Under the pieces are notes generated by a model. It made no database searches, had not been told where the DNA came from, and saw only the letters and a list, made by a program, of their open reading frames with translations. Shown here piece by piece: positions 1-64,000 of a stretch of 64,000 bases of DNA. The position numbers and the translations under genes are program-made. Source of the stretch: Spirosoma montaniterrae (GTDB taxonomy: Bacteria > Bacteroidota > Bacteroidia > Cytophagales > Spirosomataceae). Position 1 is the first letter of the stretch. The number at the start of each line of letters is the position of its first letter. The stretch spans positions 2,790,001-2,854,000 of the forward strand of contig NZ_CP014263.1 in NCBI RefSeq assembly GCF_001988955.1. Reading direction: 5' to 3'.

Positions 1-183
1 CAAATAAAGTGCCAAAATTAAACAACCCCTTTAAAAAGGCATAGCGAGTTGATTTTCAGCTTATAAATATGCCTGGTTTTACCGAAACCGAATCTCTATG
101 ACCTGCGCGTAGTTCTAAACAAAAGTTTTCGATACCGGTCAGACGTATCAATCTCAGAAAGTCATTACGTTTGAGTATGCGTG
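1..183. other. Window edge, no gene seen
   Basis: This AT-rich stretch lies downstream of the leftward tilS gene. I see no convincing open reading frame, tRNA or strong hairpin with a T-run in it. It may hold the end of an intergenic region whose other gene lies outside the window. Confidence 0.5.
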
Positions 184-1524
184 CTAATCAGCTTTCATCA
201 GCCAGCACACCCGGTTCGTTTCACCCGTAACCCGAAACCGGTGTCCAATCCGTCGACCAACCACCCAGGCGATGTCTCCGCCCGATAACAGCACCGCCGT
301 TTGTTCGCGCTCGGAGCGGCTGATTTTCAGATCGTTCAGCAAATCGCTAACGAGTTTGGTGCCGCTCAGGCCCAGCGGTCGGAAGCGGTCGCCCTGCCGC
401 CACGGGCGAATGATGATGGGGAACGTTAGCCGGTCGGCGTCCAGACAGGCTAAGGCGGCATCGGCGGGCGGGCGAAAATCGTCGGGTTTATCGAAACAGG
501 ATACGGTAAGCTGAAATTGCCCGGCTACATCGATTGGTGTGTCGGGCCACTCGGTCAGCACCAGTTCATAATCGGCAGCAACAGGCAGCGGTTCGAGCAA
601 CAGTCCGGCGCGTTCGTGCGTAATTCGATGCGTAGCCGACAGAAACGCCTGCCCGCTTTGCCGACTCAGCGCGTTCAGCATCTGGGCAACCGGCTCCGGC
701 CCAAAACCATAAGGCCGCAACCACTCGGCCAGCCGAAAGCCCGGCTCCGGTAGCGTCAGCAACGCATCGGCGGGAATGAAAATAGCGTCGTTTTGTTTTG
801 TAACCAGCGCATGCCACGACCGGGCAAGTTCGGTTTGCACCAGCACTTCAGCCGCCCGAAGCCGCTCAACGGTTCGCGGCAGGGTATCGGTCAGCAAGCC
901 TGGGTTAAGGTCTGTCAACACTGGCACCACCTGATGCCGAATGCGATTGCGGGCATATTTGTCTTCGGCATTGGAACTGTCTTCTCTATGAACAAGGCCG
1001 GTTTGTTGCGCATAAACAGCCAGGTCGTTGCGGGTGGCAAAGAGCAGTGGGCGAACTACGGGGCCGCTGCGGGGCAAGATGCCGTGCAGACCGGCCAGCC
1101 CGGTGCCGCGTGTCAGATTCAGCAGCAGCGTTTCGAACACGTCGTTCTGATGATGGGCCGTTGCCACCCAGGCGTAACCGTGTTCGCGAAGCAACGCCGT
1201 AAACCAGTTATAGCGCAATTCACGAGCGGCCATCTGAATCGAAATACCCCGTTCGGCAGCCACCGTAGCCGTATCGAAGCGGGTCAGGTGAAACGGAACC
1301 CCGTAGCGGTCGGCTATGTTTTGAACAAAAACGGCATCGGCATCCGACTCGTCCCCGCGTAGCCCGAAGTTGACGTGCGCTATGGCAAACGGCTGGTGAA
1401 TGGCTCCAAATAGGTCGGTCATCACAACCGAGTCTACTCCACCGCTTACGGCCAGTAGTACGCAATCGGTGGGCGCGAAAAGCTTTTGTTCGTTAATATA
1501 TCCTAAAAAACGGTCTGTCAACAT
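184..1524 (-). CDS. tilS: tRNA(Ile)-lysidine synthase TilS
   Basis: TilS attaches lysine to C34 of the CAU-anticodon tRNA-Ile in an ATP-dependent reaction, so that the tRNA reads AUA and is charged with isoleucine. The N-terminal PP-loop ATPase motif SGGVDS is plain near residue 27, followed by the typical H-x-N-F-x-LRGxES segment and by a TATAHH-like segment (VATAHHQND). A C-terminal substrate-binding domain with a PWRQGDRFRP motif follows. At about 446 residues the length is normal for the family. I place the start at the ATG whose first base is 1524 (protein begins MLTDRFLGY), because the five extra upstream codons use a weak start. It is divergent from the OstA-like gene, with only about 33 bases between the starts. 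Confidence 0.93.
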   Translation of the reverse strand: MLTDRFLGYINEQKLFAPTDCVLLAVSGGVDSVVMTDLFGAIHQPFAIAHVNFGLRGDESDADAVFVQNIADRYGVPFHLTRFDTATVAAERGISIQMAARELRYNWFTALLREHGYAWVATAHHQNDVFETLLLNLTRGTGLAGLHGILPRSGPVVRPLLFATRNDLAVYAQQTGLVHREDSSNAEDKYARNRIRHQVVPVLTDLNPGLLTDTLPRTVERLRAAEVLVQTELARSWHALVTKQNDAIFIPADALLTLPEPGFRLAEWLRPYGFGPEPVAQMLNALSRQSGQAFLSATHRITHERAGLLLEPLPVAADYELVLTEWPDTPIDVAGQFQLTVSCFDKPDDFRPPADAALACLDADRLTFPIIIRPWRQGDRFRPLGLSGTKLVSDLLNDLKISRSEREQTAVLLSGGDIAWVVGRRIGHRFRVTGETNRVCWLMKAD

Positions 1525-1544
1525 CCGGCACCGGCCCAAAGCCG

Positions 1545-1552
1545 TAGTTTTG
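1545..1552 (+). promoter_or_regulatory. -7 element, OstA-like gene
   Basis: TAGTTTTG fits the Bacteroidota -7 consensus TAnnTTTG and ends only five bases before the ATG at 1558, so transcription would start at or very near the start codon. No clear -33 TTG is seen at the usual distance. Confidence 0.4.
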
Positions 1553-1557
1553 TTATC

Positions 1558-3387
1558 ATGGTTCGCTCGCTTACCCGCCTGTTTGGGTGTTTTGGTTTAT
1601 TGGTTCTGCTGCTATCGCCCGGCGCACGGGCGCAGGTGGGCGGTATGCCCGGTCGTTCGGGAGCGGCTGACAAAGTCGAACTGCTGTCCGGAGCCGACAG
1701 TTTAGTGGGCATTACGGTGCCGGGGCAAGTGGTTCGTAAAATTTACAATAACGTTCGATTTCGGCAAAAAGGTGTGCTGATGTTCTGCGACCTCGCCATC
1801 CAGAACGTAACGACCAACGTTATCGAAGCGTATGGCAACGTGCGGCTCGTGCAGGGCGACACCATCAGCGTTCGGAGCGACACCATGTTTTATTACGGGA
1901 ACACCCGACAGGCCAACCTGCGTGGACGCGTGACCATGCGCGACCGCAAAATGACACTGACAACCTCACAACTCGACTACGACATGCTTTCGGGCATGGC
2001 CTATTATCCTAAACCGGGCCGCATTGTCGATAAGGAAAACGTACTGACCAGTCGCGAAGGATATTATGACACCCGTATCAAGCAGTTTATTTTCCGACAG
2101 AACGTTCGGCTCGTGAACACCAAAGGTACGCTTACCGCCGATTCGCTGCTGTATAATTCCAACACCCGTATCGCCACGTTTCAGGGGCCAACCCGCATTA
2201 CCAACAAAGATGGCGTACTCACGTCTGTTGCAGGGCAGTATAACACAACAACCGGCATCTCAAATTTTCAGCGACGGGCCACGGTCGAAACGCCCAAATA
2301 CCGGCTCACCGGCGACTCGCTCTATTACGACAACACCACCGAACTCGGCATTGCGAAGGGCAATGTGCTCATGGTTGCCAAAGATCGGAAAGCCATTATT
2401 TTGGGCGATCATGTTCGATACAACGGCAAAAATGGCATTTCGCGCGTAACGGGCCATGCCGTTGCCAAGAGCCTTGCCAACGAAACTACCAACGACACGC
2501 TCTATTTAAGAGCCGATACGCTGTTTTCGTTTGACAACAAGGTAAACAACACGCGCCGGTTTCTGGCGCAGAAAAACGTGTTTGTGTTCAAGTCGGACCT
2601 GCAAAGCAAATGCGACTCGCTAATTTACAGCACCGCCGACTCTACCATTTACTTCTACAAAAAGCCGATTGTCTGGAGCCAGAATAAGTACCAGATGGAG
2701 GCAGATTCAATGCGTGCTTTGTTGAAAAATAACGTTATCAACACCATGTTCATGAAGGGCAAATCGTTCGTGATTTCGCTCGACACGCTTAAGAATTTCA
2801 ACCAGATCAAAGGTCGCACCATTACGGCCTATTTTAGCACGAAAATTGCTTCTGTTACAACGGTAACGCCTACTGCTCAGGCCACAAAGACTGGCATTCA
2901 GTCGACAAAACAGACCCGGCCAGCCAGTGTAAGCACGTCGGCAGCGTCGTTGGCGAAGGTTGTCTCAAATCGAGCAACAAAACCCGTGTCTGTGACCGTG
3001 ACGCAGCAGGAAAAAACCACCATCGACCGCGTGATTGTGGAAGGGAACGGGCAGAGTATTTATTACGCCGTCGACGAAAAGAACCGAATGATTGGCCTGA
3101 ATCACGTAGAATGTAGTCGGATGAACATCGAGTTCAATGATACAAAAGTGGGGCAGATTCGATTCTATGGGCAACCCGACGCGCAGTTGGTGCCGCCGAG
3201 CGAGATTACCGACGACATCAAACAGTTGGATGGGTTCAGGTGGCGCGACGCAGAAAAGCCGACGAAAGGGCAGGTGTTGTGGGTAGAAACGCCCCCCGCA
3301 GAGCAGGCTGGCAATAAGAATTCGATTAAAATTAAGCCAAAACCCAAACCTTTACCTAAAAAACTGGTTCCGAAACTAAATACGTAG
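1558..3387 (+). CDS. OstA/LptA-like LPS transport protein
   Basis: The protein starts with a clear signal peptide (about residues 1-26, ending in ARAQ), so it is exported to the periplasm or outer membrane. Residues about 40-420 are repeated short beta-strand units of the OstA/LptA jellyroll type (patterns such as YGNVRLVQGDTI, LRGRVTMRDR, ATFQGPTRITNKDGVL). Proteins of this family bridge lipopolysaccharide from the inner membrane to LptD. The C-terminal third (about 430-609) carries a Thr/Ser/Ala-rich linker, a further OstA-like segment and a Lys/Pro-rich tail. Bacteroidota commonly have such a long OstA-like protein; its exact role relative to a short LptA is not settled by sequence. LptC is encoded 13 kb downstream. 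Confidence 0.82.
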   Translation: MVRSLTRLFGCFGLLVLLLSPGARAQVGGMPGRSGAADKVELLSGADSLVGITVPGQVVRKIYNNVRFRQKGVLMFCDLAIQNVTTNVIEAYGNVRLVQGDTISVRSDTMFYYGNTRQANLRGRVTMRDRKMTLTTSQLDYDMLSGMAYYPKPGRIVDKENVLTSREGYYDTRIKQFIFRQNVRLVNTKGTLTADSLLYNSNTRIATFQGPTRITNKDGVLTSVAGQYNTTTGISNFQRRATVETPKYRLTGDSLYYDNTTELGIAKGNVLMVAKDRKAIILGDHVRYNGKNGISRVTGHAVAKSLANETTNDTLYLRADTLFSFDNKVNNTRRFLAQKNVFVFKSDLQSKCDSLIYSTADSTIYFYKKPIVWSQNKYQMEADSMRALLKNNVINTMFMKGKSFVISLDTLKNFNQIKGRTITAYFSTKIASVTTVTPTAQATKTGIQSTKQTRPASVSTSAASLAKVVSNRATKPVSVTVTQQEKTTIDRVIVEGNGQSIYYAVDEKNRMIGLNHVECSRMNIEFNDTKVGQIRFYGQPDAQLVPPSEITDDIKQLDGFRWRDAEKPTKGQVLWVETPPAEQAGNKNSIKIKPKPKPLPKKLVPKLNT

Positions 3388-3418
3388 GGATTTTAACAAT
3401 ATTTTAAACCCTCCCCCG

Positions 3419-3449
3419 TTGACTTTGTCTTATTCCGTGAATACGTTTG
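3419..3449 (+). promoter_or_regulatory. Promoter of T9SS cargo gene
   Basis: TTG at 3419-3421, a 20-base spacer and TACGTTTG at 3442-3449 match the Bacteroidota primary sigma promoter closely. The predicted start of transcription is near 3455, giving a leader of roughly 28 bases to the ATG at 3483. Confidence 0.6.
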
Positions 3450-3482
3450 TGGTGAATAAAAGTGCAATTGACGTAGGCTTTC

Positions 3483-4145
3483 ATGAAACAAATTATACTT
3501 GTTGGTATGTTGGTTGGTTTGCTCTCCGCAGCCATTCCGCTTCGGGCGCAGGTTGCCCAGCGGGATTCAGACGCCCGCAAGGGTAGTCGGCTGGAGCTGG
3601 GCCGTACCACGCCAAACCGTAAAACAAACACCGCTACGCTCCCCGGTACGCGCTTCACGCTCGTACCCAAGCCATCGGAAGCGGGCCTTGACCGGGGCGT
3701 TAACCTCCGCAAAAACGCTCCGATAAACGAGCATTACCGTACCCTGCTGGTAGCGCGTCCGGCTGCAAAGTCGGCGTCGCGCACATCGGCCAGTCCCGAT
3801 GTAACGCCGGTTGTTTCGGCAGAGCGTAATTCGGCACCAGCTGTAGAAGGCAAAGCAGAAGACCGGTTGTTTGCCAACGAAAAAATCTGGGTATCGAACG
3901 TTTATCCAAATCCTGCCGACGATGTAGCTGAAGTTGATTATCAGTTCAGCAACGGGGCTTCTGGCGATGCCCGGTTAGTGTTGCTGAACGTGCTGGGGTC
4001 GCCCGTAGCAGAGTATGTACTGGACCGAAGCGACCGCAAAGCCCGGCTCGTCACGCGTGACTTATCGACGGGCTATTATTTGTATCAGCTTTCGGTCGAT
4101 GGCCGCAAAGTAGCGACCAAACGGCTATTGGTTCGGCATCAATAA
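3483..4145 (+). CDS. Secreted protein with T9SS C-terminal sorting domain
   Basis: The 220-residue product has a signal peptide (about 1-23, ending in RAQ) and a C-terminal type IX secretion sorting domain. The hallmark is the VYPNPADD segment near residue 139, followed by the beta-rich tail with LLNVLGSPV, STGYYLYQLSVDGRKVATKRLLV. Such tails direct export through the T9SS and are removed at the surface. The central part (about 24-135) is low in recognisable motifs and rich in Arg/Ser/Thr/Ala; I do not recognise a catalytic domain. The gene stands alone between its own promoter and the strong terminator at 4190. The mature function is unknown. Confidence 0.8.
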   Translation: MKQIILVGMLVGLLSAAIPLRAQVAQRDSDARKGSRLELGRTTPNRKTNTATLPGTRFTLVPKPSEAGLDRGVNLRKNAPINEHYRTLLVARPAAKSASRTSASPDVTPVVSAERNSAPAVEGKAEDRLFANEKIWVSNVYPNPADDVAEVDYQFSNGASGDARLVLLNVLGSPVAEYVLDRSDRKARLVTRDLSTGYYLYQLSVDGRKVATKRLLVRHQ

Positions 4146-4189
4146 TTAACAGTTCTTAACACGAAGCCTGCCGGGCTTTGGTACTATAC

Positions 4190-4232
4190 GGGCTGCGCCG
4201 TCGTTAAAACGGTGTAGCCCTCTATTTTTTTT
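4190..4232 (+). terminator. Intrinsic terminator before bamD
   Basis: A 12-bp stem (4190-4201 with 4209-4220, G-U pairs at two places) is followed by a T-rich run 4221-4232. It ends the T9SS cargo transcript, and the T-run directly abuts the -7 element of bamD. Confidence 0.75.
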
Positions 4233-4233
4233 G

Positions 4234-4241
4234 TATCTTTG
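4234..4241 (+). promoter_or_regulatory. -7 element of bamD
   Basis: TATCTTTG fits TAnnTTTG. It ends six bases before the bamD ATG at 4248, implying a leaderless or nearly leaderless transcript. The -33 side is weak because the region is occupied by the terminator stem. Confidence 0.5.
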
Positions 4242-4247
4242 TGCGGT

Positions 4248-5153
4248 ATGCAACAGTGTCATTTTGTTAAAGTTCTGCTGGGAACGTGGGTTGTGTTTGT
4301 GCTGGGATCGTGTAGTCCGTTCTCCAAATTGCAGAAGAGCGGAACCGACGACGAGAAGTACAAAGGTGCCCTTGAGTACTATAAAAAAGAAGACTGGTAT
4401 CGGGCTGGTGTGCTGTTTGAAGAACTGATTCCGGTATTGAAAGGCAGTAACGAGTCGGAAATGGCTCAGTTTTATTATGCCTACACGCAGTATCATCAGC
4501 AACAGTATCTGCTAGGTGCTACACTGTTCAAGAAGTTTTATGAAACCTTCGCCCGCAGTGAATACGCGCAGGAATCCATGTACATGTATGCCCTGTCGTT
4601 GTATAAAGATACGCCCCAGTTCAACCTCGACCAGTCGAATACGTTAACCGCTACGGCGGCCTTGCAGGATTTCGTAAACGCCTATCCCGACAGCAAATAC
4701 AAAGACGAATGCACGAGCATGATTCTGGATTTGCGCAAAAAGTTAGAGCGAAAAGCCTACGAGAAGGCTAAATTGTATTACAAAACCAGCGGTTTCAACA
4801 TTGCATCCTACAAATCGTCGGTTATTGCGATCAATAACTTTCAGCGCGAATTTCCAGATTCGGAATACAACGAAGAATTGGCCTTCTTAAAGGTTGATGC
4901 TGAGTTTAGTCTGGCTCAAAATAGCCTTGAGACGAAGCAAAAGGAACGATATTTAGAAGCAATCGGTTATCACCAATTGTTCGTGGACAAATATCCGAAC
5001 AGCAAATTTCTGAAAGAGTCAGAAAAAATGTATGAAATCAGTCAGCGTGAAATCGAGCGACTGGTTAAACTCGAGCAAGAGCGCGAGCAGGAAAAACAAA
5101 AAGCAAAAACGGCTGATCCCAACCGCCCCGCGAAGGTAACGGCAGCAAACTAA
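4248..5153 (+). CDS. bamD: Outer membrane assembly lipoprotein BamD
   Basis: BamD is the essential lipoprotein partner of BamA that folds beta-barrels into the outer membrane. The N-terminus has a lipobox LGSC with Cys about residue 22, then TPR-like helical pairs through about residue 260 (patterns such as YYKKEDWYRAGVLFEEL and AQFYYAYTQYHQQQYLLGA) and a charged Glu/Lys/Gln-rich C-terminal coil. I start at the ATG at 4248; an upstream TTG lies inside the -7 promoter element. It is followed closely by the omega-like gene and coaBC, an order that is conserved in Bacteroidota and supports the call. Confidence 0.92.
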   Translation: MQQCHFVKVLLGTWVVFVLGSCSPFSKLQKSGTDDEKYKGALEYYKKEDWYRAGVLFEELIPVLKGSNESEMAQFYYAYTQYHQQQYLLGATLFKKFYETFARSEYAQESMYMYALSLYKDTPQFNLDQSNTLTATAALQDFVNAYPDSKYKDECTSMILDLRKKLERKAYEKAKLYYKTSGFNIASYKSSVIAINNFQREFPDSEYNEELAFLKVDAEFSLAQNSLETKQKERYLEAIGYHQLFVDKYPNSKFLKESEKMYEISQREIERLVKLEQEREQEKQKAKTADPNRPAKVTAAN

Positions 5154-5165
5154 TTCAGTGAACAT

Positions 5166-5480
5166 ATGGCAACCAACCAATCGATCATTACCCGCGACAA
5201 CGACAAGATTGCCGCTCAAACCGGCAACCTCTACGAATCGGTATCAATTATCTCGAAACGTGCTCGTCAGATTTCGACCAAGAACAAGGAAGAACTGAGC
5301 AACAAACTGTCTGAGTTTGTGTCGGCGGTTGATAACCTTGAAGAAGTGTTTGAAAATCGTGAACAGATCGAAATTTCGAAATTCTACGAGCGGATGCCGA
5401 AGCCAACGTCGACGGCTACCGATGAGTTTCTGGAAGGCAAAGTCTACTGGCGTTATAACGACGAAGATCCACAGGTATAA
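5166..5480 (+). CDS. RNA polymerase omega-like (Rpb6 family) subunit
   Basis: This 104-residue protein matches the Bacteroidota omega/Rpb6-type small RNA polymerase subunit in length and position between bamD and coaBC. The N-terminal half has the helical omega-like pattern (LYESVSIISKRARQIS); the C-terminal half is acidic and ends with a WRYNDEDP segment typical of the family. The role would be assembly and stability of core RNA polymerase. It is 12 bases after bamD, so co-transcription is likely, and a terminator follows. Confidence 0.8.
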   Translation: MATNQSIITRDNDKIAAQTGNLYESVSIISKRARQISTKNKEELSNKLSEFVSAVDNLEEVFENREQIEISKFYERMPKPTSTATDEFLEGKVYWRYNDEDPQV

Positions 5481-5508
5481 GTGGGTCTATCGATGTTGAT
5501 ATAGTTAG

Positions 5509-5538
5509 CCGCACGGTATATTCGCCGTGCGGTTTTTT
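5509..5538 (+). terminator. Intrinsic terminator after omega gene
   Basis: A perfect 8-bp GC-rich stem (5509-5516 with 5525-5532) is followed by six T at 5533-5538. A possible GTG start for coaBC at 5527 falls inside this stem, which argues for the later ATG. Confidence 0.8.
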
Positions 5539-5559
5539 GGTTTAATCTTCGTTCGTTCA

Positions 5560-6801
5560 ATGACCGGCAAACGCATTCTCCTCGGCATAACGGGTAGCAT
5601 ATCAGCTTATAAATCAGCACTATTGACCCGATTGTTAATCAAAGCCGGGGCTGAGGTTCAGGTAATTATGACCGAGTCGGCGCAGGCATTCATTACACCC
5701 CTCACCTTAGGTACGCTGTCGAAACGGCCCGTGCTGACCAGATTTGTGAGCGACGAAGCCGCCGGTACATGGAATAACCACGTTGAGTTAGGTTTGTGGG
5801 CCGACGCGTTCATAATTGCCCCGGCCTCGGCGCATACGCTGGCCCGCTGCGCCCACGGCCTGTGCGACGATCTGCTGTCGGCGGTGTATCTATCGGCCAA
5901 ATGTCCGGTGTTTTTTGCCCCGGCAATGGACCTCGATATGTACCGTCACCCCACAACAGTCGAGAATTTGCGCCGACTCGAATCCTTTGGCAACCACATC
6001 ATTCGGGCCGAGTTTGGCGAACTGGCAAGCGGCCTGGTAGGCGAAGGGCGACTGGCCGAACCCGAAACCATCGTCCAAACCCTCGAAACGTTCTGGTCAA
6101 TAGACAAGCCGGAAAACCCTTCCAGCCCTGCCCCTTACCCCCTACCCCTGCTGAATAAGCGTGTTTTGGTAACAGCCGGACCAACGCAGGAGGCCATTGA
6201 CCCGGTGCGGTACATTAGTAATCATTCCACGGGCAAAATGGGTTATGCCATTGCCGGGGCGCTTGCGCAGGCCGGTGCTGATGTTACGCTCGTGAGCGGC
6301 CCCACGGCCCTCCCCCTGCCCCACCCGACTATCCGCCGTGTGGATGTGCTATCAGCGCGGCAGATGTTTGAAGCTGCACAGGTCGCTTTTACCGAGGCCG
6401 ACGTGGTGGTACTGAGTGCCGCCGTAGCCGACTACACGCCGGCCCATCCTGCCGACCGCAAGATTAAAAAGAAGGAAGATACGTTTTCGATTGAATTGAC
6501 GAAAACTACCGACATTGCCGCTACCCTGGGGGCTATGAAACGCGACGGGCAACTTATCATGGGCTTCGCGCTCGAAACCGACAACGAACGCGAAAACGCG
6601 CTTAAAAAGCTGTACGCCAAGCAATTCGATTGGATTGTACTGAACTCCCTACGCGACGCCGGGGCCGGTTTCGGGCACGATACCAATAAAATTACCGTTA
6701 TTGACAAAGACGAGCAAACCTACGAATTTGCACTCAAGTCGAAGATTGAACTGGCACAGGATTTGGTTAATCTTGTAACGCAAAAACTGGCTTCTGCCTG
6801 A
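5560..6801 (+). CDS. coaBC: CoaBC, phosphopantothenate-cysteine ligase/decarboxylase
   Basis: This bifunctional enzyme joins 4'-phosphopantothenate with cysteine and then decarboxylates the product to 4'-phosphopantetheine in coenzyme A synthesis. The N-terminal FMN-binding CoaC domain (about 1-180) has GITGSISAYK, the active-site region NHVELG and the PAMD motif. The C-terminal CoaB domain (about 200-413) has VLVTAGPTQEAIDPVRYISN, NHSTGKMG and a DYTPAHPADRKIKK segment. The two are joined by a Pro-rich linker, PSSPAPYPLPLL, encoded by a C-run like those found in Bacteroidota repeats. I chose the ATG at 5560 (MTGKRILLG). coaX, another CoA gene, lies 12 kb away. Confidence 0.95.
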   Translation: MTGKRILLGITGSISAYKSALLTRLLIKAGAEVQVIMTESAQAFITPLTLGTLSKRPVLTRFVSDEAAGTWNNHVELGLWADAFIIAPASAHTLARCAHGLCDDLLSAVYLSAKCPVFFAPAMDLDMYRHPTTVENLRRLESFGNHIIRAEFGELASGLVGEGRLAEPETIVQTLETFWSIDKPENPSSPAPYPLPLLNKRVLVTAGPTQEAIDPVRYISNHSTGKMGYAIAGALAQAGADVTLVSGPTALPLPHPTIRRVDVLSARQMFEAAQVAFTEADVVVLSAAVADYTPAHPADRKIKKKEDTFSIELTKTTDIAATLGAMKRDGQLIMGFALETDNERENALKKLYAKQFDWIVLNSLRDAGAGFGHDTNKITVIDKDEQTYEFALKSKIELAQDLVNLVTQKLASA

Positions 6802-6810
6802 CTCGTTTCT

Positions 6811-7725
6811 ATGAGAATTGTACATATTTTCTTACTATTAATTGGCTTCGTCGGGTCGGTGCGGGCGCAGGAGCTGAATTGCCAGGTCACAATAAACTCC
6901 GATCAGCTATTTGCCCAGCAAAAGACTGATTTTTCGTACATGGATCAGTTGAAAGGGATCATCACTGAATTCATGAATACCCGGCGCTGGAGCAACGATC
7001 AGTTTGCTACTTCCGAGCGGATTAACTGTTCGCTGAATATCAACCTGATCAAGTCATTACAACAGGGCGCATTTGAAGCTACGGCGCAAATTGTGGTCAC
7101 GCGGCCTGTGTATGGCTCCAACTATGAGAGTACTATCTTCAGTTACGTAGACCGAAATTTCAACTTCGTTTACCTACCAACTACGCCTGTTTTTTTTCGT
7201 GAGAACCAGTTTTCCGACGACCTGACTTCGTTACTGGCCTTCTATGCCAACGTAATTTTAGCCGTTGACTACGACACGTTCAGCAAGCAGGGTGGCAACC
7301 TGTTTATTCAACGAGCCTACGCCATTACAAATCTGGCTCAGCAGGGTTCGCCGAATCCGGCGTGGCAGGCAGGCGGTGATCGGCGAAGCCGGTACTGGCT
7401 TATCGAAAATTTGCAGAATCAGCAACTACTGCCATTCCGCGATGGCATGTACGCGTATCACCGACAGGGGTTGGACGTGTTTGCGGCTAACCCCGTACAG
7501 GTTCGAAAACAAACCCTCGACCTGCTCGCTACTATCCGCACTATTGGCCTGCAACTACCTGTTTCGGTGGTGATTAACTCGTTTTTTGATGCGAAAGCGC
7601 AGGAACTGTATAACATCCTGGCCGAAGGTACACCCACCGAACGGAAACGAGCCTTCGACCTCCTCTCGTTTTTAGACCCCGCCAAAACCGAGCTGTACCG
7701 AAAACTGATAACCACGGGGCAGTAA
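6811..7725 (+). CDS. DUF4835 family exported protein (PorD-like)
   Basis: A 304-residue protein with a signal peptide (about 1-19, ending in VRAQ) that begins the mature chain with ELNCQVTINSDQL, the typical opening of DUF4835. The family is restricted to Bacteroidota and sits between coaBC and recN. In some databases it is named type IX secretion system protein PorD; I recall this name but cannot verify it here. No catalytic motif is visible; the chain alternates beta-rich N-terminal and helical C-terminal parts. It begins nine bases after coaBC, so it is probably in the same operon. Confidence 0.75.
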   Translation: MRIVHIFLLLIGFVGSVRAQELNCQVTINSDQLFAQQKTDFSYMDQLKGIITEFMNTRRWSNDQFATSERINCSLNINLIKSLQQGAFEATAQIVVTRPVYGSNYESTIFSYVDRNFNFVYLPTTPVFFRENQFSDDLTSLLAFYANVILAVDYDTFSKQGGNLFIQRAYAITNLAQQGSPNPAWQAGGDRRSRYWLIENLQNQQLLPFRDGMYAYHRQGLDVFAANPVQVRKQTLDLLATIRTIGLQLPVSVVINSFFDAKAQELYNILAEGTPTERKRAFDLLSFLDPAKTELYRKLITTGQ

Positions 7726-7798
7726 ACGTTCTCCGTCTTCTATGGAGAACATACGGCGTTGCAATAAAAAATCAGAACCGAGTATCCGCCCTCGTTGT

Positions 7799-7806
7799 TA
7801 GCTTTG
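7799..7806 (+). promoter_or_regulatory. -7 element of recN
   Basis: TAGCTTTG matches TAnnTTTG, 15 bases before the recN ATG at 7822. A good -33 TTG is not seen. Confidence 0.4.
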
Positions 7807-7821
7807 TAAGGAATCTGCTGT

Positions 7822-9495
7822 ATGCTATCGCATCTATTGATAAAAAACTACGCCCTCATCGACGAACTCGAACTCGCCCCTGACCGTCAGCTCAACATTA
7901 TTACGGGCGAAACTGGCGCAGGAAAGTCGATTATGCTGGGAGCTATTGGGCTACTGCTGGGTAATCGGGCCGACACGCGGGTGTTGTATAATCCCGAAAA
8001 AAAGTGCGTCATCGAAGGGTCGTTCGGCGTTTCAGGTTACGCCATCGAGCGCATTTTCGAAGAAGAAGAATTAGATTTTTCCGATACCTGCATCGTCCGT
8101 CGTGAGATTAGCGTAAGTGGTAAATCGCGGGCGTTTGTCAATGACACACCCGTAAATTTAGAAACGCTCCGTCGGGTGTCGAGCCAGTTGATGGACATTC
8201 ATTCGCAGCACGACTCCGTACTGCTCGGCTCCAATGAATATCAGTTGGAAATTGTAGATACCTATGCCCAGGACGATGCTTTACTGCGCCAGTATCGAAC
8301 TGATTATCAAGAGTATAGAGTCAAAAAATCTGTCTACGATCAGCTTCAGAGCGAGGCTGCGGCTATGCGTAAAGAGTTTGATTATAACAGTTTTCTGTAT
8401 GAAGAACTCAGCAAAGCACAGCTACAACCCGACGAGCAGGAAACACTCGAACAGGAGTTGACCATTCTGGAGAATGCAGAAGATATAAAAGCCCGGCTCC
8501 AGTTGGCGTATGAATATTTAGACAATACCGAACAGTCGATTATTGACTTTTTAAAAGGTGTAGTCAGTAATCTGGCCTATATCAGTAAGCTCTCGGACCA
8601 ATACGAACAATTGCAGCAACGGGCACAAAGCAGCCTGATTGAACTGCGCGACCTGGCCGATGAAATCAGTACTGAACAGGACCGGGTAGACATTGACGAC
8701 GCCCGCGCCGAAACCATCCGCGAACGGCTTAACCTGCTGTATCAGCTTCAGACCAAGCACCAGGCTAAAGACGTAGCTGCACTCATTGCCCTGCGCGACG
8801 AGCTGGGGCAGAAGGTGAGCAAAGTACTGAATTTGGACGACAGCTTAGCCGCTGCTAAAGCCGACGCCGAAAACGCCCGCGCCCAGTTGCTGGTCAGTGC
8901 GCAGGCTTTGTCTGCGGCCCGGCTCGCGGTGTTGCAGCCTATAGAAACCGAAATTGGCGGGCTGCTACACGACCTCGGTATGCCCAATGCATCGCTGAAA
9001 ATTCAGGCTGAAACGGGTAAACCTACACCTACCGGCATCGATACTATCTCATTTCTGTTCAGTGCCAACAAGGGTATAAAGCCACAGCAGTTGAAAAACG
9101 TGGCCTCAGGCGGTGAGTTTTCGCGATTGATGATGGCGATTAAATACATTTTAGCCAGCAAACGCTCGTTGCCAACAATCATTTTCGATGAAATTGACAC
9201 GGGCGTATCCGGCGAAATTGCCATTAAAATGGGCAATATGATGCGTGAAATGGCGCATAACCACCAACTCATTGCCATTACACACCTGCATCAGATTGCG
9301 GGTCAGGGTAACGCGCATTATTTTGTGTATAAAGATCACTCTGCCGATAAAACCGTTAGCCGTATCAGAAAGTTGACGTTTGACGAGCGCGTGAATGAGA
9401 TTGCCCAGATGATTGGCGGTAAGAATCCATCGGCGAGTGCGCTGAAAAATGCCCGCGAGATTCTGAAACAGCGAACGGCTGCAACCGTCAAGTAG
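7822..9495 (+). CDS. recN: DNA repair protein RecN
   Basis: RecN is an SMC-like ATPase recruited to double-strand breaks. The 557-residue product has the N-terminal Walker A GETGAGKS (about residues 32-39), a long coiled-coil middle (about 160-380, rich in Glu/Gln/Leu/Ala), and the C-terminal half-ATPase with the signature ASGGEFSRLMMAIK followed by Walker B IIFDEIDTGVSG. The final AITHLHQIAG segment is the usual switch region. The length is normal. It follows coaBC-DUF4835 as in many Bacteroidota and has its own -7 element. Confidence 0.96.
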   Translation: MLSHLLIKNYALIDELELAPDRQLNIITGETGAGKSIMLGAIGLLLGNRADTRVLYNPEKKCVIEGSFGVSGYAIERIFEEEELDFSDTCIVRREISVSGKSRAFVNDTPVNLETLRRVSSQLMDIHSQHDSVLLGSNEYQLEIVDTYAQDDALLRQYRTDYQEYRVKKSVYDQLQSEAAAMRKEFDYNSFLYEELSKAQLQPDEQETLEQELTILENAEDIKARLQLAYEYLDNTEQSIIDFLKGVVSNLAYISKLSDQYEQLQQRAQSSLIELRDLADEISTEQDRVDIDDARAETIRERLNLLYQLQTKHQAKDVAALIALRDELGQKVSKVLNLDDSLAAAKADAENARAQLLVSAQALSAARLAVLQPIETEIGGLLHDLGMPNASLKIQAETGKPTPTGIDTISFLFSANKGIKPQQLKNVASGGEFSRLMMAIKYILASKRSLPTIIFDEIDTGVSGEIAIKMGNMMREMAHNHQLIAITHLHQIAGQGNAHYFVYKDHSADKTVSRIRKLTFDERVNEIAQMIGGKNPSASALKNAREILKQRTAATVK

Positions 9496-9539
9496 TAAAC
9501 CGGTAAAACTGTCTTCGTAGAAAAAATAGTTATGTGTCT

Positions 9540-9989
9540 ATGAGAAACTGGTTTACCACTTGTGTGCTGGTGCTTTCGGGTTTGCTGGTATCGGCATGTC
9601 GTATGCAAGATGCTGTTGATCAGGCCGAAAACGAGGTTTTCGCCATTCATGATCAGGTTATGCCCAAGACCAGTCAGATTCTTGCGCTGCGAAAACGCCT
9701 GACGGAGCGCGTAGCCGAATTAGATAGTCTGAAACAAACAGGTTCGGCAGTTGCCACCCTGCGTACCGACGAAGAACGCGAACAGGCGTTACGCATCAAA
9801 CGAAACTTAACCGAAGCCGACAGCCTGATGTTGTTATGGATGAACCAATACAACAGCGATACGCTCGATAAGCTATCGGAGGAAGATGGTTTGCGTTATT
9901 TAGACACCCAAAAAGAGCAGATTACGCATATCAAAACGAAAGTTGACGGCAGCATTCAGCAGGCCAGAAAGTTTTTAGATGAGAGCTAA
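9540..9989 (+). CDS. Small coiled-coil lipoprotein
   Basis: About 149 residues starting MRNWFTT, with a hydrophobic signal and lipobox LVSAC (Cys about 20). The mature part is charged and strongly helical, with heptad-like spacing of Leu/Val and a Glu/Lys/Arg-rich middle (about 40-140), so it is probably a periplasm-facing coiled coil. I do not recognise the family; similar Bacteroidota proteins are often left as hypothetical or named for distant likeness to viral inclusion proteins. An upstream GTG at 9534 is possible but ATG 9540 gives the better signal peptide. Its stop overlaps the start of the following cytochrome c by 11 bases, which suggests translational coupling. Confidence 0.65.
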   Translation: MRNWFTTCVLVLSGLLVSACRMQDAVDQAENEVFAIHDQVMPKTSQILALRKRLTERVAELDSLKQTGSAVATLRTDEEREQALRIKRNLTEADSLMLLWMNQYNSDTLDKLSEEDGLRYLDTQKEQITHIKTKVDGSIQQARKFLDES

Positions 9990-10413
9990 CCAAATCAGAT
10001 TTCCGGCAGGCATGGCCCTGTTGACCGCTACGCTGCTCTATAGCCTTTCCTGTCAGAGCGATGATGAAATTAAACGGCAACGCTACATTACGGAAGGCAT
10101 TCTGGTCTACAAAAATAACTGTGCCAACTGCCACCAAACAGACGGGAAAGGTCTGGCGGCACTCTATCCGCCCCTCGCCGGATCTGATTATTTAGCCAAA
10201 AAAGACAGCGTAATTTGTTTGATTCGGTATGGTCAGCAGGGCCCGATTGTGGTGAATGGCAAGCGATACAACCGCCCGATGCCCGCCCAACCCCAACTTA
10301 GTGACCTTGAAATTGCTGAATTAGTGACCTACATCTACAACGAGTGGGGCAATGAAACCAAAGTAACCGACGTCAAAGAAGTAAAGCCGGTGCTGGAAGC
10401 ATGTCGGAGGTAA
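9979..10413 (+). CDS. Class I c-type cytochrome lipoprotein
   Basis: The protein carries one CxxCH haem-binding motif (CANCH, Cys48/Cys51/His52) followed by QTDGKG, and a likely axial Met in NRPMP near residue 101. The N-terminus has a lipobox YSLSC (Cys about 25), so the haem domain is probably anchored to a membrane and faces the periplasm. It would act as a single-haem electron carrier; the partner is unknown. It overlaps the preceding lipoprotein gene by 11 bases, and it converges with the histidine kinase gene downstream. Confidence 0.88.
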   Translation: MRANQIRFPAGMALLTATLLYSLSCQSDDEIKRQRYITEGILVYKNNCANCHQTDGKGLAALYPPLAGSDYLAKKDSVICLIRYGQQGPIVVNGKRYNRPMPAQPQLSDLEIAELVTYIYNEWGNETKVTDVKEVKPVLEACRR

Positions 10414-10443
10414 CGACACGGTAGTGGTTCTTCCGGCGATTTG

Positions 10444-12372
10444 TCAGATGCTTTCTACGGTATGACCAACGGTTTCGGCTTCGGTGGGTTCATACTTGTA
10501 ATCGCGCTGCAAATAAAGACGGAATGTAGTGCCTTCGTTTTCACTGCTTTCTACTTGAATTTCAGCCTTATTAGCGTCTACAAGCTCTTTCACAAAATTT
10601 AGCCCTATGCCTAATCCGGGTTCGTTTCTGGTCCCGAACCGGACTGATTTCCGGGATAGTGTGAAGAGCGTAGTGAGCGTATCGGCAGGAATACCTACCC
10701 CCGTGTCGGTTATTATGAGACAAATTTTATGCCTATGATATTTGTGCGCAACTGCAATTGAACCACCAGGTCGGGTAAATTTCACCGCGTTTTGGAGCAG
10801 GTTACGAATGATAATTGATAAGTGATTCGGATCAGCAAAAGCACATAGATTTTCGGGTAAAGCAGATCGTAAGTCAATGCGTTTGTCATCGGCAACGGTC
10901 TGTAGCAAACGAATTTCCTGCGCTACTATGGCCGATAGAGATACAACGGCTGGTTCGGCACGAAGGCCGCCAAGCTGCGCCACCGACCAGCTTAACAAAC
11001 TCTCTAACAGGTTGCTAACCTGAGTGAGCCGATCCGATAAGCTTTGTACTGATTGATTAAATTCGGCTTTGCTCAATACACCCCAATCGTGGAGGGCAAT
11101 AAAGTTTTTCAGGCCCGCAACCGGCGACCGAAGATCGTGCGACAAAATGGTAAACAGCTTGTCTTTCGTCTGATTTAGCTGCATTAGCTGGATGCGCTGT
11201 CGCTCGATACGCCATCGACTGTGAAAGAGTACGATCAAAAAACTTAACAATAGTACAGAGACGCTAAAAACTATAAGGTTATAAATACGTTGCTGTCGTT
11301 GCTTTGTTTCGAGGGTTGCCAATTCCTTTTCTTTCCGTTCAATAGCTACAGCCGCCTTAAGTTCAGCCACCTGAATTTTGGCATCACGGGTTTGGCGAAC
11401 GCGCTGTAGCCATAACTGTATTTGATTTATCGTCTTACTTAGTCCGTAAGCACGTTTGTAGTCGTTCTGGGCCAGATATAGTTCTGTAAGCGTTCGGTAA
11501 TAGTGGAGTAAATGCAGTGTGTCGGGCTTCACACGCTTTTGCTCATGGCTCAACCCCTTCAGCAGATACGATTCGGCCTCGTCATACTGCTTCAGAAAAA
11601 TAGCCAGTTGAGCCATATCGTTACTATAAATAAAAAAACCCCTCGATTGACGTAACTTACTTTTAGCCGCAGCCAAACGACGTGCAACGGCCAACGCTTG
11701 TTTGTGTTGGCCCTGAGCCTGTAAGATTTTACAGTAATCCAGACCAATCGTAATCCAGCGGTCTACATCATGCTGCTCATAAATGTGCATAGTCCGCAGG
11801 CAGTACGGCTTAGCCTGCGAATACCGTTGTTGCAGTATATTAATTTCACTACATAAGCCGTAAACGTCGGCCCTGACCTCCCAATCGTTTGTCTTTTGCG
11901 CGTGAAGCAGAGCTAAATTCATCAGCTCAGGGAGGCTCTGCATCCGCTGATGTACGGCTACGACACACAAAAGCTGATAACACGCAGCCAGATGCCGGTG
12001 GTCGTTATGACGGGTGGCTATGGCTTTCGCTTTTGTTATCCAATGTATTGCACGAGCTTCATCTTTTACTACATACAAATACATATGGCCTAATCGGTGC
12101 ATAGCCCGCGCCACGCCAGACGTATTACCTGCGCGTTGCATCGAACCCAGCGACTGGTATAAATAATACAGGCAGGAGTCGGTCTGTTCAGGCTCGTAAT
12201 AGACAGCTAATGTCCAGGCGATCTGACCGCGTGCCGAATCCGACGTTGTGCTTATCAACTGCCGCCGTAGAGAATCGGGGCTACAGACGGCCCTCGTTCC
12301 GATTCCCATCATAGACAGGAAAAGCAGATGCCGCAAAATGATGGTTCTACAGCCTACGAAATAGTAGCACAT
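10444..12372 (-). CDS. TPR-containing sensor histidine kinase
   Basis: About 642 residues. A hydrophobic N-terminus (about 8-25) acts as signal sequence, TPR-like helical repeats occupy about 45-335, a coiled coil runs 330-360, one membrane helix lies at about 363-383, and the cytoplasmic kinase follows. The phosphoacceptor is His412 in SHDLRSP; the ATPase domain has NLLQNAVKF, DTGVGIP and GLGIGLNFVKEL. I place the start at the ATG beginning at 12372, one base after the stop of the upstream LytTR regulator, so the pair is an operon. TPR kinases with LytTR partners usually have the LytS-type kinase domain; the HisKA-type domain here is less usual. The ligand is unknown. Confidence 0.88.
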   Translation of the reverse strand: MCYYFVGCRTIILRHLLFLSMMGIGTRAVCSPDSLRRQLISTTSDSARGQIAWTLAVYYEPEQTDSCLYYLYQSLGSMQRAGNTSGVARAMHRLGHMYLYVVKDEARAIHWITKAKAIATRHNDHRHLAACYQLLCVVAVHQRMQSLPELMNLALLHAQKTNDWEVRADVYGLCSEINILQQRYSQAKPYCLRTMHIYEQHDVDRWITIGLDYCKILQAQGQHKQALAVARRLAAAKSKLRQSRGFFIYSNDMAQLAIFLKQYDEAESYLLKGLSHEQKRVKPDTLHLLHYYRTLTELYLAQNDYKRAYGLSKTINQIQLWLQRVRQTRDAKIQVAELKAAVAIERKEKELATLETKQRQQRIYNLIVFSVSVLLLSFLIVLFHSRWRIERQRIQLMQLNQTKDKLFTILSHDLRSPVAGLKNFIALHDWGVLSKAEFNQSVQSLSDRLTQVSNLLESLLSWSVAQLGGLRAEPAVVSLSAIVAQEIRLLQTVADDKRIDLRSALPENLCAFADPNHLSIIIRNLLQNAVKFTRPGGSIAVAHKYHRHKICLIITDTGVGIPADTLTTLFTLSRKSVRFGTRNEPGLGIGLNFVKELVDANKAEIQVESSENEGTTFRLYLQRDYKYEPTEAETVGHTVESI

Positions 12373-12373
12373 A

Positions 12374-13090
12374 CTATATTGTTCTGCTAACCAATTGATT
12401 GCCAATATGCTTGCGGTGCAGTTGCGACCGATACTGATCGCCAATGGGTATGGTTTGCCCTGTAGTAAGTATCAACTCATTCTTACCAATCCGACTGATG
12501 GCAGCCCGGTGAACAATGAACGAACGGTGAACCCGCAGAAAATGGTCGCCCTTCAACTGTTCTTCAAGCTTTGCGATGGATAGCGTGGGAACGATAGTCT
12601 GCGTCGTAGTAACGATATGCAGAAAATTCTCCTGTGCCTGCATATACAGCACGTCGTCGTAGGTAATTTGTACGTACTGCTGATTTTCGCGAACAAAAAA
12701 GTAGGGAACCGGCGCGGTTTGATCGGCAGGTTGTTGCAGGCGCAGCCGTGCCTTCTCGACACTGTGTAAGAAACGAGCCAAGTCGATGGGCTTCAGCAGA
12801 AAATCGACCGGCGATACTTCGTAACAATCCAGCGCATAGTCGCGGTGCGATGTAACAAAAATCACCAAAGGCGGCTGCTTCATGCTACGGATAAACGCCA
12901 GCCCTGATATTTCCGGCATCTCTATGTCGCAGAGCAATAAATCGACCTCGTGGCCGGTCATGAGCGCGTAAGCTTCCATAGCCGATGAGCAGCTACCAAT
13001 CAGATGCAGTAACGGATTCATCTGTACCATTTTGGTCAGAATGGTCCGCCATTGACTGTCATCGTCAATAATCACGCTATTGATTTTCAT
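12374..13090 (-). CDS. LytTR-family response regulator
   Basis: The receiver domain (about 1-118) has the acidic pair DDD at 9-11, phosphoacceptor Asp55 in LLLCDIEMP, Thr/Ser in FVTSH and Lys in LLKPID. The LytTR DNA-binding domain covers about 130-235 with the pattern YFFVRENQQYVQITYDDVLYMQA and FLRVHRSFIVHRAAI. It would bind direct repeats upstream of its targets when phosphorylated. It is transcribed just ahead of the TPR kinase with a one-base gap, so the kinase is its probable partner. Confidence 0.93.
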   Translation of the reverse strand: MKINSVIIDDDSQWRTILTKMVQMNPLLHLIGSCSSAMEAYALMTGHEVDLLLCDIEMPEISGLAFIRSMKQPPLVIFVTSHRDYALDCYEVSPVDFLLKPIDLARFLHSVEKARLRLQQPADQTAPVPYFFVRENQQYVQITYDDVLYMQAQENFLHIVTTTQTIVPTLSIAKLEEQLKGDHFLRVHRSFIVHRAAISRIGKNELILTTGQTIPIGDQYRSQLHRKHIGNQLVSRTI

Positions 13091-13187
13091 ACGAACGGTG
13101 GTAAACTGATGGATACTTTTATTTAATGTACGAATCGATAGTGTTAACCCACGGATAGAATAGGTTCATCAACGTTTCTTATTTCGC

Positions 13188-13219
13188 TTTGGCACAGCGG
13201 GTGTGGGCAGATAATTTTG
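13188..13219 (+). promoter_or_regulatory. Promoter of sigma-factor gene
   Basis: TTTG at 13188-13191, a 20-base spacer and TAATTTTG at 13212-13219 form a full Bacteroidota promoter. It would give a leader of about 110 bases to the ATG at 13336. The leader contains AT-rich sequence with no clear hairpin. Confidence 0.5.
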
Positions 13220-13335
13220 ACTATAGGTTCTGATAGATTCTATTGAGCAAATCTACTTAATAAAACCTACAGACCTGCTTTTTCTTATTTACCGTTATCC
13301 AACATTCCTGAAATAGCGGTTTACCCGTAAGCAAT

Positions 13336-13893
13336 ATGACCTCTACGCTAACAGACGAAGAACTTGTTTCCCTATTCATCAAGACCCAACAGGCAACTTA
13401 TTTTCAGGCAATTTATACCCGTTACTACGGCATGATCTACCGATACTGTCGGCAATACGCTCATCAGCACGAAGAAGCGAAAGACCTGACGCAGGAGGTA
13501 TTCATCCGACTGGCACGGGGCATGACGAGCTTTGCCGGGCGTGCGCGTTTTAAAACCTGGCTGTGTGCCGTCACCCATAATTATTGCCTCGACTATATTC
13601 ATAAACAAAGTCGTCTGCGCATTTTATACTACGACCCCGAATCATTGCTGCTGTTAAATCTGCCCGATGTCAGTGAGCAACAGAATCAGCAATGGGAACA
13701 ACTCGACACAGTAATGAAACAGCTAAAACCGGCTGAAATTCAGCTCTTAACGGATTTCTATTTCAACCGTCTTCCCTTGAATGAGCTGGCGTTCCGCTAT
13801 CAGACCAAGAAAAGTATTATAAAAACGCGGTTGTTCAGGGTCAGGGCGCGGCTGCGGCAACTGTACCGGGAACGGGTTGCCTCACTGGATTAG
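13336..13893 (+). CDS. ECF-like sigma-70 family sigma factor
   Basis: A 185-residue sigma factor with region 2 (about 20-90: YRYCRQYAHQHEEAKDLTQEVFIRL, ARFKTWLCAVTHNYCLDY) and region 4 (about 125-180: MKQLKPAEIQLLTDFYFNRLPLNELAFRYQ, then IIKTRLFRVRARLRQL). No FecR-type anti-sigma gene lies next to it, so control is unknown. It is followed on the same strand by four small genes for surface or exported proteins and a lone LytTR protein, which may be its regulon; that is an inference from position only. Confidence 0.88.
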   Translation: MTSTLTDEELVSLFIKTQQATYFQAIYTRYYGMIYRYCRQYAHQHEEAKDLTQEVFIRLARGMTSFAGRARFKTWLCAVTHNYCLDYIHKQSRLRILYYDPESLLLLNLPDVSEQQNQQWEQLDTVMKQLKPAEIQLLTDFYFNRLPLNELAFRYQTKKSIIKTRLFRVRARLRQLYRERVASLD

Positions 13894-14015
13894 CTGCGCC
13901 TAATAATGACGCATCTATTACCAGAATTACTGTACAAAACAGGCCGGTTTGTCAGTAGAATCATACGATTCATCAATATGACTACGTTGGCTTTTCTGCT
14001 TCTTTGCGAAGCCTA

Positions 14016-14023
14016 TACTTTTG
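14016..14023 (+). promoter_or_regulatory. -7 element before 14042 gene
   Basis: TACTTTTG matches TAnnTTTG, 18 bases before the ATG at 14042. No -33 TTG at the standard distance, so an alternative sigma or an activator could be involved. Confidence 0.35.
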
Positions 14024-14041
14024 CTTCGCTTCTTAAAACCT

Positions 14042-14800
14042 ATGTGCTTCTCAGTTAGAAACCTTTTGTTGATCAGTGCTTTAGCTACTGGATTCGTATC
14101 CTGCAAAAAAGAGGATAATCCGGTTGTGCCAGTTGGCGGGCAATTAAGCGGGCAGGTTCAACTGTGGGATAGCCGGACAAATACGCTTGCCGACCACAGC
14201 GGTGTAACGGTATCCATAGATGGCCCCTCTGCTGAAACCGCTCTTACCGACGCTTCGGGCAATTACGTTTTCAAAGACCTGCGCTATGGCGATTACAATC
14301 TGACGTTTGTTAAAAATGGTTATGGCACCTACCGGTTGTTCAATGTAGCGCATAGGCAAGCTACCACGGCCCCGACTACGATGGTCAATACTGTTCAATT
14401 GGGGCAGCAAACAACGACCTCGATACGCTCATTCACGATTACAGGAACTACTTATACTGGTAACAGTGGAGTCAGCTTTCAAACGACGGTTAGTCCCAAC
14501 CCAACTGTTTCGGATCGGGTGTACATACGCCACTTTCTGAGCAACGATTCGACTGTTTCCAATACCAGATTTACGTTTGCGTCGCCACTCACTTCACTGA
14601 TTAGTAACAATGCGACCAGTGGATTCACCAAAAATGATCTGCTGGCCGCAGGTTTCAAAACCGGGCAAACGATTTATGCCCGTATCTACACCGATTCGTT
14701 CCAGAGCAACAGTTACAAAAACCCTGTAACAAACACCTGGGTGTTTCCAAACCTCAATGTGGCGGCTCCCCCTGCTCAATCGTTTGTGCTCACGAAATAA
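14042..14800 (+). CDS. Lipoprotein with carboxypeptidase-regulatory-like domain
   Basis: About 252 residues beginning MCFSVRNLL, with a signal sequence and lipobox VSC (Cys about 22) followed by KKEDN. Residues about 30-110 form a CarboxypepD_reg-like beta-sandwich: LSGQVQLWDS, GVTVSIDGPSAETALTDASGNYVFKDLRYGDYNLTF, as found in Bacteroidota surface proteins and receptor N-termini. The remainder is beta-rich without a known domain. It is likely surface or periplasm anchored and structural or ligand-binding. It follows the sigma-factor gene by about 150 bases. Confidence 0.72.
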   Translation: MCFSVRNLLLISALATGFVSCKKEDNPVVPVGGQLSGQVQLWDSRTNTLADHSGVTVSIDGPSAETALTDASGNYVFKDLRYGDYNLTFVKNGYGTYRLFNVAHRQATTAPTTMVNTVQLGQQTTTSIRSFTITGTTYTGNSGVSFQTTVSPNPTVSDRVYIRHFLSNDSTVSNTRFTFASPLTSLISNNATSGFTKNDLLAAGFKTGQTIYARIYTDSFQSNSYKNPVTNTWVFPNLNVAAPPAQSFVLTK

Positions 14801-14829
14801 AGCTTTGTAAACTAATCAATCGTCTCCAT

Positions 14830-15267
14830 ATGAAGACCTTCCTCTTTTGTTTACTACTCTCTACTACAAGTCAAACCACTGGCGGTCAGGCGACTAAGCC
14901 TACCGCAAACGCGCTGAATTTTCTGAAAACCTACGATGGTAAGTTTTCGTATAAAGTGCAGCTATTTAAAAAACGAGCCTTTACGCAACGGCTCGAACGG
15001 TTGGTTGGCCCTAAAAGGTATGCCTTTCTGAAGCGAAACTGGCACATCGATATGCCGATGGTGTATAAGAACGACCAATTTGTAGCGGAAGCCTGCCAGC
15101 GTCATTCATGCGGCTTCACCGACTTCATGGTCGTGTATGACTTTAACACCGACGAGATGTTTGCAGGCATACGCATTGACCGTGTGCCGAAAACCTATGC
15201 TGAAAAGAAGGGGAAATTACCCCCCGTATTGACTACCTGGAGGGTGGATAAGTACATTAAAAAATAA
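14830..15267 (+). CDS. Exported protein, Ivy-like (lysozyme-inhibitor-like)
   Basis: 145 residues with a short signal peptide (about 1-20). A Cys-x-x-His-x-Cys loop (Cys89, His92, Cys94) is followed by a strand of the form FMVVYDFNTDEMFAGIRI. This layout resembles the Ivy family of lysozyme inhibitors, where the CKPHDC loop enters the lysozyme active site and is followed by a similar beta-strand pattern. The match is by eye on one motif and overall length, so I give it as a suggestion. If right, the protein would protect peptidoglycan from C-type lysozyme, or control an own muramidase, in the periplasm. Otherwise it is a conserved hypothetical exported protein. Confidence 0.5.
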   Translation: MKTFLFCLLLSTTSQTTGGQATKPTANALNFLKTYDGKFSYKVQLFKKRAFTQRLERLVGPKRYAFLKRNWHIDMPMVYKNDQFVAEACQRHSCGFTDFMVVYDFNTDEMFAGIRIDRVPKTYAEKKGKLPPVLTTWRVDKYIKK

Positions 15268-15326
15268 GCCCGCCGGGGTGCTGGCACTAACTTTTGGTTT
15301 TCTCCAATCCAGCTATTTAACGCATC

Positions 15327-15656
15327 ATGACAACACTTAAGGTTCCAGGCATTTACACACCCCTGCCGGTAGAACTAATTGTCTGGATTCAGGGCGACGA
15401 GAATTATGTACGTATGCACCTGATCAATGGCCGCTACCATACGCTAACCCGAACCTTGAAATGGTTTGATATACAGTTACCCCAGTTTGTTCGGCTGCAT
15501 AAATCAACACTGGTTAATCCGGCCTACGTAACGCATCTGAACTGGGCCGGGTCTCGCAATGTCAAGGCTGTTCTCCGCACAGGGGTTGTGCTGCGGATTT
15601 CCCGTAGGCGCATCAGATCGGTGGCCACTCAACTACAGCAGGGCGTCATTGTGTAG
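15327..15656 (+). CDS. Stand-alone LytTR DNA-binding protein
   Basis: At 109 residues it is essentially only a LytTR domain: IVWIQGDENYVRMHLINGRYHTLTRTLKWF, then FVRLHKSTLVNPAYVTHLNW and a basic tail. There is no receiver domain, so it is not a classical response regulator; control would come from expression level or a protein partner. It lies in a row of same-strand genes behind the sigma factor. A second LytTR protein is encoded at 12374-13090 and could share binding sites. Confidence 0.85.
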   Translation: MTTLKVPGIYTPLPVELIVWIQGDENYVRMHLINGRYHTLTRTLKWFDIQLPQFVRLHKSTLVNPAYVTHLNWAGSRNVKAVLRTGVVLRISRRRIRSVATQLQQGVIV

Positions 15657-15706
15657 CAAACATCTTGTTCAGGATACCTCGCTTTCACTCAAAACATACT
15701 TTTACT

Positions 15707-16186
15707 ATGAAGTTCGTTCCTTACGTTCAACTACTGACCGTTATTTTTTGCGTTCATTCCTGCGTCCTGCATCATCCTGGCGGTGATTTCGGCGGAGGAA
15801 ATACCGGCAATGGCAACGCAGGCGGAGGCACTACCGTTGTGGATAACCTGACGCGGTATCGATGGGGCTTAGTGCGTTTTGGCAATACAAACAATCCGTT
15901 GACGATGCGTTCCGCAGGCCCTTCAATCTATCTGCCAGCAGGGGGAAATGGAGAAGGCTTTACCGGGTGTCGGCAGTTTCGCTGTAATTTCAGTGCAAAC
16001 GCTTCGTCGCGGTACATCACTTTCCGAAACATTCAGTTTCAGAATTACGACCCCTGCAACGACGGACGCACGGAAGACCGCTTCTTAGACGCACTGAAAC
16101 GCACCAATCGCTACCAAATTGACGGCAATCGACTTACACTATACAGCTACGCCGATGAGTTGGCCGTATTTACGACAAGCAATTAG
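15707..16186 (+). CDS. META/HslJ-like lipoprotein
   Basis: About 159 residues from the ATG at 15707 (MKFVPYVQL). The lipobox is VHSC (Cys about 18), followed by a Gly/Asn-rich spacer and a META-type domain: a short strand with Trp (RYRWGLVRF), a GCRQFRCNF segment in place of the usual GCN, and the end pattern YQIDGNRLTLYS. META domains occur in HslJ and other small surface lipoproteins of uncertain function. The extra 14 codons upstream would spoil the signal peptide, so I reject them. A bidirectional terminator follows. Confidence 0.7.
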   Translation: MKFVPYVQLLTVIFCVHSCVLHHPGGDFGGGNTGNGNAGGGTTVVDNLTRYRWGLVRFGNTNNPLTMRSAGPSIYLPAGGNGEGFTGCRQFRCNFSANASSRYITFRNIQFQNYDPCNDGRTEDRFLDALKRTNRYQIDGNRLTLYSYADELAVFTTSN

Positions 16187-16243
16187 CATTAGACTGTTGG
16201 GCTTCTATTCCTCTGTTTTTACACATCTAATACCGTAGTAATC

Positions 16244-16279
16244 AAAATGTACCCTGCTGATATGGCGGGGTACATTTTT
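16244..16279. terminator. Bidirectional terminator
   Basis: A 14-bp stem with one G-U pair (16244-16257 with 16265-16278) has an A-run on the left and a T-run on the right. It sits between the rightward META gene and the leftward lptC gene and can end both transcripts. Confidence 0.8.
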
Positions 16280-16294
16280 ATAAGAATAAGCGTA

Positions 16295-16903
16295 TCAATA
16301 CCCCGGCGAGGTTTCTACATTGAACACGCCCGTGGGTTTAAGAACTTTATAGTTTGTAAAATCCTGATTAGATTCCAGTCCTAAACCACCGTTCAGTTTT
16401 TCGCCCGTAAGTTGACTAATAATAGTCACCGGCTTGTTGGTGAATACTTTCTTCGTAACGGGGTTCCAGTTCAGTTCGGACGTCAGCAGTTTTTCCTGCT
16501 TTTGTTTGTTGATAACCACCACATGGCCCATCACGGTGTAAATGTCTTTGGCCTTGTCGTACCGCCCGGAGTCGGATTTGAGGGTGGTTACTTCTTCACC
16601 CGTTGGCCCGTAGAACAGAATAGAAACAGGCTTCGGATATTTACGGTCGTCGTTGATATAACGTAGTTGTTTGGCCGTAGTTAACTTCACTTTTAGCAAA
16701 GCAGCTTCGCTAAACAGCATTTTCACGTCGTTAATTTCTTCGATTGGCCCTTTGAAAGGTTCGACTTTCTTTACCTGCTTTGGGCCTTCGCAGGACAAAA
16801 GAAGAAGTGAAACGTGAAAAACGAAAAGTGAAAAGCACACACGGGACGGCAGGTTGCGCCAGACTGCATTTACTCGGTTCACTATTAACTTTTCACTTTT
16901 CAT
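16295..16903 (-). CDS. lptC: LptC, LPS export periplasmic protein
   Basis: LptC is the bitopic or lipid-anchored jellyroll protein that receives LPS from the LptBFG transporter and passes it to LptA. The 202-residue product has a lipobox LLLSC (Cys about 38) and a body with the OstA-like strands: MLFSEAALLKVKLTTAKQ, DSGRYDKAKDIYTVMGHVVV, LTSELNWNPVTKKVFTNKPVTI. Codons for the first nine residues and for the hydrophobic part of the signal fall in the two arms of a 22-bp inverted repeat, so the signal peptide may be repeat-derived. It is the last gene of the coaX-OMP-lptC operon. Confidence 0.85.
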   Translation of the reverse strand: MKSEKLIVNRVNAVWRNLPSRVCFSLFVFHVSLLLLSCEGPKQVKKVEPFKGPIEEINDVKMLFSEAALLKVKLTTAKQLRYINDDRKYPKPVSILFYGPTGEEVTTLKSDSGRYDKAKDIYTVMGHVVVINKQKQEKLLTSELNWNPVTKKVFTNKPVTIISQLTGEKLNGGLGLESNQDFTNYKVLKPTGVFNVETSPGY

Positions 16904-16910
16904 TTTTCAC
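16814..16910. repeat. 22-bp inverted repeat over LptC signal-peptide codons
   Basis: 16814-16835 and 16889-16910 are reverse complements with one mismatch, separated by 53 bases. Both arms are made of GTGAAAA/TTTTCAC units. The right arm contains the lptC start codon (16901-16903). Confidence 0.8.
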
Positions 16911-16918
16911 TAAAAAAA

Positions 16919-18238
16919 TCAATCTACTACCTGTTTACGGAACCACCAGTCGTTGAACGAGAAACCCAAACCGATGCGTATGTACTGTTCGCGAATCTGC
17001 GAACCTGTCAGCACCCCACGCTGACCGCCCACGGCTGAGATCGTAATGTGGTTAACCAGATAGGCACCCAGCGGCAACGATAAACCAATACTGCCATTAA
17101 CATCGTTAACCTGTGCCCCATCGACACGGTATGGCATTCTATTGTATTGAAAGCCAACCCGGTACGTAATCAGGTCGCGATAGCGGGTCGAGTTGGCTTT
17201 GGGCGTATATTCCATGCCGGTTGCCACGCTCAGGCCGCTGGCGAAGTTAGTGGGCACATCGCTCACTGTGCGAAACATACCCCACGGCTGATAGCCAATG
17301 TCAACACCAGCCACAAACACATTGTTTTTTTCCAGGCTAATCCCGAACTGCATTTTAGACGGCAAAACCACACGCCCATTCGAGCTGTTCAGTATCGTAT
17401 CGGGAGCCGAAACAGTTTGGCCACCCAACGACGACTGTTGGTAAATATCCGTTTGCCGACCATTGATTCGGGTTTGTGGATCGAGCACGGCACCGACGTT
17501 GAGGGTCCATTTTTCGTTCAGTTTGGGACGCCACGCAGCCCCAAGCCGCCAGACTACATCGCTGTAGTTGACCCGATTAAACCGCGACACGAGCAAATCC
17601 TGCTCACCAGCCGACGTGTTGTCGTTGATCAGCACACGCGAATCGGATGCGTTGGTAATGTTACCGAAAAGGAACGCAGCTTCAGCACCGAGGTAGATGT
17701 TTGTGCCAATACGAAACCCGTTGGCAAACGATGCTTTATTTAGCCCACCCCGACCTGTATAGTTATAAACGGCTTCGTAGATAGTAGTGCCGACGGGCCG
17801 ATACTGCCGGGTGTTGTAATTGACATACGAGTACGGGCGCAGGCTCACCGCCATGCTCCAGCGGGAGTTGGCCGGAAACGCCAAAGCCAGATAACCAAGA
17901 TTTGCTCCGAAATCGCGCTGGTTTTGCACACCCCCGTTAAGGTTCTGGGCCAACGATTTCACTTGCCCCATCAACCCGATTTCGTAGACTGTGAAGCGGC
18001 TTCGGCGGGCCAGCAAAGCCGGATTTTGCATGTTCAGATAAAATGGGCTGGCATTGCTGACGCCGAGATTACCCATGCCCATGTTCGTGATGTTGCCCTC
18101 ACTATACAACTCGCCCACACCCAGAGCCGAGTAGGGTGAATTTCCTAAACCCTGCCCCAGCACTAAAGGCGACGTAGCGGCAACGGCCAGTAAACTATGC
18201 GTTAACGTCTGGCGTATCCGCTTGTAAATTCTCAACAT
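16919..18238 (-). CDS. Outer-membrane beta-barrel protein, FadL/PorV-like
   Basis: 439 residues with a signal sequence (about 1-28, ending in LGQ) and then a chain of alternating amphipathic strands with many aromatic/glycine ends, as in Bacteroidota outer-membrane barrels. The N-terminal NSPYSALGVGELYSEGNITNMGMGNLG segment resembles the family annotated as FadL-like or plain outer membrane protein. The last residues (FNDWWFRKQVVD) look like a terminal strand with a short tail. It overlaps the end of coaX by 44 bases and is followed by lptC 15 bases on, so all three are one operon. Substrate unknown. Confidence 0.65.
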   Translation of the reverse strand: MLRIYKRIRQTLTHSLLAVAATSPLVLGQGLGNSPYSALGVGELYSEGNITNMGMGNLGVSNASPFYLNMQNPALLARRSRFTVYEIGLMGQVKSLAQNLNGGVQNQRDFGANLGYLALAFPANSRWSMAVSLRPYSYVNYNTRQYRPVGTTIYEAVYNYTGRGGLNKASFANGFRIGTNIYLGAEAAFLFGNITNASDSRVLINDNTSAGEQDLLVSRFNRVNYSDVVWRLGAAWRPKLNEKWTLNVGAVLDPQTRINGRQTDIYQQSSLGGQTVSAPDTILNSSNGRVVLPSKMQFGISLEKNNVFVAGVDIGYQPWGMFRTVSDVPTNFASGLSVATGMEYTPKANSTRYRDLITYRVGFQYNRMPYRVDGAQVNDVNGSIGLSLPLGAYLVNHITISAVGGQRGVLTGSQIREQYIRIGLGFSFNDWWFRKQVVD

Positions 18239-18995
18239 TATAGCGTAAAATTCGATTCAATCCAATCAGCACCAGTTCGGGCACTGCAAATATCGGCGGT
18301 TTCAGACGACTTTCAAAGGTGGGTGCGTCTCCGCCACACAGGATAACCACAATGCCGGGCTGTTCGCGCCGGTACTGGTCAATAATTCCATTCATCTCAA
18401 AGGCCAGCCCGTTTACTACACCAGCCTGCATAGCCTGCCGCGTATTTTTGGCGGTCAGACCCGGCCAGTTGCCCGGCGAATCTGGCAGGTCAATCAGCGG
18501 CAGGCGGGCCGTTTGCTCATGCATGGCCCGGAACCGCATTCGCAGGCCCGGCGAAATCAGCCCTCCCCGAAACACAGCACTACGGTCGACAAAGTCGGCG
18601 GTCAGGCAGGTGCCCAGATCGAAAATCAGGCAATCTTCGCCCGGAAACAGCGTTGCAGCTCCTACAGCAGCCGCCACCCGGTCGGCCCCAAGCGTGGCCG
18701 GGGTGTCGTAATCTTTACCAATCGGCACTGGCGTTCGACTGTCCAGCACCCATACCGTTGCGGGCGTATGGCGCAAACCAGCCCGGATTTCGTCTGCCGA
18801 CCGGCTCGTTGACGATACCAGCACATGCGCCGGACAGCGTTGTTGTACTACCCGCATCAGTGCCTCGGGCGACTCGTAGCGGGCTGTTTCAAGCTGGTCT
18901 GGACCGATAAACCAGCCGACTTTCAGGCTCGAATTACCCCAATCGACAACAACGTTTACTACGTCAGGTTTCGCTATCGGTACGAGTGGATTCAT
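18195..18995 (-). CDS. coaX: Type III pantothenate kinase CoaX
   Basis: CoaX phosphorylates pantothenate, the first step in coenzyme A synthesis. The ASKHA fold motifs are visible: DWGNSSLKVGWF near the N-terminus (phosphate 1 loop, DxGN), TLGADRVAAAVGA in the middle, FDLGTCLTADFVD (phosphate 2), and a late CGGDA. The protein from the ATG at 18995 has about 266 residues, normal for type III enzymes; an upstream TTG at 19013 is less likely. It shares its last 44 bases with the outer-membrane protein gene, which suggests coupled translation. Confidence 0.93.
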   Translation of the reverse strand: MNPLVPIAKPDVVNVVVDWGNSSLKVGWFIGPDQLETARYESPEALMRVVQQRCPAHVLVSSTSRSADEIRAGLRHTPATVWVLDSRTPVPIGKDYDTPATLGADRVAAAVGAATLFPGEDCLIFDLGTCLTADFVDRSAVFRGGLISPGLRMRFRAMHEQTARLPLIDLPDSPGNWPGLTAKNTRQAMQAGVVNGLAFEMNGIIDQYRREQPGIVVILCGGDAPTFESRLKPPIFAVPELVLIGLNRILRYNVENLQADTPDVNA

Positions 18996-19184
18996 GCGTA
19001 ATCGTAAGGTCAACGTTTAAAGAACCGGCAAAATTTGGCGATTCACGGCATTTTAACCATTTTTAACGGCAAAGTTGTTCGGCATAGCCAGACATCCCAC
19101 ACCAACCATGCTCAACGTCAGGAAATTCAGTACAAAAAGATTTTTAAGATTGAATGGAAACATTTTTATTCAGCTTGCGTTATG

Positions 19185-19215
19185 TTGACAATAGCAAAAG
19201 AATAATCTATCTTTG
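19185..19215 (+). promoter_or_regulatory. rho promoter
   Basis: TTG (within TTGACA) at 19185-19187, a 20-base spacer and TATCTTTG at 19208-19215 match the Bacteroidota consensus. Predicted transcription start is about 19221, which gives a leader of about 328 bases before the rho ATG. Confidence 0.65.
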
Positions 19216-19221
19216 CTTGCA

Positions 19222-19548
19222 TCAGAACTACCGATTGTCTTAGTTCCTGCCCCGAACAGCGACCGGTGTTTCATTCCCAACCGTTTTATTCGTCACCGCG
19301 TCTGGCCCCACCAGACTTCCGTGTTTGAATCAGGCAACTAAGTCTTATTCACAGTTAACCGAATTTCATTGTTTACGTTTCCAGACCTTCACGGTTCATT
19401 CAAGTTGGTGGTTCGTATGCTGGCCTAACGCCCCGATACGCCCCTATTGAACACGCCCAGCGAACATTCGTTCCTGCACTTTAACTAATCCTCATGTTCA
19501 CCATCACCGCCTAAGCGGCCCTCTTCAGGTTAGTATAACCTACACTGT
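19222..19548 (+). promoter_or_regulatory. Long C-rich rho leader, likely autoregulatory
   Basis: This gene-free stretch is transcribed ahead of rho. Parts of it are C-rich and G-poor: I count 21 C against 7 G in 19441-19500 and 23 C against 11 G in 19261-19320. Unstructured C-rich, G-poor RNA is the classical Rho loading site, and E. coli rho is autoregulated in its leader. No strong intrinsic terminator stem with a T-run is seen here. The regulatory role is inferred. Confidence 0.5.
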
Positions 19549-21732
19549 ATGTATAACAAAGAAGAACTAAGTATGAAGCTCTTATCTGAGCTTCAACCAA
19601 TTGCCGAGCAGTTCGGTATTCGAGATAGTGCGAAATACACCAAAGAAAAATTGATTTATAAAATTATCGACGAACAGTCGAAGAAACCCGTTTCCGCAGC
19701 CGAGGAAGAAGCTATTGCACAGCCTGCCCGGCGTGGTCGACGCCCTAAAGCCGTACAGGCCGAAGCCGAAACGCCCGCGCCGATTGCCCCTCCTGCCGAG
19801 CAAACCGAGCAGGCAGCAACCGAAGATACCGAAACAGTACCCCCGGTTGCCCGCACCCGTCAGCGTGCCCGGCGCGACGCTGGCGCATCGGACATCCCGG
19901 CTCCTACGCCAGAAGATGGCATGACGCCCCAAACCGAAAGCCCTGTTGCCGAATCAACGCCAACAGAAACGGCACCCGCTGAAAATACCGCTCCAACTGC
20001 CGATTCAGAACCAGCGGTGGCTCCGGTTGATCGCCCGATAACCGAACCGGCTCCTCCTACGCGACCCCGCTTTGACGGACGGGTGCCCAATCAGCCGAAC
20101 GGTCAGCGCAACGCGCCGAACAATCAGCAACAGCCGCGTATGCGCAATGATCGGGATAACCGCAACGGTGGTGGCCCACCGCGATTCGATAACGACCGAC
20201 AACAGCGCGATCAGCGGCCTATGCGCCCCGATAGCAATATAGGAAATCAGCGGGATACAAACAGCGGACGGCCCCGCCCCGATGGTGGTCGGCGCGACGG
20301 TGGCCCTGGTCAGCGACCCCGCACGCAGCGCGTTGTGACCGATGAAACCGCACTCAACTACGGTGGTCAGCCCGACGAGGAGTTTCTGACACCAACAGTG
20401 GTATCAGACGACAATGCAGCCAATATGGAAGCAGCGGTTGTTCCAACGGCCCCGGCAGTTGAAGGCGATCAGTCTCCAACCGACATATCTGCTGAGAGTC
20501 AGACTGGTGATGCGTCGGCTATGGCCCAGCAGCCGCAGTTACCCCAACCTTCACGCGAAGCCCAGGAGTACCAGAATCGTATCCGTCGGCAGTATAATCA
20601 GCACATTCGCGAGTTCGATGGCATTATTGAAAACGAAGGGGTTCTGGAAATTATGTCCGATGGGGGCTACGGCTTCCTGCGGTCGGCAGATTACAACTAC
20701 CTTGCCAGCCCCGATGATATTTACGTATCGCCTTCGCAGATCAAGCTTTTCGGCCTGAAAACCGGCGATACGGTGAAAGGAGCAATCCGCCCGCCGAAAG
20801 AAGGCGAAAAATATTTTGCCCTGTTGCGGGTAACGACCGTAAACGGCAAAACTACCGAGGAAATTCGCGACCGGATTCCGTTTGAGTATCTGACGCCCTT
20901 GTTCCCCGAAGAGCAACTGCACCTCAGCAACCGACCCGAAAACTACTCTTCGCGTGTACTCGACCTGTTTGCCCCTATCGGCAAAGGGCAGCGGGGTATG
21001 ATTGTGGCACAGCCCAAAACCGGTAAAACGGTGCTGCTCAAGGAGATTGCCAACGCCATTACGCGCAACCACCCGGAGGTATATCTGATTGTGCTGCTGA
21101 TTGACGAACGCCCGGAAGAAGTGACCGACATGGCCCGCAGCGTCAATGCCGAAGTGATTTCGTCGACATTCGATGAGCAGGCCGACCGGCATGTGAAAGT
21201 ATCGAGCATGGTGCTGGAAAAAGCCAAGCGTATGGTCGAATGCGGTCACGATGTGGTGATTCTGCTCGATTCGATTACGCGTCTGGCACGGGCCTACAAC
21301 ACGGTGGTGCCATCGTCGGGTAAGATTCTGTCGGGTGGTGTCGATGCCAATGCGCTCCACCGGCCCAAGCGGTTCTTCGGCGCGGCCCGGAACGTAGAAA
21401 ACGGTGGTTCGCTCACCATTATCGCTACGGCTCTGATTGATACCGGCTCGAAAATGGATGAGGTGATTTTTGAAGAATTCAAAGGCACCGGCAATATGGA
21501 ACTTCAACTCGACCGCAAGTTGGCCAACAAGCGCGTTTACCCCGCCGTTGATGTTTTATCGTCGGGTACGCGCCGGGAAGATTTGCTGTTGGACAAAGAA
21601 ACGCTACAGCGCGTCTGGATTCTGCGTAAACACATGGCCGACATGAACCCAATGGAATCGATGGAATTCCTGCTCGACCGTATGAGAGGCACCCGTACTA
21701 ACGAAGAATTCCTGATTTCGATGAACCGCTAA
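19549..21732 (+). CDS. rho: Transcription termination factor Rho, long form
   Basis: Rho is the hexameric RNA helicase that ends transcripts. The 727-residue protein is about 300 longer than E. coli Rho. After an N-terminal Rho_N helix bundle (about 1-45) comes a long disordered insert: Glu/Pro/Ala/Thr-rich (about 50-165), then Arg/Gly/Asn/Gln-rich (about 165-265), then acidic to about 335. The cold-shock RNA-binding domain starts near 364 ([15 protein letters not shown]). The ATPase has Walker A QPKTGKT (about 487-493), Walker [16 protein letters not shown] (about 568) and the Q-loop [21 protein letters not shown]. Such inserts are usual in Bacteroidota; the Bacteroides one is reported to drive condensates. 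Confidence 0.97.
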
Positions 21733-21740
21733 GGGTTTAA

Positions 21741-21806
21741 GGAGAGCACAGAGTAAACAGATCCGCGTTTATCTATTCGGTCTGCTTGCTCTGTGCTCCT
21801 CTTTTT
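21741..21806 (+). terminator. rho terminator
   Basis: GGAGAGCACAGAG at 21741-21753 pairs with CTCTGTGCTCC at 21789-21799 (one bulged A), with some further pairing inside the loop, followed by TCTTTTT to 21806. Confidence 0.7.
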
Positions 21807-21836
21807 AACCGGGCCGGGCAATCGGCCTGAATGTGT

Positions 21837-21844
21837 TATGTTTG
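21837..21844 (+). promoter_or_regulatory. -7 element of glycoside hydrolase gene
   Basis: TATGTTTG fits TAnnTTTG and lies 25 bases before the ATG at 21870. No good -33 TTG is seen. Confidence 0.4.
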
Positions 21845-21869
21845 CACATTCATCATTCTTTGCTGACGA

Positions 21870-23336
21870 ATGCGTTGCCTAACCCTCCTGCTCGTACTGT
21901 TTTTCGGCGTTTTCTCCGCCATCGCCCAACCGCTTCGGCTATTGCCCCAAAACCCACATTACTTTCAATACGATGGTAAACCCACACTAATTGTGGGGTC
22001 GGGCGAACACTACGGGGCGGTGGTCAATCTGGATTTCGATTACCGGACATACTTAGCCACACTGGCTGCCGATGGCCTGAACGTAACCCGCTTGTTCACA
22101 GGCGCATATATCGAAAAACTCGGCGATTTTGGCATTCAGCGCAATACGCTGGCTCCCCGCAGCGGGCGGCTGATTCTGCCGTGGGCACGCAGCGAACAGC
22201 CCGGCTATACGCTCGGTGGCAATAAATTTGACCTGACCCGCTGGGACGATGCGTATTTCGAGCGGCTTCGCGATTTTGTGGGCCGTGCCCAGCAGTTGGG
22301 GGTTATTGTGGAAGTGAACCTGTTTTCATCGTACTACGGCACCGGCTGGCCTTACAGCGCGTTCAACCGTATCAATAACATCAATCAAACCGACAATATT
22401 AAACCGCTGCAAGCCAACACGTTACAGAATGGCAATATACTGGCGCATCAGGAGCAGTATGCACGTAAGATTGTTCGCGAATTAAATAATTTTCAAAATA
22501 TCTACTTCGAGATACAGAACGAACCGCAGGCCGACCTGAAAGATACCATACTGGTTCGGAACGAGTACCATGCCGATACAAAGGGAAAACCCGACTGGCG
22601 GGCCACCTACGAAGTTACGAGCGAAATAGCCAATGAATGGCAACGGCGCGTGGCCTCGTGGATTGCTGACGAAGAAAAGACGCTGCCCCAAAAACACCTG
22701 ATTTCGCAGAATATCGGCAATTTTCGCTACCCAATTATTGGCCTCGACCCAAATGTGTCGATCTATAATTTTCACTATGCCCTGCCCGAAGCCGTGACCG
22801 ATAACTACGCGCTGAATAAGGCCATTGGTTTTAACGAAACGGGTTTTGCCGGGCAATCTGACCAAACCTATAGGCGGCAGGCATGGCGGTTTTTGATGGC
22901 GGGCGGCAGCCTGTTCAATCACCTTGATTATTCGTTTGCGGTTGGCTCCGAAAATGGCTTAGATACTACCTACCGGCGTGGCACTACGCCCGGTGGTGGC
23001 AGTCCATTGCTCCGTAAACAGTTGGGTCTTCTGAAACAATACCTCGAACGCGCCGACCTTGCCCAGCTCACTCCCGACCGCAGCGTAGTTCGGGCATCGC
23101 CGGGAGCCATGACCTGGGCGTTGCGCAACGGCAAAAGTGGCTGGATTATCTATGCTGAACCACTCACAAAAGGCGCGTTTCTGCTGCAACTAAACCTCCC
23201 AAAAGGCGATTATCACGCCGAATGGACCGACGTTGAGACGGGCAAAGTGCTCAGCAGCGATGCCATTAACGCCAGTGGATCATTGGCCGCACCAGTCAGT
23301 ATGCGCGACGTGGTTGTGCGAATCATTAAGTTTTGA
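21870..23336 (+). CDS. Secreted GH-A clan glycoside hydrolase (GH5/DUF4038-like)
   Basis: 488 residues with a signal peptide (1-19, ending in AIAQ). The (beta/alpha)8 clan GH-A signs are visible: an early NPHYFQYDGKPTLIVGSGEHYG opening as in cellulase-like and DUF4038 proteins, the acid/base Glu218 in FEIQNEP, and the probable nucleophile Glu323 in GFNETGF. The last about 85 residues form a small beta-domain (collagen-binding-like) with YHAEWTDVETGKVL. The substrate cannot be told from sequence. Its stop codon and final three codons lie in a 66-bp perfect palindrome. Confidence 0.82.
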   Translation: MRCLTLLLVLFFGVFSAIAQPLRLLPQNPHYFQYDGKPTLIVGSGEHYGAVVNLDFDYRTYLATLAADGLNVTRLFTGAYIEKLGDFGIQRNTLAPRSGRLILPWARSEQPGYTLGGNKFDLTRWDDAYFERLRDFVGRAQQLGVIVEVNLFSSYYGTGWPYSAFNRINNINQTDNIKPLQANTLQNGNILAHQEQYARKIVRELNNFQNIYFEIQNEPQADLKDTILVRNEYHADTKGKPDWRATYEVTSEIANEWQRRVASWIADEEKTLPQKHLISQNIGNFRYPIIGLDPNVSIYNFHYALPEAVTDNYALNKAIGFNETGFAGQSDQTYRRQAWRFLMAGGSLFNHLDYSFAVGSENGLDTTYRRGTTPGGGSPLLRKQLGLLKQYLERADLAQLTPDRSVVRASPGAMTWALRNGKSGWIIYAEPLTKGAFLLQLNLPKGDYHAEWTDVETGKVLSSDAINASGSLAAPVSMRDVVVRIIKF

Positions 23337-23418
23337 GCCAATTCCGTAAGGGGCCGAATTAATTCGGCCCCTTACGGAATTGGCTCAAAACTTTTTTGCT
23401 ATTCGGCCCCTTACGGAA
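23328..23418. repeat. 66-bp perfect palindrome plus third partial copy
   Basis: 23328-23360 and 23361-23393 are perfect reverse complements of 33 bases with no spacer. The left arm includes the last codons and stop of the glycoside hydrolase; the right arm runs into a T-run (23392-23397). An extra 17-18-base copy of the right arm (ATTCGGCCCCTTACGGAA) follows at 23401-23418. It lies between convergent genes and can act as a bidirectional terminator. Confidence 0.9.
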
Positions 23419-23432
23419 ATCGGGAAGGTCAA

Positions 23433-24092
23433 TTACATTTCCTTCAACACCTTCGCCATTTCATCGGCCACTAACTGATTACCGGTCTCGTTCAGATGCA
23501 CCCGGTCAGTTGTCAGAATACCCCGGTCTTTATTGTCGGGGTTATTTTTCAAATTATGCGCTAAAAACGTCTGGCGCAAATCAACCAGCGGGAGGTTTTG
23601 CCGTTTGGCAAGGTCGCGGATGAGTTGGCTGTATTGATTCAGGTCGCCATCCTGCGGGTTAGTGAAATCAGTTTTTTCGCCGATAGCAGCGGGCGTACAA
23701 AGCACGACTCGGGCATTGGCCGCCCGTAGTTTCTTGATAACCGCTTCGTAAAACTTCACAAACTTATCAGGGTCAGTGCCGGTGCCGAAACTGCTTTTGT
23801 GCCATACATCGTTGACGCCCACCCAGATTATCACCACGTCGGGCTGACGAGCCAGCACGTCGTCTTCCATCCGCAAGTACAAATCGTAAATTTTGTTGCC
23901 GCCAATGCCCGCGCCAATCAGCTCGAACTGATCGGCGGGCAGAGCTTTGCGCAGCCGGTCGATGTAGCCGCCGGGATTTACGCCCGCCTGCGTGATGGAA
24001 TCGCCGAAAAAGACTACGCGTGTTGGCTTGGCCGGGGTCAACGCTAACAGGCCAGCCATTGACAGTAGTAGGCAATAAAGTGCAGTTTTCAT
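23433..24092 (-). CDS. SGNH/GDSL-family hydrolase
   Basis: About 219 residues from the ATG at 24092 (MKTALYCLLL) with a signal peptide of about 22 residues. The SGNH blocks are present: FFGDSITQAG (block I Ser), GAGIGGNKI (block II Gly), GVNDVW (block III Asn) and DRVHLNETG (block V Asp-x-x-His). The enzymes hydrolyse esters such as acyl groups on sugars or lipids. Its upstream neighbour is the GntP transporter 16 bases away, so both are probably one transcript; the convergent glycoside hydrolase suggests a carbohydrate theme. Eight extra codons upstream overlap the transporter gene and are less likely. Confidence 0.88.
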   Translation of the reverse strand: MKTALYCLLLSMAGLLALTPAKPTRVVFFGDSITQAGVNPGGYIDRLRKALPADQFELIGAGIGGNKIYDLYLRMEDDVLARQPDVVIIWVGVNDVWHKSSFGTGTDPDKFVKFYEAVIKKLRAANARVVLCTPAAIGEKTDFTNPQDGDLNQYSQLIRDLAKRQNLPLVDLRQTFLAHNLKNNPDNKDRGILTTDRVHLNETGNQLVADEMAKVLKEM

Positions 24093-24108
24093 GGTAAGGG
24101 AAGCAATA

Positions 24109-25425
24109 TTAAACAACCAGATTCAACGCCAGCACACCCAGCAGACCGATAATAGAGACCAATGTTTCCATCAACGACCAGCTTCGGATAGTTTGTGGAA
24201 TAGTCAGGTTGAAATATTCTTTGTAGAGCCAGAAAGCCGGGTCGTTGATGTGCGAGAACATGAGGCTCCCGGCCCCAATAGCCAGTACCATCAGTTCGGG
24301 CTTAATCGGCTGGCTCTGAATAAGTGGCAGAATAATACTCACGGTTGTCAGACCTGCCACCGTAGCCGAACCTACACACACGCGAATGAAAGCCGCAATA
24401 CCCCACGCCAGCACCAACGGCGGAATGGGCGCACCGGCCAGCAAACCGCCAATGTATTTGCTTGTACCGCTGTCGCTGAAAATCTGTTTCAAAGCACCCG
24501 CTCCGGCAATAACCAGCAAAATCGGCGCGGCAGCTTTAATGGCATCTTCGAGGTCTTTCATCACGGCTTTCATGCTCTGCCCGCGCCGGAGACCCAATGC
24601 GTAGGCGGCAGTTAACACGCTGAGCAGCATACCGATATACGGCTCAGCCATGAGCGTGACAGCAGGCTTAAGGGGCGACGTATCGGGCAGGGCAGCTTTG
24701 AGTGGGCCGAAGGTGGTGAGCAGCAATACCGGTAACAGAGCAACAAAAAAGCTGATGCCTGCCCCCGGTAAATCGTGATCGGGTACGTCGCGGATGTCGA
24801 ACAGTTCGCGGTTTGGCGACGCTTTCTGATTAACGAGCGTTTTACCAAACAGCGGCCCGGCAATTACAATAGCCGGAATCGAGATAATGATACCGTAGAT
24901 GAGCGTTTGCCCAATGTTGGCGTTTAGCTGTCCGGCCACGGCTGAGGGCGACGGATGCGGGGGCAGATAGCCATGCGCCACCGACAATGCTGACAGCATT
25001 GGAATGGCAACCGACAGCAGTGGCAACCGCGACGAAGCCGCAATAGTGAAAATCAGCGGTACGACAATGATAAATCCGGCATTATAAAACAGGGGAATAC
25101 CAACAATGAACCCTGCCAGAGCCAGTCCCCACCGGATGTTTTTCACTCCGAAAAGGTTAATCAGTACGTTGGTAATGCGCCGGGCGGCACCGCTTTCGGC
25201 CACAATCCGGCCCAGCATGGCTCCAAACCCGATGATAAGCACCAGATCGCCAAGCGTACTGCCAATGCCCGTCTGAATCGATTTACCCACTGCCGTTACG
25301 CTCATGCCCGACGCCAGCCCGATGCCTAACGAGACAATTACGAACGAAATAAACGTATCTAACCGAATATAGGCAACTAAAAAAACAAGGGCAAGAATGC
25401 CAATAAGCGTGAGAATGAGCGGCAT
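24109..25425 (-). CDS. GntP-family gluconate:H+ symporter
   Basis: 438 residues, nearly all hydrophobic, with about 12-13 membrane helices. The GntP family pattern is seen in GFGAMLGRIVAESGAARRI (about 65-85), AHGYLPPHPSPSAVAG in the middle, and CVGSATVAGLTTVSIILP plus SLMFSHINDPAFWLYKEYF near the end. Members import gluconate or related sugar acids with protons. It is transcribed just before the SGNH hydrolase and after the McrC-like gene (16-base gap), so the three leftward genes may be joined, though their roles seem unrelated. Confidence 0.92.
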   Translation of the reverse strand: MPLILTLIGILALVFLVAYIRLDTFISFVIVSLGIGLASGMSVTAVGKSIQTGIGSTLGDLVLIIGFGAMLGRIVAESGAARRITNVLINLFGVKNIRWGLALAGFIVGIPLFYNAGFIIVVPLIFTIAASSRLPLLSVAIPMLSALSVAHGYLPPHPSPSAVAGQLNANIGQTLIYGIIISIPAIVIAGPLFGKTLVNQKASPNRELFDIRDVPDHDLPGAGISFFVALLPVLLLTTFGPLKAALPDTSPLKPAVTLMAEPYIGMLLSVLTAAYALGLRRGQSMKAVMKDLEDAIKAAAPILLVIAGAGALKQIFSDSGTSKYIGGLLAGAPIPPLVLAWGIAAFIRVCVGSATVAGLTTVSIILPLIQSQPIKPELMVLAIGAGSLMFSHINDPAFWLYKEYFNLTIPQTIRSWSLMETLVSIIGLLGVLALNLVV

Positions 25426-25440
25426 GAGGTGGGTTTGGAT

Positions 25441-26715
25441 TTAAGACTCCAAAGCATATCGCGCCAGCTTTTCTACTTCCTGCGCCAGCGGGTTGGTTGG
25501 GCTGAACGGCACTACGTGCAGGCGGGTTTGGGCGTCGTAGCCGAACACGGGTAGCGGCTCGCGGAAGGTTTCGTTGGCCGGATACACCAGAAACAAGTCG
25601 CTGGCTGCGTACTTTTTGCCATACGCATAAAGCTGGTATAAATCAGCCTGTTCTATGCCATAATTACCGTTGCCAGGCCGGTCGCCCGTAATGCGTTTCC
25701 ACTTCGTATCGAACAACAGCGTTCGGTCGGCCTGCCGCACAATAATGTCGGGGCGGAGTTTGAATTTGGGTGTACCAGCGTGTTCATCGACCAAATGCGC
25801 CGATGCTTCCTGCACGGCAACAGCCCCCGTATTGGGCCAGTACGTTCGCAGCCCGTGTGCTACGTAATCTTCAAAAACCCGCTCCATCGGAAACAGCAGG
25901 GCCATTTCATCGACCCGCCCGGTTCTTGCTCCCAACCCCTGCTCAGTAAGCAACGCCTTCGCCCAGCGCAACGCCGGTTCGTAGCGTAGAAACAGCCGCG
26001 TTTGTCGTTGACTGGCCCGCAAATCTTCAGCAATTGATTCGGCGGGCGGCACGTCGGCGAGTGTCCACAAATGCTGCCGAATGCGCCGTTTGTTCGATTC
26101 AGCCTGTACGCGATTTTCCAGAAACAGCAGGGTGGTTTTCAGCACCCGATTTGGTGGTACGCTCGCTGTCAATACGTCGTGCCGAACCGCCAGCCGTTCG
26201 GCATGTTGCGCATTTTCGCGAAGTTGGCGGGCGGGCTGAAATTGACCCCGCCAGTAGCGTTCGTTGCTATCGACAGGTATGTATGCCCGCTGAAAACCCT
26301 GCCGCGACAGCACATCGAGCGTATGTAAAAACGACGAAACAAACACTTCCCAAAGCGGCAACGAGGTGGCTGCGCTGCGGGCGTTTGCCAACGAACGAAG
26401 CGGGCTTTGCCGCAAATGTCGCAGCATATAGAGCAGCGTAGTACGCGGGTTTGCCGCATCGGTGATGTTGGGCAGAATTTCGAGCTGAACACCATTCGAT
26501 ACGGGTAGCAGCCCTACATAATTGCGCAACTGTACGTACTCGACACCTTTATATATGCCAACTAAAAACAGGCTATCGGCTCCGTCGAGCGTAAAGGCCA
26601 ACTGCCGCAATTGCTGAAACAGCAGGTCATCGACCGGCACTCCGTCGAACGGCAACCCGGCTACAGCCGACCCGCTAACCAATCGGTCGTTCTCATAAAC
26701 AGTTAGTTGCGGCAT
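25441..26715 (-). CDS. McrC-family restriction subunit without McrB
   Basis: 424 residues of the McrC family. The N-terminal part (about 1-150) has the family pattern DSLFLVGIYKGVEYVQLRNYVGLLP; the C-terminal PD-(D/E)xK nuclease domain has FKLRPDIIV, then LLFDTKWK and a Tyr-rich QADLYQLYAYGKKY. In McrBC, McrB is the GTP-driven AAA+ motor that recognises methylated DNA and McrC cuts. No AAA+/GTPase gene is adjacent: upstream is the fasciclin gene, downstream the GntP gene. The reading frame is intact and the active-site residues are present, so it may work with a distant partner or have a different role. Confidence 0.85.
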   Translation of the reverse strand: MPQLTVYENDRLVSGSAVAGLPFDGVPVDDLLFQQLRQLAFTLDGADSLFLVGIYKGVEYVQLRNYVGLLPVSNGVQLEILPNITDAANPRTTLLYMLRHLRQSPLRSLANARSAATSLPLWEVFVSSFLHTLDVLSRQGFQRAYIPVDSNERYWRGQFQPARQLRENAQHAERLAVRHDVLTASVPPNRVLKTTLLFLENRVQAESNKRRIRQHLWTLADVPPAESIAEDLRASQRQTRLFLRYEPALRWAKALLTEQGLGARTGRVDEMALLFPMERVFEDYVAHGLRTYWPNTGAVAVQEASAHLVDEHAGTPKFKLRPDIIVRQADRTLLFDTKWKRITGDRPGNGNYGIEQADLYQLYAYGKKYAASDLFLVYPANETFREPLPVFGYDAQTRLHVVPFSPTNPLAQEVEKLARYALES

Positions 26716-26747
26716 AACAATGTGTGTAGTATGAATAGCTGTTCATA

Positions 26748-26755
26748 CAAAAATA
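26748..26755 (-). promoter_or_regulatory. -7 element of mcrC-like gene
   Basis: On the minus strand TATTTTTG (TAnnTTTG) lies 32 bases before the ATG at 26715. No -33 TTG at the right distance. Confidence 0.35.
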
Positions 26756-26866
26756 ATTCATAAATGCTTGTGAGATTTTCAGCGTCTCAAACACTACAGA
26801 CAGAACGCCAAATTCGTCGGGCCTGACGCAGCGTGTTTGATTCACTTCCAAACAATCTACTATCTC

Positions 26867-28666
26867 ATGAAACTCCGTCTTTATTTCGTTCAGTTTGCGG
26901 CTTACTTACTGGTCGCTATTTTGTTCACAGCAACGGGCTGCGAACGTGCGCTTCAGCCGGTCGAACCCGTTCGGGCCAGCGGTGCGCGGGTCCGGGTCAA
27001 CCAAACCATAACGGAATTAGTTGTTAACAACCCCAATTTCAGTCTGTTGCGCGATGCTGTTGTGCGGGCCGGTTTGGCCGATGCGCTGGCGTCGGGTGAT
27101 TTGACGGTTTTTGCCCCAACCAATGCGGCTTTTGAGCAGGCTGGTCTGGATGCTAACGCCATTAGCGGTGCCGACCTGAATACCCTGCGTAACATTTTGC
27201 TGTATCACGTTATTGGTAACGGACGTTTCTTTGAAGAAGGTATTCAGCCTTTCCTGAATGGCCTGACCACATTGCAGGGGCAGCAGGTGCAGGTGGTTCG
27301 GCGTGACGGATTTTCGGTAAACGGCAATCTGGTTTCAACGCCCGACATCGAAACCCGCAACGGCGTGGTGCACGTGATCGATAATGTGCTGATGCCACCC
27401 TCGGCCAGCACCGTTGAACTGGCACTTGCCAACCCCAACCTGACGTATTTGGTAGCGGCTCTCCAGCGGCTGAACCAGGCCAACCCTACCCTCCTCAATC
27501 AACTGCAATCGGGCGAATTTACGGTCTTCGCACCCACGAATGAAGCGTTCCAGCGGGCGGGCTTTACCACCATCGACGCCGTTCGTACAGCCAATACCGA
27601 CTTTCTAAGCCGGGTTCTGACGTATCATGTCATTGCCGGACGGCGGTTTACGACCCAGTTCAACGACGGTCGGGTTATGACCAATCAGGGTAATGCCATC
27701 ACCCTGACTCAGTGGCCGGGACGGTCTACCGTACAGGGCCTCGGCAACGCTATGCCCACCACCATTCTGATGCCCAACATTCTGACAACCACCGGGGTAG
27801 TACACGTTATCAACGATGTGCTGCTACCTGATGCCCGGCCTTTGGTATCGATCACCAACCTGGTTGTTGGCAACCCTGAGTTTAGTCTGCTTCGCACGGC
27901 GGTAGTGCGGGCTGGTCTGGCCGATGCGCTGGCGTCGGGCAACCTGACGGTCTTTGCGCCAACGAATGCTGCGTTCCGCCGGGCTGGCTTTGCCGACGAA
28001 AATGCCATTAACAACGCCGACCTGAACACGCTGCGCAACATCTTGCTGTATCACGTTATTGGTGGTCAACGCTACGAAACCAGCAATTTTAACGAACTGC
28101 TCATTGGCTTCACCACGTTGCAGGGACAGCAGGTGCAGGTAACGCGCCGACAGGGTGTTTCGGTCAACGGTGCGTTCGTAGTGCAATCTAACGTGTTCGC
28201 AACCAACGGCATTGTGCATGTAATTGATAACGTGCTGATGCCGCCAATGGGTACGATTGTCGATGCTGCCGTAGGAAATCCAAACCTGACCTATCTGGTA
28301 GCCGCTGTGCAGCGGGCAGGTTTAGCATCGACGCTGGCCTCGAACGGACCGTTTACAGTCTTTGCTCCAACAAACGCAGCTTTCCAGGAAGCCGGTTTTG
28401 CTACCATCGACGCTGTGCGGAATGCTGACCCGGCTGTGCTGACGCGCATTCTGCTGTACCACGTAACCGACAACCGAACCTTTGAGTCGATGCTGCGCGG
28501 AGGTGAACTGCTTACCCTCGGCGGTGTGCTGAACGTATCGGCGGCCTCTGGCGTTCGGCCAACGGTTCGCGGGCGGGGCAATTCGCGGGCGTCGAATATC
28601 GTAGCCGGTAATGTCGTAACGACCAACGGCGTTGTTCACGTCATCGACCACGTATTGCTGCCGTAA
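26867..28666 (+). CDS. Lipoprotein with four fasciclin (FAS1) domains
   Basis: About 599 residues from the ATG at 26867, lipobox FTATGC (Cys about 25). Four FAS1 domains follow (about 45-180, 181-320, 322-460, 461-599), each with a TVFAPTNxAF H1 box and a NGVVHVIDxVLxP H2 box. Domains 1 and 3 are close copies of each other, as are 2 and 4 (e.g. VVRAGLADALASG, then NPNLTYLVAA), so the protein arose by duplication of a two-domain unit. FAS1 domains mediate adhesion at the cell surface. An upstream TTG at 26837 would disturb the signal sequence. Confidence 0.92.
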   Translation: MKLRLYFVQFAAYLLVAILFTATGCERALQPVEPVRASGARVRVNQTITELVVNNPNFSLLRDAVVRAGLADALASGDLTVFAPTNAAFEQAGLDANAISGADLNTLRNILLYHVIGNGRFFEEGIQPFLNGLTTLQGQQVQVVRRDGFSVNGNLVSTPDIETRNGVVHVIDNVLMPPSASTVELALANPNLTYLVAALQRLNQANPTLLNQLQSGEFTVFAPTNEAFQRAGFTTIDAVRTANTDFLSRVLTYHVIAGRRFTTQFNDGRVMTNQGNAITLTQWPGRSTVQGLGNAMPTTILMPNILTTTGVVHVINDVLLPDARPLVSITNLVVGNPEFSLLRTAVVRAGLADALASGNLTVFAPTNAAFRRAGFADENAINNADLNTLRNILLYHVIGGQRYETSNFNELLIGFTTLQGQQVQVTRRQGVSVNGAFVVQSNVFATNGIVHVIDNVLMPPMGTIVDAAVGNPNLTYLVAAVQRAGLASTLASNGPFTVFAPTNAAFQEAGFATIDAVRNADPAVLTRILLYHVTDNRTFESMLRGGELLTLGGVLNVSAASGVRPTVRGRGNSRASNIVAGNVVTTNGVVHVIDHVLLP

Positions 28667-28740
28667 TTTCAGGGGAACACGGCAGAATTTATAAAATAGT
28701 TTAGGTGTGTTGAATGGCTGACGCGAGAGAGACGCAAAGG

Positions 28741-28844
28741 GCGATGGCTGGCGCAAAGGAGACGCAAAGGGTTGCGTCTCTACGCCCGCCGGATGGTATC
28801 TGTAGAGACGCAACCCTTTGCGTCTCCTTTGCGCCAGCCATCGC
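28741..28844. repeat. 43-bp perfect inverted repeat, GTAGAGACGCAA family
   Basis: 28741-28783 and 28802-28844 are perfect reverse complements around an 18-base loop. A decayed third copy of the left arm lies at 28714-28741. The inner ends carry GTAGAGACGCAA, also the core of the array at 51641-51869, so it is a dispersed repeat. It lies between the convergent fasciclin and DUF4249 genes. Confidence 0.9.
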
Positions 28845-28865
28845 TCCACCTAATCCAATAAGGCA

Positions 28866-29732
28866 TTATTTACTCATATAATACCCGTTATACGCTGCAA
28901 ACACGCCGAAGCCCCCGTCAATGTTAGAGAACAAGGGCGTTGCATTTGTCAGAAAAGGGTTGGTGTTGGTCAACTGTTCGCGTAGCGTGGCGTGGTAGCG
29001 ATAATAATTTTCATCGGTAGTGAACAATGCAATGTGAGCCAGTTCGGTACGGATGCGGGCGTTGGCCGGTATACTGACGGAAAACGAACCACTGATTGTT
29101 TGTGGCCCCGGCTGACTGCCAATTTCGCGTTCTACCATAAAATCAGGCTGGCTGATCCGGGTTTCGGCCTGTAAAACTCCCGGCGTAGAAACGGTCTGCT
29201 TTATCCGGCCCCAGCCCCGGTAATAGTTGGTGCCGCCCGGCGAGTTCCAGCTAAGCCGCACCGTATACTGCCACGTTTTTTGATTAGCCGAGCTATCGAC
29301 CAGCAGCGAATCGATACCTACCCGTTGAAGCGGGATAGATTCTGGTACGGTAGCTTGCGCGGTTATCTGGCGATTTTCGCCCATCCGAACCGTCAGCCGG
29401 TATGTTTCGCCCGCCCGAACCCGAAACTGATCCGACGGTTTAGTGCGGTAATAACCCAGCGCGTCATCATAGTCAAGGCGGATGGTTTGTGGCCCGTTGC
29501 TGAGCGTTACAACGGCATTTTTCACCAGCAGTGTTGACTCGAAGGTGGCAATAATTTTGGGTTCCGACATGGCTACTTTCGCGGCCAGCACGCTGTCTTG
29601 CGGAGAAATAAAACACACAACCACCGGCTTCGATTCGCGGTCGGCCAATAGCCGGTCGGGCGAGATGGGGTCAGTTGTTTTCAGACAGCCCGCCAGCAGT
29701 GCGACCAGTAAAATTGCTATCAGAAACCGCAT
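28866..29732 (-). CDS. DUF4249 family lipoprotein
   Basis: 288 residues with lipobox LLAGC (Cys 16). The mature chain is beta-rich and has the DUF4249 layout: an early KPVVVCFISPQDSVLAAKVAMSEP strand pair, VKNAVVTLSNG, then RAGETYRLTV and ATVPESIPL. Genes of this family regularly sit after STN-type TonB receptors in Bacteroidota, and here it follows such a receptor by 73 bases. It probably lies on the outer membrane and assists ligand capture; the ligand is not known. Confidence 0.85.
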   Translation of the reverse strand: MRFLIAILLVALLAGCLKTTDPISPDRLLADRESKPVVVCFISPQDSVLAAKVAMSEPKIIATFESTLLVKNAVVTLSNGPQTIRLDYDDALGYYRTKPSDQFRVRAGETYRLTVRMGENRQITAQATVPESIPLQRVGIDSLLVDSSANQKTWQYTVRLSWNSPGGTNYYRGWGRIKQTVSTPGVLQAETRISQPDFMVEREIGSQPGPQTISGSFSVSIPANARIRTELAHIALFTTDENYYRYHATLREQLTNTNPFLTNATPLFSNIDGGFGVFAAYNGYYMSK

Positions 29733-29805
29733 ACGTCAAAAATTTCTATCACCAATTTGCGCTCACAGTGGGGCGGCCTTTCGCTGTACCAGCCCGCGCA
29801 ATTTA

Positions 29806-32481
29806 TTAAAACCGTAGCGTATAATTCAACGCTGGCAAGAAGGCAAACAGCGATACGCGCTGCAACGTCAGTTGCTGGTTGGCATTGAGCTGCAAATCAT
29901 AATAAAATGGGTTGCGCCGACCATAGAGATTCACAATATTGGCTTCCAGTACGTGCGCCAAACGTGTACCCTTAAACGTCTTCTGTATGCCCAGGTCGAG
30001 CCGATGAAATGGTTCGGCCCGGAAGTTGTTTGTCAGCCCTCTTGCCTGCACCAGTACACGCTCATTACCAAATAATTGCCCGCCCGGCGTGTTCGGGGCA
30101 GCTACACCGCCCAGGCCCAAATGCCCGAAACTTGATACGCCCGACACAGGCAGCGACTGCGGATTACCCGAACTGTACGTCCAGTTTGCCGATAGCCGCA
30201 ACGTGGGCGTGACGTTGTATGAACCTACGAACGATACCGAATGCCGCCGGTCGTGGGCGGGGTAAAACGGTTGGCCGTTGTTCAGTTCGTCGAATTGCCA
30301 GCGTGCAATGGACCACGTATAAGCAGCCCAGCCCGACAGCCTGCCGGTTCGTTTCTGCACCATCACCTCCACGCCCGACGCGCTGCCGTGTCCGCTCGTC
30401 ACGTTACGCTCCCAGCGAATATCGTTGGCATCCTGTGCGCTGGTTAGGCCAATAAAATCGGCATCAGGACGATAACCGATTATATGGTTCATCTGTTTTT
30501 GATAGCCTTCGATGCTTAGCTGCACCGCCGGAGTCAGATCTCGCACCAATCCCAGCACAAACTGCCGGGCGTGCTGCGGTTTCAGCCGGGCCGTGGCAGG
30601 CACCCACAAGTCGGTAGGCAGGCCCTGCCCCGTATTTGAGAGCAGATGAATAAATTGATTCATTTCCGAATAAGAGGCCCGCAACGCCATCTTTTCGTTG
30701 AGTTTAGCCGACACCGACACACGTGGCTCAGCCCGGAAATACGTTTGCTGATGAATGCGATAGAGCGTAGCCCGCCCACCCACGTGTACGGTAAGACGCC
30801 GACCCGGTGTCCAGGTATCTTCGGCGTATAGAGCCGTTTCGAGCGACCGGGCCGGGGCCACATGCGCTACCCGTAAGGTGTTGGCCGGGTCATTGACTTC
30901 GATACCGTTGAGCTGATACATACGTTGGGTAGCCACCAGCCCCGCATGAAGCTGATGCGCTGGATTAGGGTAATAATCCATGTCATATTTCAGCGTATAA
31001 TCAGTCAGACCATCGAAATACCGCCACAGTTGGGCCGATGTCGAGGCCGGGGACGTTACGGTTGGCACGTGCTGCGTATGCGTCGAGAAACCGTAGTTGC
31101 TGTAAATCAGCGATACATTGGAGAATAGCCGTTCGCTGAACAGGTGATTCCAGCGGAGTGTGCCGGTGGCGTTGCCCCATCGAACGGCATTTTCCCAGAG
31201 CCGGTTATGCGTCAGGCTGTCGGTGCCGGTGAAGAAATCTCGCCCGAAATAGCCGCTCAGATACAGTCGGTTGCGCGGGTTGAGTTCGGCGTTTATTTTA
31301 GCGTTGAGGTCGTAGAAGCCCGCTCGCCAATTGGCTCCGGAATTGTCGTTGAGCAACCCAGCCACAAAACCGCCCAACGCTGTCGGAAAATTGGTTCGGC
31401 GAGCCGTTAGCAAAAACGACGCCCGGTTACGCAGCATTGGCCCTTCTATCATCAGTTTCGACGCCACCAACCCCGTGCCAACCTCCCCCTGCAATCGCTG
31501 CTGATTGCCCTCCCGCATACTCAAATCCAGTACCGATGACAGCCGCCCGCCATATCGCGCCGAAAAACCTCCTTTTTGCAGCCGCACGTTCTTGAGCGCA
31601 TCGACGTTAAAAACCGAGAAAAACCCGAACAGGTGGTTGGCATTGTAAACCGGAGCTTCATCCAGAATGAGCAGATTCTGGTCGGCCCCGCCCCCGCGCA
31701 CGTGCAGGCTCACCTGCCCATCAAGCCCCTTCTGCACGCCGGGCAACCATTGAAGTGTTTTCAGAATATCTTTTTCACCAGCTACTGCCGGTACACTTTC
31801 GGCCAGTGCCATCGGCAGATTGTGCTGCCCCGTTTGCGGATTATTACACGCCTGTTCGGTAGCTTCGGCGGTAAGTACTACTTCATCAAGGGCCGTGTTG
31901 GGCGTCAGTTCGATGTTGAGTTGTATGGAGCGATTAAGCCGAACGCGCTGATAAAATCGCTGGTAGCCCACGAGCGACACCATCAGGTCGTGGGCGTCGG
32001 CCTCTGGAATGGTCAGCGAGTAGAAACCATAGTTGTTGGTAGTGGTTCCCCATTTGTCGGATATGGAAACCGTAGCTCCAACGAGCCGTTCGCCACTCGC
32101 CTGCTCTGTCACAAAACCACTGATTGTAAATCGTTTGCGAGCTACATTCGTCACCGTATCGGGCGATGTACCCGTTGCGACGGGTTCAATGAGGTAACAA
32201 TCGCCAATTTTACGAAAAGAAAGATTAGTGCCCGTCAGAAACTGTTGCAACACGGTTTCGACGGGCTTTTTTTCGCTGATGCGCCCCGATACATAGTAGC
32301 TATTTATGTGATTGGGATCGTAGAGAAAGAAAATGCCGCGTTTCTGGTTCAGCTTTCGCAGGGCGTCACGCAGAGGCATACCTGACTGTCCTGCCACGTC
32401 TTGTGTAGCAAGCAGCAGACTGAATAGTAGAAAGCCCGAAAAAAGCCTGTACCCAAACCGGGTCATATACGCCAGTTTCAT
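29806..32481 (-). CDS. TonB-dependent receptor with STN signalling domain
   Basis: 891 residues. After the signal peptide (about 1-31) comes an STN domain (about 35-100: LRDALRKLNQKRGIFFLYDP, RISEKKPVETVLQQFLTGT), then a CarboxypepD_reg-like domain (about 122-205: FTISGFVTEQASGERLVGATVSISDKWGTTTNNYGFYSL), a plug (about 225-330, with LQWLPGVQKGLDGQVSLHVRGGGADQNLLILDEAPVYN) and a barrel ending in Phe. The STN domain contacts the FecR-type anti-sigma when ligand is bound. The sigma and FecR genes lie directly upstream in the same direction, so this is a FecA-like transducer. The ligand is not known. Confidence 0.93.
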   Translation of the reverse strand: MKLAYMTRFGYRLFSGFLLFSLLLATQDVAGQSGMPLRDALRKLNQKRGIFFLYDPNHINSYYVSGRISEKKPVETVLQQFLTGTNLSFRKIGDCYLIEPVATGTSPDTVTNVARKRFTISGFVTEQASGERLVGATVSISDKWGTTTNNYGFYSLTIPEADAHDLMVSLVGYQRFYQRVRLNRSIQLNIELTPNTALDEVVLTAEATEQACNNPQTGQHNLPMALAESVPAVAGEKDILKTLQWLPGVQKGLDGQVSLHVRGGGADQNLLILDEAPVYNANHLFGFFSVFNVDALKNVRLQKGGFSARYGGRLSSVLDLSMREGNQQRLQGEVGTGLVASKLMIEGPMLRNRASFLLTARRTNFPTALGGFVAGLLNDNSGANWRAGFYDLNAKINAELNPRNRLYLSGYFGRDFFTGTDSLTHNRLWENAVRWGNATGTLRWNHLFSERLFSNVSLIYSNYGFSTHTQHVPTVTSPASTSAQLWRYFDGLTDYTLKYDMDYYPNPAHQLHAGLVATQRMYQLNGIEVNDPANTLRVAHVAPARSLETALYAEDTWTPGRRLTVHVGGRATLYRIHQQTYFRAEPRVSVSAKLNEKMALRASYSEMNQFIHLLSNTGQGLPTDLWVPATARLKPQHARQFVLGLVRDLTPAVQLSIEGYQKQMNHIIGYRPDADFIGLTSAQDANDIRWERNVTSGHGSASGVEVMVQKRTGRLSGWAAYTWSIARWQFDELNNGQPFYPAHDRRHSVSFVGSYNVTPTLRLSANWTYSSGNPQSLPVSGVSSFGHLGLGGVAAPNTPGGQLFGNERVLVQARGLTNNFRAEPFHRLDLGIQKTFKGTRLAHVLEANIVNLYGRRNPFYYDLQLNANQQLTLQRVSLFAFLPALNYTLRF

Positions 32482-32494
32482 GCCGTTCGGGTCG

Positions 32495-33508
32495 TTATTT
32501 GTTTACCAGCAAATAGCCATCTTCCGTTTTCTGCAACGTGAGATGGTTCAGTTCGGCCAGCGCGTTCAGCACGGTTTCGGGCCGGTCGATGGGCATTACT
32601 CCGCTAAGCTTACGTCCGGCTACTACCCCCTCGCCCACCCTTACCTGAACACCAAACTGATTTTCAACCATCTGCAACGCGTCGGTCATCCTGGTTTCGT
32701 TGAACACAAACTGCTGTCGGGTCCAGGCGTCGTACTGCTCAGGGCGAACGCTACGCTGCTGTACGTCGGGCAAACCCGTGATTACTTCTACCAGCTCGCC
32801 GGGGCGCAAAGTCCGGTCGGTTCGTTGGTCATGAAAATCTACCTGCACCTTACCCGTATTAAGCACGACACGGCTTAATGACGGGCGACTGTGTACGGTA
32901 AACGCTGTTCCGAGCACCTGCACGTCGAACGCGCCATCGGTCACAACCCGAAACGGCGCATCGCCAGACAAGTGCCGAACCGCGAAAAAGCCCTCACCCG
33001 ATAGTTCGACCGTTCGGGCCACGTTGGTGAAGGCATTTCGGCGGTATTTTAATGTAGAATGACTGTTGAGTACAACCGTTGAACCATCGGGCAGCCGTAC
33101 CGTTTGTTGCTGATTGTTAGCCGTTTCGTAGGCAATATATTGATTTCGCCACCAATCGAGACCAAACCAGCCCGCTGCGACCAACAGTACGACCGATGCC
33201 GCTGCCATCCACCAACGCACATAGCCTGAACGCACTGGTCGGGCTACTACGGGCAGTGGCACTACCTTTGCTTCCTGCGACGGAGTAAGCAGTTGCTCTA
33301 ACTCCTGCAACGACGTATCTAATCGGGGTTTATGGCCGCTGAGTATGGCCTGCAAACGTTCGGCTTCACGAAACACGGCCAGATTTGGCGGTTGCGTTTG
33401 CTGCCACTCGGTCCAGAACGCCACAGCTTCCGGGTCGCTCCCCTGGCAATAGGCCAAAAAGCGGTCGTCTAACAAAAAATCATCTATCGAGTAATCGTTG
33501 TAGTTCAT
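32495..33508 (-). CDS. FecR-family anti-sigma factor
   Basis: 337 residues: an N-terminal cytoplasmic anti-sigma part (about 1-80), one membrane helix (about 90-107, rich in Val/Leu/Ala/Trp), the FecR periplasmic domain (about 115-230: YETANNQQQTVRLPDGSTVVLNSHSTLKY, ELSGEGFFAV, RVVTDGAFDVQVLGTAFTV), and a C-terminal STN-like DUF4974 domain (about 260-337). It transmits a signal from the TonB receptor, 13 bases downstream, to the sigma factor encoded just upstream. Confidence 0.94.
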   Translation of the reverse strand: MNYNDYSIDDFLLDDRFLAYCQGSDPEAVAFWTEWQQTQPPNLAVFREAERLQAILSGHKPRLDTSLQELEQLLTPSQEAKVVPLPVVARPVRSGYVRWWMAAASVVLLVAAGWFGLDWWRNQYIAYETANNQQQTVRLPDGSTVVLNSHSTLKYRRNAFTNVARTVELSGEGFFAVRHLSGDAPFRVVTDGAFDVQVLGTAFTVHSRPSLSRVVLNTGKVQVDFHDQRTDRTLRPGELVEVITGLPDVQQRSVRPEQYDAWTRQQFVFNETRMTDALQMVENQFGVQVRVGEGVVAGRKLSGVMPIDRPETVLNALAELNHLTLQKTEDGYLLVNK

Positions 33509-33598
33509 TCCTACTATAAAACAGGCGACAAGTCAGGTATCGCGTTCGTTTATAGTGCAATTTACTGCCTAAATCTCACAGGCTACCAGCTATTCTTT

Positions 33599-34240
33599 TC
33601 ACAAAATCAGCAATTCGGCAGAAGCCCCCAAACCCAACCAGAAAGGCCATTGGGCCAGCAGCGTATAATATTCTTCCTGAGTAAGCGTTTGCCGCAGCGT
33701 TTTCAGAGCCGCTGACATGGTGTTATATACTGTGTTGACATGCATACCCGTTGCCCGACTGATGGCCTCGTTCGACAGTCCCTCGAAAAAACGCATCTGA
33801 ATCAGTTCGTTTTGCCGGGGTGTCAGTTGTGTCAGTGCTGCCCGTAGTCGCGCCCGAACGTGTTCGTCCTGTTGCTGGCTTATGATTACGTCTTCGTAAG
33901 AACGCTCGGTGGCTGGTTCAAGGCCGGTCAGTTCGGTCTGGCGGTTGCCATATTCATACTCACGAATCAGTTTCCGACGCAAGTATGTAATCAGATACGA
34001 CCGTACATTGTCGACTGGCATCAGCGTTTCGCCTTTCTCCCAAATTTCCAGAAAAATTTGATTGATGGTATCTTTGGTCGTGTGGGCATCGTGCCCGAAA
34101 TACATACCAAAGTTGAGCAGATCTGTATACACCTGCCGGTAAAGGTTGGTTAAGCTTTGCGAGTCACGCTGACGGATGCCCGCCCACAGCGTTTGCAGGC
34201 TAACGGCCATGACGGTCGGTTGTGTATCGGGTGGGGCCAT
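33599..34240 (-). CDS. FecI-like ECF sigma factor with hydrophobic tail
   Basis: About 213 residues from the ATG at 34240 (MAPPDTQP). Region 2 covers about 25-95 (LYRQVYTDLLNFGMYFGHDAHTTKDTINQIFLEIWEKG, VRSYLITYLRRKLI), region 4 about 125-185 (LTPRQNELIQMRFFEGLSNEAISRATGMHVNTVYNTMSAALKTL). It should be held by the FecR protein encoded next and released when the receptor binds ligand. The last about 20 residues (from LLAQWPFWLG on) are unusually hydrophobic for a soluble sigma factor and might tether it. An upstream TTG at 34264 and a later ATG at 34210 are alternative starts. Confidence 0.9.
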   Translation of the reverse strand: MAPPDTQPTVMAVSLQTLWAGIRQRDSQSLTNLYRQVYTDLLNFGMYFGHDAHTTKDTINQIFLEIWEKGETLMPVDNVRSYLITYLRRKLIREYEYGNRQTELTGLEPATERSYEDVIISQQQDEHVRARLRAALTQLTPRQNELIQMRFFEGLSNEAISRATGMHVNTVYNTMSAALKTLRQTLTQEEYYTLLAQWPFWLGLGASAELLIL

Positions 34241-34284
34241 ACGAGCAACGGTATATGTCTCCAACCAAACAAAATCAGTTTTGT

Positions 34285-35988
34285 TTAACTATGCCGAACA
34301 ACACGCCCGTGCCGGTATCGCATCGCCATAAATACAGACAGCCCGCCAAGTAACCCAACCACAGCCAGCAAAGACCAATTTATAGCCGACTCCTCCGGTA
34401 TTTCGCTGATGGTCAGTAAGGTATTTATTTTCTGCTTAGTCAGAATTTGCCGCTTGCCGCCCGTCCAGGTGACGATGATAGAATCGATAACCGCAGTATT
34501 TCCCAGGCCAAAGTGCGCGATAGTCGAGTTTTGCGAGATATGGCTCGATGCGCCCCCGTCGATTTCGCGCAGCATCCGCCGACCGCCCACTACCACCTCA
34601 ATCCGCGAACCGATACCATGCGATTCGGCCTGTAAGCCCTTCAGGGCAATTTTCAGCCAGTTGCCTTTGGCCCCATCGTTTCGGTAGAAGTGCGTAACTG
34701 AAGGTACCGGATAGTCGAGTACGGGTTTTTGGTTCACCACCAGCAGGTCGAGGTCGCCGTCGTTATCGGCATCGAACGTTACCGAGCCGCGCCCAATGCC
34801 GTAGTCTTTTAGTCCATGCAGGTGCGCGTTGTCCTGAAACTGCGGCTGAGCCGGATTGCGGTTTCCCACGTTTTCAAAATAGAAGTCGGCCATCGGTACG
34901 CAGTTGGGGTTCAAATCGCCGTTGGCAACAAATAAATCAAGGTCGCCGTCATGGTCGAAATCGGCGAAATTGGCTCCCCAGCTAATGCCAATCCAGGTCA
35001 TACCCATCTCGCGGGTTTTATCAAGATACGGCTTACCCGGTCCCTGACTCACCATCATACGGTTGAAGCGGATATTCGTAAAATAGTAATCCAGCAGCCC
35101 GTCGTTGTTGACGTCGGCCACTGCCGTACCCATCGAGTTAATTGGCAGGTCGAGTTTCAGTTCAGGAGCGACGTCGCGAAATTCCCGGTCAGAAAACTGG
35201 TTTTGCAACAGCAGGTTAGGCGTCCGTTTATAGCCAAAATCATGGTTTACCATCAGGTCCTGGTCGGCATCGTTGTCGTAATCGGTAAAGATTGCTCCGA
35301 AGCCGAACCCCTTGTGTGTCAGTCCGTAATCGTCATACAAATCCTCGAACCGCTTGCCGCCTTTGTTGATAAGCAGATAGCCCTTTGCCGTTTGCGTAGC
35401 ACTAACGATGGTGGCGTCGTTGATATACGTCAGGTTGCCGGTGAATGCGTTAAAGTAGTTGCCTACATACAGATCGGGATAACCATCGGCGTTAACATCA
35501 CCAAAACTTGCCCCAGTACTGAACGCAATCAGTTGATCGAGACCATATGCCTGCGTCGCATCGCGGAAGGTGCCGTTGCCGTTATTAAGCAACAATAGAT
35601 TCCGGGCGCGGGGAATGGGCTGTTTTTTACCCTTCGTTGTAATCGTCGTCACAAACAAATCGACCCAACCATCGCGGTTCACGTCGGCGGCTGCTACGCC
35701 CTGCGTCACGAATCCGCGCGTCACGCTTAGGCCAGATTTCTCATAGACATTCGCAAACTGGCCTTTGCCGTTGTTGCGGTACAGCACGTCGTCGTTCATG
35801 CCGCCGGTGATAAACAGGTCCTGATCGCCATCATTATCGTAGTCGAAAGCGCAGGCTCCTCCGCCAAACATGCCTTCAAATACCCGAAACTGGTGGTTGA
35901 CACCTACTTCCTGTGTTACGTCTTTAAACAGGGGCTGGGCAAATAGGGGAGCCGATAAAAAGCAGAGAATGAAGAGTTTAGAGAGCAT
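34285..35988 (-). CDS. CRTAC1/UnbV beta-propeller protein, membrane-anchored
   Basis: 567 residues with a signal peptide (about 1-17). FG-GAP/VCBS repeats fill about 25-420, with Ca-binding loops of the form D-x-D-x-D-G-D-x-D-L (DYDNDGDQDLFITGG, DVNRDGWVDLFV, DFDHDGDLDLFVANG). An ASPIC/UnbV domain follows (about 440-525: IALKGLQAESHGIGSRIEVVVGGRRMLREIDGGASSHIS, HFGLGN). The C-terminus has one membrane helix (about 537-556) and a basic tail, so the propeller is anchored with its bulk outside. It is the last gene of the SusCD-CRTAC1-haloperoxidase operon and is a shorter relative of the 37.4-40.8 kb protein. Confidence 0.88.
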   Translation of the reverse strand: MLSKLFILCFLSAPLFAQPLFKDVTQEVGVNHQFRVFEGMFGGGACAFDYDNDGDQDLFITGGMNDDVLYRNNGKGQFANVYEKSGLSVTRGFVTQGVAAADVNRDGWVDLFVTTITTKGKKQPIPRARNLLLLNNGNGTFRDATQAYGLDQLIAFSTGASFGDVNADGYPDLYVGNYFNAFTGNLTYINDATIVSATQTAKGYLLINKGGKRFEDLYDDYGLTHKGFGFGAIFTDYDNDADQDLMVNHDFGYKRTPNLLLQNQFSDREFRDVAPELKLDLPINSMGTAVADVNNDGLLDYYFTNIRFNRMMVSQGPGKPYLDKTREMGMTWIGISWGANFADFDHDGDLDLFVANGDLNPNCVPMADFYFENVGNRNPAQPQFQDNAHLHGLKDYGIGRGSVTFDADNDGDLDLLVVNQKPVLDYPVPSVTHFYRNDGAKGNWLKIALKGLQAESHGIGSRIEVVVGGRRMLREIDGGASSHISQNSTIAHFGLGNTAVIDSIIVTWTGGKRQILTKQKINTLLTISEIPEESAINWSLLAVVGLLGGLSVFMAMRYRHGRVVRHS

Positions 35989-36020
35989 ACTTGGTTACGG
36001 TATCGGTGCGCTAATATAGG

Positions 36021-37430
36021 TTATGGAACTGGCGCAACACGCCAGGGCAACCCGTTGATATGTTCGCCAATGGTTTTTCCTTTTTCCAGCCCGGCCTGAT
36101 TATCCTGCGGGGTATGAATACCGCCGTAAAAGCGCGAATCAGCGGTTTCCTGCGCCACCTGCCAGAACGAACTAAACCGCCGAACCTTGAACTCGGTGTT
36201 GCGGAGCCGGTCGCGCGGGCGTCCGGCGTGGGCACTGTCGGTCAGGGCGAAGCGGTCGCCGTAGAGGTTGGTCAGTACGGTAGCGGCTGCGGCTGCCTGA
36301 ATGGCGTGGCCCGACGGGAAAGCTGGAAAAGGAGGTTCCGGCCAGAATGAATCCCACTGAGGGTCAATGTATTGCGGGATAAACGTGTTGGGGCGTTCGG
36401 TAAAAAACTCGTATTTCCACTTCCAGCAGTTGATAAATGCATCGGCCACGGCCATACCCACACGGGCGTAGGTTTCGGCGCACTTCACGAGCGAAGGCCG
36501 GGTTTTGCGAATGGCAAGCGTCGCTAAATAATACGAATGACCGGGGGGCGTAAACGTTTCGTCGGGGTCGTCGCTCCACCAGATAGCACATTCTTTTTCA
36601 GCCTGCGTCAGCGTGCGTTCTTTATCGTAGACCTGCTTAAACTGTCGGTAATAAGCCGACGTGGGCAACGTATCGTAGGGAATAAAGGTTGGGGCCGAAA
36701 TCTGCGCGTCGGAAGCCAGAAACGTCCGGTTCTTTCCCCAGTGCGGATGCAGCGGGTAATGGCTGAACGACTGCGCGTAAAGGGGTGGTTTCCAGCAGCC
36801 TACATGTGTAGGCTGCTTCATGGCTTTGTCGAAATTTTTCAGGTAGCCCCGATGTCCGCCATCGGTTTTCGACCACGCAAAAATGCGCTCGGCCACAGCC
36901 CGCCCAAACGCCACCGACCGGCTGAGTTGCGCGTCGTTGGCTACTGCCAGCCGTTCCTGTACGGCCCGTTCGAGCGAATCTATTTTTAGTTTGTTGGCAT
37001 CCGACGTTTGGTTATACAGGCTTTTGAGAATGTATGCCTGCCCGGCGTTCAGTGCCGCAGGCCAGTGATACGGCTTCCCGGCTTCGGGTTGTGGCAACGT
37101 TGCCAACCCGTTCACCTGCCCCGCCAGCGACTGATAATCAGCACTTTCCGCCACTACCGACTCATACATCGTCAGTCCGATATAGCCCAAGCAGCGCGAC
37201 GCATAGGTTGGCGAGTTAGCTGGCGTATTTTTGGTTATATACAGGGTCATATCGGCCCATGCCGTTGCTACGTCCACGTCTTGCAGGGGCGGTTTGGGGG
37301 CCGAACAGCCGAGAGTAAGGGTGAGTAAAACCCCACCCCAACCCCTCCCCGTTAGGGAGGGGCTTTTAAAAAAGCTTACGCGAGTAAGCCCCTCCCTAAC
37401 GGGGAGGGGTTGGGGTGGGGTCATTTCCAT
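36021..37430 (-). CDS. Vanadium-dependent haloperoxidase (PAP2 superfamily)
   Basis: 469 residues. The vanadate/phosphate-site motifs are complete: K-x6-RP (Lys339...Arg346-Pro347 in KYEFFTERP), PSGH (372-375, His375 acid/base) and SR-x5-H-x3-D (SRFYGGIHTPQD, Ser432-Arg433, axial His439). Vanadium haloperoxidases oxidise halides with peroxide; the same fold gives acid phosphatases, so the reaction is inferred from likeness. A lipobox-like LTLGC follows about 41 residues, but the N-terminal codons are those of a 36-bp inverted repeat, giving a PPQPLPVREG...SLTGRGWGG stretch and a very short hydrophobic core. The ATG at 37424 overlaps the upstream stop as ATGA; 37430 is the other start. Confidence 0.88.
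   Translation of the reverse strand: MEMTPPQPLPVREGLTRVSFFKSPSLTGRGWGGVLLTLTLGCSAPKPPLQDVDVATAWADMTLYITKNTPANSPTYASRCLGYIGLTMYESVVAESADYQSLAGQVNGLATLPQPEAGKPYHWPAALNAGQAYILKSLYNQTSDANKLKIDSLERAVQERLAVANDAQLSRSVAFGRAVAERIFAWSKTDGGHRGYLKNFDKAMKQPTHVGCWKPPLYAQSFSHYPLHPHWGKNRTFLASDAQISAPTFIPYDTLPTSAYYRQFKQVYDKERTLTQAEKECAIWWSDDPDETFTPPGHSYYLATLAIRKTRPSLVKCAETYARVGMAVADAFINCWKWKYEFFTERPNTFIPQYIDPQWDSFWPEPPFPAFPSGHAIQAAAAATVLTNLYGDRFALTDSAHAGRPRDRLRNTEFKVRRFSSFWQVAQETADSRFYGGIHTPQDNQAGLEKGKTIGEHINGLPWRVAPVP
37330..37421. repeat. 36-bp perfect inverted repeat at haloperoxidase start
   Basis: 37330-37365 and 37386-37421 are perfect reverse complements around a 20-base spacer, made of CCCCACCCCAACCCCTCCCC-type sequence. 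The outer end of the right arm overlaps the last base of the upstream stop codon. The repeat is read in frame in the haloperoxidase gene, and its RNA would form a very stable hairpin just after the start codon. Confidence 0.92.
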
Positions 37431-40400
37431 TGATACGCCACCAGTTTCTTCTCATTAATCCCAAATAAAAGCGTGTTGTTAACCGGCACCACGGCCCGCA
37501 CGTCGCCTTTCAAAGCCAGACCCGACCGGCGTTGATCGACATACTGGAAACCGCCCCGTCCGTTGCCTTTCAGCAGTACACCATAGTTGGCGTCCATTTT
37601 ACCGAGCCTGATTTTAGCGAAATTAGTATTGCCACACAATAGCACGTCGGTAAGGCCGTCGCGGTCGAAGTCCATCGTCGTAATCGTATGTACGGGCGCG
37701 TACTGCGCCTGTTCGGGCAGTTTCGCCACCGTAAAGCGGCCCGACGCGCTGCTCAGAAAACAACTCGTTTGCAGGTGATTGGCCGTCAGATGCTCCGCTT
37801 TGGCGAGCGCGTTACGGTCGAAAATCTGGTCGAGCGTTTGGTCGGCGTAGCTTTCGTAGTTTGGGTAACGGGTGCGGTAGCCGTTTATCTGATTCAGGAG
37901 TTCGTCGCGGGTGACGTAGGGATAGCTTTTGCCCTGTATGTACGCACTCAGAACCGATTCAACCGAACCGTTTCCGTCAAAGTCAGCGTAGTGCATCTCA
38001 ACGGGCTGTTTATCAGCGGCTTTCATCTGCGAGTTGTCGCCCCAGTTGCCCACCAGCAGGTCGGCTTTTCGGTCGTTGTTGAGGTCGGTGGCGGCAATTT
38101 TATTCCACCAGCCCCGATAGGGCTTCTCGAAATACGTGCTTGTCTTATCGTTTAGTTTACCGCCTTCCAGCGCGAACACCGTCAGGGGCATCCACTCGCC
38201 TACTACCACCAACTCGTTGCGCCGGTCGCCGTTCAGGTCGGCCCAAACAGCGTCTGTCACCATGCCAACCTGACGTAGGCCGGGAGCAAAGGTTGCCGTT
38301 TGGTCGGTGAACTGCGGAGGACCGCCCCGCCCCTTGCTGTTGTTGATGAGCAGGTAGCTGTTGGGCGTTTCGGGATAACGGCCCGGCACCAACCGACCGC
38401 CCACAAATAAGTCGGGCCGACCGTCGCCGTTCACGTCCTGCACAGCCACGCACGAATTACTGACGCGCAAATCGGGCAGGGCGTTCGGGCTGTGGCTAAG
38501 ATTACCCCGGCCATCGTTCAGGTAAAGTCGGTCCTGTAGGCGGGGGTCGTTGGGGGCCATGTCGTGGTAGCCGCCCGTTGCCACGTACACATCGAGCGAA
38601 CCATCGCCGTTGGCATCGAACAGGGCCACCGCGCAGTCGTGATAGCCCCGGTCAGCGTCTAAAGCAGGTGATTTCTGCGGTACAAACCGCCCGCCTTTTT
38701 GTTGAACATAGACCATCGCTGGCTGTTGAGCCGAAGCACCCACGAACAAGTCTTCCAGCCCGTCGCCAGTCAAATCACCTTTCGCCATACACGGGCCGCT
38801 GTGCGAGAGTTGGTTAGTCAGCAGCGATTGCCGGTAAAAATCATTGATGTCCTGTACCGGGTTTGCGTAGGCCAATGGGGCAGCTACTTCCATCAGTAGC
38901 GGTTTCGGTGTTGAAACGGTTTTAGGTTGCTCGTTTGCCTTCGTTTCGTCGGCTTCCAATACCTGATTGGCCGCTACACTCCTAAAGGTCTGCTGCGTTC
39001 CCAACGGCCATATAATCCGCACCGAGTCAAGCTGTTTCGCCTTACCCAGTCCAAAATGCAGCACAGGCGAAACTGCCGACAGATACCCCCGCGCCAGCGT
39101 CTGCGTCTGGGTTTGCTGCGTACCGTTGGCATACACTGTCACCCGCGCTCCGATGCCCTGCGTGTTGCCGCCTTTCCCGCGCAGTTTCACCTGCAAAAAC
39201 GGATGCTTTGTTTGCGCGTTGGCCTCGTTGCGGTACACAAATGCAGGCTGATTGATGTTATTGACCATCAAATCCAGATCGCCATCATTATCAAAGTCGG
39301 CGTAGGCAGCACCATTGCTGTTGGAGGGACGATTCATGCCCCAATTCTGTGTTTGATTGGCGAACGAAGCCCCGCCCTCGTTCCGAAATACGTAGTTAAC
39401 TACGTTCGATGCGGGCATGTGGTTGATGATTTCGAGTACATCCTGCCGTTGAAGCCGCCCCCGGCTTTTGGCGAAATCGTCCATGTACTTGATAAAATCC
39501 AGATTCGTATAATCGTGCAGGTAGCCGTTGCTTACGAAGAGGTCTTTCCAGCCATCGTTGTCGAAATCGGCCAGCAGCGCGGCCCAACTCCAGTCGGTAT
39601 TGGAAACGCCCGCCTGTTGCCCCACCTCCGAAAATACCGGCACCCTACCCCTTGCCCCTTCAACCCCTACCCCCGTATTCAGGTGCAGCATGTTCCGCAT
39701 GTATTGGTAATACAGCCCGCTCCGCACGTTGAGATCGAACTTGGCAAAGTTATCAGGAGCCATCAGCAGTTTTTGCCGCCGGTTATCTTCAGGCAGCATG
39801 TCGAGCGTGAAAATATCAGCCCGCCCGTCGTTATTCACGTCGGCCACATCATTACCCATTGAAAACTGGCTTGTGTGGCCGATACTGTTCGGGAGTTCGT
39901 TGGCAAACGTGCCGTTGCGGTTGTTGATGTAGAGATAATCGGGTACTGTATAGTCGTTCGAAACGTAGAAATCGAGCCAGCCATCGTCGTTTATGTCGGC
40001 CATACCCAGCCCCAGGCCGTAGCTCAGGGGAGAGCCGTTGATGCCAGCCTGCTGCGTCACGTCGGTAAAACGGCCCGCCGTTTGTTTGTAGAGCCGCAAT
40101 CCACGCTCGGGGTCGTCGGTACGAAGCAGTTCGGCGGTACTCGCTTCGTTCAGAATGGGCAGATTTTTGGGATTATGATTCAGCAGCAGCATGTCCAGGT
40201 CGCCGTCGCGGTCGTAGTCGAGGAAATACGCCTGATTGCTGAAGCCAGGACTGTCGAGACCATACTGGGCAGCCTGTTCGGCAAAGCGCGGTACGCCGTT
40301 GGCATCGTTGCCCTGATTTACGAAAAGCTGATTGACGCGCTTTTCGGGCGGCATGGCTCCCGAATAGCACACATACAAGTCCAGTTTTTCATCGGCGTTG

Positions 40401-40810
40401 ATATCAACAACCGTTACGCCCGTTTTCCAGGGACCGGGTCGCCCGCCCGCGCCCGATGCGTCGGTAACGTCGCGAAACTGCCACGGTTCGCCGTCGCGAT
40501 TGCCCTGATTCAGATACAGCCTGTTGTCAGCCATATTGGCCGTAAAATACGCATCGATGCGCCCGTCGCCGTTGAAATCGCCCGTTGCTACGCCCCCGCC
40601 GTTATAGAAGTACTCATACAGTAAGATGTTGGTATTCAGCCCCTCGTCCAAGCGATTCTGAAAGGCGATGCCCGTTTGTTCGGGAGTTAGCAACGTGAAA
40701 AGCGGAGGACCGGAGACCGGTTGCGTTTCGGCTCGTTCATCGGTTTTCTGACAGGCAAAAAGCCCCCAGATGAGCAAGCCAATCAACACACAGCGATTAC
40801 AAAGATTCAT
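37421..40810 (-). CDS. Large CRTAC1/UnbV beta-propeller lipoprotein
   Basis: About 1129 residues from the ATG at 40810 (MNLCNRCVL), lipobox LFAC (Cys about 20). Two sets of FG-GAP/VCBS repeats (about 55-500 and 670-1000) carry many D-x-D-x-D-G-x-x-D loops (DFNGDGRIDAYF, DVNNDGRADIF, DLTGDGLEDLFVGAS, DVNGDGRPDLFVGG), and an ASPIC/UnbV domain lies between them (about 545-620: VKLRGKGGNTQGIGARVTVYANG, LHFGLGK). Predicted surface-anchored, calcium-binding propeller. It lies between susD and the haloperoxidase gene, with four bases of ATGA overlap to the latter. Near residue 390 a Gly/Val/Arg-rich loop is encoded by a C-run repeat-like sequence. Confidence 0.9.
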   Translation of the reverse strand: MNLCNRCVLIGLLIWGLFACQKTDERAETQPVSGPPLFTLLTPEQTGIAFQNRLDEGLNTNILLYEYFYNGGGVATGDFNGDGRIDAYFTANMADNRLYLNQGNRDGEPWQFRDVTDASGAGGRPGPWKTGVTVVDINADEKLDLYVCYSGAMPPEKRVNQLFVNQGNDANGVPRFAEQAAQYGLDSPGFSNQAYFLDYDRDGDLDMLLLNHNPKNLPILNEASTAELLRTDDPERGLRLYKQTAGRFTDVTQQAGINGSPLSYGLGLGMADINDDGWLDFYVSNDYTVPDYLYINNRNGTFANELPNSIGHTSQFSMGNDVADVNNDGRADIFTLDMLPEDNRRQKLLMAPDNFAKFDLNVRSGLYYQYMRNMLHLNTGVGVEGARGRVPVFSEVGQQAGVSNTDWSWAALLADFDNDGWKDLFVSNGYLHDYTNLDFIKYMDDFAKSRGRLQRQDVLEIINHMPASNVVNYVFRNEGGASFANQTQNWGMNRPSNSNGAAYADFDNDGDLDLMVNNINQPAFVYRNEANAQTKHPFLQVKLRGKGGNTQGIGARVTVYANGTQQTQTQTLARGYLSAVSPVLHFGLGKAKQLDSVRIIWPLGTQQTFRSVAANQVLEADETKANEQPKTVSTPKPLLMEVAAPLAYANPVQDINDFYRQSLLTNQLSHSGPCMAKGDLTGDGLEDLFVGASAQQPAMVYVQQKGGRFVPQKSPALDADRGYHDCAVALFDANGDGSLDVYVATGGYHDMAPNDPRLQDRLYLNDGRGNLSHSPNALPDLRVSNSCVAVQDVNGDGRPDLFVGGRLVPGRYPETPNSYLLINNSKGRGGPPQFTDQTATFAPGLRQVGMVTDAVWADLNGDRRNELVVVGEWMPLTVFALEGGKLNDKTSTYFEKPYRGWWNKIAATDLNNDRKADLLVGNWGDNSQMKAADKQPVEMHYADFDGNGSVESVLSAYIQGKSYPYVTRDELLNQINGYRTRYPNYESYADQTLDQIFDRNALAKAEHLTANHLQTSCFLSSASGRFTVAKLPEQAQYAPVHTITTMDFDRDGLTDVLLCGNTNFAKIRLGKMDANYGVLLKGNGRGGFQYVDQRRSGLALKGDVRAVVPVNNTLLFGINEKKLVAYQWK

Positions 40811-40885
40811 GGGATATACAAGAAACAATCAATCCCCAAGATACATCCTGGGGATTGATTTTGAAGCGGTTATGATAAAAAGAAA

Positions 40886-42781
40886 TCAATACCCCGGATT
40901 CTGAACCAGTTTGGTGTTCCGGTTGATTTCGTCGCGACTGATGGGTCGATAATACATCTTATCGTTCCAGCGTCGGGTTTCGTTCTGCGTATTGTCGGCC
41001 ACCGTGTAGGTATAGTTGTACTTCGAGCGGTCGAACCGATATGGCACATTAGGCGTGGCTCCCGGCCTGAGCGTGGCCCGAACGTTGATCGACTTGATAC
41101 CCCGGCCTACGGTTGTAGGTGCAATCAGCCACCGGCGGGCATCGTGGTAGCGGTGTTCCTCGTATTGCAGTTCAATCCGGCGTTCGTTCTGATAGCGCGC
41201 CAGCAGCGCAGCCCCCGACTCGGTAGTGGGCGGCATACCGGCCCGCGCCCGAATCCGGTTGAGCCACAGCCGGGCTTCGGCCTCCTGCCCCGTATTCAGG
41301 CAGGCTTCCACGTAATTCAGCACGTTTTCGGTTTGCCGGAGGAACGGGAATGGAATCACCTGCGCACTCGACTGATTGTCGCGCAGAGCCGGGTCGTTAT
41401 CGATAAACTTGCGGGTATAGTAACCCGAACGAGTGCCGTTCCAGTTTTCGACCGCCGATTCGCGCGTATCAACGCCGTTAATCGTACCACCCTTCCCGTC
41501 GTCGTAGAAGCCCGTTTGTATCTGGTTGGCGGGATCGATGCCTGCTACAGCGGGCGGACGCGGTTTCCAGCCCGTACCATCGAACATAATGCTGGCGTAG
41601 AAACGCGGGTCGCGGTTGTCGTAGGGCGCGGCTTTGTGCGTGGCGTTATTCCAGTCGAACTTAGAGCCGTCCATCATTTCAAAGTCGTCGACTAAGTTCT
41701 GAATGGGCGTGTTCCCGGCCCAGTTGTTATACCCGTTGGGGCCGTTGTTGATGCCGTAGTGAATACCTCCCAGCGGCCAGTTGCTTTCCTGCGTAAACAG
41801 GGGCGTGTGGGTGCGCTGCCAAATCAGGTCAATGGCACCGGCAGGGTCGGCAGCGGCACTCTTGCCGCCCATTGCAATGGCATTGTAGTTGGCGCGGCCT
41901 TCGGCAGCCGTTACGGGTGCGGCCAGATTCAGTTTATAGCCTTTCCCGGCAGCGGCTGCTTCATCGAGCGCGGCTTTGGCAGCAGTGCGGGCAGCCTGCC
42001 ACCGTGATGCCTGATCGCCCGACGTATAGGCCACCAGTTCGGGGTTTGAAAACGACGCCATCACCGAAACCTTAGCGCGGACTTTGGCCGCATCGTGCAA
42101 ATCGCTGGCTGCGTAGGTCAATACGCGGGCTTTCAGGGCCAGCGCGGCCAGCCGATTAGTGCGGCCATCTTCGAGGGTTTTGCCTTTCAGCAACTCGGCA
42201 GCTTTATCCAAATCAGCTACAATAAACTTTATGCAGTCGTCATAGCTGCTCCGGGCCACGCTGTAATCTTCGTTCAGGCCGTAGGGCTTGCTGATAAGCG
42301 GCACCCCACCATAAAACCGGACTAATTGCTGGTAATAATGCGCCCGCAAAAAGTGTGCTTCGCCCATCAACTGATCTTTCAGCGTCTGGTTGGTAAACGT
42401 AGCTTTGGGCAACTGCTCAATGGCGATGTTAGCCTGCCGAATGGCAAGGTACATGTTACCCCACTCATACGTCGGACTCTGCCAGGCTAAGTTGCCGGGT
42501 GTTTCAGTACCTTCTGTAAAGGTATTGATGTTTCGCCCGGCGTGGGTAAACATGGCTTCGTCGGTAATTGCCGACAAGCCCTGCTCTTCAAAACCAGCAT
42601 AACCAAGATAGGAATACACGTTGAAGACAAATGCCTGCGCCAGTGCGCCATCGGCCCAGGTAGCGTCTGCCGAAATTCGGTCCAGCGGTTTGGTCTCCAG
42701 AATATTATCATTACAGGCCGCAATAATCAGCGTCGAACTGAGGGCCAGCACCGATAATCGGGAAATGATCAGTCGTTTCAT
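40886..42781 (-). CDS. RagB/SusD family nutrient-binding lipoprotein
   Basis: 631 residues with lipobox IIAAC (Cys about 23) followed by NDNILETKPLDRISADATWADG, the usual SusD start. TPR-like helices and the SusD_RagB domain follow (GEAHFLRAHYYQQLVRFYGGVPLISKP; RYQNERRIELQYEEHRYHDARRW; late KMYYRPISRDEINRN). SusD lids the SusC barrel and binds the substrate on the surface. It starts 14 bases after the SusC gene and is followed by the CRTAC1 lipoprotein, so one operon is likely. Confidence 0.96.
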   Translation of the reverse strand: MKRLIISRLSVLALSSTLIIAACNDNILETKPLDRISADATWADGALAQAFVFNVYSYLGYAGFEEQGLSAITDEAMFTHAGRNINTFTEGTETPGNLAWQSPTYEWGNMYLAIRQANIAIEQLPKATFTNQTLKDQLMGEAHFLRAHYYQQLVRFYGGVPLISKPYGLNEDYSVARSSYDDCIKFIVADLDKAAELLKGKTLEDGRTNRLAALALKARVLTYAASDLHDAAKVRAKVSVMASFSNPELVAYTSGDQASRWQAARTAAKAALDEAAAAGKGYKLNLAAPVTAAEGRANYNAIAMGGKSAAADPAGAIDLIWQRTHTPLFTQESNWPLGGIHYGINNGPNGYNNWAGNTPIQNLVDDFEMMDGSKFDWNNATHKAAPYDNRDPRFYASIMFDGTGWKPRPPAVAGIDPANQIQTGFYDDGKGGTINGVDTRESAVENWNGTRSGYYTRKFIDNDPALRDNQSSAQVIPFPFLRQTENVLNYVEACLNTGQEAEARLWLNRIRARAGMPPTTESGAALLARYQNERRIELQYEEHRYHDARRWLIAPTTVGRGIKSINVRATLRPGATPNVPYRFDRSKYNYTYTVADNTQNETRRWNDKMYYRPISRDEINRNTKLVQNPGY

Positions 42782-42794
42782 AGGTAATAATAGG

Positions 42795-45700
42795 TTAGAA
42801 GCTTACGGATAAACCAGTGTTGATAACGCGGGTTTGCGGATACACCTGCCCGGCACTGTTGACCGTTTCGGGGTCGAAAATATTCTGAGCCGCAATCGTG
42901 AACACGTTCAGGCCGTTGATATACACCCGTGCCGATCCAAGCCCGGCCCGACGCACCAGTGCGGTAGGCAAACGGTAGGCGAGTTCGATGTTTTTCAGTC
43001 GCACGTAGTTTTTGCTCAACAGGAAGAACGTGTTGTTGCCGAAGTTACCGCCCGTGTAGTACGTATCGCCCCGGCTTGCCAAACGGGGGTATTTGTCGCT
43101 CGGGTTATCGATGGTCCAGCGGTTGTCGTGATTCCATTTCAGGTAATTACCAATATCCCCCGATTCGGTCTGAAGCCGGAAAGCAGCCCCCGTTGCACCC
43201 TGAAACAGGATGTTCAGGCTGAAGTTTTTGTAACTCAGGTCGATAGTCGAGCCAAAGTTGAACGTCGGCGTGATGTTCTTGTCAAGCCGAACGGCATCGT
43301 CAGCTGTAATTTTGCCATCGCCGTTGTAGTCCCGAATGCGCATATCGCCCGGCAGCAGTTGGTTGGTTACGCCACTATAGTCGATACGATTTTCGGCAAT
43401 GGACGCCTGATCGCGGAATGCGCCTTCTGACTCAAATACCAGATATGCACCAATGGGCTTGCCTTCCATCCGCTGCCATTGGGGTGCGCCGGGCACCTCG
43501 TCCATGAAGTTCACCCGGTTGCGGGCGTAGCCGCCATTGATACCGGCTTTGAGTTTCCAGTCGGGCGTGGCAATGGCGTTGTAGTTCAGCGTAAACTCGA
43601 AACCCTGATTGGTCACGATACCAGCGTTGGTAGGTGGCAACAGTGTGCTGATTCCCGACGACGCAGGCGTTGATCCCGTCTTCTGAATCAGGATTTGGTC
43701 GCGCCGGTTGTTGAAATATTCCAGAATCAGGTCGAATTTATTGTTCAGGAAAGCTGCGTCGATACCAACGTTGAAGTTATTGGCCCGTTCCCAGGTAAAG
43801 TTGGGGTTTGCCAGTACCGTTTCGCGCAGCGTGTTTACCACGTTTCCGCCAACGGGGTACTGCCCAAAGCTATAGGACGACAAAAAGGCAAATTCCTGTA
43901 AGGCTCCGTTGTAGAACACCTGATCGTTCCCCATCTGACCGTAAGATGCCCGCAGTTTCAGGTAGTCGACACCTTTAATGTTGAAGAATTTCTCGTCGCT
44001 GATGTTCCAGCCCACCAGCAAGCCAGGGAAGAAGCCAAATCGACGCGACGCCGGGAAGATATATGAACCGTCGTACCGCCAGATAAATTCAGCTAAGTAC
44101 TTCTCCCTGAAGGCATACTGCACCCGGCCATAATACCCCAGACGGGTGCGGTTGTAGGCACTACCATCGGTGTTCTGCTGAATGGTTCCACCAGCAAACA
44201 ACTGGTCGATAGCGGGCGAGATGAAGTTCCGGCGGAAGGCCGTGAAAAATTCACCCTGAAAGCGTTCCTGCGTTACACCCGCCAACGCGCTGAACTGATG
44301 CCCGTCGCCCAGCGAAAAGTCGTAGTTTAGCAAGGCAGTCAGGTTGGTGTTGAGTACCGACCGATGACCTTGCAGTAAACGCGGGTCAGTGAAGTTCGAG
44401 CGAACGGCTCCAACCAGTTTCGGCGTGCGGCCATCGGCCTCGAACGTGATGCGGTCCCAGGTGTAAAGCTGCCAGGGCGTTTGCCAGACCTTCGTGGTGC
44501 CCGACGTTTTATCTGCCGACCCCATCAGTGTGAGTTTCAGCCCTTTCACCCACGGGTTGGTAATTTCTACGCTTCCATTCGATTGCAGATAATCGGTTGG
44601 TTCGTTGACATAACCCGTAGCATCGGTCGTAATCACAATCGGGTTCTGGCCGTTCTCAATATCGGGGCCGGGCAGCCCGTTGGGCCACACTGCCGGTTCG
44701 CCCGGACGACCACGCATCAGCATTCGGAAAATAGCCCCGGAGCCTTCGGTTGGTAGCCGACGCTGTTCCCGGCGAGCCGCCACGCCAATAAACGTTTTGA
44801 TATACGGATTGATCGTAGCGTCGATATTCGTGCGAAAGTTGTACTGCTTGTAGTTGGTAGCAGAGTTTTTATACACAGCATCCTGAAACACGTAGCCCAC
44901 CGAAGCGAAGTAGCGAATCGCATCTGAACCACCTGAAATCGACAGATTATGCCGCGATTGAGGTGCCCATGTTCTGAAAGCCGCACCAAACCAGTCGGTA
45001 TTTGGAAAACCCCACGGGTCAGATCCATCGGCATATTTACGGATTGACTCAGGGCTGAAATTGGCGTTGATGGTGCTGACACCAGACGTTGGCGAATCGT
45101 AAGTGCCGGTGGTGCGAATGGCCGTTGAAGCCGCCTGCCACTCACTGGCCGGAATCGACTTGTAGATTGGCAACTCGTTCATGATGTTGGCATACTCCAC
45201 GGCGTCCGACATCTTCGGAATAACCGACGGCTGGCCCCAGCCCTGATTAAATTCATAATCGATGACAGGTTTGCCGGCTTTGCCGCGCTTGGTGGTCACG
45301 ATGATGGCCCCGTTAGCAGCCCGCGCCCCGTAGATAGCTGCCGAGGCATCTTTCAGCACCGAAATCGAGCCAATATCCTGCGGAGCCAGCCGACCCAGCC
45401 CGCCATCGCGGTCAGGAATACCGTCGATAACAATCAGCGGGCTGCTATTACCAAGCGTGTTCGTACCGCGAATGCTGATTTGCGCACCATCGCGACCAGG
45501 TTCGCCCGTGGTCTGAATAACTACCAGGCCCGGCAACCGACCGGCCAGCGAGTTCGACAAATCAACAGCAGGCGACTGCACGAGACGATCTCCCTGTACG
45601 GCTACAACCGCCCCGGTTACGGTCGCTTTTTTCTGCGTACCATAGCCCACTACCACCACCTCGTCGAGGGTAGAAGCACCGGGTTTCAGCGAAACATTGA

Positions 45701-46034
45701 TGGTTGTGCGCGTACCAACGGCCACTTCCTGCGGCTGGTAGCCTACGAACGAAAAAACAAGCGTAGCTCTGGCCCCTTTCACGTTCAGCGTAAATTCGCC
45801 TTTGCCGTCGGAGGTTGTACCATTGTTAGTGCCTTTTTCCACCACGCTTACACCGGGCAGATCGGCCCCGTTTTCGTCGGTAATCTTCCCTTTTACGACG
45901 GTATCGAGGGGAGCTGCCTGAAGGCTCAACGTAACAAGCGGTATCAGCAGACTTAACATCAGCCATTGCAGTAACCGGCCAGGCGTACCGAGACAGCGTA
46001 AACTGCCCCGGCTTCGGGAACGTAGAATTTGCAT
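42795..46034 (-). CDS. SusC/RagA family TonB-linked outer-membrane receptor
   Basis: 1079 residues. A signal (about 20-42), a CarboxypepD_reg-like domain (about 46-130: VVKGKITDENGADLPGVSVVEKGT, GTTSDGKGEFTL), the TonB box region TLDEVVVVGYGTQKK, a plug (about 140-240: ISIRGTNTLGNSSPLIVIDGIPDRDG, SISVLKDASAAIYGARAANGAIIVTTKRG) and a barrel ending in GLSVSF. It imports a bulky substrate, likely a glycan or other polymer fragment, with the SusD partner. The start is supported by a full promoter at 46102-46132. The operon continues into CRTAC1, haloperoxidase and CRTAC1 genes. Confidence 0.96.
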   Translation of the reverse strand: MQILRSRSRGSLRCLGTPGRLLQWLMLSLLIPLVTLSLQAAPLDTVVKGKITDENGADLPGVSVVEKGTNNGTTSDGKGEFTLNVKGARATLVFSFVGYQPQEVAVGTRTTINVSLKPGASTLDEVVVVGYGTQKKATVTGAVVAVQGDRLVQSPAVDLSNSLAGRLPGLVVIQTTGEPGRDGAQISIRGTNTLGNSSPLIVIDGIPDRDGGLGRLAPQDIGSISVLKDASAAIYGARAANGAIIVTTKRGKAGKPVIDYEFNQGWGQPSVIPKMSDAVEYANIMNELPIYKSIPASEWQAASTAIRTTGTYDSPTSGVSTINANFSPESIRKYADGSDPWGFPNTDWFGAAFRTWAPQSRHNLSISGGSDAIRYFASVGYVFQDAVYKNSATNYKQYNFRTNIDATINPYIKTFIGVAARREQRRLPTEGSGAIFRMLMRGRPGEPAVWPNGLPGPDIENGQNPIVITTDATGYVNEPTDYLQSNGSVEITNPWVKGLKLTLMGSADKTSGTTKVWQTPWQLYTWDRITFEADGRTPKLVGAVRSNFTDPRLLQGHRSVLNTNLTALLNYDFSLGDGHQFSALAGVTQERFQGEFFTAFRRNFISPAIDQLFAGGTIQQNTDGSAYNRTRLGYYGRVQYAFREKYLAEFIWRYDGSYIFPASRRFGFFPGLLVGWNISDEKFFNIKGVDYLKLRASYGQMGNDQVFYNGALQEFAFLSSYSFGQYPVGGNVVNTLRETVLANPNFTWERANNFNVGIDAAFLNNKFDLILEYFNNRRDQILIQKTGSTPASSGISTLLPPTNAGIVTNQGFEFTLNYNAIATPDWKLKAGINGGYARNRVNFMDEVPGAPQWQRMEGKPIGAYLVFESEGAFRDQASIAENRIDYSGVTNQLLPGDMRIRDYNGDGKITADDAVRLDKNITPTFNFGSTIDLSYKNFSLNILFQGATGAAFRLQTESGDIGNYLKWNHDNRWTIDNPSDKYPRLASRGDTYYTGGNFGNNTFFLLSKNYVRLKNIELAYRLPTALVRRAGLGSARVYINGLNVFTIAAQNIFDPETVNSAGQVYPQTRVINTGLSVSF

Positions 46035-46101
46035 AGAGAAGTAAGGTTAGAGGTTGGCAATAAACTGACAATCAACGTATATACATCGAGTAGCAGCCTC
46101 T

Positions 46102-46132
46102 CAAATATAAACACAGGTGCTGCGGTTCACAA
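46102..46132 (-). promoter_or_regulatory. susC operon promoter
   Basis: On the minus strand TTG (46130-46132), a 20-base spacer and TATATTTG (46102-46109) form a complete Bacteroidota promoter. Transcription would begin near 46096, about 62 bases before the ATG. No sigma/anti-sigma gene adjoins this SusC. Confidence 0.65.
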
Positions 46133-46304
46133 TAGATACAGTCAATTTTTTGGCAGAAAAGTAATAAAAAAGAGATTTATACTTATCGATGTTTTTTGAT
46201 TTACGTTTTTCGTGAGTTGCTAATAATATCTATACAGTCAGCGGCTATTGACTCTAATCGGTTCAGCGTGGCTGAATGGCCTGAAAATATGCAGGCAAAC
46301 GTAT

Positions 46305-48413
<2,109 letters not shown>

Positions 48414-48446
48414 TGACGTGGCTCTCTGAACCCGGTCGTTATTGAC

Positions 48447-48454
48447 CAAAATTA
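48447..48454 (-). promoter_or_regulatory. -7 element of recG
   Basis: TAATTTTG on the minus strand, 33 bases before the ATG at 48413; no -33 TTG is evident. Confidence 0.3.
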
Positions 48455-48563
48455 CAAAAAAGACGGATACCCGAATTTTGTTTATTTTTACAGAAAAGCA
48501 ATCAGCGATATGGTAGCGGTCGAAAACGTAGCGGAGTATCTGCTCGCTGCCGCTGACTATTTC

Positions 48564-49988
48564 CTATTCTTCTTCATCAATCCGGCCAATGCCAAACGCT
48601 ACTCCGCCGTAAACGTCTAATCCACGCGGGCGGATGCCGTTCGATGCGTTGCCAATCAGGCCGAAAAAGTTGTCGGTGCCAATCCAGCCAGGCCCGACAC
48701 GCACCATAGCACCGGCAGTTAAGCCCCGATTCAGGTACGTAACCGGCATCGATACACTAACCCAGCGGGTTTCGTAACGGGGCGTCACGGCCAATAGCGT
48801 GGGCTGATGTATGGCCGTGGCCTGCTGCGACCGCACGTCCTGAAGATAGGTGACATTTAGCCCCAGACCTTTAGGGAAGGCATAATCGGCGGTTAGGTTG
48901 AGCGATGTCGGTAAACCCGCCCGAAAACGGCCCGCACTGGGATTACGGCCCGTATTGAGCTTGTTCTGAATCGTGCGTATGATTTCGGTGCTGTTGCCTA
49001 CGTTATTAAAATCACTGCTTCGAAAGCGGATCGGGTTTTCAGCCGCATCATTGTATGTGTAGGCATCACCTCGATACGATAAACCGCCAATGTCAGTTAT
49101 GGCTACACCCAATCGTAACGCGGCTCCGTATGGGTCGGGTTGGTAGATGTAGGAGAGGCCCAAATCAAGCCCAATTCCCCGCCCAGGCGCATTGGTGCTC
49201 AATAGGGTACGCGGGCTTAACGGTCGATTCTGCAAAAACGTAGTATAGGCCAGTTTGGCATCGAGCCGGTTCACTTCCAAGAATGCGCTGTTCGGATTAT
49301 CGGGGTCGGCGGCTATGCGGTAATCTAAACCCCGATTAATCAGGTGCTGTGCATTGTAGCCTAAAAGTCCTTTGGCTGTTACGCCCAGCAGCAGCCGGTC
49401 GGTTTCTCCTTCCCAAAGTACGTTTGAGTACGTAAAAGCCAGTTCAGAAAAGGTATTGGTGTTGGCACTGAACTGGTTGTCATTGTTGGGAATACCATAC
49501 AACACGCCATCGCTCAACCCCGCCCGAACCGCCGATAACAGCGACTCCGACGCACCTTTTACCTGCGCCACAGCCCGCAACCGGGTTGTAACGGCAAACG
49601 CTCCCCAATTACCACGAGTCAGGAATGCAGGGCCGCGTACCTCCCCCCATATTGTGCCGTTTTTAGGATTATCGTCCAGAATCTCATCGGTATAATTGAC
49701 GTCGAACCGCAGCGACCCATCAGGGTTGCGATATTGCGCCGGTACGCGGTTGCTGATCAAACGCATCAGCGAGAACGGAGCCTGATAGCGAACGTAATTA
49801 TTATTGACGTGCGCGCTGCCCATACCAACATTGACATAGAATCGGCTGGGCGAGTCGGCAGCAAAGGCAGGATTGACGTAAAGGCGGTTCGTGCCGCCGT
49901 AGCGGCTGGTAGCAACGCCCATCATGTTTTGGGCAGAGCTGACTGAGGTCGTTAGCAGCAACGATCCCAGCAGCAGTAAGTTTTTCAT
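48564..49988 (-). CDS. DUF5723 family outer-membrane protein
   Basis: 474 residues with a signal peptide (about 1-19, ending in SSAQ). The mature N-terminus NMMGVATSRYGGTNRLYVNPAFAADSPSRFYVNVGMGSAH and the long beta-rich chain follow the DUF5723 family, predicted beta-barrels of Bacteroidota. Strands such as GLGLNVTYLQDVR and TAGAMVRVGPGWIGTDNFFGL are barrel-like. The acidic tail IGRIDEEE is short. Function is unknown. It is a single gene between recG and the nifU-like gene. Confidence 0.8.
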   Translation of the reverse strand: MKNLLLLGSLLLTTSVSSAQNMMGVATSRYGGTNRLYVNPAFAADSPSRFYVNVGMGSAHVNNNYVRYQAPFSLMRLISNRVPAQYRNPDGSLRFDVNYTDEILDDNPKNGTIWGEVRGPAFLTRGNWGAFAVTTRLRAVAQVKGASESLLSAVRAGLSDGVLYGIPNNDNQFSANTNTFSELAFTYSNVLWEGETDRLLLGVTAKGLLGYNAQHLINRGLDYRIAADPDNPNSAFLEVNRLDAKLAYTTFLQNRPLSPRTLLSTNAPGRGIGLDLGLSYIYQPDPYGAALRLGVAITDIGGLSYRGDAYTYNDAAENPIRFRSSDFNNVGNSTEIIRTIQNKLNTGRNPSAGRFRAGLPTSLNLTADYAFPKGLGLNVTYLQDVRSQQATAIHQPTLLAVTPRYETRWVSVSMPVTYLNRGLTAGAMVRVGPGWIGTDNFFGLIGNASNGIRPRGLDVYGGVAFGIGRIDEEE

Positions 49989-50084
49989 AGGCAGGCTGTA
50001 TATACTTCCTGCAAAGTAAACGCGATTTTCGGTGGTCTGTTAGCTGCCAGGCCGATTATTGAATAAGCGGCAACAAGAGTAGGA

Positions 50085-50125
50085 ACTATCGAATACGGAA
50101 TAGTCACTATTCCGTATTCGATAGT
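50085..50125. repeat. 19-bp perfect hairpin repeat
   Basis: 50085-50103 and 50107-50125 are perfect reverse complements around a three-base loop, three bases beyond the nifU-like stop codon. It resembles the other junction repeats and may end or protect the nifU-like transcript; only a weak T-run follows on the plus side. Confidence 0.75.
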
Positions 50126-50128
50126 ATT

Positions 50129-50734
50129 TTACACCCCTTCGGCTTCAACTAATTTAACTTCCGGCACTAAGCGAGTCAGCAGATTTTCGATACCTGCCTT
50201 CAGCGTCAGCGTTGAGGAAGGGCAACCACTGCATGAGCCTTGCAGCAGTACTTTTACAGTGCCGCTCGATTCATCGAACGAGTAAAAGTTAATGGCCCCG
50301 CCATCTGATTCTACGGCTGGTTTAATGTATTGGTCGAGCACTGCTTTGATCTTCTGTACGGTTTCCGAATCCATGTCCAACTTCGCCGAGTTGGCATCCA
50401 TCGTCCGTTGCGAAAACACGGGCTTTTGCTCACCGAAATAGTCTTTCAGGAAATACTTGAGTTCGAGCATTATCTCGTCCCAATCGGTTTCGTCATCTTT
50501 TGTAATTGTTATAAAGTTCGACGAGATAAACACCCGGCGCACAAAGTCGAACCCAAACAGGGCCACAACGAGCGGAGAAGCTTTGCCGTCGAGCAGGGCG
50601 TCGCCCGGCGTAGCGTAGTCGAACGATAGGCCGCTCGGTACAAGTTCAAAATTGACCACAAACTTCATGGAGTTTGGGTTAGGACTTCCTTCCGTGAAAA
50701 TCGACACGGGGCGGTTTAATGCAGAATTCATCAT
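50129..50734 (-). CDS. NifU-like Fe-S scaffold (Nfu type)
   Basis: 201 residues with an Nfu N-terminal domain (about 8-105: FTEGSPNPNSMKFVVN, then LVVALFGFDFVRRVFISSNFITITK) and a C-terminal NifU domain with the cluster-binding Cys168-x-x-Cys171 (CSGCPSSTLTLKAGIENLL). Nfu proteins carry 4Fe-4S clusters to target enzymes. Both conserved cysteines are present. The start used is the first of two adjacent ATG codons. Confidence 0.93.
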   Translation of the reverse strand: MMNSALNRPVSIFTEGSPNPNSMKFVVNFELVPSGLSFDYATPGDALLDGKASPLVVALFGFDFVRRVFISSNFITITKDDETDWDEIMLELKYFLKDYFGEQKPVFSQRTMDANSAKLDMDSETVQKIKAVLDQYIKPAVESDGGAINFYSFDESSGTVKVLLQGSCSGCPSSTLTLKAGIENLLTRLVPEVKLVEAEGV

Positions 50735-50810
50735 ATAAATCCGTTTCTACTGGCTACATCTTTATTTTGTTCAAACAACAGCACACTCGTTTTTTTAGTT
50801 TTTGTGCACA

Positions 50811-50848
50811 AAAAAAGCCCGCTCAGCAAGAACTGAGTGGGCTTTTTC
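50811..50848. terminator. Bidirectional terminator after rpmA
   Basis: A 10-bp stem with one G-U pair (50817-50826 with 50833-50842) flanked by an A-run on the left and a T-run on the right. On the minus strand it ends the rplU-rpmA transcript. Confidence 0.8.
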
Positions 50849-50876
50849 TATTCCACCTCAGAGGTGGTTCAACGTG

Positions 50877-51176
50877 TTAGGCGACCGTTTCTTCAACCGG
50901 AGCCGTGGCTACTGCCGACGGGCCAGCCGGAACGATGTCGACATACGACCGCTGATTGCGACCGGGGCGGAATTTTACCACGCCATCGACCAGAGCAAAC
51001 AGCGTAAAGTCTTTACCCAGACCCACGTTTTTACCGGGGTGGTGCTTCGTGCCGCGCTGACGAACAATAATGTTGCCGGCAATAGCCGACTGACCGCCGA
51101 AGAGCTTCACGCCTAAACGCTTGCTAATCGAATCGCGACCGTTTTTGGAACTACCTACACCTTTCTTGTGTGCCAT
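50877..51176 (-). CDS. rpmA: 50S ribosomal protein L27
   Basis: About 99 residues from the ATG at 51176: [16 protein letters not shown] is the classic L27 N-terminus, which reaches the peptidyl-transferase centre, followed by [25 protein letters not shown] and [11 protein letters not shown]. The C-terminal Pro/Ala/Val/Glu tail is longer than in E. coli (85 residues). There is no Firmicutes-type cleaved N-terminal extension: the upstream codons come from a repeat. It follows rplU in the same direction. Confidence 0.97.
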
Positions 51177-51188
51177 TTCTTTAAAAAG

Positions 51189-51276
51189 AGTTGTAAAGTT
51201 GTGTGGTTGTAGAGTTGTATAGTTAGCTCTGCTCACGGCAAAACCTTACAACTATATAACCCTGCAACTTTATAAC
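51189..51276. repeat. Imperfect inverted repeat between rplU and rpmA
   Basis: The left half (51189-51224) is GTTGTA-type sequence and the right half (51242-51276) its imperfect reverse complement, roughly three quarters matched by eye. The element fills the 100-base gap between the two ribosomal protein genes and abuts the rplU stop codon. Confidence 0.5.
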
Positions 51277-51594
51277 TTAGATGGTTATGTCTTCAATTAA
51301 AACCTTGGTCAGATACTGACGGTGGCCGTTTTTCTTTTTGTAGCCTTTCCGACGCTTCTTTTTGAAGACGATAACTTTTTCGCCCTTCAAATGCTCGACG
51401 ATTTTGGCTGATACCGTCGCGCCAGCGACAGTGGGAGCACCTACGGTGATGCTACCTTCGTTGTCAACCAGGAGAATCTTCACCTGATCGGAGGCAAGTG
51501 CAGCGTCCACGTCACCCGCCAGCCGGTGGGTATAGATCGAACGACCTTTTTGGATCTTGAATTGCTGCCCTGCGATCTCTACGATTGCGTACAT
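51277..51594 (-). CDS. rplU: 50S ribosomal protein L21
   Basis: 105 residues: MYAIVEIAGQQFKIQKG at the start and a basic end FKKKRRKGYKKKNGHRQYLTKVLI are typical of L21, which binds 23S rRNA in the large subunit. It is the first gene of the rplU-rpmA operon. Its promoter overlaps a dispersed repeat, as described for 51623-51653. Confidence 0.97.
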   Translation of the reverse strand: MYAIVEIAGQQFKIQKGRSIYTHRLAGDVDAALASDQVKILLVDNEGSITVGAPTVAGATVSAKIVEHLKGEKVIVFKKKRRKGYKKKNGHRQYLTKVLIEDITI

Positions 51595-51622
51595 GATTTA
51601 TAGAAAATTGAAAATGAGGGTG

Positions 51623-51653
51623 CAAAGGTAGAGGTTTTACTGTAGAGACGCAA
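51623..51653 (-). promoter_or_regulatory. rplU-rpmA promoter, -33 element inside a repeat
   Basis: On the minus strand TTG (51651-51653), a 20-base spacer and TACCTTTG (51623-51630) fit the consensus well. Transcription would start near 51617, about 23 bases before the ATG. The TTG belongs to the GTAGAGACGCAAG palindrome at 51641-51666. Confidence 0.6.
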
Positions 51654-51869
51654 GATCTTGCGTCTCATTGTATATAAAATCTTACCTGTAACAGAGACGC
51701 AAAATCTTGCCTGTAACAGAGACGCAAAATCTTGCCTGTAACAGAGACGCAAAATCTTGCCTGTAACAGAGACGCAAAATCTTGCCTGTAACAGAGACGC
51801 AAAATCTTGCCTGTAACAGAGACGCAAAATCTTGCCTGTAACAGAGACGCAAAATCTTGCGTCTCTACG
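51641..51869. repeat. 25-bp tandem repeat array in a GTAGAGACGCAA palindrome
   Basis: The array opens with a palindromic copy (51641-51666), has a degenerate unit, then six identical 25-base units (51691-51715, -51740, -51765, -51790, -51815, -51840), each AGACGCAAAATCTTGCCTGT with ACAG before and TA after, and closes with a unit ending GCGTCTCTAC (51841-51869). There are no spacers, so it is not CRISPR. It lies between rplU and the PaaI gene and supplies the latter's stop codon. Confidence 0.93.
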
Positions 51870-52314
51870 TGGATAATCTTATGCTTGTCTGGATCAGATT
51901 TGTTGCGCATTTGGCGATAATTTTGCCATCAGCCGCTATGATGCGGCCTTCGCAGTGAATAATGTTTTTACCGGCCCGAATTACCTCTGTCGTTGCTGTT
52001 ACAACATCGCCCAGTCGGGCTGCGTGTAGAAAATCAATGTTCAGGTTCACCGACGTATAGGCATACTCGCGGCCCAGGGCAAAAACCATTGCTCCTACCA
52101 GATCGTCTAAAATGGCGGCAGCCGCCCCGCCGTGCAACACCCCCGCCGGGTTGGTCATCTCCTCCCGAATGGTATAATCAACAATCAATTTACCATACTC
52201 TGCGGCTCGGAGTGTGCCGTTCAGCCAACGGCCTACAGGTGAAATACTGCTACTCATGTCGCGGCCAATTTGCGAGCGAAAGTAGTCTAAGCGGGCATTT
52301 GTAGTCGTTTCCAT
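51865..52314 (-). CDS. PaaI-family hotdog thioesterase
   Basis: About 149 residues from the ATG at 52314 (METTTNARL). The hotdog fold core is seen as NPAGVLHGGAAAAILDDLVGAMVFAL (the HGG helix with Asp for catalysis) and the strands AYTSVNLNIDFLHAARLGDVVTATTEV, HCEGRIIAADGKIIAKCATNL. It would hydrolyse acyl-CoA thioesters, substrate unknown. The C-terminal codons approach the tandem repeat and the stop codon (51865-51867) lies in it, so the extreme C-terminus may have been changed by the repeat. Confidence 0.88.
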   Translation of the reverse strand: METTTNARLDYFRSQIGRDMSSSISPVGRWLNGTLRAAEYGKLIVDYTIREEMTNPAGVLHGGAAAAILDDLVGAMVFALGREYAYTSVNLNIDFLHAARLGDVVTATTEVIRAGKNIIHCEGRIIAADGKIIAKCATNLIQTSIRLST

Positions 52315-52320
52315 ACACGG

Positions 52321-52328
52321 CAAAAATA
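52321..52328 (-). promoter_or_regulatory. -7 element of PaaI thioesterase gene
   Basis: TATTTTTG on the minus strand ends six bases before the ATG at 52314, implying a leaderless transcript as for bamD and the OstA-like gene. No clear -33. Confidence 0.4.
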
Positions 52329-52378
52329 GCATTAAACCAAGCCGAAAGCTTGTTTCACGCTTTTATTTATGTACTTTC

Positions 52379-52410
52379 TTGGGAGTTTACCGGGCCGTGT
52401 ACTACTTTTG
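52379..52410 (+). promoter_or_regulatory. Promoter of ComA-like/dedA/aroE operon
   Basis: TTG at 52379-52381, a 21-base spacer and TACTTTTG at 52403-52410. Start of transcription about 52416, leader about 29 bases. Confidence 0.55.
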
Positions 52411-52444
52411 AGCCGATTTTTGTACTCCTTCCAGACAAACAATA

Positions 52445-53206
52445 ATGAATTATACGCTTACGCAGATTCCTGACCGCACCGCCAAACCCCGTCAAAGTGG
52501 GCTAACGATGGTGATGGACAAAGGATTAAGCCTGCGCGAGGTGGAAGACTTCCTGTCTACGTCCGCCAACTACGCCGACATTGTAAAATTAGGCTGGGCT
52601 ACTTCGTTCGTAACCCCTAACCTGAAAGAAAAAATAGCTATTTACCGCGATGCAGGTGTTCCGGTTTACTTCGGCGGCACACTCTTTGAAGCATTTGTGG
52701 TTCGGAAACAGTTCGACGATTATCGGCGGCTGCTCGATGAATACAGCCTGGAGTACGCTGAAGTCTCCGACGGTTCCATCGACATGAAACAGGACGACAA
52801 GTGCGAATACATACGCACGCTGGCTACGCAGGTAACGGTGTTGTCGGAGGTCGGCTCGAAAGATGAAGCCAAGATTATTCCTCCCTACAAATGGATTCAG
52901 TTGATGAAGTCCGAACTCGAAGCTGGTGCCTGGAAAGTAATCGGCGAAGCTCGCGAGGGCGGCACGGTGGGCCTGTTCCGGTCGAGTGGCGAAGTACGGC
53001 AGGGCCTGGTCGAAGAAATTCTGACGCAGGTGCCGTTTGAAAAAATTCTGTGGGAAGCTCCGCAGAAAGAACAACAGGTATGGTTTGTGAAACTGCTGGG
53101 CAGCAACGTAAATCTCGGCAATATTGCCCCGCATGAAGTCATTCCACTCGAGACCATCCGGCTCGGCCTGCGTGGCGATACGTTTAGTCATTTTCTGGAC
53201 AAATAA
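52445..53206 (+). CDS. Phosphosulfolactate synthase (ComA) family protein
   Basis: 253 residues with the ComA-like (beta/alpha)8 pattern: GLTMVMDKGLSLREVEDFLSTSANYADIVKLGWATS, VPVYFGGTLFEAF, YAEVSDGSIDM, VLSEVGSKDEA, KVIGEAREGGTVGLF, ILWEAPQKEQQVWFVKLLG. In methanogens ComA adds sulfite to phosphoenolpyruvate on the way to coenzyme M. Bacteroidota do not make coenzyme M, so here the product may serve another sulfonate. A link to sulfonolipids is an inference. Its stop overlaps the dedA start (TAATG). Confidence 0.85.
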   Translation: MNYTLTQIPDRTAKPRQSGLTMVMDKGLSLREVEDFLSTSANYADIVKLGWATSFVTPNLKEKIAIYRDAGVPVYFGGTLFEAFVVRKQFDDYRRLLDEYSLEYAEVSDGSIDMKQDDKCEYIRTLATQVTVLSEVGSKDEAKIIPPYKWIQLMKSELEAGAWKVIGEAREGGTVGLFRSSGEVRQGLVEEILTQVPFEKILWEAPQKEQQVWFVKLLGSNVNLGNIAPHEVIPLETIRLGLRGDTFSHFLDK

Positions 53207-53856
53207 TGGAACTCATCAAACAATTGATCGATTTTCTGCTTCACCTCGACGGCTACCTCGACATGTGGGCAAACGAATATGGCGTACTGCTGTATGCCAT
53301 ATTGTTTCTGATCGTATTTACGGAAACGGGGCTGATTGTGATGCCGCTGCTGCCGGGCGATTCGCTGTTGTTTGCTGCCGGTGCCTTAGCCGCCCGCCAA
53401 ACAAATGATCTGGAAGTGTGGATTATTATTCCGCTCCTGATTACTGCCGCGCTGATGGGCGATAACGTAAACTACTTCGTTGGAAAAACGCTTGGCAATC
53501 AGATTAAAATGCGCGAACGCATCCTGTTTTTCAAGCGTGAATACATTACCGAAACCGAGAAGTTCTACGCCAAGCACGGCGGTCGGACGGTTATTCTGGC
53601 CCGGTTCATTCCAATTGTACGCACCATTGCGCCCTTCGTGGCCGGGGCAGGCAGCATGAACTACGGCACCTACATCCGCAACTGCATTGCCGGAGCCATT
53701 TTGTGGGTCGTGAGCATTACGCTGCTGGGTTATTTCTTCGGTAATATTCCGTTTGTTCAGAAGAACTTTGAATTGGTTGTGTTCGGCATCGTTGGGCTGT
53801 CGATTATGCCCGTCATTGCCGGTATGCTGAAACGCCGGTTTCAAAAAGCACTCTAA
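53206..53856 (+). CDS. DedA-family membrane protein
   Basis: 216 residues with about five hydrophobic segments. The DedA/SNARE-associated pattern is clear: FTETGLIVMPLLPGDSLLFAAGALA, GDNVNYFVGKTLG, FYAKHGGRTVILARFIPIVRTIAPFVAGAGSM and a late WVVSITLLGYFFGNIPFV. Members move lipids across the membrane, such as undecaprenyl phosphate or phosphatidylethanolamine. Its start overlaps the ComA-like stop and its stop overlaps the aroE start, so the three are tightly coupled. Confidence 0.94.
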   Translation: MELIKQLIDFLLHLDGYLDMWANEYGVLLYAILFLIVFTETGLIVMPLLPGDSLLFAAGALAARQTNDLEVWIIIPLLITAALMGDNVNYFVGKTLGNQIKMRERILFFKREYITETEKFYAKHGGRTVILARFIPIVRTIAPFVAGAGSMNYGTYIRNCIAGAILWVVSITLLGYFFGNIPFVQKNFELVVFGIVGLSIMPVIAGMLKRRFQKAL

Positions 53857-54596
53857 TGACCCGCTACGGTCTGATTGGCTTCCCGCTGACGCACTCGTTT
53901 TCGCAGCGGTATTTCACTGAAAAATTCGCACGGGAAGGCATCTCGAACTGTCAGTACGATTTGTTCGAGATGCCCGACGTGGCTACGGCTTTGCCCGCGT
54001 TGCTGCAAACGCCCGACCTGCGCGGCCTGAACGTAACGATTCCGCACAAACAGGCCGTCCTGCCTTACCTCGACCGACTCGACGCATCGGCGCAAAAAGT
54101 GGGGGCCGTGAACGTCATCAAAATCGAGACCGATGGCTCTCGAACAGGCTACAACTCCGATTATTATGGCTTTCGGCAATCGCTCGAAACGTGGCTTGGC
54201 GCAGAACAGTCAGGGGCGTTACAGGCATTGGTATTGGGTACGGGCGGAGCATCGAAAGCCGTCGTTGCCGCGTTGACTGACCTCGGCATCGAACACCGTT
54301 ACGTTTCGCGCACCCCGGCCAACGATATGCTGACTTATGACGAATTGCCAGGCATTATTGCTACTTACCACCTGATTATCAACTGTTCGCCTGTTGGCAC
54401 GTATCCTCGTGCAGATGAAGCCCCTACCCTGCCCTATCATCTGTTGACTGAGCAGCATTGGTTATATGATCTCGTATATAATCCCGCCGAAACCAAATTT
54501 ATGCAATTAGGTCGTGAGCGCGGTGCAGCCGTCATGAATGGCTATGAAATGCTGGTACTGCAAGCCGAAAAGGCATGGGAAATTTGGCAGTCATAA
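53856..54596 (+). CDS. aroE: Shikimate dehydrogenase AroE
   Basis: AroE reduces 3-dehydroshikimate to shikimate with NADPH in aromatic amino acid synthesis. Residues: YGLIGFPLTHSFSQ (shikimate binding), NVTIPHK with catalytic Lys65, GYNSDYYGF with Asp102, and the nucleotide loop VLGTGGASKA (about 126-135), then NCSPVGTYP and NGYEMLVLQA. 246 residues is a little short but typical of Bacteroidota. The start overlaps the dedA stop by one base. Its last six bases overlap the convergent GH25 gene. Confidence 0.95.
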   Translation: MTRYGLIGFPLTHSFSQRYFTEKFAREGISNCQYDLFEMPDVATALPALLQTPDLRGLNVTIPHKQAVLPYLDRLDASAQKVGAVNVIKIETDGSRTGYNSDYYGFRQSLETWLGAEQSGALQALVLGTGGASKAVVAALTDLGIEHRYVSRTPANDMLTYDELPGIIATYHLIINCSPVGTYPRADEAPTLPYHLLTEQHWLYDLVYNPAETKFMQLGRERGAAVMNGYEMLVLQAEKAWEIWQS

Positions 54597-55364
54597 ACAT
54601 ATTTCTTTCATCCGGTTCTCGTCCATGACAAACACGTTGAAATCGACCATGCCGCGAATGCCCTGCACCCAACCGTTTTGGTTGTGCTGCCACAAATAGA
54701 GTTTGTCGGGGTCGTAGTCGCGGAGGTGCGTAGTCGAATAATCAGCGATCCAGAGCGGGTAATCGTCTAACTGCCCCCGAATGTAACGCTTGTATAAATT
54801 GCCGTTTGTGTAGATAATAGGTCGAACGTGGTAGTGTTCCTCAACTGTTTCGAGCCATAGCCGCAGCCCGTCGAGAATCGTAGTTTCCGATTGGCCGTTT
54901 GTCACTTCAAAATCAACCACGGGCGCAAAGTCACCCTCGCTCAGCTCAACACGATTGATGAAATTAGTAGCCTGTTTAATGGGGTCGCGGGTGGGGTGGT
55001 AGAAGTGATACGCCCCCCGGCGCAGATTTGCTTTTCTGGCTCCAGCCCAGTTTGTCTTAAAATTTTTATCGGTCAGTGTCGCACCTTCGGTGGCTTTTAT
55101 AAACACAAATTGCAGCCGCACGCCATCGGCCTTCATCTGCTGCACCCGCTTCCAGTCGATGCGGGCATTGTGTTTCGATACGTCGATGCCGTGAATGCCA
55201 TAACGCATGGGCAACCGGATGCCAAATGCCCTGACAGTCTGCCAGTTCATGTCGTTTTTCTGACGCGACCGAATCCAGCGATACCCAACAAAAATCAGCA
55301 AAATTGCCAGCAGCCACAGCCCATACCGCTTAACGATGATGCTGATCAAAACGCGACTTTTCAT
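54591..55364 (-). CDS. GH25 lysozyme-like muramidase, membrane-anchored
   Basis: 257 residues. A membrane helix (about 14-30) and a basic stretch precede a GH25 domain (about 55-255): HGIDVSKHN with Asp61, FVFIKATEGATLTD, GAYHFYHP, the catalytic VVDFE (Asp151, Glu153), PIIYTNGNLYK, PLWIADYS, and LWQHNQNGWVQGIRGMVDFNVF. It would cleave the N-acetylmuramic to N-acetylglucosamine bond in peptidoglycan. The membrane anchor suggests a periplasmic role in cell-wall turnover. It converges with aroE. Confidence 0.93.
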   Translation of the reverse strand: MKSRVLISIIVKRYGLWLLAILLIFVGYRWIRSRQKNDMNWQTVRAFGIRLPMRYGIHGIDVSKHNARIDWKRVQQMKADGVRLQFVFIKATEGATLTDKNFKTNWAGARKANLRRGAYHFYHPTRDPIKQATNFINRVELSEGDFAPVVDFEVTNGQSETTILDGLRLWLETVEEHYHVRPIIYTNGNLYKRYIRGQLDDYPLWIADYSTTHLRDYDPDKLYLWQHNQNGWVQGIRGMVDFNVFVMDENRMKEICL

Positions 55365-55399
55365 ACGTCTTTATACCCATTCAGTGTGCAAGTTACGCC

Positions 55400-55446
55400 A
55401 AAAAAAGTAGCCCGACCGGGGAGCTATATCCATCGGTCGGGCTATT
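55400..55446 (-). terminator. Terminator of 55464 gene
   Basis: A 10-11-bp stem (55408-55418 with about 55433-55443), on the minus strand followed by TTTTTTT (55400-55406). It ends the leftward small membrane protein gene. Confidence 0.75.
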
Positions 55447-55463
55447 TAGCAAAAGAGATCTCA

Positions 55464-55709
55464 TTAATCGTGACCTTCCAGCTTTACCAATTTGTTGTAA
55501 AGACCTAATATCAGGAAGGGCGCGGCCCATTGGCCTACAAACAGGCTACGGTCGCGGTCGCCCTGCGCCTGTAAAACCAGCGACGCGGCCATTGAGCCTA
55601 ATGCAGCCCACAAAAACAGGTCTGATGGAAGTTTGGCGGTTTGTTCTTCGATAGCAGTTGCTACAGGCCCCTCGTTATGCTGGGGGTTCGTGTTTTTTTG
55701 CTTTGCCAT
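55464..55709 (-). CDS. Small two-helix membrane protein
   Basis: About 81 residues from the ATG at 55709 (MAKQKNTNP). A polar N-terminus (1-28), then two hydrophobic stretches (about 31-49 and 56-72) separated by a short charged loop with Gly-Asp-Arg-Asp-Arg. It ends in a charged tail. The family is not recognised; such small proteins are common in Cytophagales. The upstream 14 codons lack a good start context. Confidence 0.6.
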   Translation of the reverse strand: MAKQKNTNPQHNEGPVATAIEEQTAKLPSDLFLWAALGSMAASLVLQAQGDRDRSLFVGQWAAPFLILGLYNKLVKLEGHD

Positions 55710-55853
55710 AACGCTGATTTGTTTGCAGTGAAACTTGTTCACCTCAATCAACCCGCAAACTGCGCGAAGGTTTAGAGAAATAAGTTGCAGGGCGCATTAC
55801 CCCCACACCAATCAGACCGCCAAACCGTCCTCCCCGTTAGGATTGGGTCCTTT

Positions 55854-56489
55854 TTATTTGTTCGGTTGGGGCGTTGTACGCAGGTAGGGCTTCACGAACG
55901 TAACACCCTTTGGAAATTTAGCTTCGAGTTGATCGTTCGGAACGGCGGGCGTAACAATCACGTCTTCGCCCTCTTGCCAGTCGGCAGGTGTAGCTACCTG
56001 ATAATCAGCCGTTAACTGAAGTGAGTCGATTACGCGCAGTAACTCGTTGAAGTTTCGGCCCGTTGACGCCGGATAGGTTAGCGTCAGTTTAACTTTTTTG
56101 TCGGGGCCAATCACAAACACCGAGCGAACAGTCGATTTTTCACTGGCATTTGGGTGAATCATATCATAGAGTTCGGCCACCTTGCGGTCGGAATCGGCAA
56201 TAATTGGGAAGTTCACTTCCGAGCCGGTCACGTCTTTAATATCGGGAGTCCAGCGATTGTGCGACTCCAGATCATCGACCGACACGGCAATCACCTTAAC
56301 CCCACGCTTGCCAAACTCATCTTTCAACAGGGCTGTACGGCCCAGTTCGGTAGTGCATACGGGCGTAAAATCAGCAGGGTGCGAAAACAGCATACCCCAC
56401 GAATTGCCCAACCATTCATGAAAACGAATTGGACCTTGCGTTGTATCGGCCTCAAAATCAGGGGCGATGTCTCCTAAGCGAAGTGACAT
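55854..56489 (-). CDS. 1-Cys peroxiredoxin (Prx6-like)
   Basis: 211 residues. The peroxidatic Cys45 lies in PADFTPVCTTE, preceded by the Thr/Pro typical of the active site, and the C-terminal domain has the Prx6-like pattern RVIDSLQLTADYQVATPADWQEGEDVIV and GVTFVKPYLRTTPQPNK. No clear resolving cysteine is seen, so it is a 1-Cys type. It reduces H2O2 and alkyl hydroperoxides in the cytoplasm. It is a single gene between the small membrane protein and the NarL-type pair. Confidence 0.94.
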   Translation of the reverse strand: MSLRLGDIAPDFEADTTQGPIRFHEWLGNSWGMLFSHPADFTPVCTTELGRTALLKDEFGKRGVKVIAVSVDDLESHNRWTPDIKDVTGSEVNFPIIADSDRKVAELYDMIHPNASEKSTVRSVFVIGPDKKVKLTLTYPASTGRNFNELLRVIDSLQLTADYQVATPADWQEGEDVIVTPAVPNDQLEAKFPKGVTFVKPYLRTTPQPNK

Positions 56490-56610
56490 AATGAGGAAAA
56501 GTTTAGTTGTTAAAATCTATCTACTTTATGTAGTAAATAAGAAATGGAAAAACCGGCAGATTAGGGCCGGTTTGTTTGATAAACGTAAGGTTTTTTATTT
56601 GAGTTCGCAG

Positions 56611-57282
56611 TTAAATCAGTTTGTCTTCCACAGCCATTCGTACCAGTTCTGCTGCATTGCGTACCTGCAACCGGCGCATCATATTAGCGCGGTGGTTATC
56701 GACCGTTCTGACGCTTAGCTGGAGTTTCTCGGCAATTTCGCGACTACTCATCCCATCGACCAGAAATTGCAGGATTTCTTTTTCCTTGTTCGACAGTCTC
56801 GATTGCCGTTCGTTTTTCCCATGCCGGTCGCCTTTTTTGAGCGTTTGCATGTATCCACTCAGAATAATCGACGCTACGGGCGAGCTATAATATTTTTCGC
56901 CCGAGGCAATTGTCCGGATCGCTTTCACCATCTCCTCAGATGAAGAGTCTTTCAGAATATACCCATACGCTCCGGCCTCAACCGAACGCAAAATATAATC
57001 TTCATTATTGTGCATCGACAGCATCAGCACTCGAACGCCTTTGTATAATCGACTGATAATCTGCGTAGTCTGAATACCCGACATACCCGGCAGCGAGATG
57101 TCCATCAGAACAAGCTCAGGCATATCGGCATTGGCGTGGTGATTTTTCAGTTTTTCGAGAGCCTCTTCGCCATCATTGGCTTCATCGATGATTACTAAAC
57201 CGTCGACCTGTTCAAGCAAAAGACGGATACCGTCGCGGACGATAGAATGATCGTCCACCAACATCAATTTAGTTGGCGTCAT
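56611..57282 (-). CDS. NarL/FixJ-type response regulator
   Basis: About 223 residues from the ATG at 57282. The receiver has Asp10/Asp11 (LVDDHS), phosphoacceptor Asp61 in LVLMDISLPGMSG, and YILKDSS; the C-terminal LuxR-type HTH (about 160-222) reads LSNKEKEILQFLVDGMSSREIAEKLQLSVRTVDNHRANMMRRL. Its start lies inside the end of the kinase gene, overlapping by 14 bases, so the two are co-translated. A TTG nine bases upstream is a weaker start. Confidence 0.95.
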   Translation of the reverse strand: MTPTKLMLVDDHSIVRDGIRLLLEQVDGLVIIDEANDGEEALEKLKNHHANADMPELVLMDISLPGMSGIQTTQIISRLYKGVRVLMLSMHNNEDYILRSVEAGAYGYILKDSSSEEMVKAIRTIASGEKYYSSPVASIILSGYMQTLKKGDRHGKNERQSRLSNKEKEILQFLVDGMSSREIAEKLQLSVRTVDNHRANMMRRLQVRNAAELVRMAVEDKLI

Positions 57283-58852
57283 GGTGTGCAAGTTGTGTTT
57301 GATAGGGAATGGTAACGACTATTTTGGTGCCTTTCCCCGGAGTTGAGTATAATTTGAATGTACCGTTGAGCAGTTTAGCCCGTTCACGCATATTGTGCAG
57401 CCCTTGCGAAGGGGGACGCTTAGCCGTCGTTTGTGTAGCTACTACGTTTTTTTCGTTGGTTTCGTTGCGTTCAGGCAGGTCATTGGCCGCCCCGCGCCGG
57501 GTTGGCCGAAATCCATGTCCATCGTCGCTAATCGCCAGTTGGAGCGAATTTGCCCGCTCCAGTAGGTCGATGCGGATATGCGACGGGCTACCATGGCGAA
57601 TGGCGTTACTCACAGCTTCCTGCGTAACCCGATACAGCATAATCTCAACATCACGATTCAGCCGTGGCATATCAGGGGTCAAATTTGTTGTGAACGTAAC
57701 GTCAACGGCTTCGGTTCGGTCGTTTTCGGCCAGTAATTTTAATGCGGGAACAACGCCAAAATCGCTTAACACGGTTGGCATCAGGTTGTTTGAAATCGTT
57801 CGGGTTTCCTGAATTGTTTGAGTGATTAATCGTTTCAGCGTTTTCAGGTTTTTACTGTATACCACTGTTCCATCGGCGTCAGGCTCGGTCGATTTCGCCA
57901 GGACACCCTCCAGCCCTTCGAGTTGCAGTTTGATCGCCGTAAGCATTTGTCCAAGCCCGTCGTGCAGTTCGCGTGAAAGTCGTTTGCGTTCTTCTTCCTG
58001 ACCCGCAATTAGGTATGAGGTCCGGGTTTTCTGCTGATCTATTTCGCGCAAATACTGCTGTTTTTGCGCTTCAAACAGCTTTTGCCGCGTTTCTTTCAAG
58101 GTTTTATTAGCACGCAACAGCTTCACATTCAACGCTTTTGTTTGACTTTCTGCTTCTATAACCTGACTAAAGACCTGCCGCAGCCGCCGTGCAGCAGGCC
58201 GGAAAATAAACAGCCCGATACCGATCAGCACCAGTAAAGTAAATACATACAGGTATAATTCAACGGTTTGAAGCAAGGTCAGCTTCGCCCGCACTTCGCC
58301 CGTGTATTCGCGCACAATGGTGTCGATCTTTTCCAGAAATGGTTTTTCGTTGGCTAAGATCAGTTTCAATCCGGCCTGCACGTCGGCTTGCATAATACTG
58401 GCGGGTTGCCGAAGGCTGCCGAGTTGGTGAACCCCTTGCTGATATGCCTGAAATTCAGGGCGAATCGCATCATACATCCGCTGAACCGTTTCTGAATTGG
58501 GTAGCGTAATCTGCCGGTCGGGAACAATGCCCTGCCGCCCCTGAAGGTGATACCGCTCGAAGGTGCTAAAAACCTGTTTCAGTTCCCGGATGTTCAGATC
58601 GAAATTGGCTTGCTGGCTCGGATCAGTGAGTTGAAGAGCCTGTTTGGCTATTTGCTGACATTGATGACGTTGTAACGCAACATACCGAATCATCCAAAGC
58701 TCGTCCTGAACGGCACTCAGTCGCCACTGTGTCAGCATTTGCCCTGCCGTCAGTAACAACGCCAGAATACCAAACAGCGTGATATACAAACGAGTGAAGC
58801 GAACGGGAATTGCCGAGCCTTGTTTTGCGTTATCGTTGAGTAATTCGGACAC
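57269..58852 (-). CDS. NarX/DesK-type sensor histidine kinase
   Basis: 527 residues. Two membrane helices (about 21-41 and 199-217) enclose a helical extracytoplasmic sensor of the NarX/PilJ nitrate-sensor-like type (about 45-195, with a LQRHQCQQIAKQALQL start). A coiled coil (about 225-285) leads to the HisKA_3 domain with His297 in RLSRELHDGLGQML and a HATPase (LYRVTQEAVSNAIRHG, ISDDGHGF, GLHNMRERAKLLNG). An about 30-residue polar insert (RRGAANDLPERNETNEK region) lies before the last box. It pairs with the overlapping NarL-type regulator. Confidence 0.93.
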   Translation of the reverse strand: MSELLNDNAKQGSAIPVRFTRLYITLFGILALLLTAGQMLTQWRLSAVQDELWMIRYVALQRHQCQQIAKQALQLTDPSQQANFDLNIRELKQVFSTFERYHLQGRQGIVPDRQITLPNSETVQRMYDAIRPEFQAYQQGVHQLGSLRQPASIMQADVQAGLKLILANEKPFLEKIDTIVREYTGEVRAKLTLLQTVELYLYVFTLLVLIGIGLFIFRPAARRLRQVFSQVIEAESQTKALNVKLLRANKTLKETRQKLFEAQKQQYLREIDQQKTRTSYLIAGQEEERKRLSRELHDGLGQMLTAIKLQLEGLEGVLAKSTEPDADGTVVYSKNLKTLKRLITQTIQETRTISNNLMPTVLSDFGVVPALKLLAENDRTEAVDVTFTTNLTPDMPRLNRDVEIMLYRVTQEAVSNAIRHGSPSHIRIDLLERANSLQLAISDDGHGFRPTRRGAANDLPERNETNEKNVVATQTTAKRPPSQGLHNMRERAKLLNGTFKLYSTPGKGTKIVVTIPYQTQLAHHDAN

Positions 58853-58941
58853 GAGCTTGTTTATCGGTGTCAGTTTAGTCTGTAAAAGTAATATTTTTTG
58901 TAGTTTTACCTCAAGTTAAGACCTGCTAAGTACCCAACGCC

Positions 58942-59409
58942 ATGAACCGCATATTGATTTCACTCCTGCTTGTTTCGTTTGCTCTCACGGCGTTCCGGCC
59001 CATGTTGCCAACGCCCAAAGCCGAGCCTGTAAAACTAACTTGGGAAGCTTTGCGCGATGTTACGTTCAAGAAAAAATGGTATGCCGAAGAGTCGGTATAC
59101 ATGCTTTATCCAACGTTCGGGCCAGGTATTCAGAAGTTGAATGGCAAGGCGGTTGAGTTAACCGGCTATGTACTGCCCGTTGACCTGGAAACAAATACGT
59201 ATGTGCTGTCGGCATTTCCCTTCAGCGCGTGTTTCTTCTGTGGAGGAGCCGGGCCAGAATCGGTTGTGTCGCTGAAGTTCAAGAAAGCAGGCCGCAAATT
59301 TAAGACCGACGAACGCCGGACGTTTCGGGGTACGCTCAAACTGAACGCTGACAATATTTATGAGTTGAATTATATTCTGGCTGATGCCGATATGGTGGAA
59401 GACAAATAA
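58942..59409 (+). CDS. Exported DUF3299-like protein
   Basis: 155 residues with a signal peptide (about 1-18). The mature part reads like DUF3299: LTWEALRDVTFKKKW, LNGKAVELTGYVLPVD, then FPFSACFFCGGAGPESVVS with two close cysteines (Cys-x-x-Cys). The Gly-x-x-Leu-Pro strand and following Cys motif suggest a small beta-barrel with a metal or redox site. The function is not established. It ends in a bidirectional terminator shared with tRNA-Ala. Confidence 0.7.
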   Translation: MNRILISLLLVSFALTAFRPMLPTPKAEPVKLTWEALRDVTFKKKWYAEESVYMLYPTFGPGIQKLNGKAVELTGYVLPVDLETNTYVLSAFPFSACFFCGGAGPESVVSLKFKKAGRKFKTDERRTFRGTLKLNADNIYELNYILADADMVEDK

Positions 59410-59426
59410 ACTCACTGGTCATACAC

Positions 59427-59457
59427 AAAAAAAGCACTCGATTTGAGTGCTTTTTTT
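59427..59457. terminator. Bidirectional terminator
   Basis: GCACTC (59434-59439) pairs with GAGTGC (59445-59450), flanked by seven A on the left and seven T on the right. It serves the rightward DUF3299-like gene and the leftward tRNA-Ala gene. Confidence 0.85.
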
Positions 59458-59465
59458 GTGTTCTG

Positions 59466-59539
<74 letters not shown>

Positions 59540-59570
59540 AAAACAACCACCTTTCGGCGTTTTGTGGGTG

Positions 59571-59600
59571 CAAATATGAGGAAAAAACAGATTCAATCAA
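59571..59600 (-). promoter_or_regulatory. Promoter of tRNA-Ala
   Basis: On the minus strand TTG (59598-59600), a 19-base spacer and CATATTTG (59571-59578), one base off the -7 consensus. Transcription would start near 59565, about 26 bases before the mature tRNA. Confidence 0.45.
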
Positions 59601-59661
59601 CAACGCTCAAAAACTTTTTTTTGTACTGTTTACTCTACCAAACCACTACCTCAAATAGCGT

Positions 59662-59691
59662 TTGCTTTCCGTGAAGGAATGTCTAACTTTG
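59662..59691 (+). promoter_or_regulatory. Promoter of GIY-YIG gene
   Basis: TTG at 59662-59664 (in TTTG), a 19-base spacer and TAACTTTG at 59684-59691: a full match to the Bacteroidota consensus. Leader about 14 bases to the ATG at 59711. Confidence 0.65.
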
Positions 59692-59710
59692 GTAATAGTT
59701 CCTTTACACG

Positions 59711-59962
59711 ATGCATACAGTCTATATCATTTACAGCCCCTCGACCGACCGATATTTTATTGGGCAGACGAAAAATTTGCGAATCAGCCTGTGGCAGCAC
59801 AACGCCAAAACGAATCCGGCTACTGCTGCCGGTAAACCGTGGGAAGTAAAGTTTACACAACAATTCGATACCCGAAACGAAGCCCTCAGTCTCGAAATGA
59901 AATTGAAAAACCGAAACCGGGAACAAATCGAAGAAATTATCAGCGAAGCGCAAACGGCATAA
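59711..59962 (+). CDS. Small GIY-YIG endonuclease-like protein
   Basis: 83 residues, nearly all GIY-YIG domain: VYIIYS near residue 4, YFIGQTKNL (the YIG half, Phe for Tyr), a basic loop, and NEALSLEMKLKNRNREQIEEI with the usual Glu. Small proteins of this UvrC-like type are frequent in Bacteroidota, often in multiple copies; their role is uncertain (DNA repair or mobile-element origin). The catalytic Tyr and Glu candidates are present. It converges with the NlpC/P60 gene across an inverted repeat. Confidence 0.88.
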   Translation: MHTVYIIYSPSTDRYFIGQTKNLRISLWQHNAKTNPATAAGKPWEVKFTQQFDTRNEALSLEMKLKNRNREQIEEIISEAQTA

Positions 59963-59970
59963 ATAAGCAA

Positions 59971-60047
59971 GACAGGATCAACGGGATTTTATAGGATTTG
60001 ATAAGCTTCTGCGAAGAACAATCCTGTAAAATCCCGTTAATCCTGTC
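59971..60047. repeat. 28-bp inverted repeat, AATCCTGT family
   Basis: 59971-59998 and 60020-60047 are reverse complements with two mismatches, both G-U compatible, around a 21-base loop, made of GACAGGAT/AATCCTGT units. An A-run then T-run follows. It lies between convergent genes and could terminate both. Confidence 0.8.
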
Positions 60048-60067
60048 TAAAAAATTTTAATTAACGT

Positions 60068-60676
60068 TCAAAATGGTCGTAATGCTTTCACAAACCGGCC
60101 TTTAAAATAATCGGCATACAAATTGTCTTCCCGAACGCCCCGCGACGATGAGGCATGAATGAATCGGATATTGTCTGCACCATTCACCTCCGTCACAATG
60201 CCCGTATGCGACACGTAGCCAGCCTGCCCTTTGTCAGGTACAAAAAAAATCAGGTCGCCGGGCTGAATATCATTTACCTCCACTTCGCGCCCAACCTCCG
60301 ACTGTTGCCACGAGATACGCGGCATTTTCAGCCCAACCGTGTTGAAGACAGCAAATACCAACCCCGAACAATCGATGCCATCGGTGGTGTTGCCGCCCGA
60401 CCGGTAGGGAGTGCCGGTGTAGGTGCGGGCAACCCGCACTACCTCAGGCACATACCGATGTTCATACGTCCGGGAATCAACTACGCGCCCAGATGATTTG
60501 GCAGGCGTAGCTGCGGGTTTGCGGGCGGGAGTTTTATGGGCAACTGACTTAGTAGCAGAACGACGGCTAACCGATGGGCCCGACGAGCGCAGAGCACTAC
60601 AGGCCGAGAGCATACCAATCACGCAGAGACTCAAAAAAACAGGCCGACCAACAGCCCGGAACCAACCTGATTGCAT
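60068..60676 (-). CDS. NlpC/P60 lipoprotein peptidase (C40)
   Basis: 202 residues with lipobox LSAC (Cys26) and a Lys/Ala/Pro/Ser-rich linker (about 30-70). The NlpC/P60 catalytic residues are visible: Cys103 in DGIDCSGLV, His157 in YVSHTGIV and His174 in FIHASSS. Such enzymes cut cross-linking peptides in peptidoglycan, at D-glutamyl-diaminopimelate bonds in many cases. It sits in the outer or inner membrane facing the periplasm. GH25, another wall enzyme, lies 5 kb away. Confidence 0.94.
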   Translation of the reverse strand: MQSGWFRAVGRPVFLSLCVIGMLSACSALRSSGPSVSRRSATKSVAHKTPARKPAATPAKSSGRVVDSRTYEHRYVPEVVRVARTYTGTPYRSGGNTTDGIDCSGLVFAVFNTVGLKMPRISWQQSEVGREVEVNDIQPGDLIFFVPDKGQAGYVSHTGIVTEVNGADNIRFIHASSSRGVREDNLYADYFKGRFVKALRPF

Positions 60677-60739
60677 AGAAATGGGGTTAGGTATCCCTGT
60701 GCCAAACTGTTGACGTTTGGCGCAGATACATGCAACTTA

Positions 60740-62866
60740 TTAAATCTTCATGGATAATGCAATGCGTTTGCGGGCCGTATCCACCTCCAGCACTTTAACT
60801 TTTACTTTCTGGTACATGCTAACCACCGTTTTTGGATCTGAAACGTACTTATCTGCCATCTGAGAAACATGAACAAGTCCGTCCTGCTTCACGCCAATAT
60901 CGACAAAGGCTCCGAAGGCTGTGATGTTCGTTACAACGCCGTTCAGCACCATACCTTCGTGCAAATCATCAACTGTGCGCACACGGGCATCGTAAGTAAA
61001 AACCGCCAGTTGTTCGCGCGGGTCGCGGCCCGGCTTTTCGAGTTCGGCCAGAATGTCGTGTAGGGTGGGCAAGCCAACCGCGTCGGTAACGTAGCGTTCA
61101 GGGCGGATTTGCTGGCGCATGTCGGGCCTGCGAACCAGGTCGGCAACGGTTGTGCCAGCATCAGCAGCCATGCGCTCAACCAGAGCGTATCGTTCGGGAT
61201 GAACCGCGCTGTTGTCCAGCGGGTTGGCGGCTCCATTGATGCGTAGAAAACCAGCACACTGTTCAAATGCTTTCGGACCCAGACGCGGTACTTTTTTAAG
61301 CTGCTCGCGCGACGTAAACGCGCCATGCTGCGCCCGATACGCAACGATGTTACCCGCTAACTGCGGCCCCAGCCCCGACACGTATCGAAGCAAATAGGCA
61401 CTCGCTGTGTTGAGCGAAACGCCCACCGAGTTCACGCAGCTTTCAACAACCGTATCCAGGCTGCTTTTCAGCGCGTTCTGATCAACGTCGTGCTGATATT
61501 GCCCTACACCAATAGATTTGGGATCGATTTTCACCAACTCGGCCAACGGGTCCATGAGCCGACGCCCGATGCTGACGGCTCCGCGCACGGTAACGTCGCG
61601 GTCAGGAAACTCTTCACGGGCCACCTCCGACGCCGAATACACCGATGCGCCCTGTTCGCTGACCATAAATACGGGCTTATCAAGATTCAATCCCTGAACA
61701 AACTCTTCGGTTTCGCGACCGGCAGTGCCGTTGCCAATGGCAATGGCTTCGATATCATATTGTTTAACCAATTTCTGAAGCGTCTGTGCGGCCTGTTGCC
61801 GCTGATTATCAGACATGAACAGGTATAAAACGGTATCGGTCAGCAGATTTCCCTGTGCGTCGAGGACAACGGTTTTGCAGCCGGTACGATAGCCAGGGTC
61901 AATAGCCAGCACACGCTGTTGGCCGAGGGGCGAACTGAGTAGTAATTGCCGCAGGTTGGTCGCAAAAATCTGAATGGCTTCGGCGTCGGCTTTTTGTTTC
62001 GAGAGATTATCGAATTCGGTTTCGAGGGCGGGTTTCAGCAGCCGTTTGTAGCCATCCCGAATGGCAAGCGTAAGCTGTTCGCGACTGGCCGACGTGGCGT
62101 TTGGGTGCAGAAACTGCCGTTCGAGCCGTTGCAGAGCGGCTTCTTCGTCGGGGCTGATGCTCACGCTTAGAAATCCCTCGGTTTCGCCCCGTCGCAGTGC
62201 CAGCAGCCGGTGCGACGGTACGCGTCGGAGCGGCTCGGCAAAGTCGAAATAGTCTTTGAATTTGACGCCCTCAATTTCTTTGCCTTTCTTCAGCACCGAA
62301 CGAATAATAGCTTCGCGCTCAAACAGATTGCGAATACGTTGCCGGGCATCGAGGTCTTCGCTGATCCGTTCGGCCAGAATGTCGCGGGCACCTTGCAGGG
62401 CATCTGCCACGGTCGGCACGGCATCGTTCAGGTAGCGTTGGGCAGCTCGTTCCAGGTTAGATTCGCGCTGGGTTTGCAGCAGATTGGCGAGGGGTTCAAG
62501 CCCCCGTTCGATAGCCTCGGTGGCACGCGTTTTGCGTTTGGGCCGATAGGGCAGATAGAGGTCCTCAAGGTCGGTCAGCGAATCGGCAGCGTCAATTTTC
62601 TGGCGCAGGTCGGTAGTTAACTTCCCCTGTTCATCAATTGACTTCAGAACAGTTTCCCGGCGTTTGTCGAGGTCGAGCAGTTTCTGGTGGGTATCTCGAA
62701 TTTGCGTAATCTGCACTTCGTCGAGCTGACCGGTGGCTTCTTTTCGGTAACGGGCAATAAATGGTACGGTAGCTCCACTGTTGAGCAAATCAATGGTAGC
62801 GGCCACCGACCGGGCGTTCAGGCCAAGTTGGGTGGCAACGCGCTGTTCGGGAGGTAATACGTTCAT
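60740..62866 (-). CDS. tex: Tex-family RNA-binding transcription accessory protein
   Basis: 708 residues. The Tex N-terminal helical part (about 1-300: FIARYRKEATGQLDEVQITQIRD), a YqgF-like fold (about 325-430: VLAIDPGYRTGCKTVVLDAQGN), helix-hairpin-helix motifs (about 490-560: YVSGLGPQLAGNIVAYRAQHGAF, VPRLGPKAFEQCAGFLRI) and a C-terminal S1 domain (about 635-700: GMVLNGVVTNITAFGAFVDIGVKQDGLVHVSQMADKYVSDP). Tex is nucleic-acid binding, nonessential in most bacteria and linked to transcription. Length is normal. Confidence 0.95.
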   Translation of the reverse strand: MNVLPPEQRVATQLGLNARSVAATIDLLNSGATVPFIARYRKEATGQLDEVQITQIRDTHQKLLDLDKRRETVLKSIDEQGKLTTDLRQKIDAADSLTDLEDLYLPYRPKRKTRATEAIERGLEPLANLLQTQRESNLERAAQRYLNDAVPTVADALQGARDILAERISEDLDARQRIRNLFEREAIIRSVLKKGKEIEGVKFKDYFDFAEPLRRVPSHRLLALRRGETEGFLSVSISPDEEAALQRLERQFLHPNATSASREQLTLAIRDGYKRLLKPALETEFDNLSKQKADAEAIQIFATNLRQLLLSSPLGQQRVLAIDPGYRTGCKTVVLDAQGNLLTDTVLYLFMSDNQRQQAAQTLQKLVKQYDIEAIAIGNGTAGRETEEFVQGLNLDKPVFMVSEQGASVYSASEVAREEFPDRDVTVRGAVSIGRRLMDPLAELVKIDPKSIGVGQYQHDVDQNALKSSLDTVVESCVNSVGVSLNTASAYLLRYVSGLGPQLAGNIVAYRAQHGAFTSREQLKKVPRLGPKAFEQCAGFLRINGAANPLDNSAVHPERYALVERMAADAGTTVADLVRRPDMRQQIRPERYVTDAVGLPTLHDILAELEKPGRDPREQLAVFTYDARVRTVDDLHEGMVLNGVVTNITAFGAFVDIGVKQDGLVHVSQMADKYVSDPKTVVSMYQKVKVKVLEVDTARKRIALSMKI

Positions 62867-62914
62867 ACAACTAAATTATAGTCCGCAAAAATGGCCCTTA
62901 TGAACGGATAGGGC

Positions 62915-62946
62915 AAAAAAAAACATGCCGGGTGGCATGTTTTTAC
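62915..62946 (-). terminator. Terminator of cold-shock gene
   Basis: An 8-bp stem (62922-62929 with 62934-62941) with GGGT loop, A-run on the left (T-run on the minus transcript). It ends the cold-shock gene and may also insulate tex. Confidence 0.75.
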
Positions 62947-62972
62947 AACGGTTGTCGGGATATATCTTACGA

Positions 62973-63164
62973 TTAAGCCATTTCGACGTTCACGGCGTTT
63001 AAGCCTTTCTTGCCGCGCTCAACGTTAAATTTCACTTTGTCGTTTTCGCGGATTTGATCGATGAGACCTGAAGCGTGTACGAAAACGTCTTCACCACCAT
63101 CGTCGGGCTTAATGAAACCATAGCCTTTGGTCTCATTAAAGAATTTCACTGTTCCTGTTTGCAT
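62973..63164 (-). CDS. Cold-shock-domain protein (CspA family)
   Basis: 63 residues, a single cold-shock domain. RNP1 reads KGYGFIKPD (about 13-21), RNP2 DVFVHAS (about 26-32), with GTVKFFNETKG at the start and EKGKKGLNAVNV-like end. It binds single-stranded nucleic acid and keeps RNA unfolded. The short leader region (63165-63267) between it and the divergent oxidoreductase is AT-rich and carries no clear consensus promoter. Confidence 0.96.
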   Translation of the reverse strand: MQTGTVKFFNETKGYGFIKPDDGGEDVFVHASGLIDQIRENDKVKFNVERGKKGLNAVNVEMA

Positions 63165-63267
63165 TGTATTGTTTAAATTTAGGCGAAGGACGGTACTATT
63201 AAATTCACATCCAAATTTTTTGTAAAAATTTTCTGTTGCTAACTGCGGGATAACTACCCGCCCTGCT

Positions 63268-64000
63268 ATGATTCATCAACTTTCGCTGACGCTTGCCCCT
63301 GAAATTGCACTGGATGAGGAAGCCTTTCAGGCCCACGTACTCAGTCAGGTCAAACTCCCTCTTTCACCTGACGTTGTGGTGCGTAAACGTCGGCAGTCTA
63401 TCGATGCCCGCAACCGGCAGGTACATGTTCGGGTCGAGGCAGAGGTGTTTGCCGGGCAAATTCCCCCCCCGCTTATTCAGTATCGAAAACCGCAAAACGA
63501 CGTTAGTGCGGCTCCGGTAGCTCTTGTGGTTGGGGCGGGGCCAGCCGGGTTGTTTGCCGCTCTACGGCTTATCGAACTTGGTATTAAGCCCATCGTACTC
63601 GAACGGGGCAGCGATGTTCGCGCCCGCCGTCGCGATTTGGCAGCCATAAATAAAGACCATATCGTTAATCCTGAGTCGAACTACTGCTTCGGCGAAGGCG
63701 GGGCCGGAACCTACTCCGACGGTAAACTCTACACCCGCTCAACCAAACGGGGCGACGTTCGGCGTATTCTCGAAATATTCGTGGCACACGGGGCTACGGA
63801 GCAGATTTTGGTTGATGCACACCCACACATTGGTACCAATAAACTGCCGAATGTAGTTGCCGACCTGCGGGATACTATTATCCAGGCGGGCGGTGAGGTG
63901 CGGTTCAATACTAAAGTAACCGACCTGCTGCTCACCAATGGCGAACTTCGGGGCGTAGTTACTGCCGATGGGGAGGAAGTGACCGCTATCGGTGTGATTC
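63268..64000 (+). CDS. FAD-dependent oxidoreductase, 3' end outside window
   Basis: The frame starting at the ATG at 63268 is open to the end of the window (244 codons) and is cut by it. After an N-terminal part (about 1-85; LSLTLAPEIALDEEA, VVVRKRRQSIDARNRQVHV) comes the dinucleotide motif VVGAGPAGLFAALRL (about 90-104), then LERG, and the FGEGGAGTYSDGKLYT block that marks the family of FAD-dependent dehydrogenases related to uncharacterised protein COG2509. The substrate is unknown. It is divergent from the cold-shock gene. Confidence 0.9.
   Translation, partial: MIHQLSLTLAPEIALDEEAFQAHVLSQVKLPLSPDVVVRKRRQSIDARNRQVHVRVEAEVFAGQIPPPLIQYRKPQNDVSAAPVALVVGAGPAGLFAALRLIELGIKPIVLERGSDVRARRRDLAAINKDHIVNPESNYCFGEGGAGTYSDGKLYTRSTKRGDVRRILEIFVAHGATEQILVDAHPHIGTNKLPNVVADLRDTIIQAGGEVRFNTKVTDLLLTNGELRGVVTADGEEVTAIGVI

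Follow-up and report, generated by a model that had tools for sequence, protein, structure and literature searches.

The question raised by this locus is why a gene for a vanadium haloperoxidase-family enzyme lies within a SusCD operon, between the genes of two propeller proteins. The window, the whole stretch of 64,000 nucleotides from Spirosoma montaniterrae that was analysed, carries five open reading frames (ORFs) in the order SusC, SusD, long propeller, haloperoxidase, short propeller, all on the minus strand according to its ORF list. Families were assigned by Pfam and NCBIfam profile searches of the ORFs at the locus.

46104..46132, minus strand: sigma-70-like promoter TTGTGA-17-TATATT (motif match)
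42795..46034, minus strand: SusC/RagA TonB-linked outer-membrane transporter, 1079 aa (TIGR04056, 867.7 bits)
40886..42781, minus strand: SusD-like lipoprotein lid, 631 aa (SusD_RagB, 173.8 bits)
37421..40828, minus strand: long FG-GAP/UnbV propeller lipoprotein (FG-GAP_3 in eight stretches, UnbV at residues 558-624)
37330..37421, minus strand: palindromic repeat inside the N-terminal coding part of the enzyme (36-nt arms)
36021..37430, minus strand: vanadium haloperoxidase-family putative lipoprotein, 469 aa (PAP2, 39.9 bits; vanadate motifs; predicted fold)
34285..35988, minus strand: short CRTAC1-like propeller, 567 aa (FG-GAP_3, UnbV_ASPIC, CRTAC1 fold, C-terminal membrane helix)

The first-pass annotation had described five leftward genes with small gaps and one ATGA overlap, and had read them as an operon behind one clear promoter. 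The genes were recovered in the ORF list and their families by the profile searches. The long propeller has the 1129 residues given earlier when counted from the first ATG (40810), and 1135 aa when counted from a TTG. The intergenic gaps are, in order, 13, 57 (measured to the TTG start), -10 and 32 nt, the third being -4 (the ATGA overlap) if counted from the second ATG of the enzyme. The operon reading is well supported at the sequence level by order, strand and small gaps that recur in distant genomes. The promoter motif is present, but sigma-70-like matches were scarcely more frequent than expected from shuffled sequence (13 observed versus a mean of 9.7, sd 3.0). The same stretch is also readable as TATATTTG, which we take to fit the Bacteroidota -7 motif.

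Homologues of susC and susD are adjacent, as in any SusCD locus; no carbohydrate-active enzyme, as looked for in a polysaccharide utilisation locus, was found among the eight ORFs scanned. By sequence, the nearest solved chains are 8aa4_A for SusC (E 1.2e-102) and 3qnk_A for SusD (E 3.4e-47); the former is the SusC of the dextran utilisome, according to the PDB code in the excerpted text of PMC7618045. An STN domain was not found in the window SusC by profile scan.

Conservation of the arrangement was assessed by scanning named genomes with the enzyme's subfamily, which yielded 80 loci. The five genes were consecutive on one strand and in the same order at 47 of them, with median gaps of 10, 74, 2 and -13 nt. 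Of the 55 loci whose flanks covered 9 kb or more upstream and 2.5 kb or more downstream, 51 had all five parts within reach. The proposal that the order might be found in other genomes was thus borne out beyond close relatives; the cassette loci presumably span several orders, and their genera, Maribacter, Neolewinella and Fibrella among them, include what we take to be freshwater-type as well as marine ones. Conservation of the order in relatives indicates that the arrangement is more than chance, and chance proximity was ruled out by the recurring order and gaps. In four of 395 Bacteroidota genomes drawn, the short propeller had a match of at least 57% identity, and each of the four has the whole cassette; two genomes with matches of 46-48% (G141, G234) were left out of this check. 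Mean pairwise identity was 69% for SusD and 64% for SusC (44 cassettes plus the window), as expected if the cassettes are a single orthologous system whose ligand is fixed. Between any two of the five proteins, identities were correlated (r 0.71-0.93), with a contribution from shared host history.

In a FastTree phylogeny of 164 rows, 18 cassette enzymes formed a single group (support 99). The next-nearest rows lack a propeller, although two of them (L044 and L046) have SusC and SusD. Two loci with a like order (L147, L180) were omitted from the cassette rows because their enzymes fall in a sister group and their last propeller scored low. Orthology of the window enzyme to the common enzymes of its congeners was rejected, since the best match in 35 same-genus genomes (some incomplete) was 54% versus 75% and 63% in other genera of the family, and given the support of the cassette group. 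An initial context survey covered 152 haloperoxidase ORFs from 144 sources. A propeller was found in the same-strand chain of 60, SusC plus SusD in 38 and both in 36; as these loci were chosen for strength and spread of genera, the counts are not frequencies, and the SusC label may cover other TonB receptors.

The cassette has a GC content of 55.0% versus 52.0% for the window, and GC3 values of 0.62-0.66 versus 0.67 for recG, so that no sign of foreign origin is seen. The site after recG differs among three congeners: one (G008) has two SusC/SusD pairs, another a SusCD on the opposite strand, and the third unrelated genes. The G008 pairs are 49-53% identical to that of the window, one of them being truncated where the stretch ends, and the stretches read after recG in this genome contained no haloperoxidase match. 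Sequence comparison shows the place next to recG to be a variable site; an insertion event is not implied. A TonB receptor gene lies downstream, and a search with it was uninformative.

The vanadate-site motifs claimed for the window enzyme are all present (K339-x6-R346-P347, P372-S373-G374-H375 and S432-R433-x5-H439). K339, R346, S373, G374, H375, R433 and H439, as well as the second-shell residues W336 and F368, are kept in 51 of 51 cassette rows, window included (49 distinct, as L136/L227 and L146/L242 are apparently the same genomes). A predicted model (pLDDT 82) was compared with solved structures by Foldseek. All 17 chains matched at E <= 0.001 belong to the vanadium haloperoxidases or to homologues of these, the best being the Zobellia iodoperoxidase (29-31% sequence identity), and acid phosphatases enter the list from E 0.015 onward. 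Some proteins with this fold catalyse other reactions, and one of them, NapH3 (8cxl, by its title catalysing a rearrangement), is among the matches. Pfam VCPO_N scored 21.2, under its cut-off of 29.3. Sequence and predicted fold both favour a haloperoxidase, as had been suggested, over an acid phosphatase, although the enzyme may still have phosphatase activity.

All 35 rows of the subfamily alignment have the putative lipid-anchor residue, Cys42. A custom lipobox pattern was found in 34 of 47 relatives, and the hydrophobic stretch before the Cys had a median score of 2.83 in these but is weaker in the window, at 1.68; this pattern is too crude for lipoprotein counts and was used only to compare hydrophobicity. 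The palindromic repeat begins right behind the ATG of the ATGA and codes for approximately residues 4-34 of the enzyme. It is 92 bp long, with fully (100%) complementary arms and a 20 nt spacer, and is a member of a genome-wide repeat. On sequence evidence the repeat has rewritten the N-terminus of the window enzyme, and its insertion may lower or redirect the enzyme in this genome.

Both propellers contain FG-GAP_3 and UnbV_ASPIC domains. Residues 479-624 of the long propeller match CRTAC1; its gene occupies a position often held by surface glycan-binding proteins. The short protein has the arrangement that defines the CRTAC1 family, an FG-GAP propeller followed by UnbV/ASPIC, and its predicted model takes the CRTAC1 fold over its length (PDB 9etn, E 1.5e-33, TM 0.73). 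The membrane anchor first described for it corresponds to a C-terminal membrane helix, seen in every one of 45 sequences, and its start resembles a signal peptide by eye in the alignment. Together, these features suggest that it is anchored in the inner membrane and faces the periplasm. Of the five products, SusC, SusD, the enzyme and the long propeller are likely to act in surface capture and import, as first proposed; for the short propeller this is less likely. A role of the propellers as adhesins or scaffolds found no direct support, the fold neighbours of the short one being mixed (integrin heads, also sugar-binding propeller lectins).

Haloperoxidases of the sister group are encoded in a SusCD/propeller operon of a different kind. 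The earlier remark that glycoside hydrolases are lacking holds for the ORFs scanned at the window locus, but some operons of this group carry GH65, trehalase, sucrose-phosphorylase-like and fructokinase-like genes, and ROK and PfkB kinases. These genes point to a substrate of sugar type, with the reservation that they are found chiefly in the sister group and are uncontrolled for the background rate near other SusCD operons. Also in line with a sugar link, of 42 genes scanned upstream of the cassettes themselves (46 present), 10 had GntR, and 8 had Peripla_BP_3, a sensor domain. Many direct neighbours of window-type cassettes are housekeeping or variable genes.

On balance, we favour a utilisome-like SusCD uptake cassette of five genes in which a surface haloperoxidase takes the place of the glycoside hydrolase. 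The long double-propeller lipoprotein would capture its substrate, a specific molecule that is probably an oligosaccharide or resembles a glycoside. The haloperoxidase, anchored alongside, would turn H2O2 and halide into hypohalous species, which would oxidise, halogenate or cleave the captured substrate, and the product would be imported through SusC and SusD. The short CRTAC1-like protein may participate from its inner-membrane anchor on the periplasmic side. The recurrence of the order in distant Bacteroidota suggests an undescribed uptake machine, perhaps with oxidised halogen chemistry. More tentatively, the cassette could represent a widespread, undescribed SusCD class, a halogen-oxidising utilisome with peroxide-driven hypohalous attack at the surface instead of hydrolysis, in which propellers act as receptors on either side of the outer membrane. 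A published description of the five-gene cassette was not recognised among the matches listed in the literature searched.

In a rather unlikely alternative, the cassette would serve not nutrition but the handling of halogen or peroxide: surface oxidation of iodide or bromide would consume H2O2 or trap halogen, and SusCD would import a halogenated carrier. The occurrence in presumed freshwater-type genera and the GntR and sensor-type regulators next to several cassette copies speak against it, and the iodoperoxidase as nearest solved relative speaks for it. So do published excerpts on Arenibacter, which has at least five homologues and uses H2O2 in its uptake of iodine (PMC5064120), and on Zobellia, one of whose iodoperoxidases, vIPO3, is more strongly expressed on a brown alga (PMC9296495).

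It is unlikely that the enzyme is a phosphatase of a phosphorus-scavenging SusCD system, which would dephosphorylate a captured organophosphate at the surface and leave import of the remainder to SusCD. The Foldseek ranking, the invariant W336 and F368, and the lack of a phosphate-metabolism family among the 25 commonest neighbour families listed weigh against this reading. It draws on the PAP2 hit, and haloperoxidases and PAP2 phosphatases have a common active site. A vanadium-free chloroperoxidase is able to dephosphorylate (title of 3bb0), and SusCD systems with phosphatases (PusCD) are known in Flavobacterium from an extract of PMC8115612. The recurrence of order and small gaps at the 47 loci makes it very improbable that the enzyme or propellers are merely neighbours of the SusCD pair with no joint function. 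In favour of that reading, the SusC/SusD pairs of G008 after recG come with no haloperoxidase match in the stretches read, and haloperoxidases of this family are also found away from SusCD pairs, and the pairs away from them.

The conserved cassette ties one haloperoxidase subfamily to one uptake system and apparently one ligand, so that growth, binding and knockout experiments could address its role. If the favoured reading holds and the enzyme replaces a glycoside hydrolase, Bacteroidota possess an oxidative branch of the SusCD strategy, which would matter for halogen cycling and for how resistant organic matter is broken down. Under the more tentative halogen-oxidising utilisome, this subfamily gains a foraging role.

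The levan and dextran utilisomes of Bacteroides thetaiotaomicron consist of SusC2D2, a surface glycan-binding protein and a surface glycoside hydrolase. Like these, the window cassette encodes a SusC/SusD core with further predicted surface lipoproteins adjacent; unlike them, it has a haloperoxidase-family enzyme, an FG-GAP/UnbV propeller in the place of the binding protein, and an extra CRTAC1-like membrane protein. Utilisomes are stable complexes of SusC, SusD, binding protein and surface enzyme; what is seen of the cassette is its gene order and the conserved anchor Cys of the enzyme. With Flavobacterium PusCD it shares an enzyme other than a glycoside hydrolase in a SusCD operon; the PusCD enzymes are, in the available portion of PMC8115612, phosphatases and phosphodiesterases induced by low phosphate, none of which was found in the window cassette. 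The enzyme is homologous to the vanadium iodoperoxidase of Zobellia galactanivorans (4cit, 4usz) over residues 71-458 (E 2.1e-51), with the same predicted fold and vanadate-site residues, but is only about 30% identical and has FPSGH instead of YTSGH at the catalytic His. The short propeller shares the UnbV/ASPIC domain with CRTAC1 (cartilage acidic protein 1, PDB 9etn) and differs from it in being bacterial, 22% identical and extended by a C-terminal membrane helix.

The five genes proposed in the first-pass annotation are present in the window, all on the minus strand, and their families were confirmed. The features considered are as follows:

42795-46034, minus strand: SusC
40886-42781, minus strand: SusD
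37421-40828, minus strand: long FG-GAP/UnbV propeller
36021-37430, minus strand: vanadium haloperoxidase-family enzyme
34285-35988, minus strand: short CRTAC1-like propeller
37421-37330: palindromic repeat with 36-nt arms, 100% complementary, beginning at the base right after the ATG (haloperoxidase start codon) of the ATGA
34264-29806, minus strand: three consecutive genes immediately following the cassette, for an ECF sigma factor, a FecR-type anti-sigma factor and a TonB receptor

The gaps are as small as had been claimed, with 13 nt between SusC and SusD, 57 nt between SusD and the TTG start of the long propeller, and 32 nt before the short propeller. The reported ATGA overlap is real and is formed by the haloperoxidase start at the junction with the long propeller; a 4-nt overlap was the commonest value at this junction among relatives (12/47). 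The ECF/FecR/TonB receptor row is probably a separate system, because the cassettes at L042, L136 and L146 have no ECF gene after them; an ECF gene does lie close to the cassette end in a few named loci (e.g. L251, L257). In a congener (G008), two SusC/SusD pairs 49-53% identical to those of the window follow recG, the place of the cassette (L263 and L265), and no haloperoxidase match was found in the stretches read.

The five-gene order is strongly conserved. Named genomes were scanned with a profile of five cassette-type enzymes (alignment A3), and the best 80 of 116 relatives were kept; the genes recurred consecutively on one strand in 47 of these 80 loci. Cassette-type enzymes were found in Fibrella, Emticicia, Arcicella, Flectobacillus, Jiulongibacter, Flavihumibacter, Ferruginibacter, Neolewinella, Maribacter, Allomuricauda and Flagellimonas, among others; we take the genera of the named loci to belong to Cytophagales, Chitinophagales, Saprospirales and Flavobacteriales. 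Contig ends truncate many of the remaining 33 loci. In ten of the 33, SusC, SusD, the enzyme and the short propeller follow one another with no long propeller in between; it lies nearby in eight, either divergently upstream (L183, L192, L204, L208, L213) or downstream (L188, L189, L205), and was not seen in L186 and L187. In 55 loci the available sequence extended 9 kb or more upstream of the enzyme and 2.5 kb or more downstream; all five parts were within reach in 51 of these, the incomplete loci being L187, L196, L206 and L212. These counts are not independent events, since several rows come from closely related genomes and L227 and L242 seem to duplicate G374 and G253.

Two further searches were performed with only a few candidates scored per genome. 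Haloperoxidase matches (E <= 1e-20) were obtained in 57 of 79 relatives, and only G042 (75%) and G048 (63%), from other genera of the same family, came near the window enzyme. G042 has the same neighbours as the window cassette, and G048 has the long propeller (in which the contig ends), the enzyme and the short propeller. Among 395 drawn Bacteroidota genomes, a haloperoxidase was matched at E <= 1e-40 in 81. The short propeller reached >= 57% identity in four, namely the window genome, G042, G253 and G374, each of which has the five-gene order; G253 and G374 are from outside the family but within the class. Mean pairwise identities for 44 cassettes plus the window were 64% (SusC), 69% (SusD), 56% (long propeller), 61% (enzyme) and 60% (short propeller). 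The identity matrices correlate (r 0.71 to 0.93), which is in part due to shared ancestry of the hosts. As SusD and SusC are the best-kept parts, they may be read as serving a fixed ligand.

Upstream neighbours of window-type cassettes were scanned for 42 of 46 genes, leaving out three short ones and one near-duplicate. GntR domains were seen in 10, Peripla_BP_3 in 8 and FecR in 6. Much of the neighbourhood is unrelated, six other genes encoding acyl-CoA dehydrogenases and four encoding lycopene cyclases. The extra STN domain was present on SusC in three of four FecR cases examined (L184, L220, L245; not L229), and the domain scan did not find it on the window SusC. Cassettes with FecR and STN and those flanked by GntR or sensors perhaps represent two control modes for one cassette.

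The haloperoxidase frame runs through the palindromic repeat, which encodes roughly residues 4-34, and contains no later ATG, GTG or TTG before Cys42, the predicted lipid-anchor cysteine. The repeat query gave 82 matches at 41 places genome-wide. A very stable hairpin is predicted for the junction RNA (-92.5 kcal/mol versus -49.2 for shuffles), and the hydrophobic stretch of the signal peptide is weaker than in most relatives. The enzyme may be made or exported less in the window genome; there is no sign of its loss.

A second haloperoxidase operon of the window genome (L010) has the order SusC-SusD-FG-FG-haloperoxidase, its enzyme being 34% identical. The arrangement is found again within the genus, in other families and, with variants, across the phylum draw; relatives that have it include L102-L105, L108-L110, L114 and L121. 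GH65 follows the sister operon in several loci, as shown for L010 and L102. Among 89 of 155 listed chain neighbours, taken solely from propeller-haloperoxidase chains but of every kind, GH65 (9), GyrI-like (8), MFS (5), ROK (4), PfkB (4), SSF (4) and trehalase (2, one at L157) were counted. Sugar kinases adjoin other sister loci, and L151 (sucrose-phosphorylase-like) and L123 (fructokinase-like) fell under the NCBIfam cut-offs. These neighbours suggest that some members of the sister group use disaccharides. Enzymes closely related to those of the cassette, at L044, L046, L047 and L050, lie near SusC (and SusD) without propellers, possibly an intermediate form. A stand-alone haloperoxidase group in the genus, to which L009 and, among congeners, L048, L049 and L051-L057 belong, has no SusCD or propeller in its same-strand chain. 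Propeller-haloperoxidase pairs occur elsewhere in the phylum (L166-L169, L178); the one neighbour scanned, at L167, is PaaA/PaaC-like.

In the long propeller, the UnbV domain is flanked on both sides by FG-GAP repeats. Of the 10 UnbV genes in the window genome, four belong to the two SusCD/haloperoxidase operons and another three lie at most about 5 kb from a same-strand SusD match. The short-propeller model (pLDDT 87.7) matched murine CRTAC1 along its length (E 1.5e-33), followed, among many propellers, by aldos-2-ulose dehydratase, GlcNAc-binding fungal propeller lectins and integrin heads. At least 1417 protein clusters matched it at E <= 1e-80 among the 7999 best candidates scored. Of 47 members, 45 have >= 500 aa, and all 45 show a C-terminal hydrophobic stretch, after which the alignment mostly has a basic tail. 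A periplasmic domain anchored in the inner membrane is predicted from this stretch and the signal-peptide-like start.

The cassette order is unreported in the literature searches, which covered search listings and passages of PMC9296495, PMC5064120, PMC11871015, PMC8115612 and PMC7618045; these passages do not describe the gene set. For the joint function, which we infer, a haloperoxidase-armed SusCD uptake machine is the most likely reading.

The AlphaFold model of the enzyme (pLDDT 82) matched 17 solved chains at E <= 0.001, each of them a vanadium haloperoxidase or a homologue, and acid phosphatases entered only from E 0.015. NapH3, whose entry title refers to catalysis of a rearrangement, accounts for two of these 17 chains; the fold alone is therefore no proof of halogenation. 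The seven vanadate-site residues, W336 and F368 are kept in 51/51 cassette rows, and a few of 143 non-cassette rows are without single vanadate-site residues. By sequence, the Zobellia iodoperoxidase is the closest solved relative (E 2.1e-51), followed by fungal chloroperoxidases (E 0.002 and more). Residues 371-375 read F-P-S-G-H in cassette enzymes; among the 143 non-cassette rows, the first place is Y in 100 and the second T in 64. In the alignments with solved chains, the cassette F-P-S-G-H stands against Y-P-S-G-H in the Curvularia chloroperoxidase and Y-T-S-G-H in the Zobellia iodoperoxidase.
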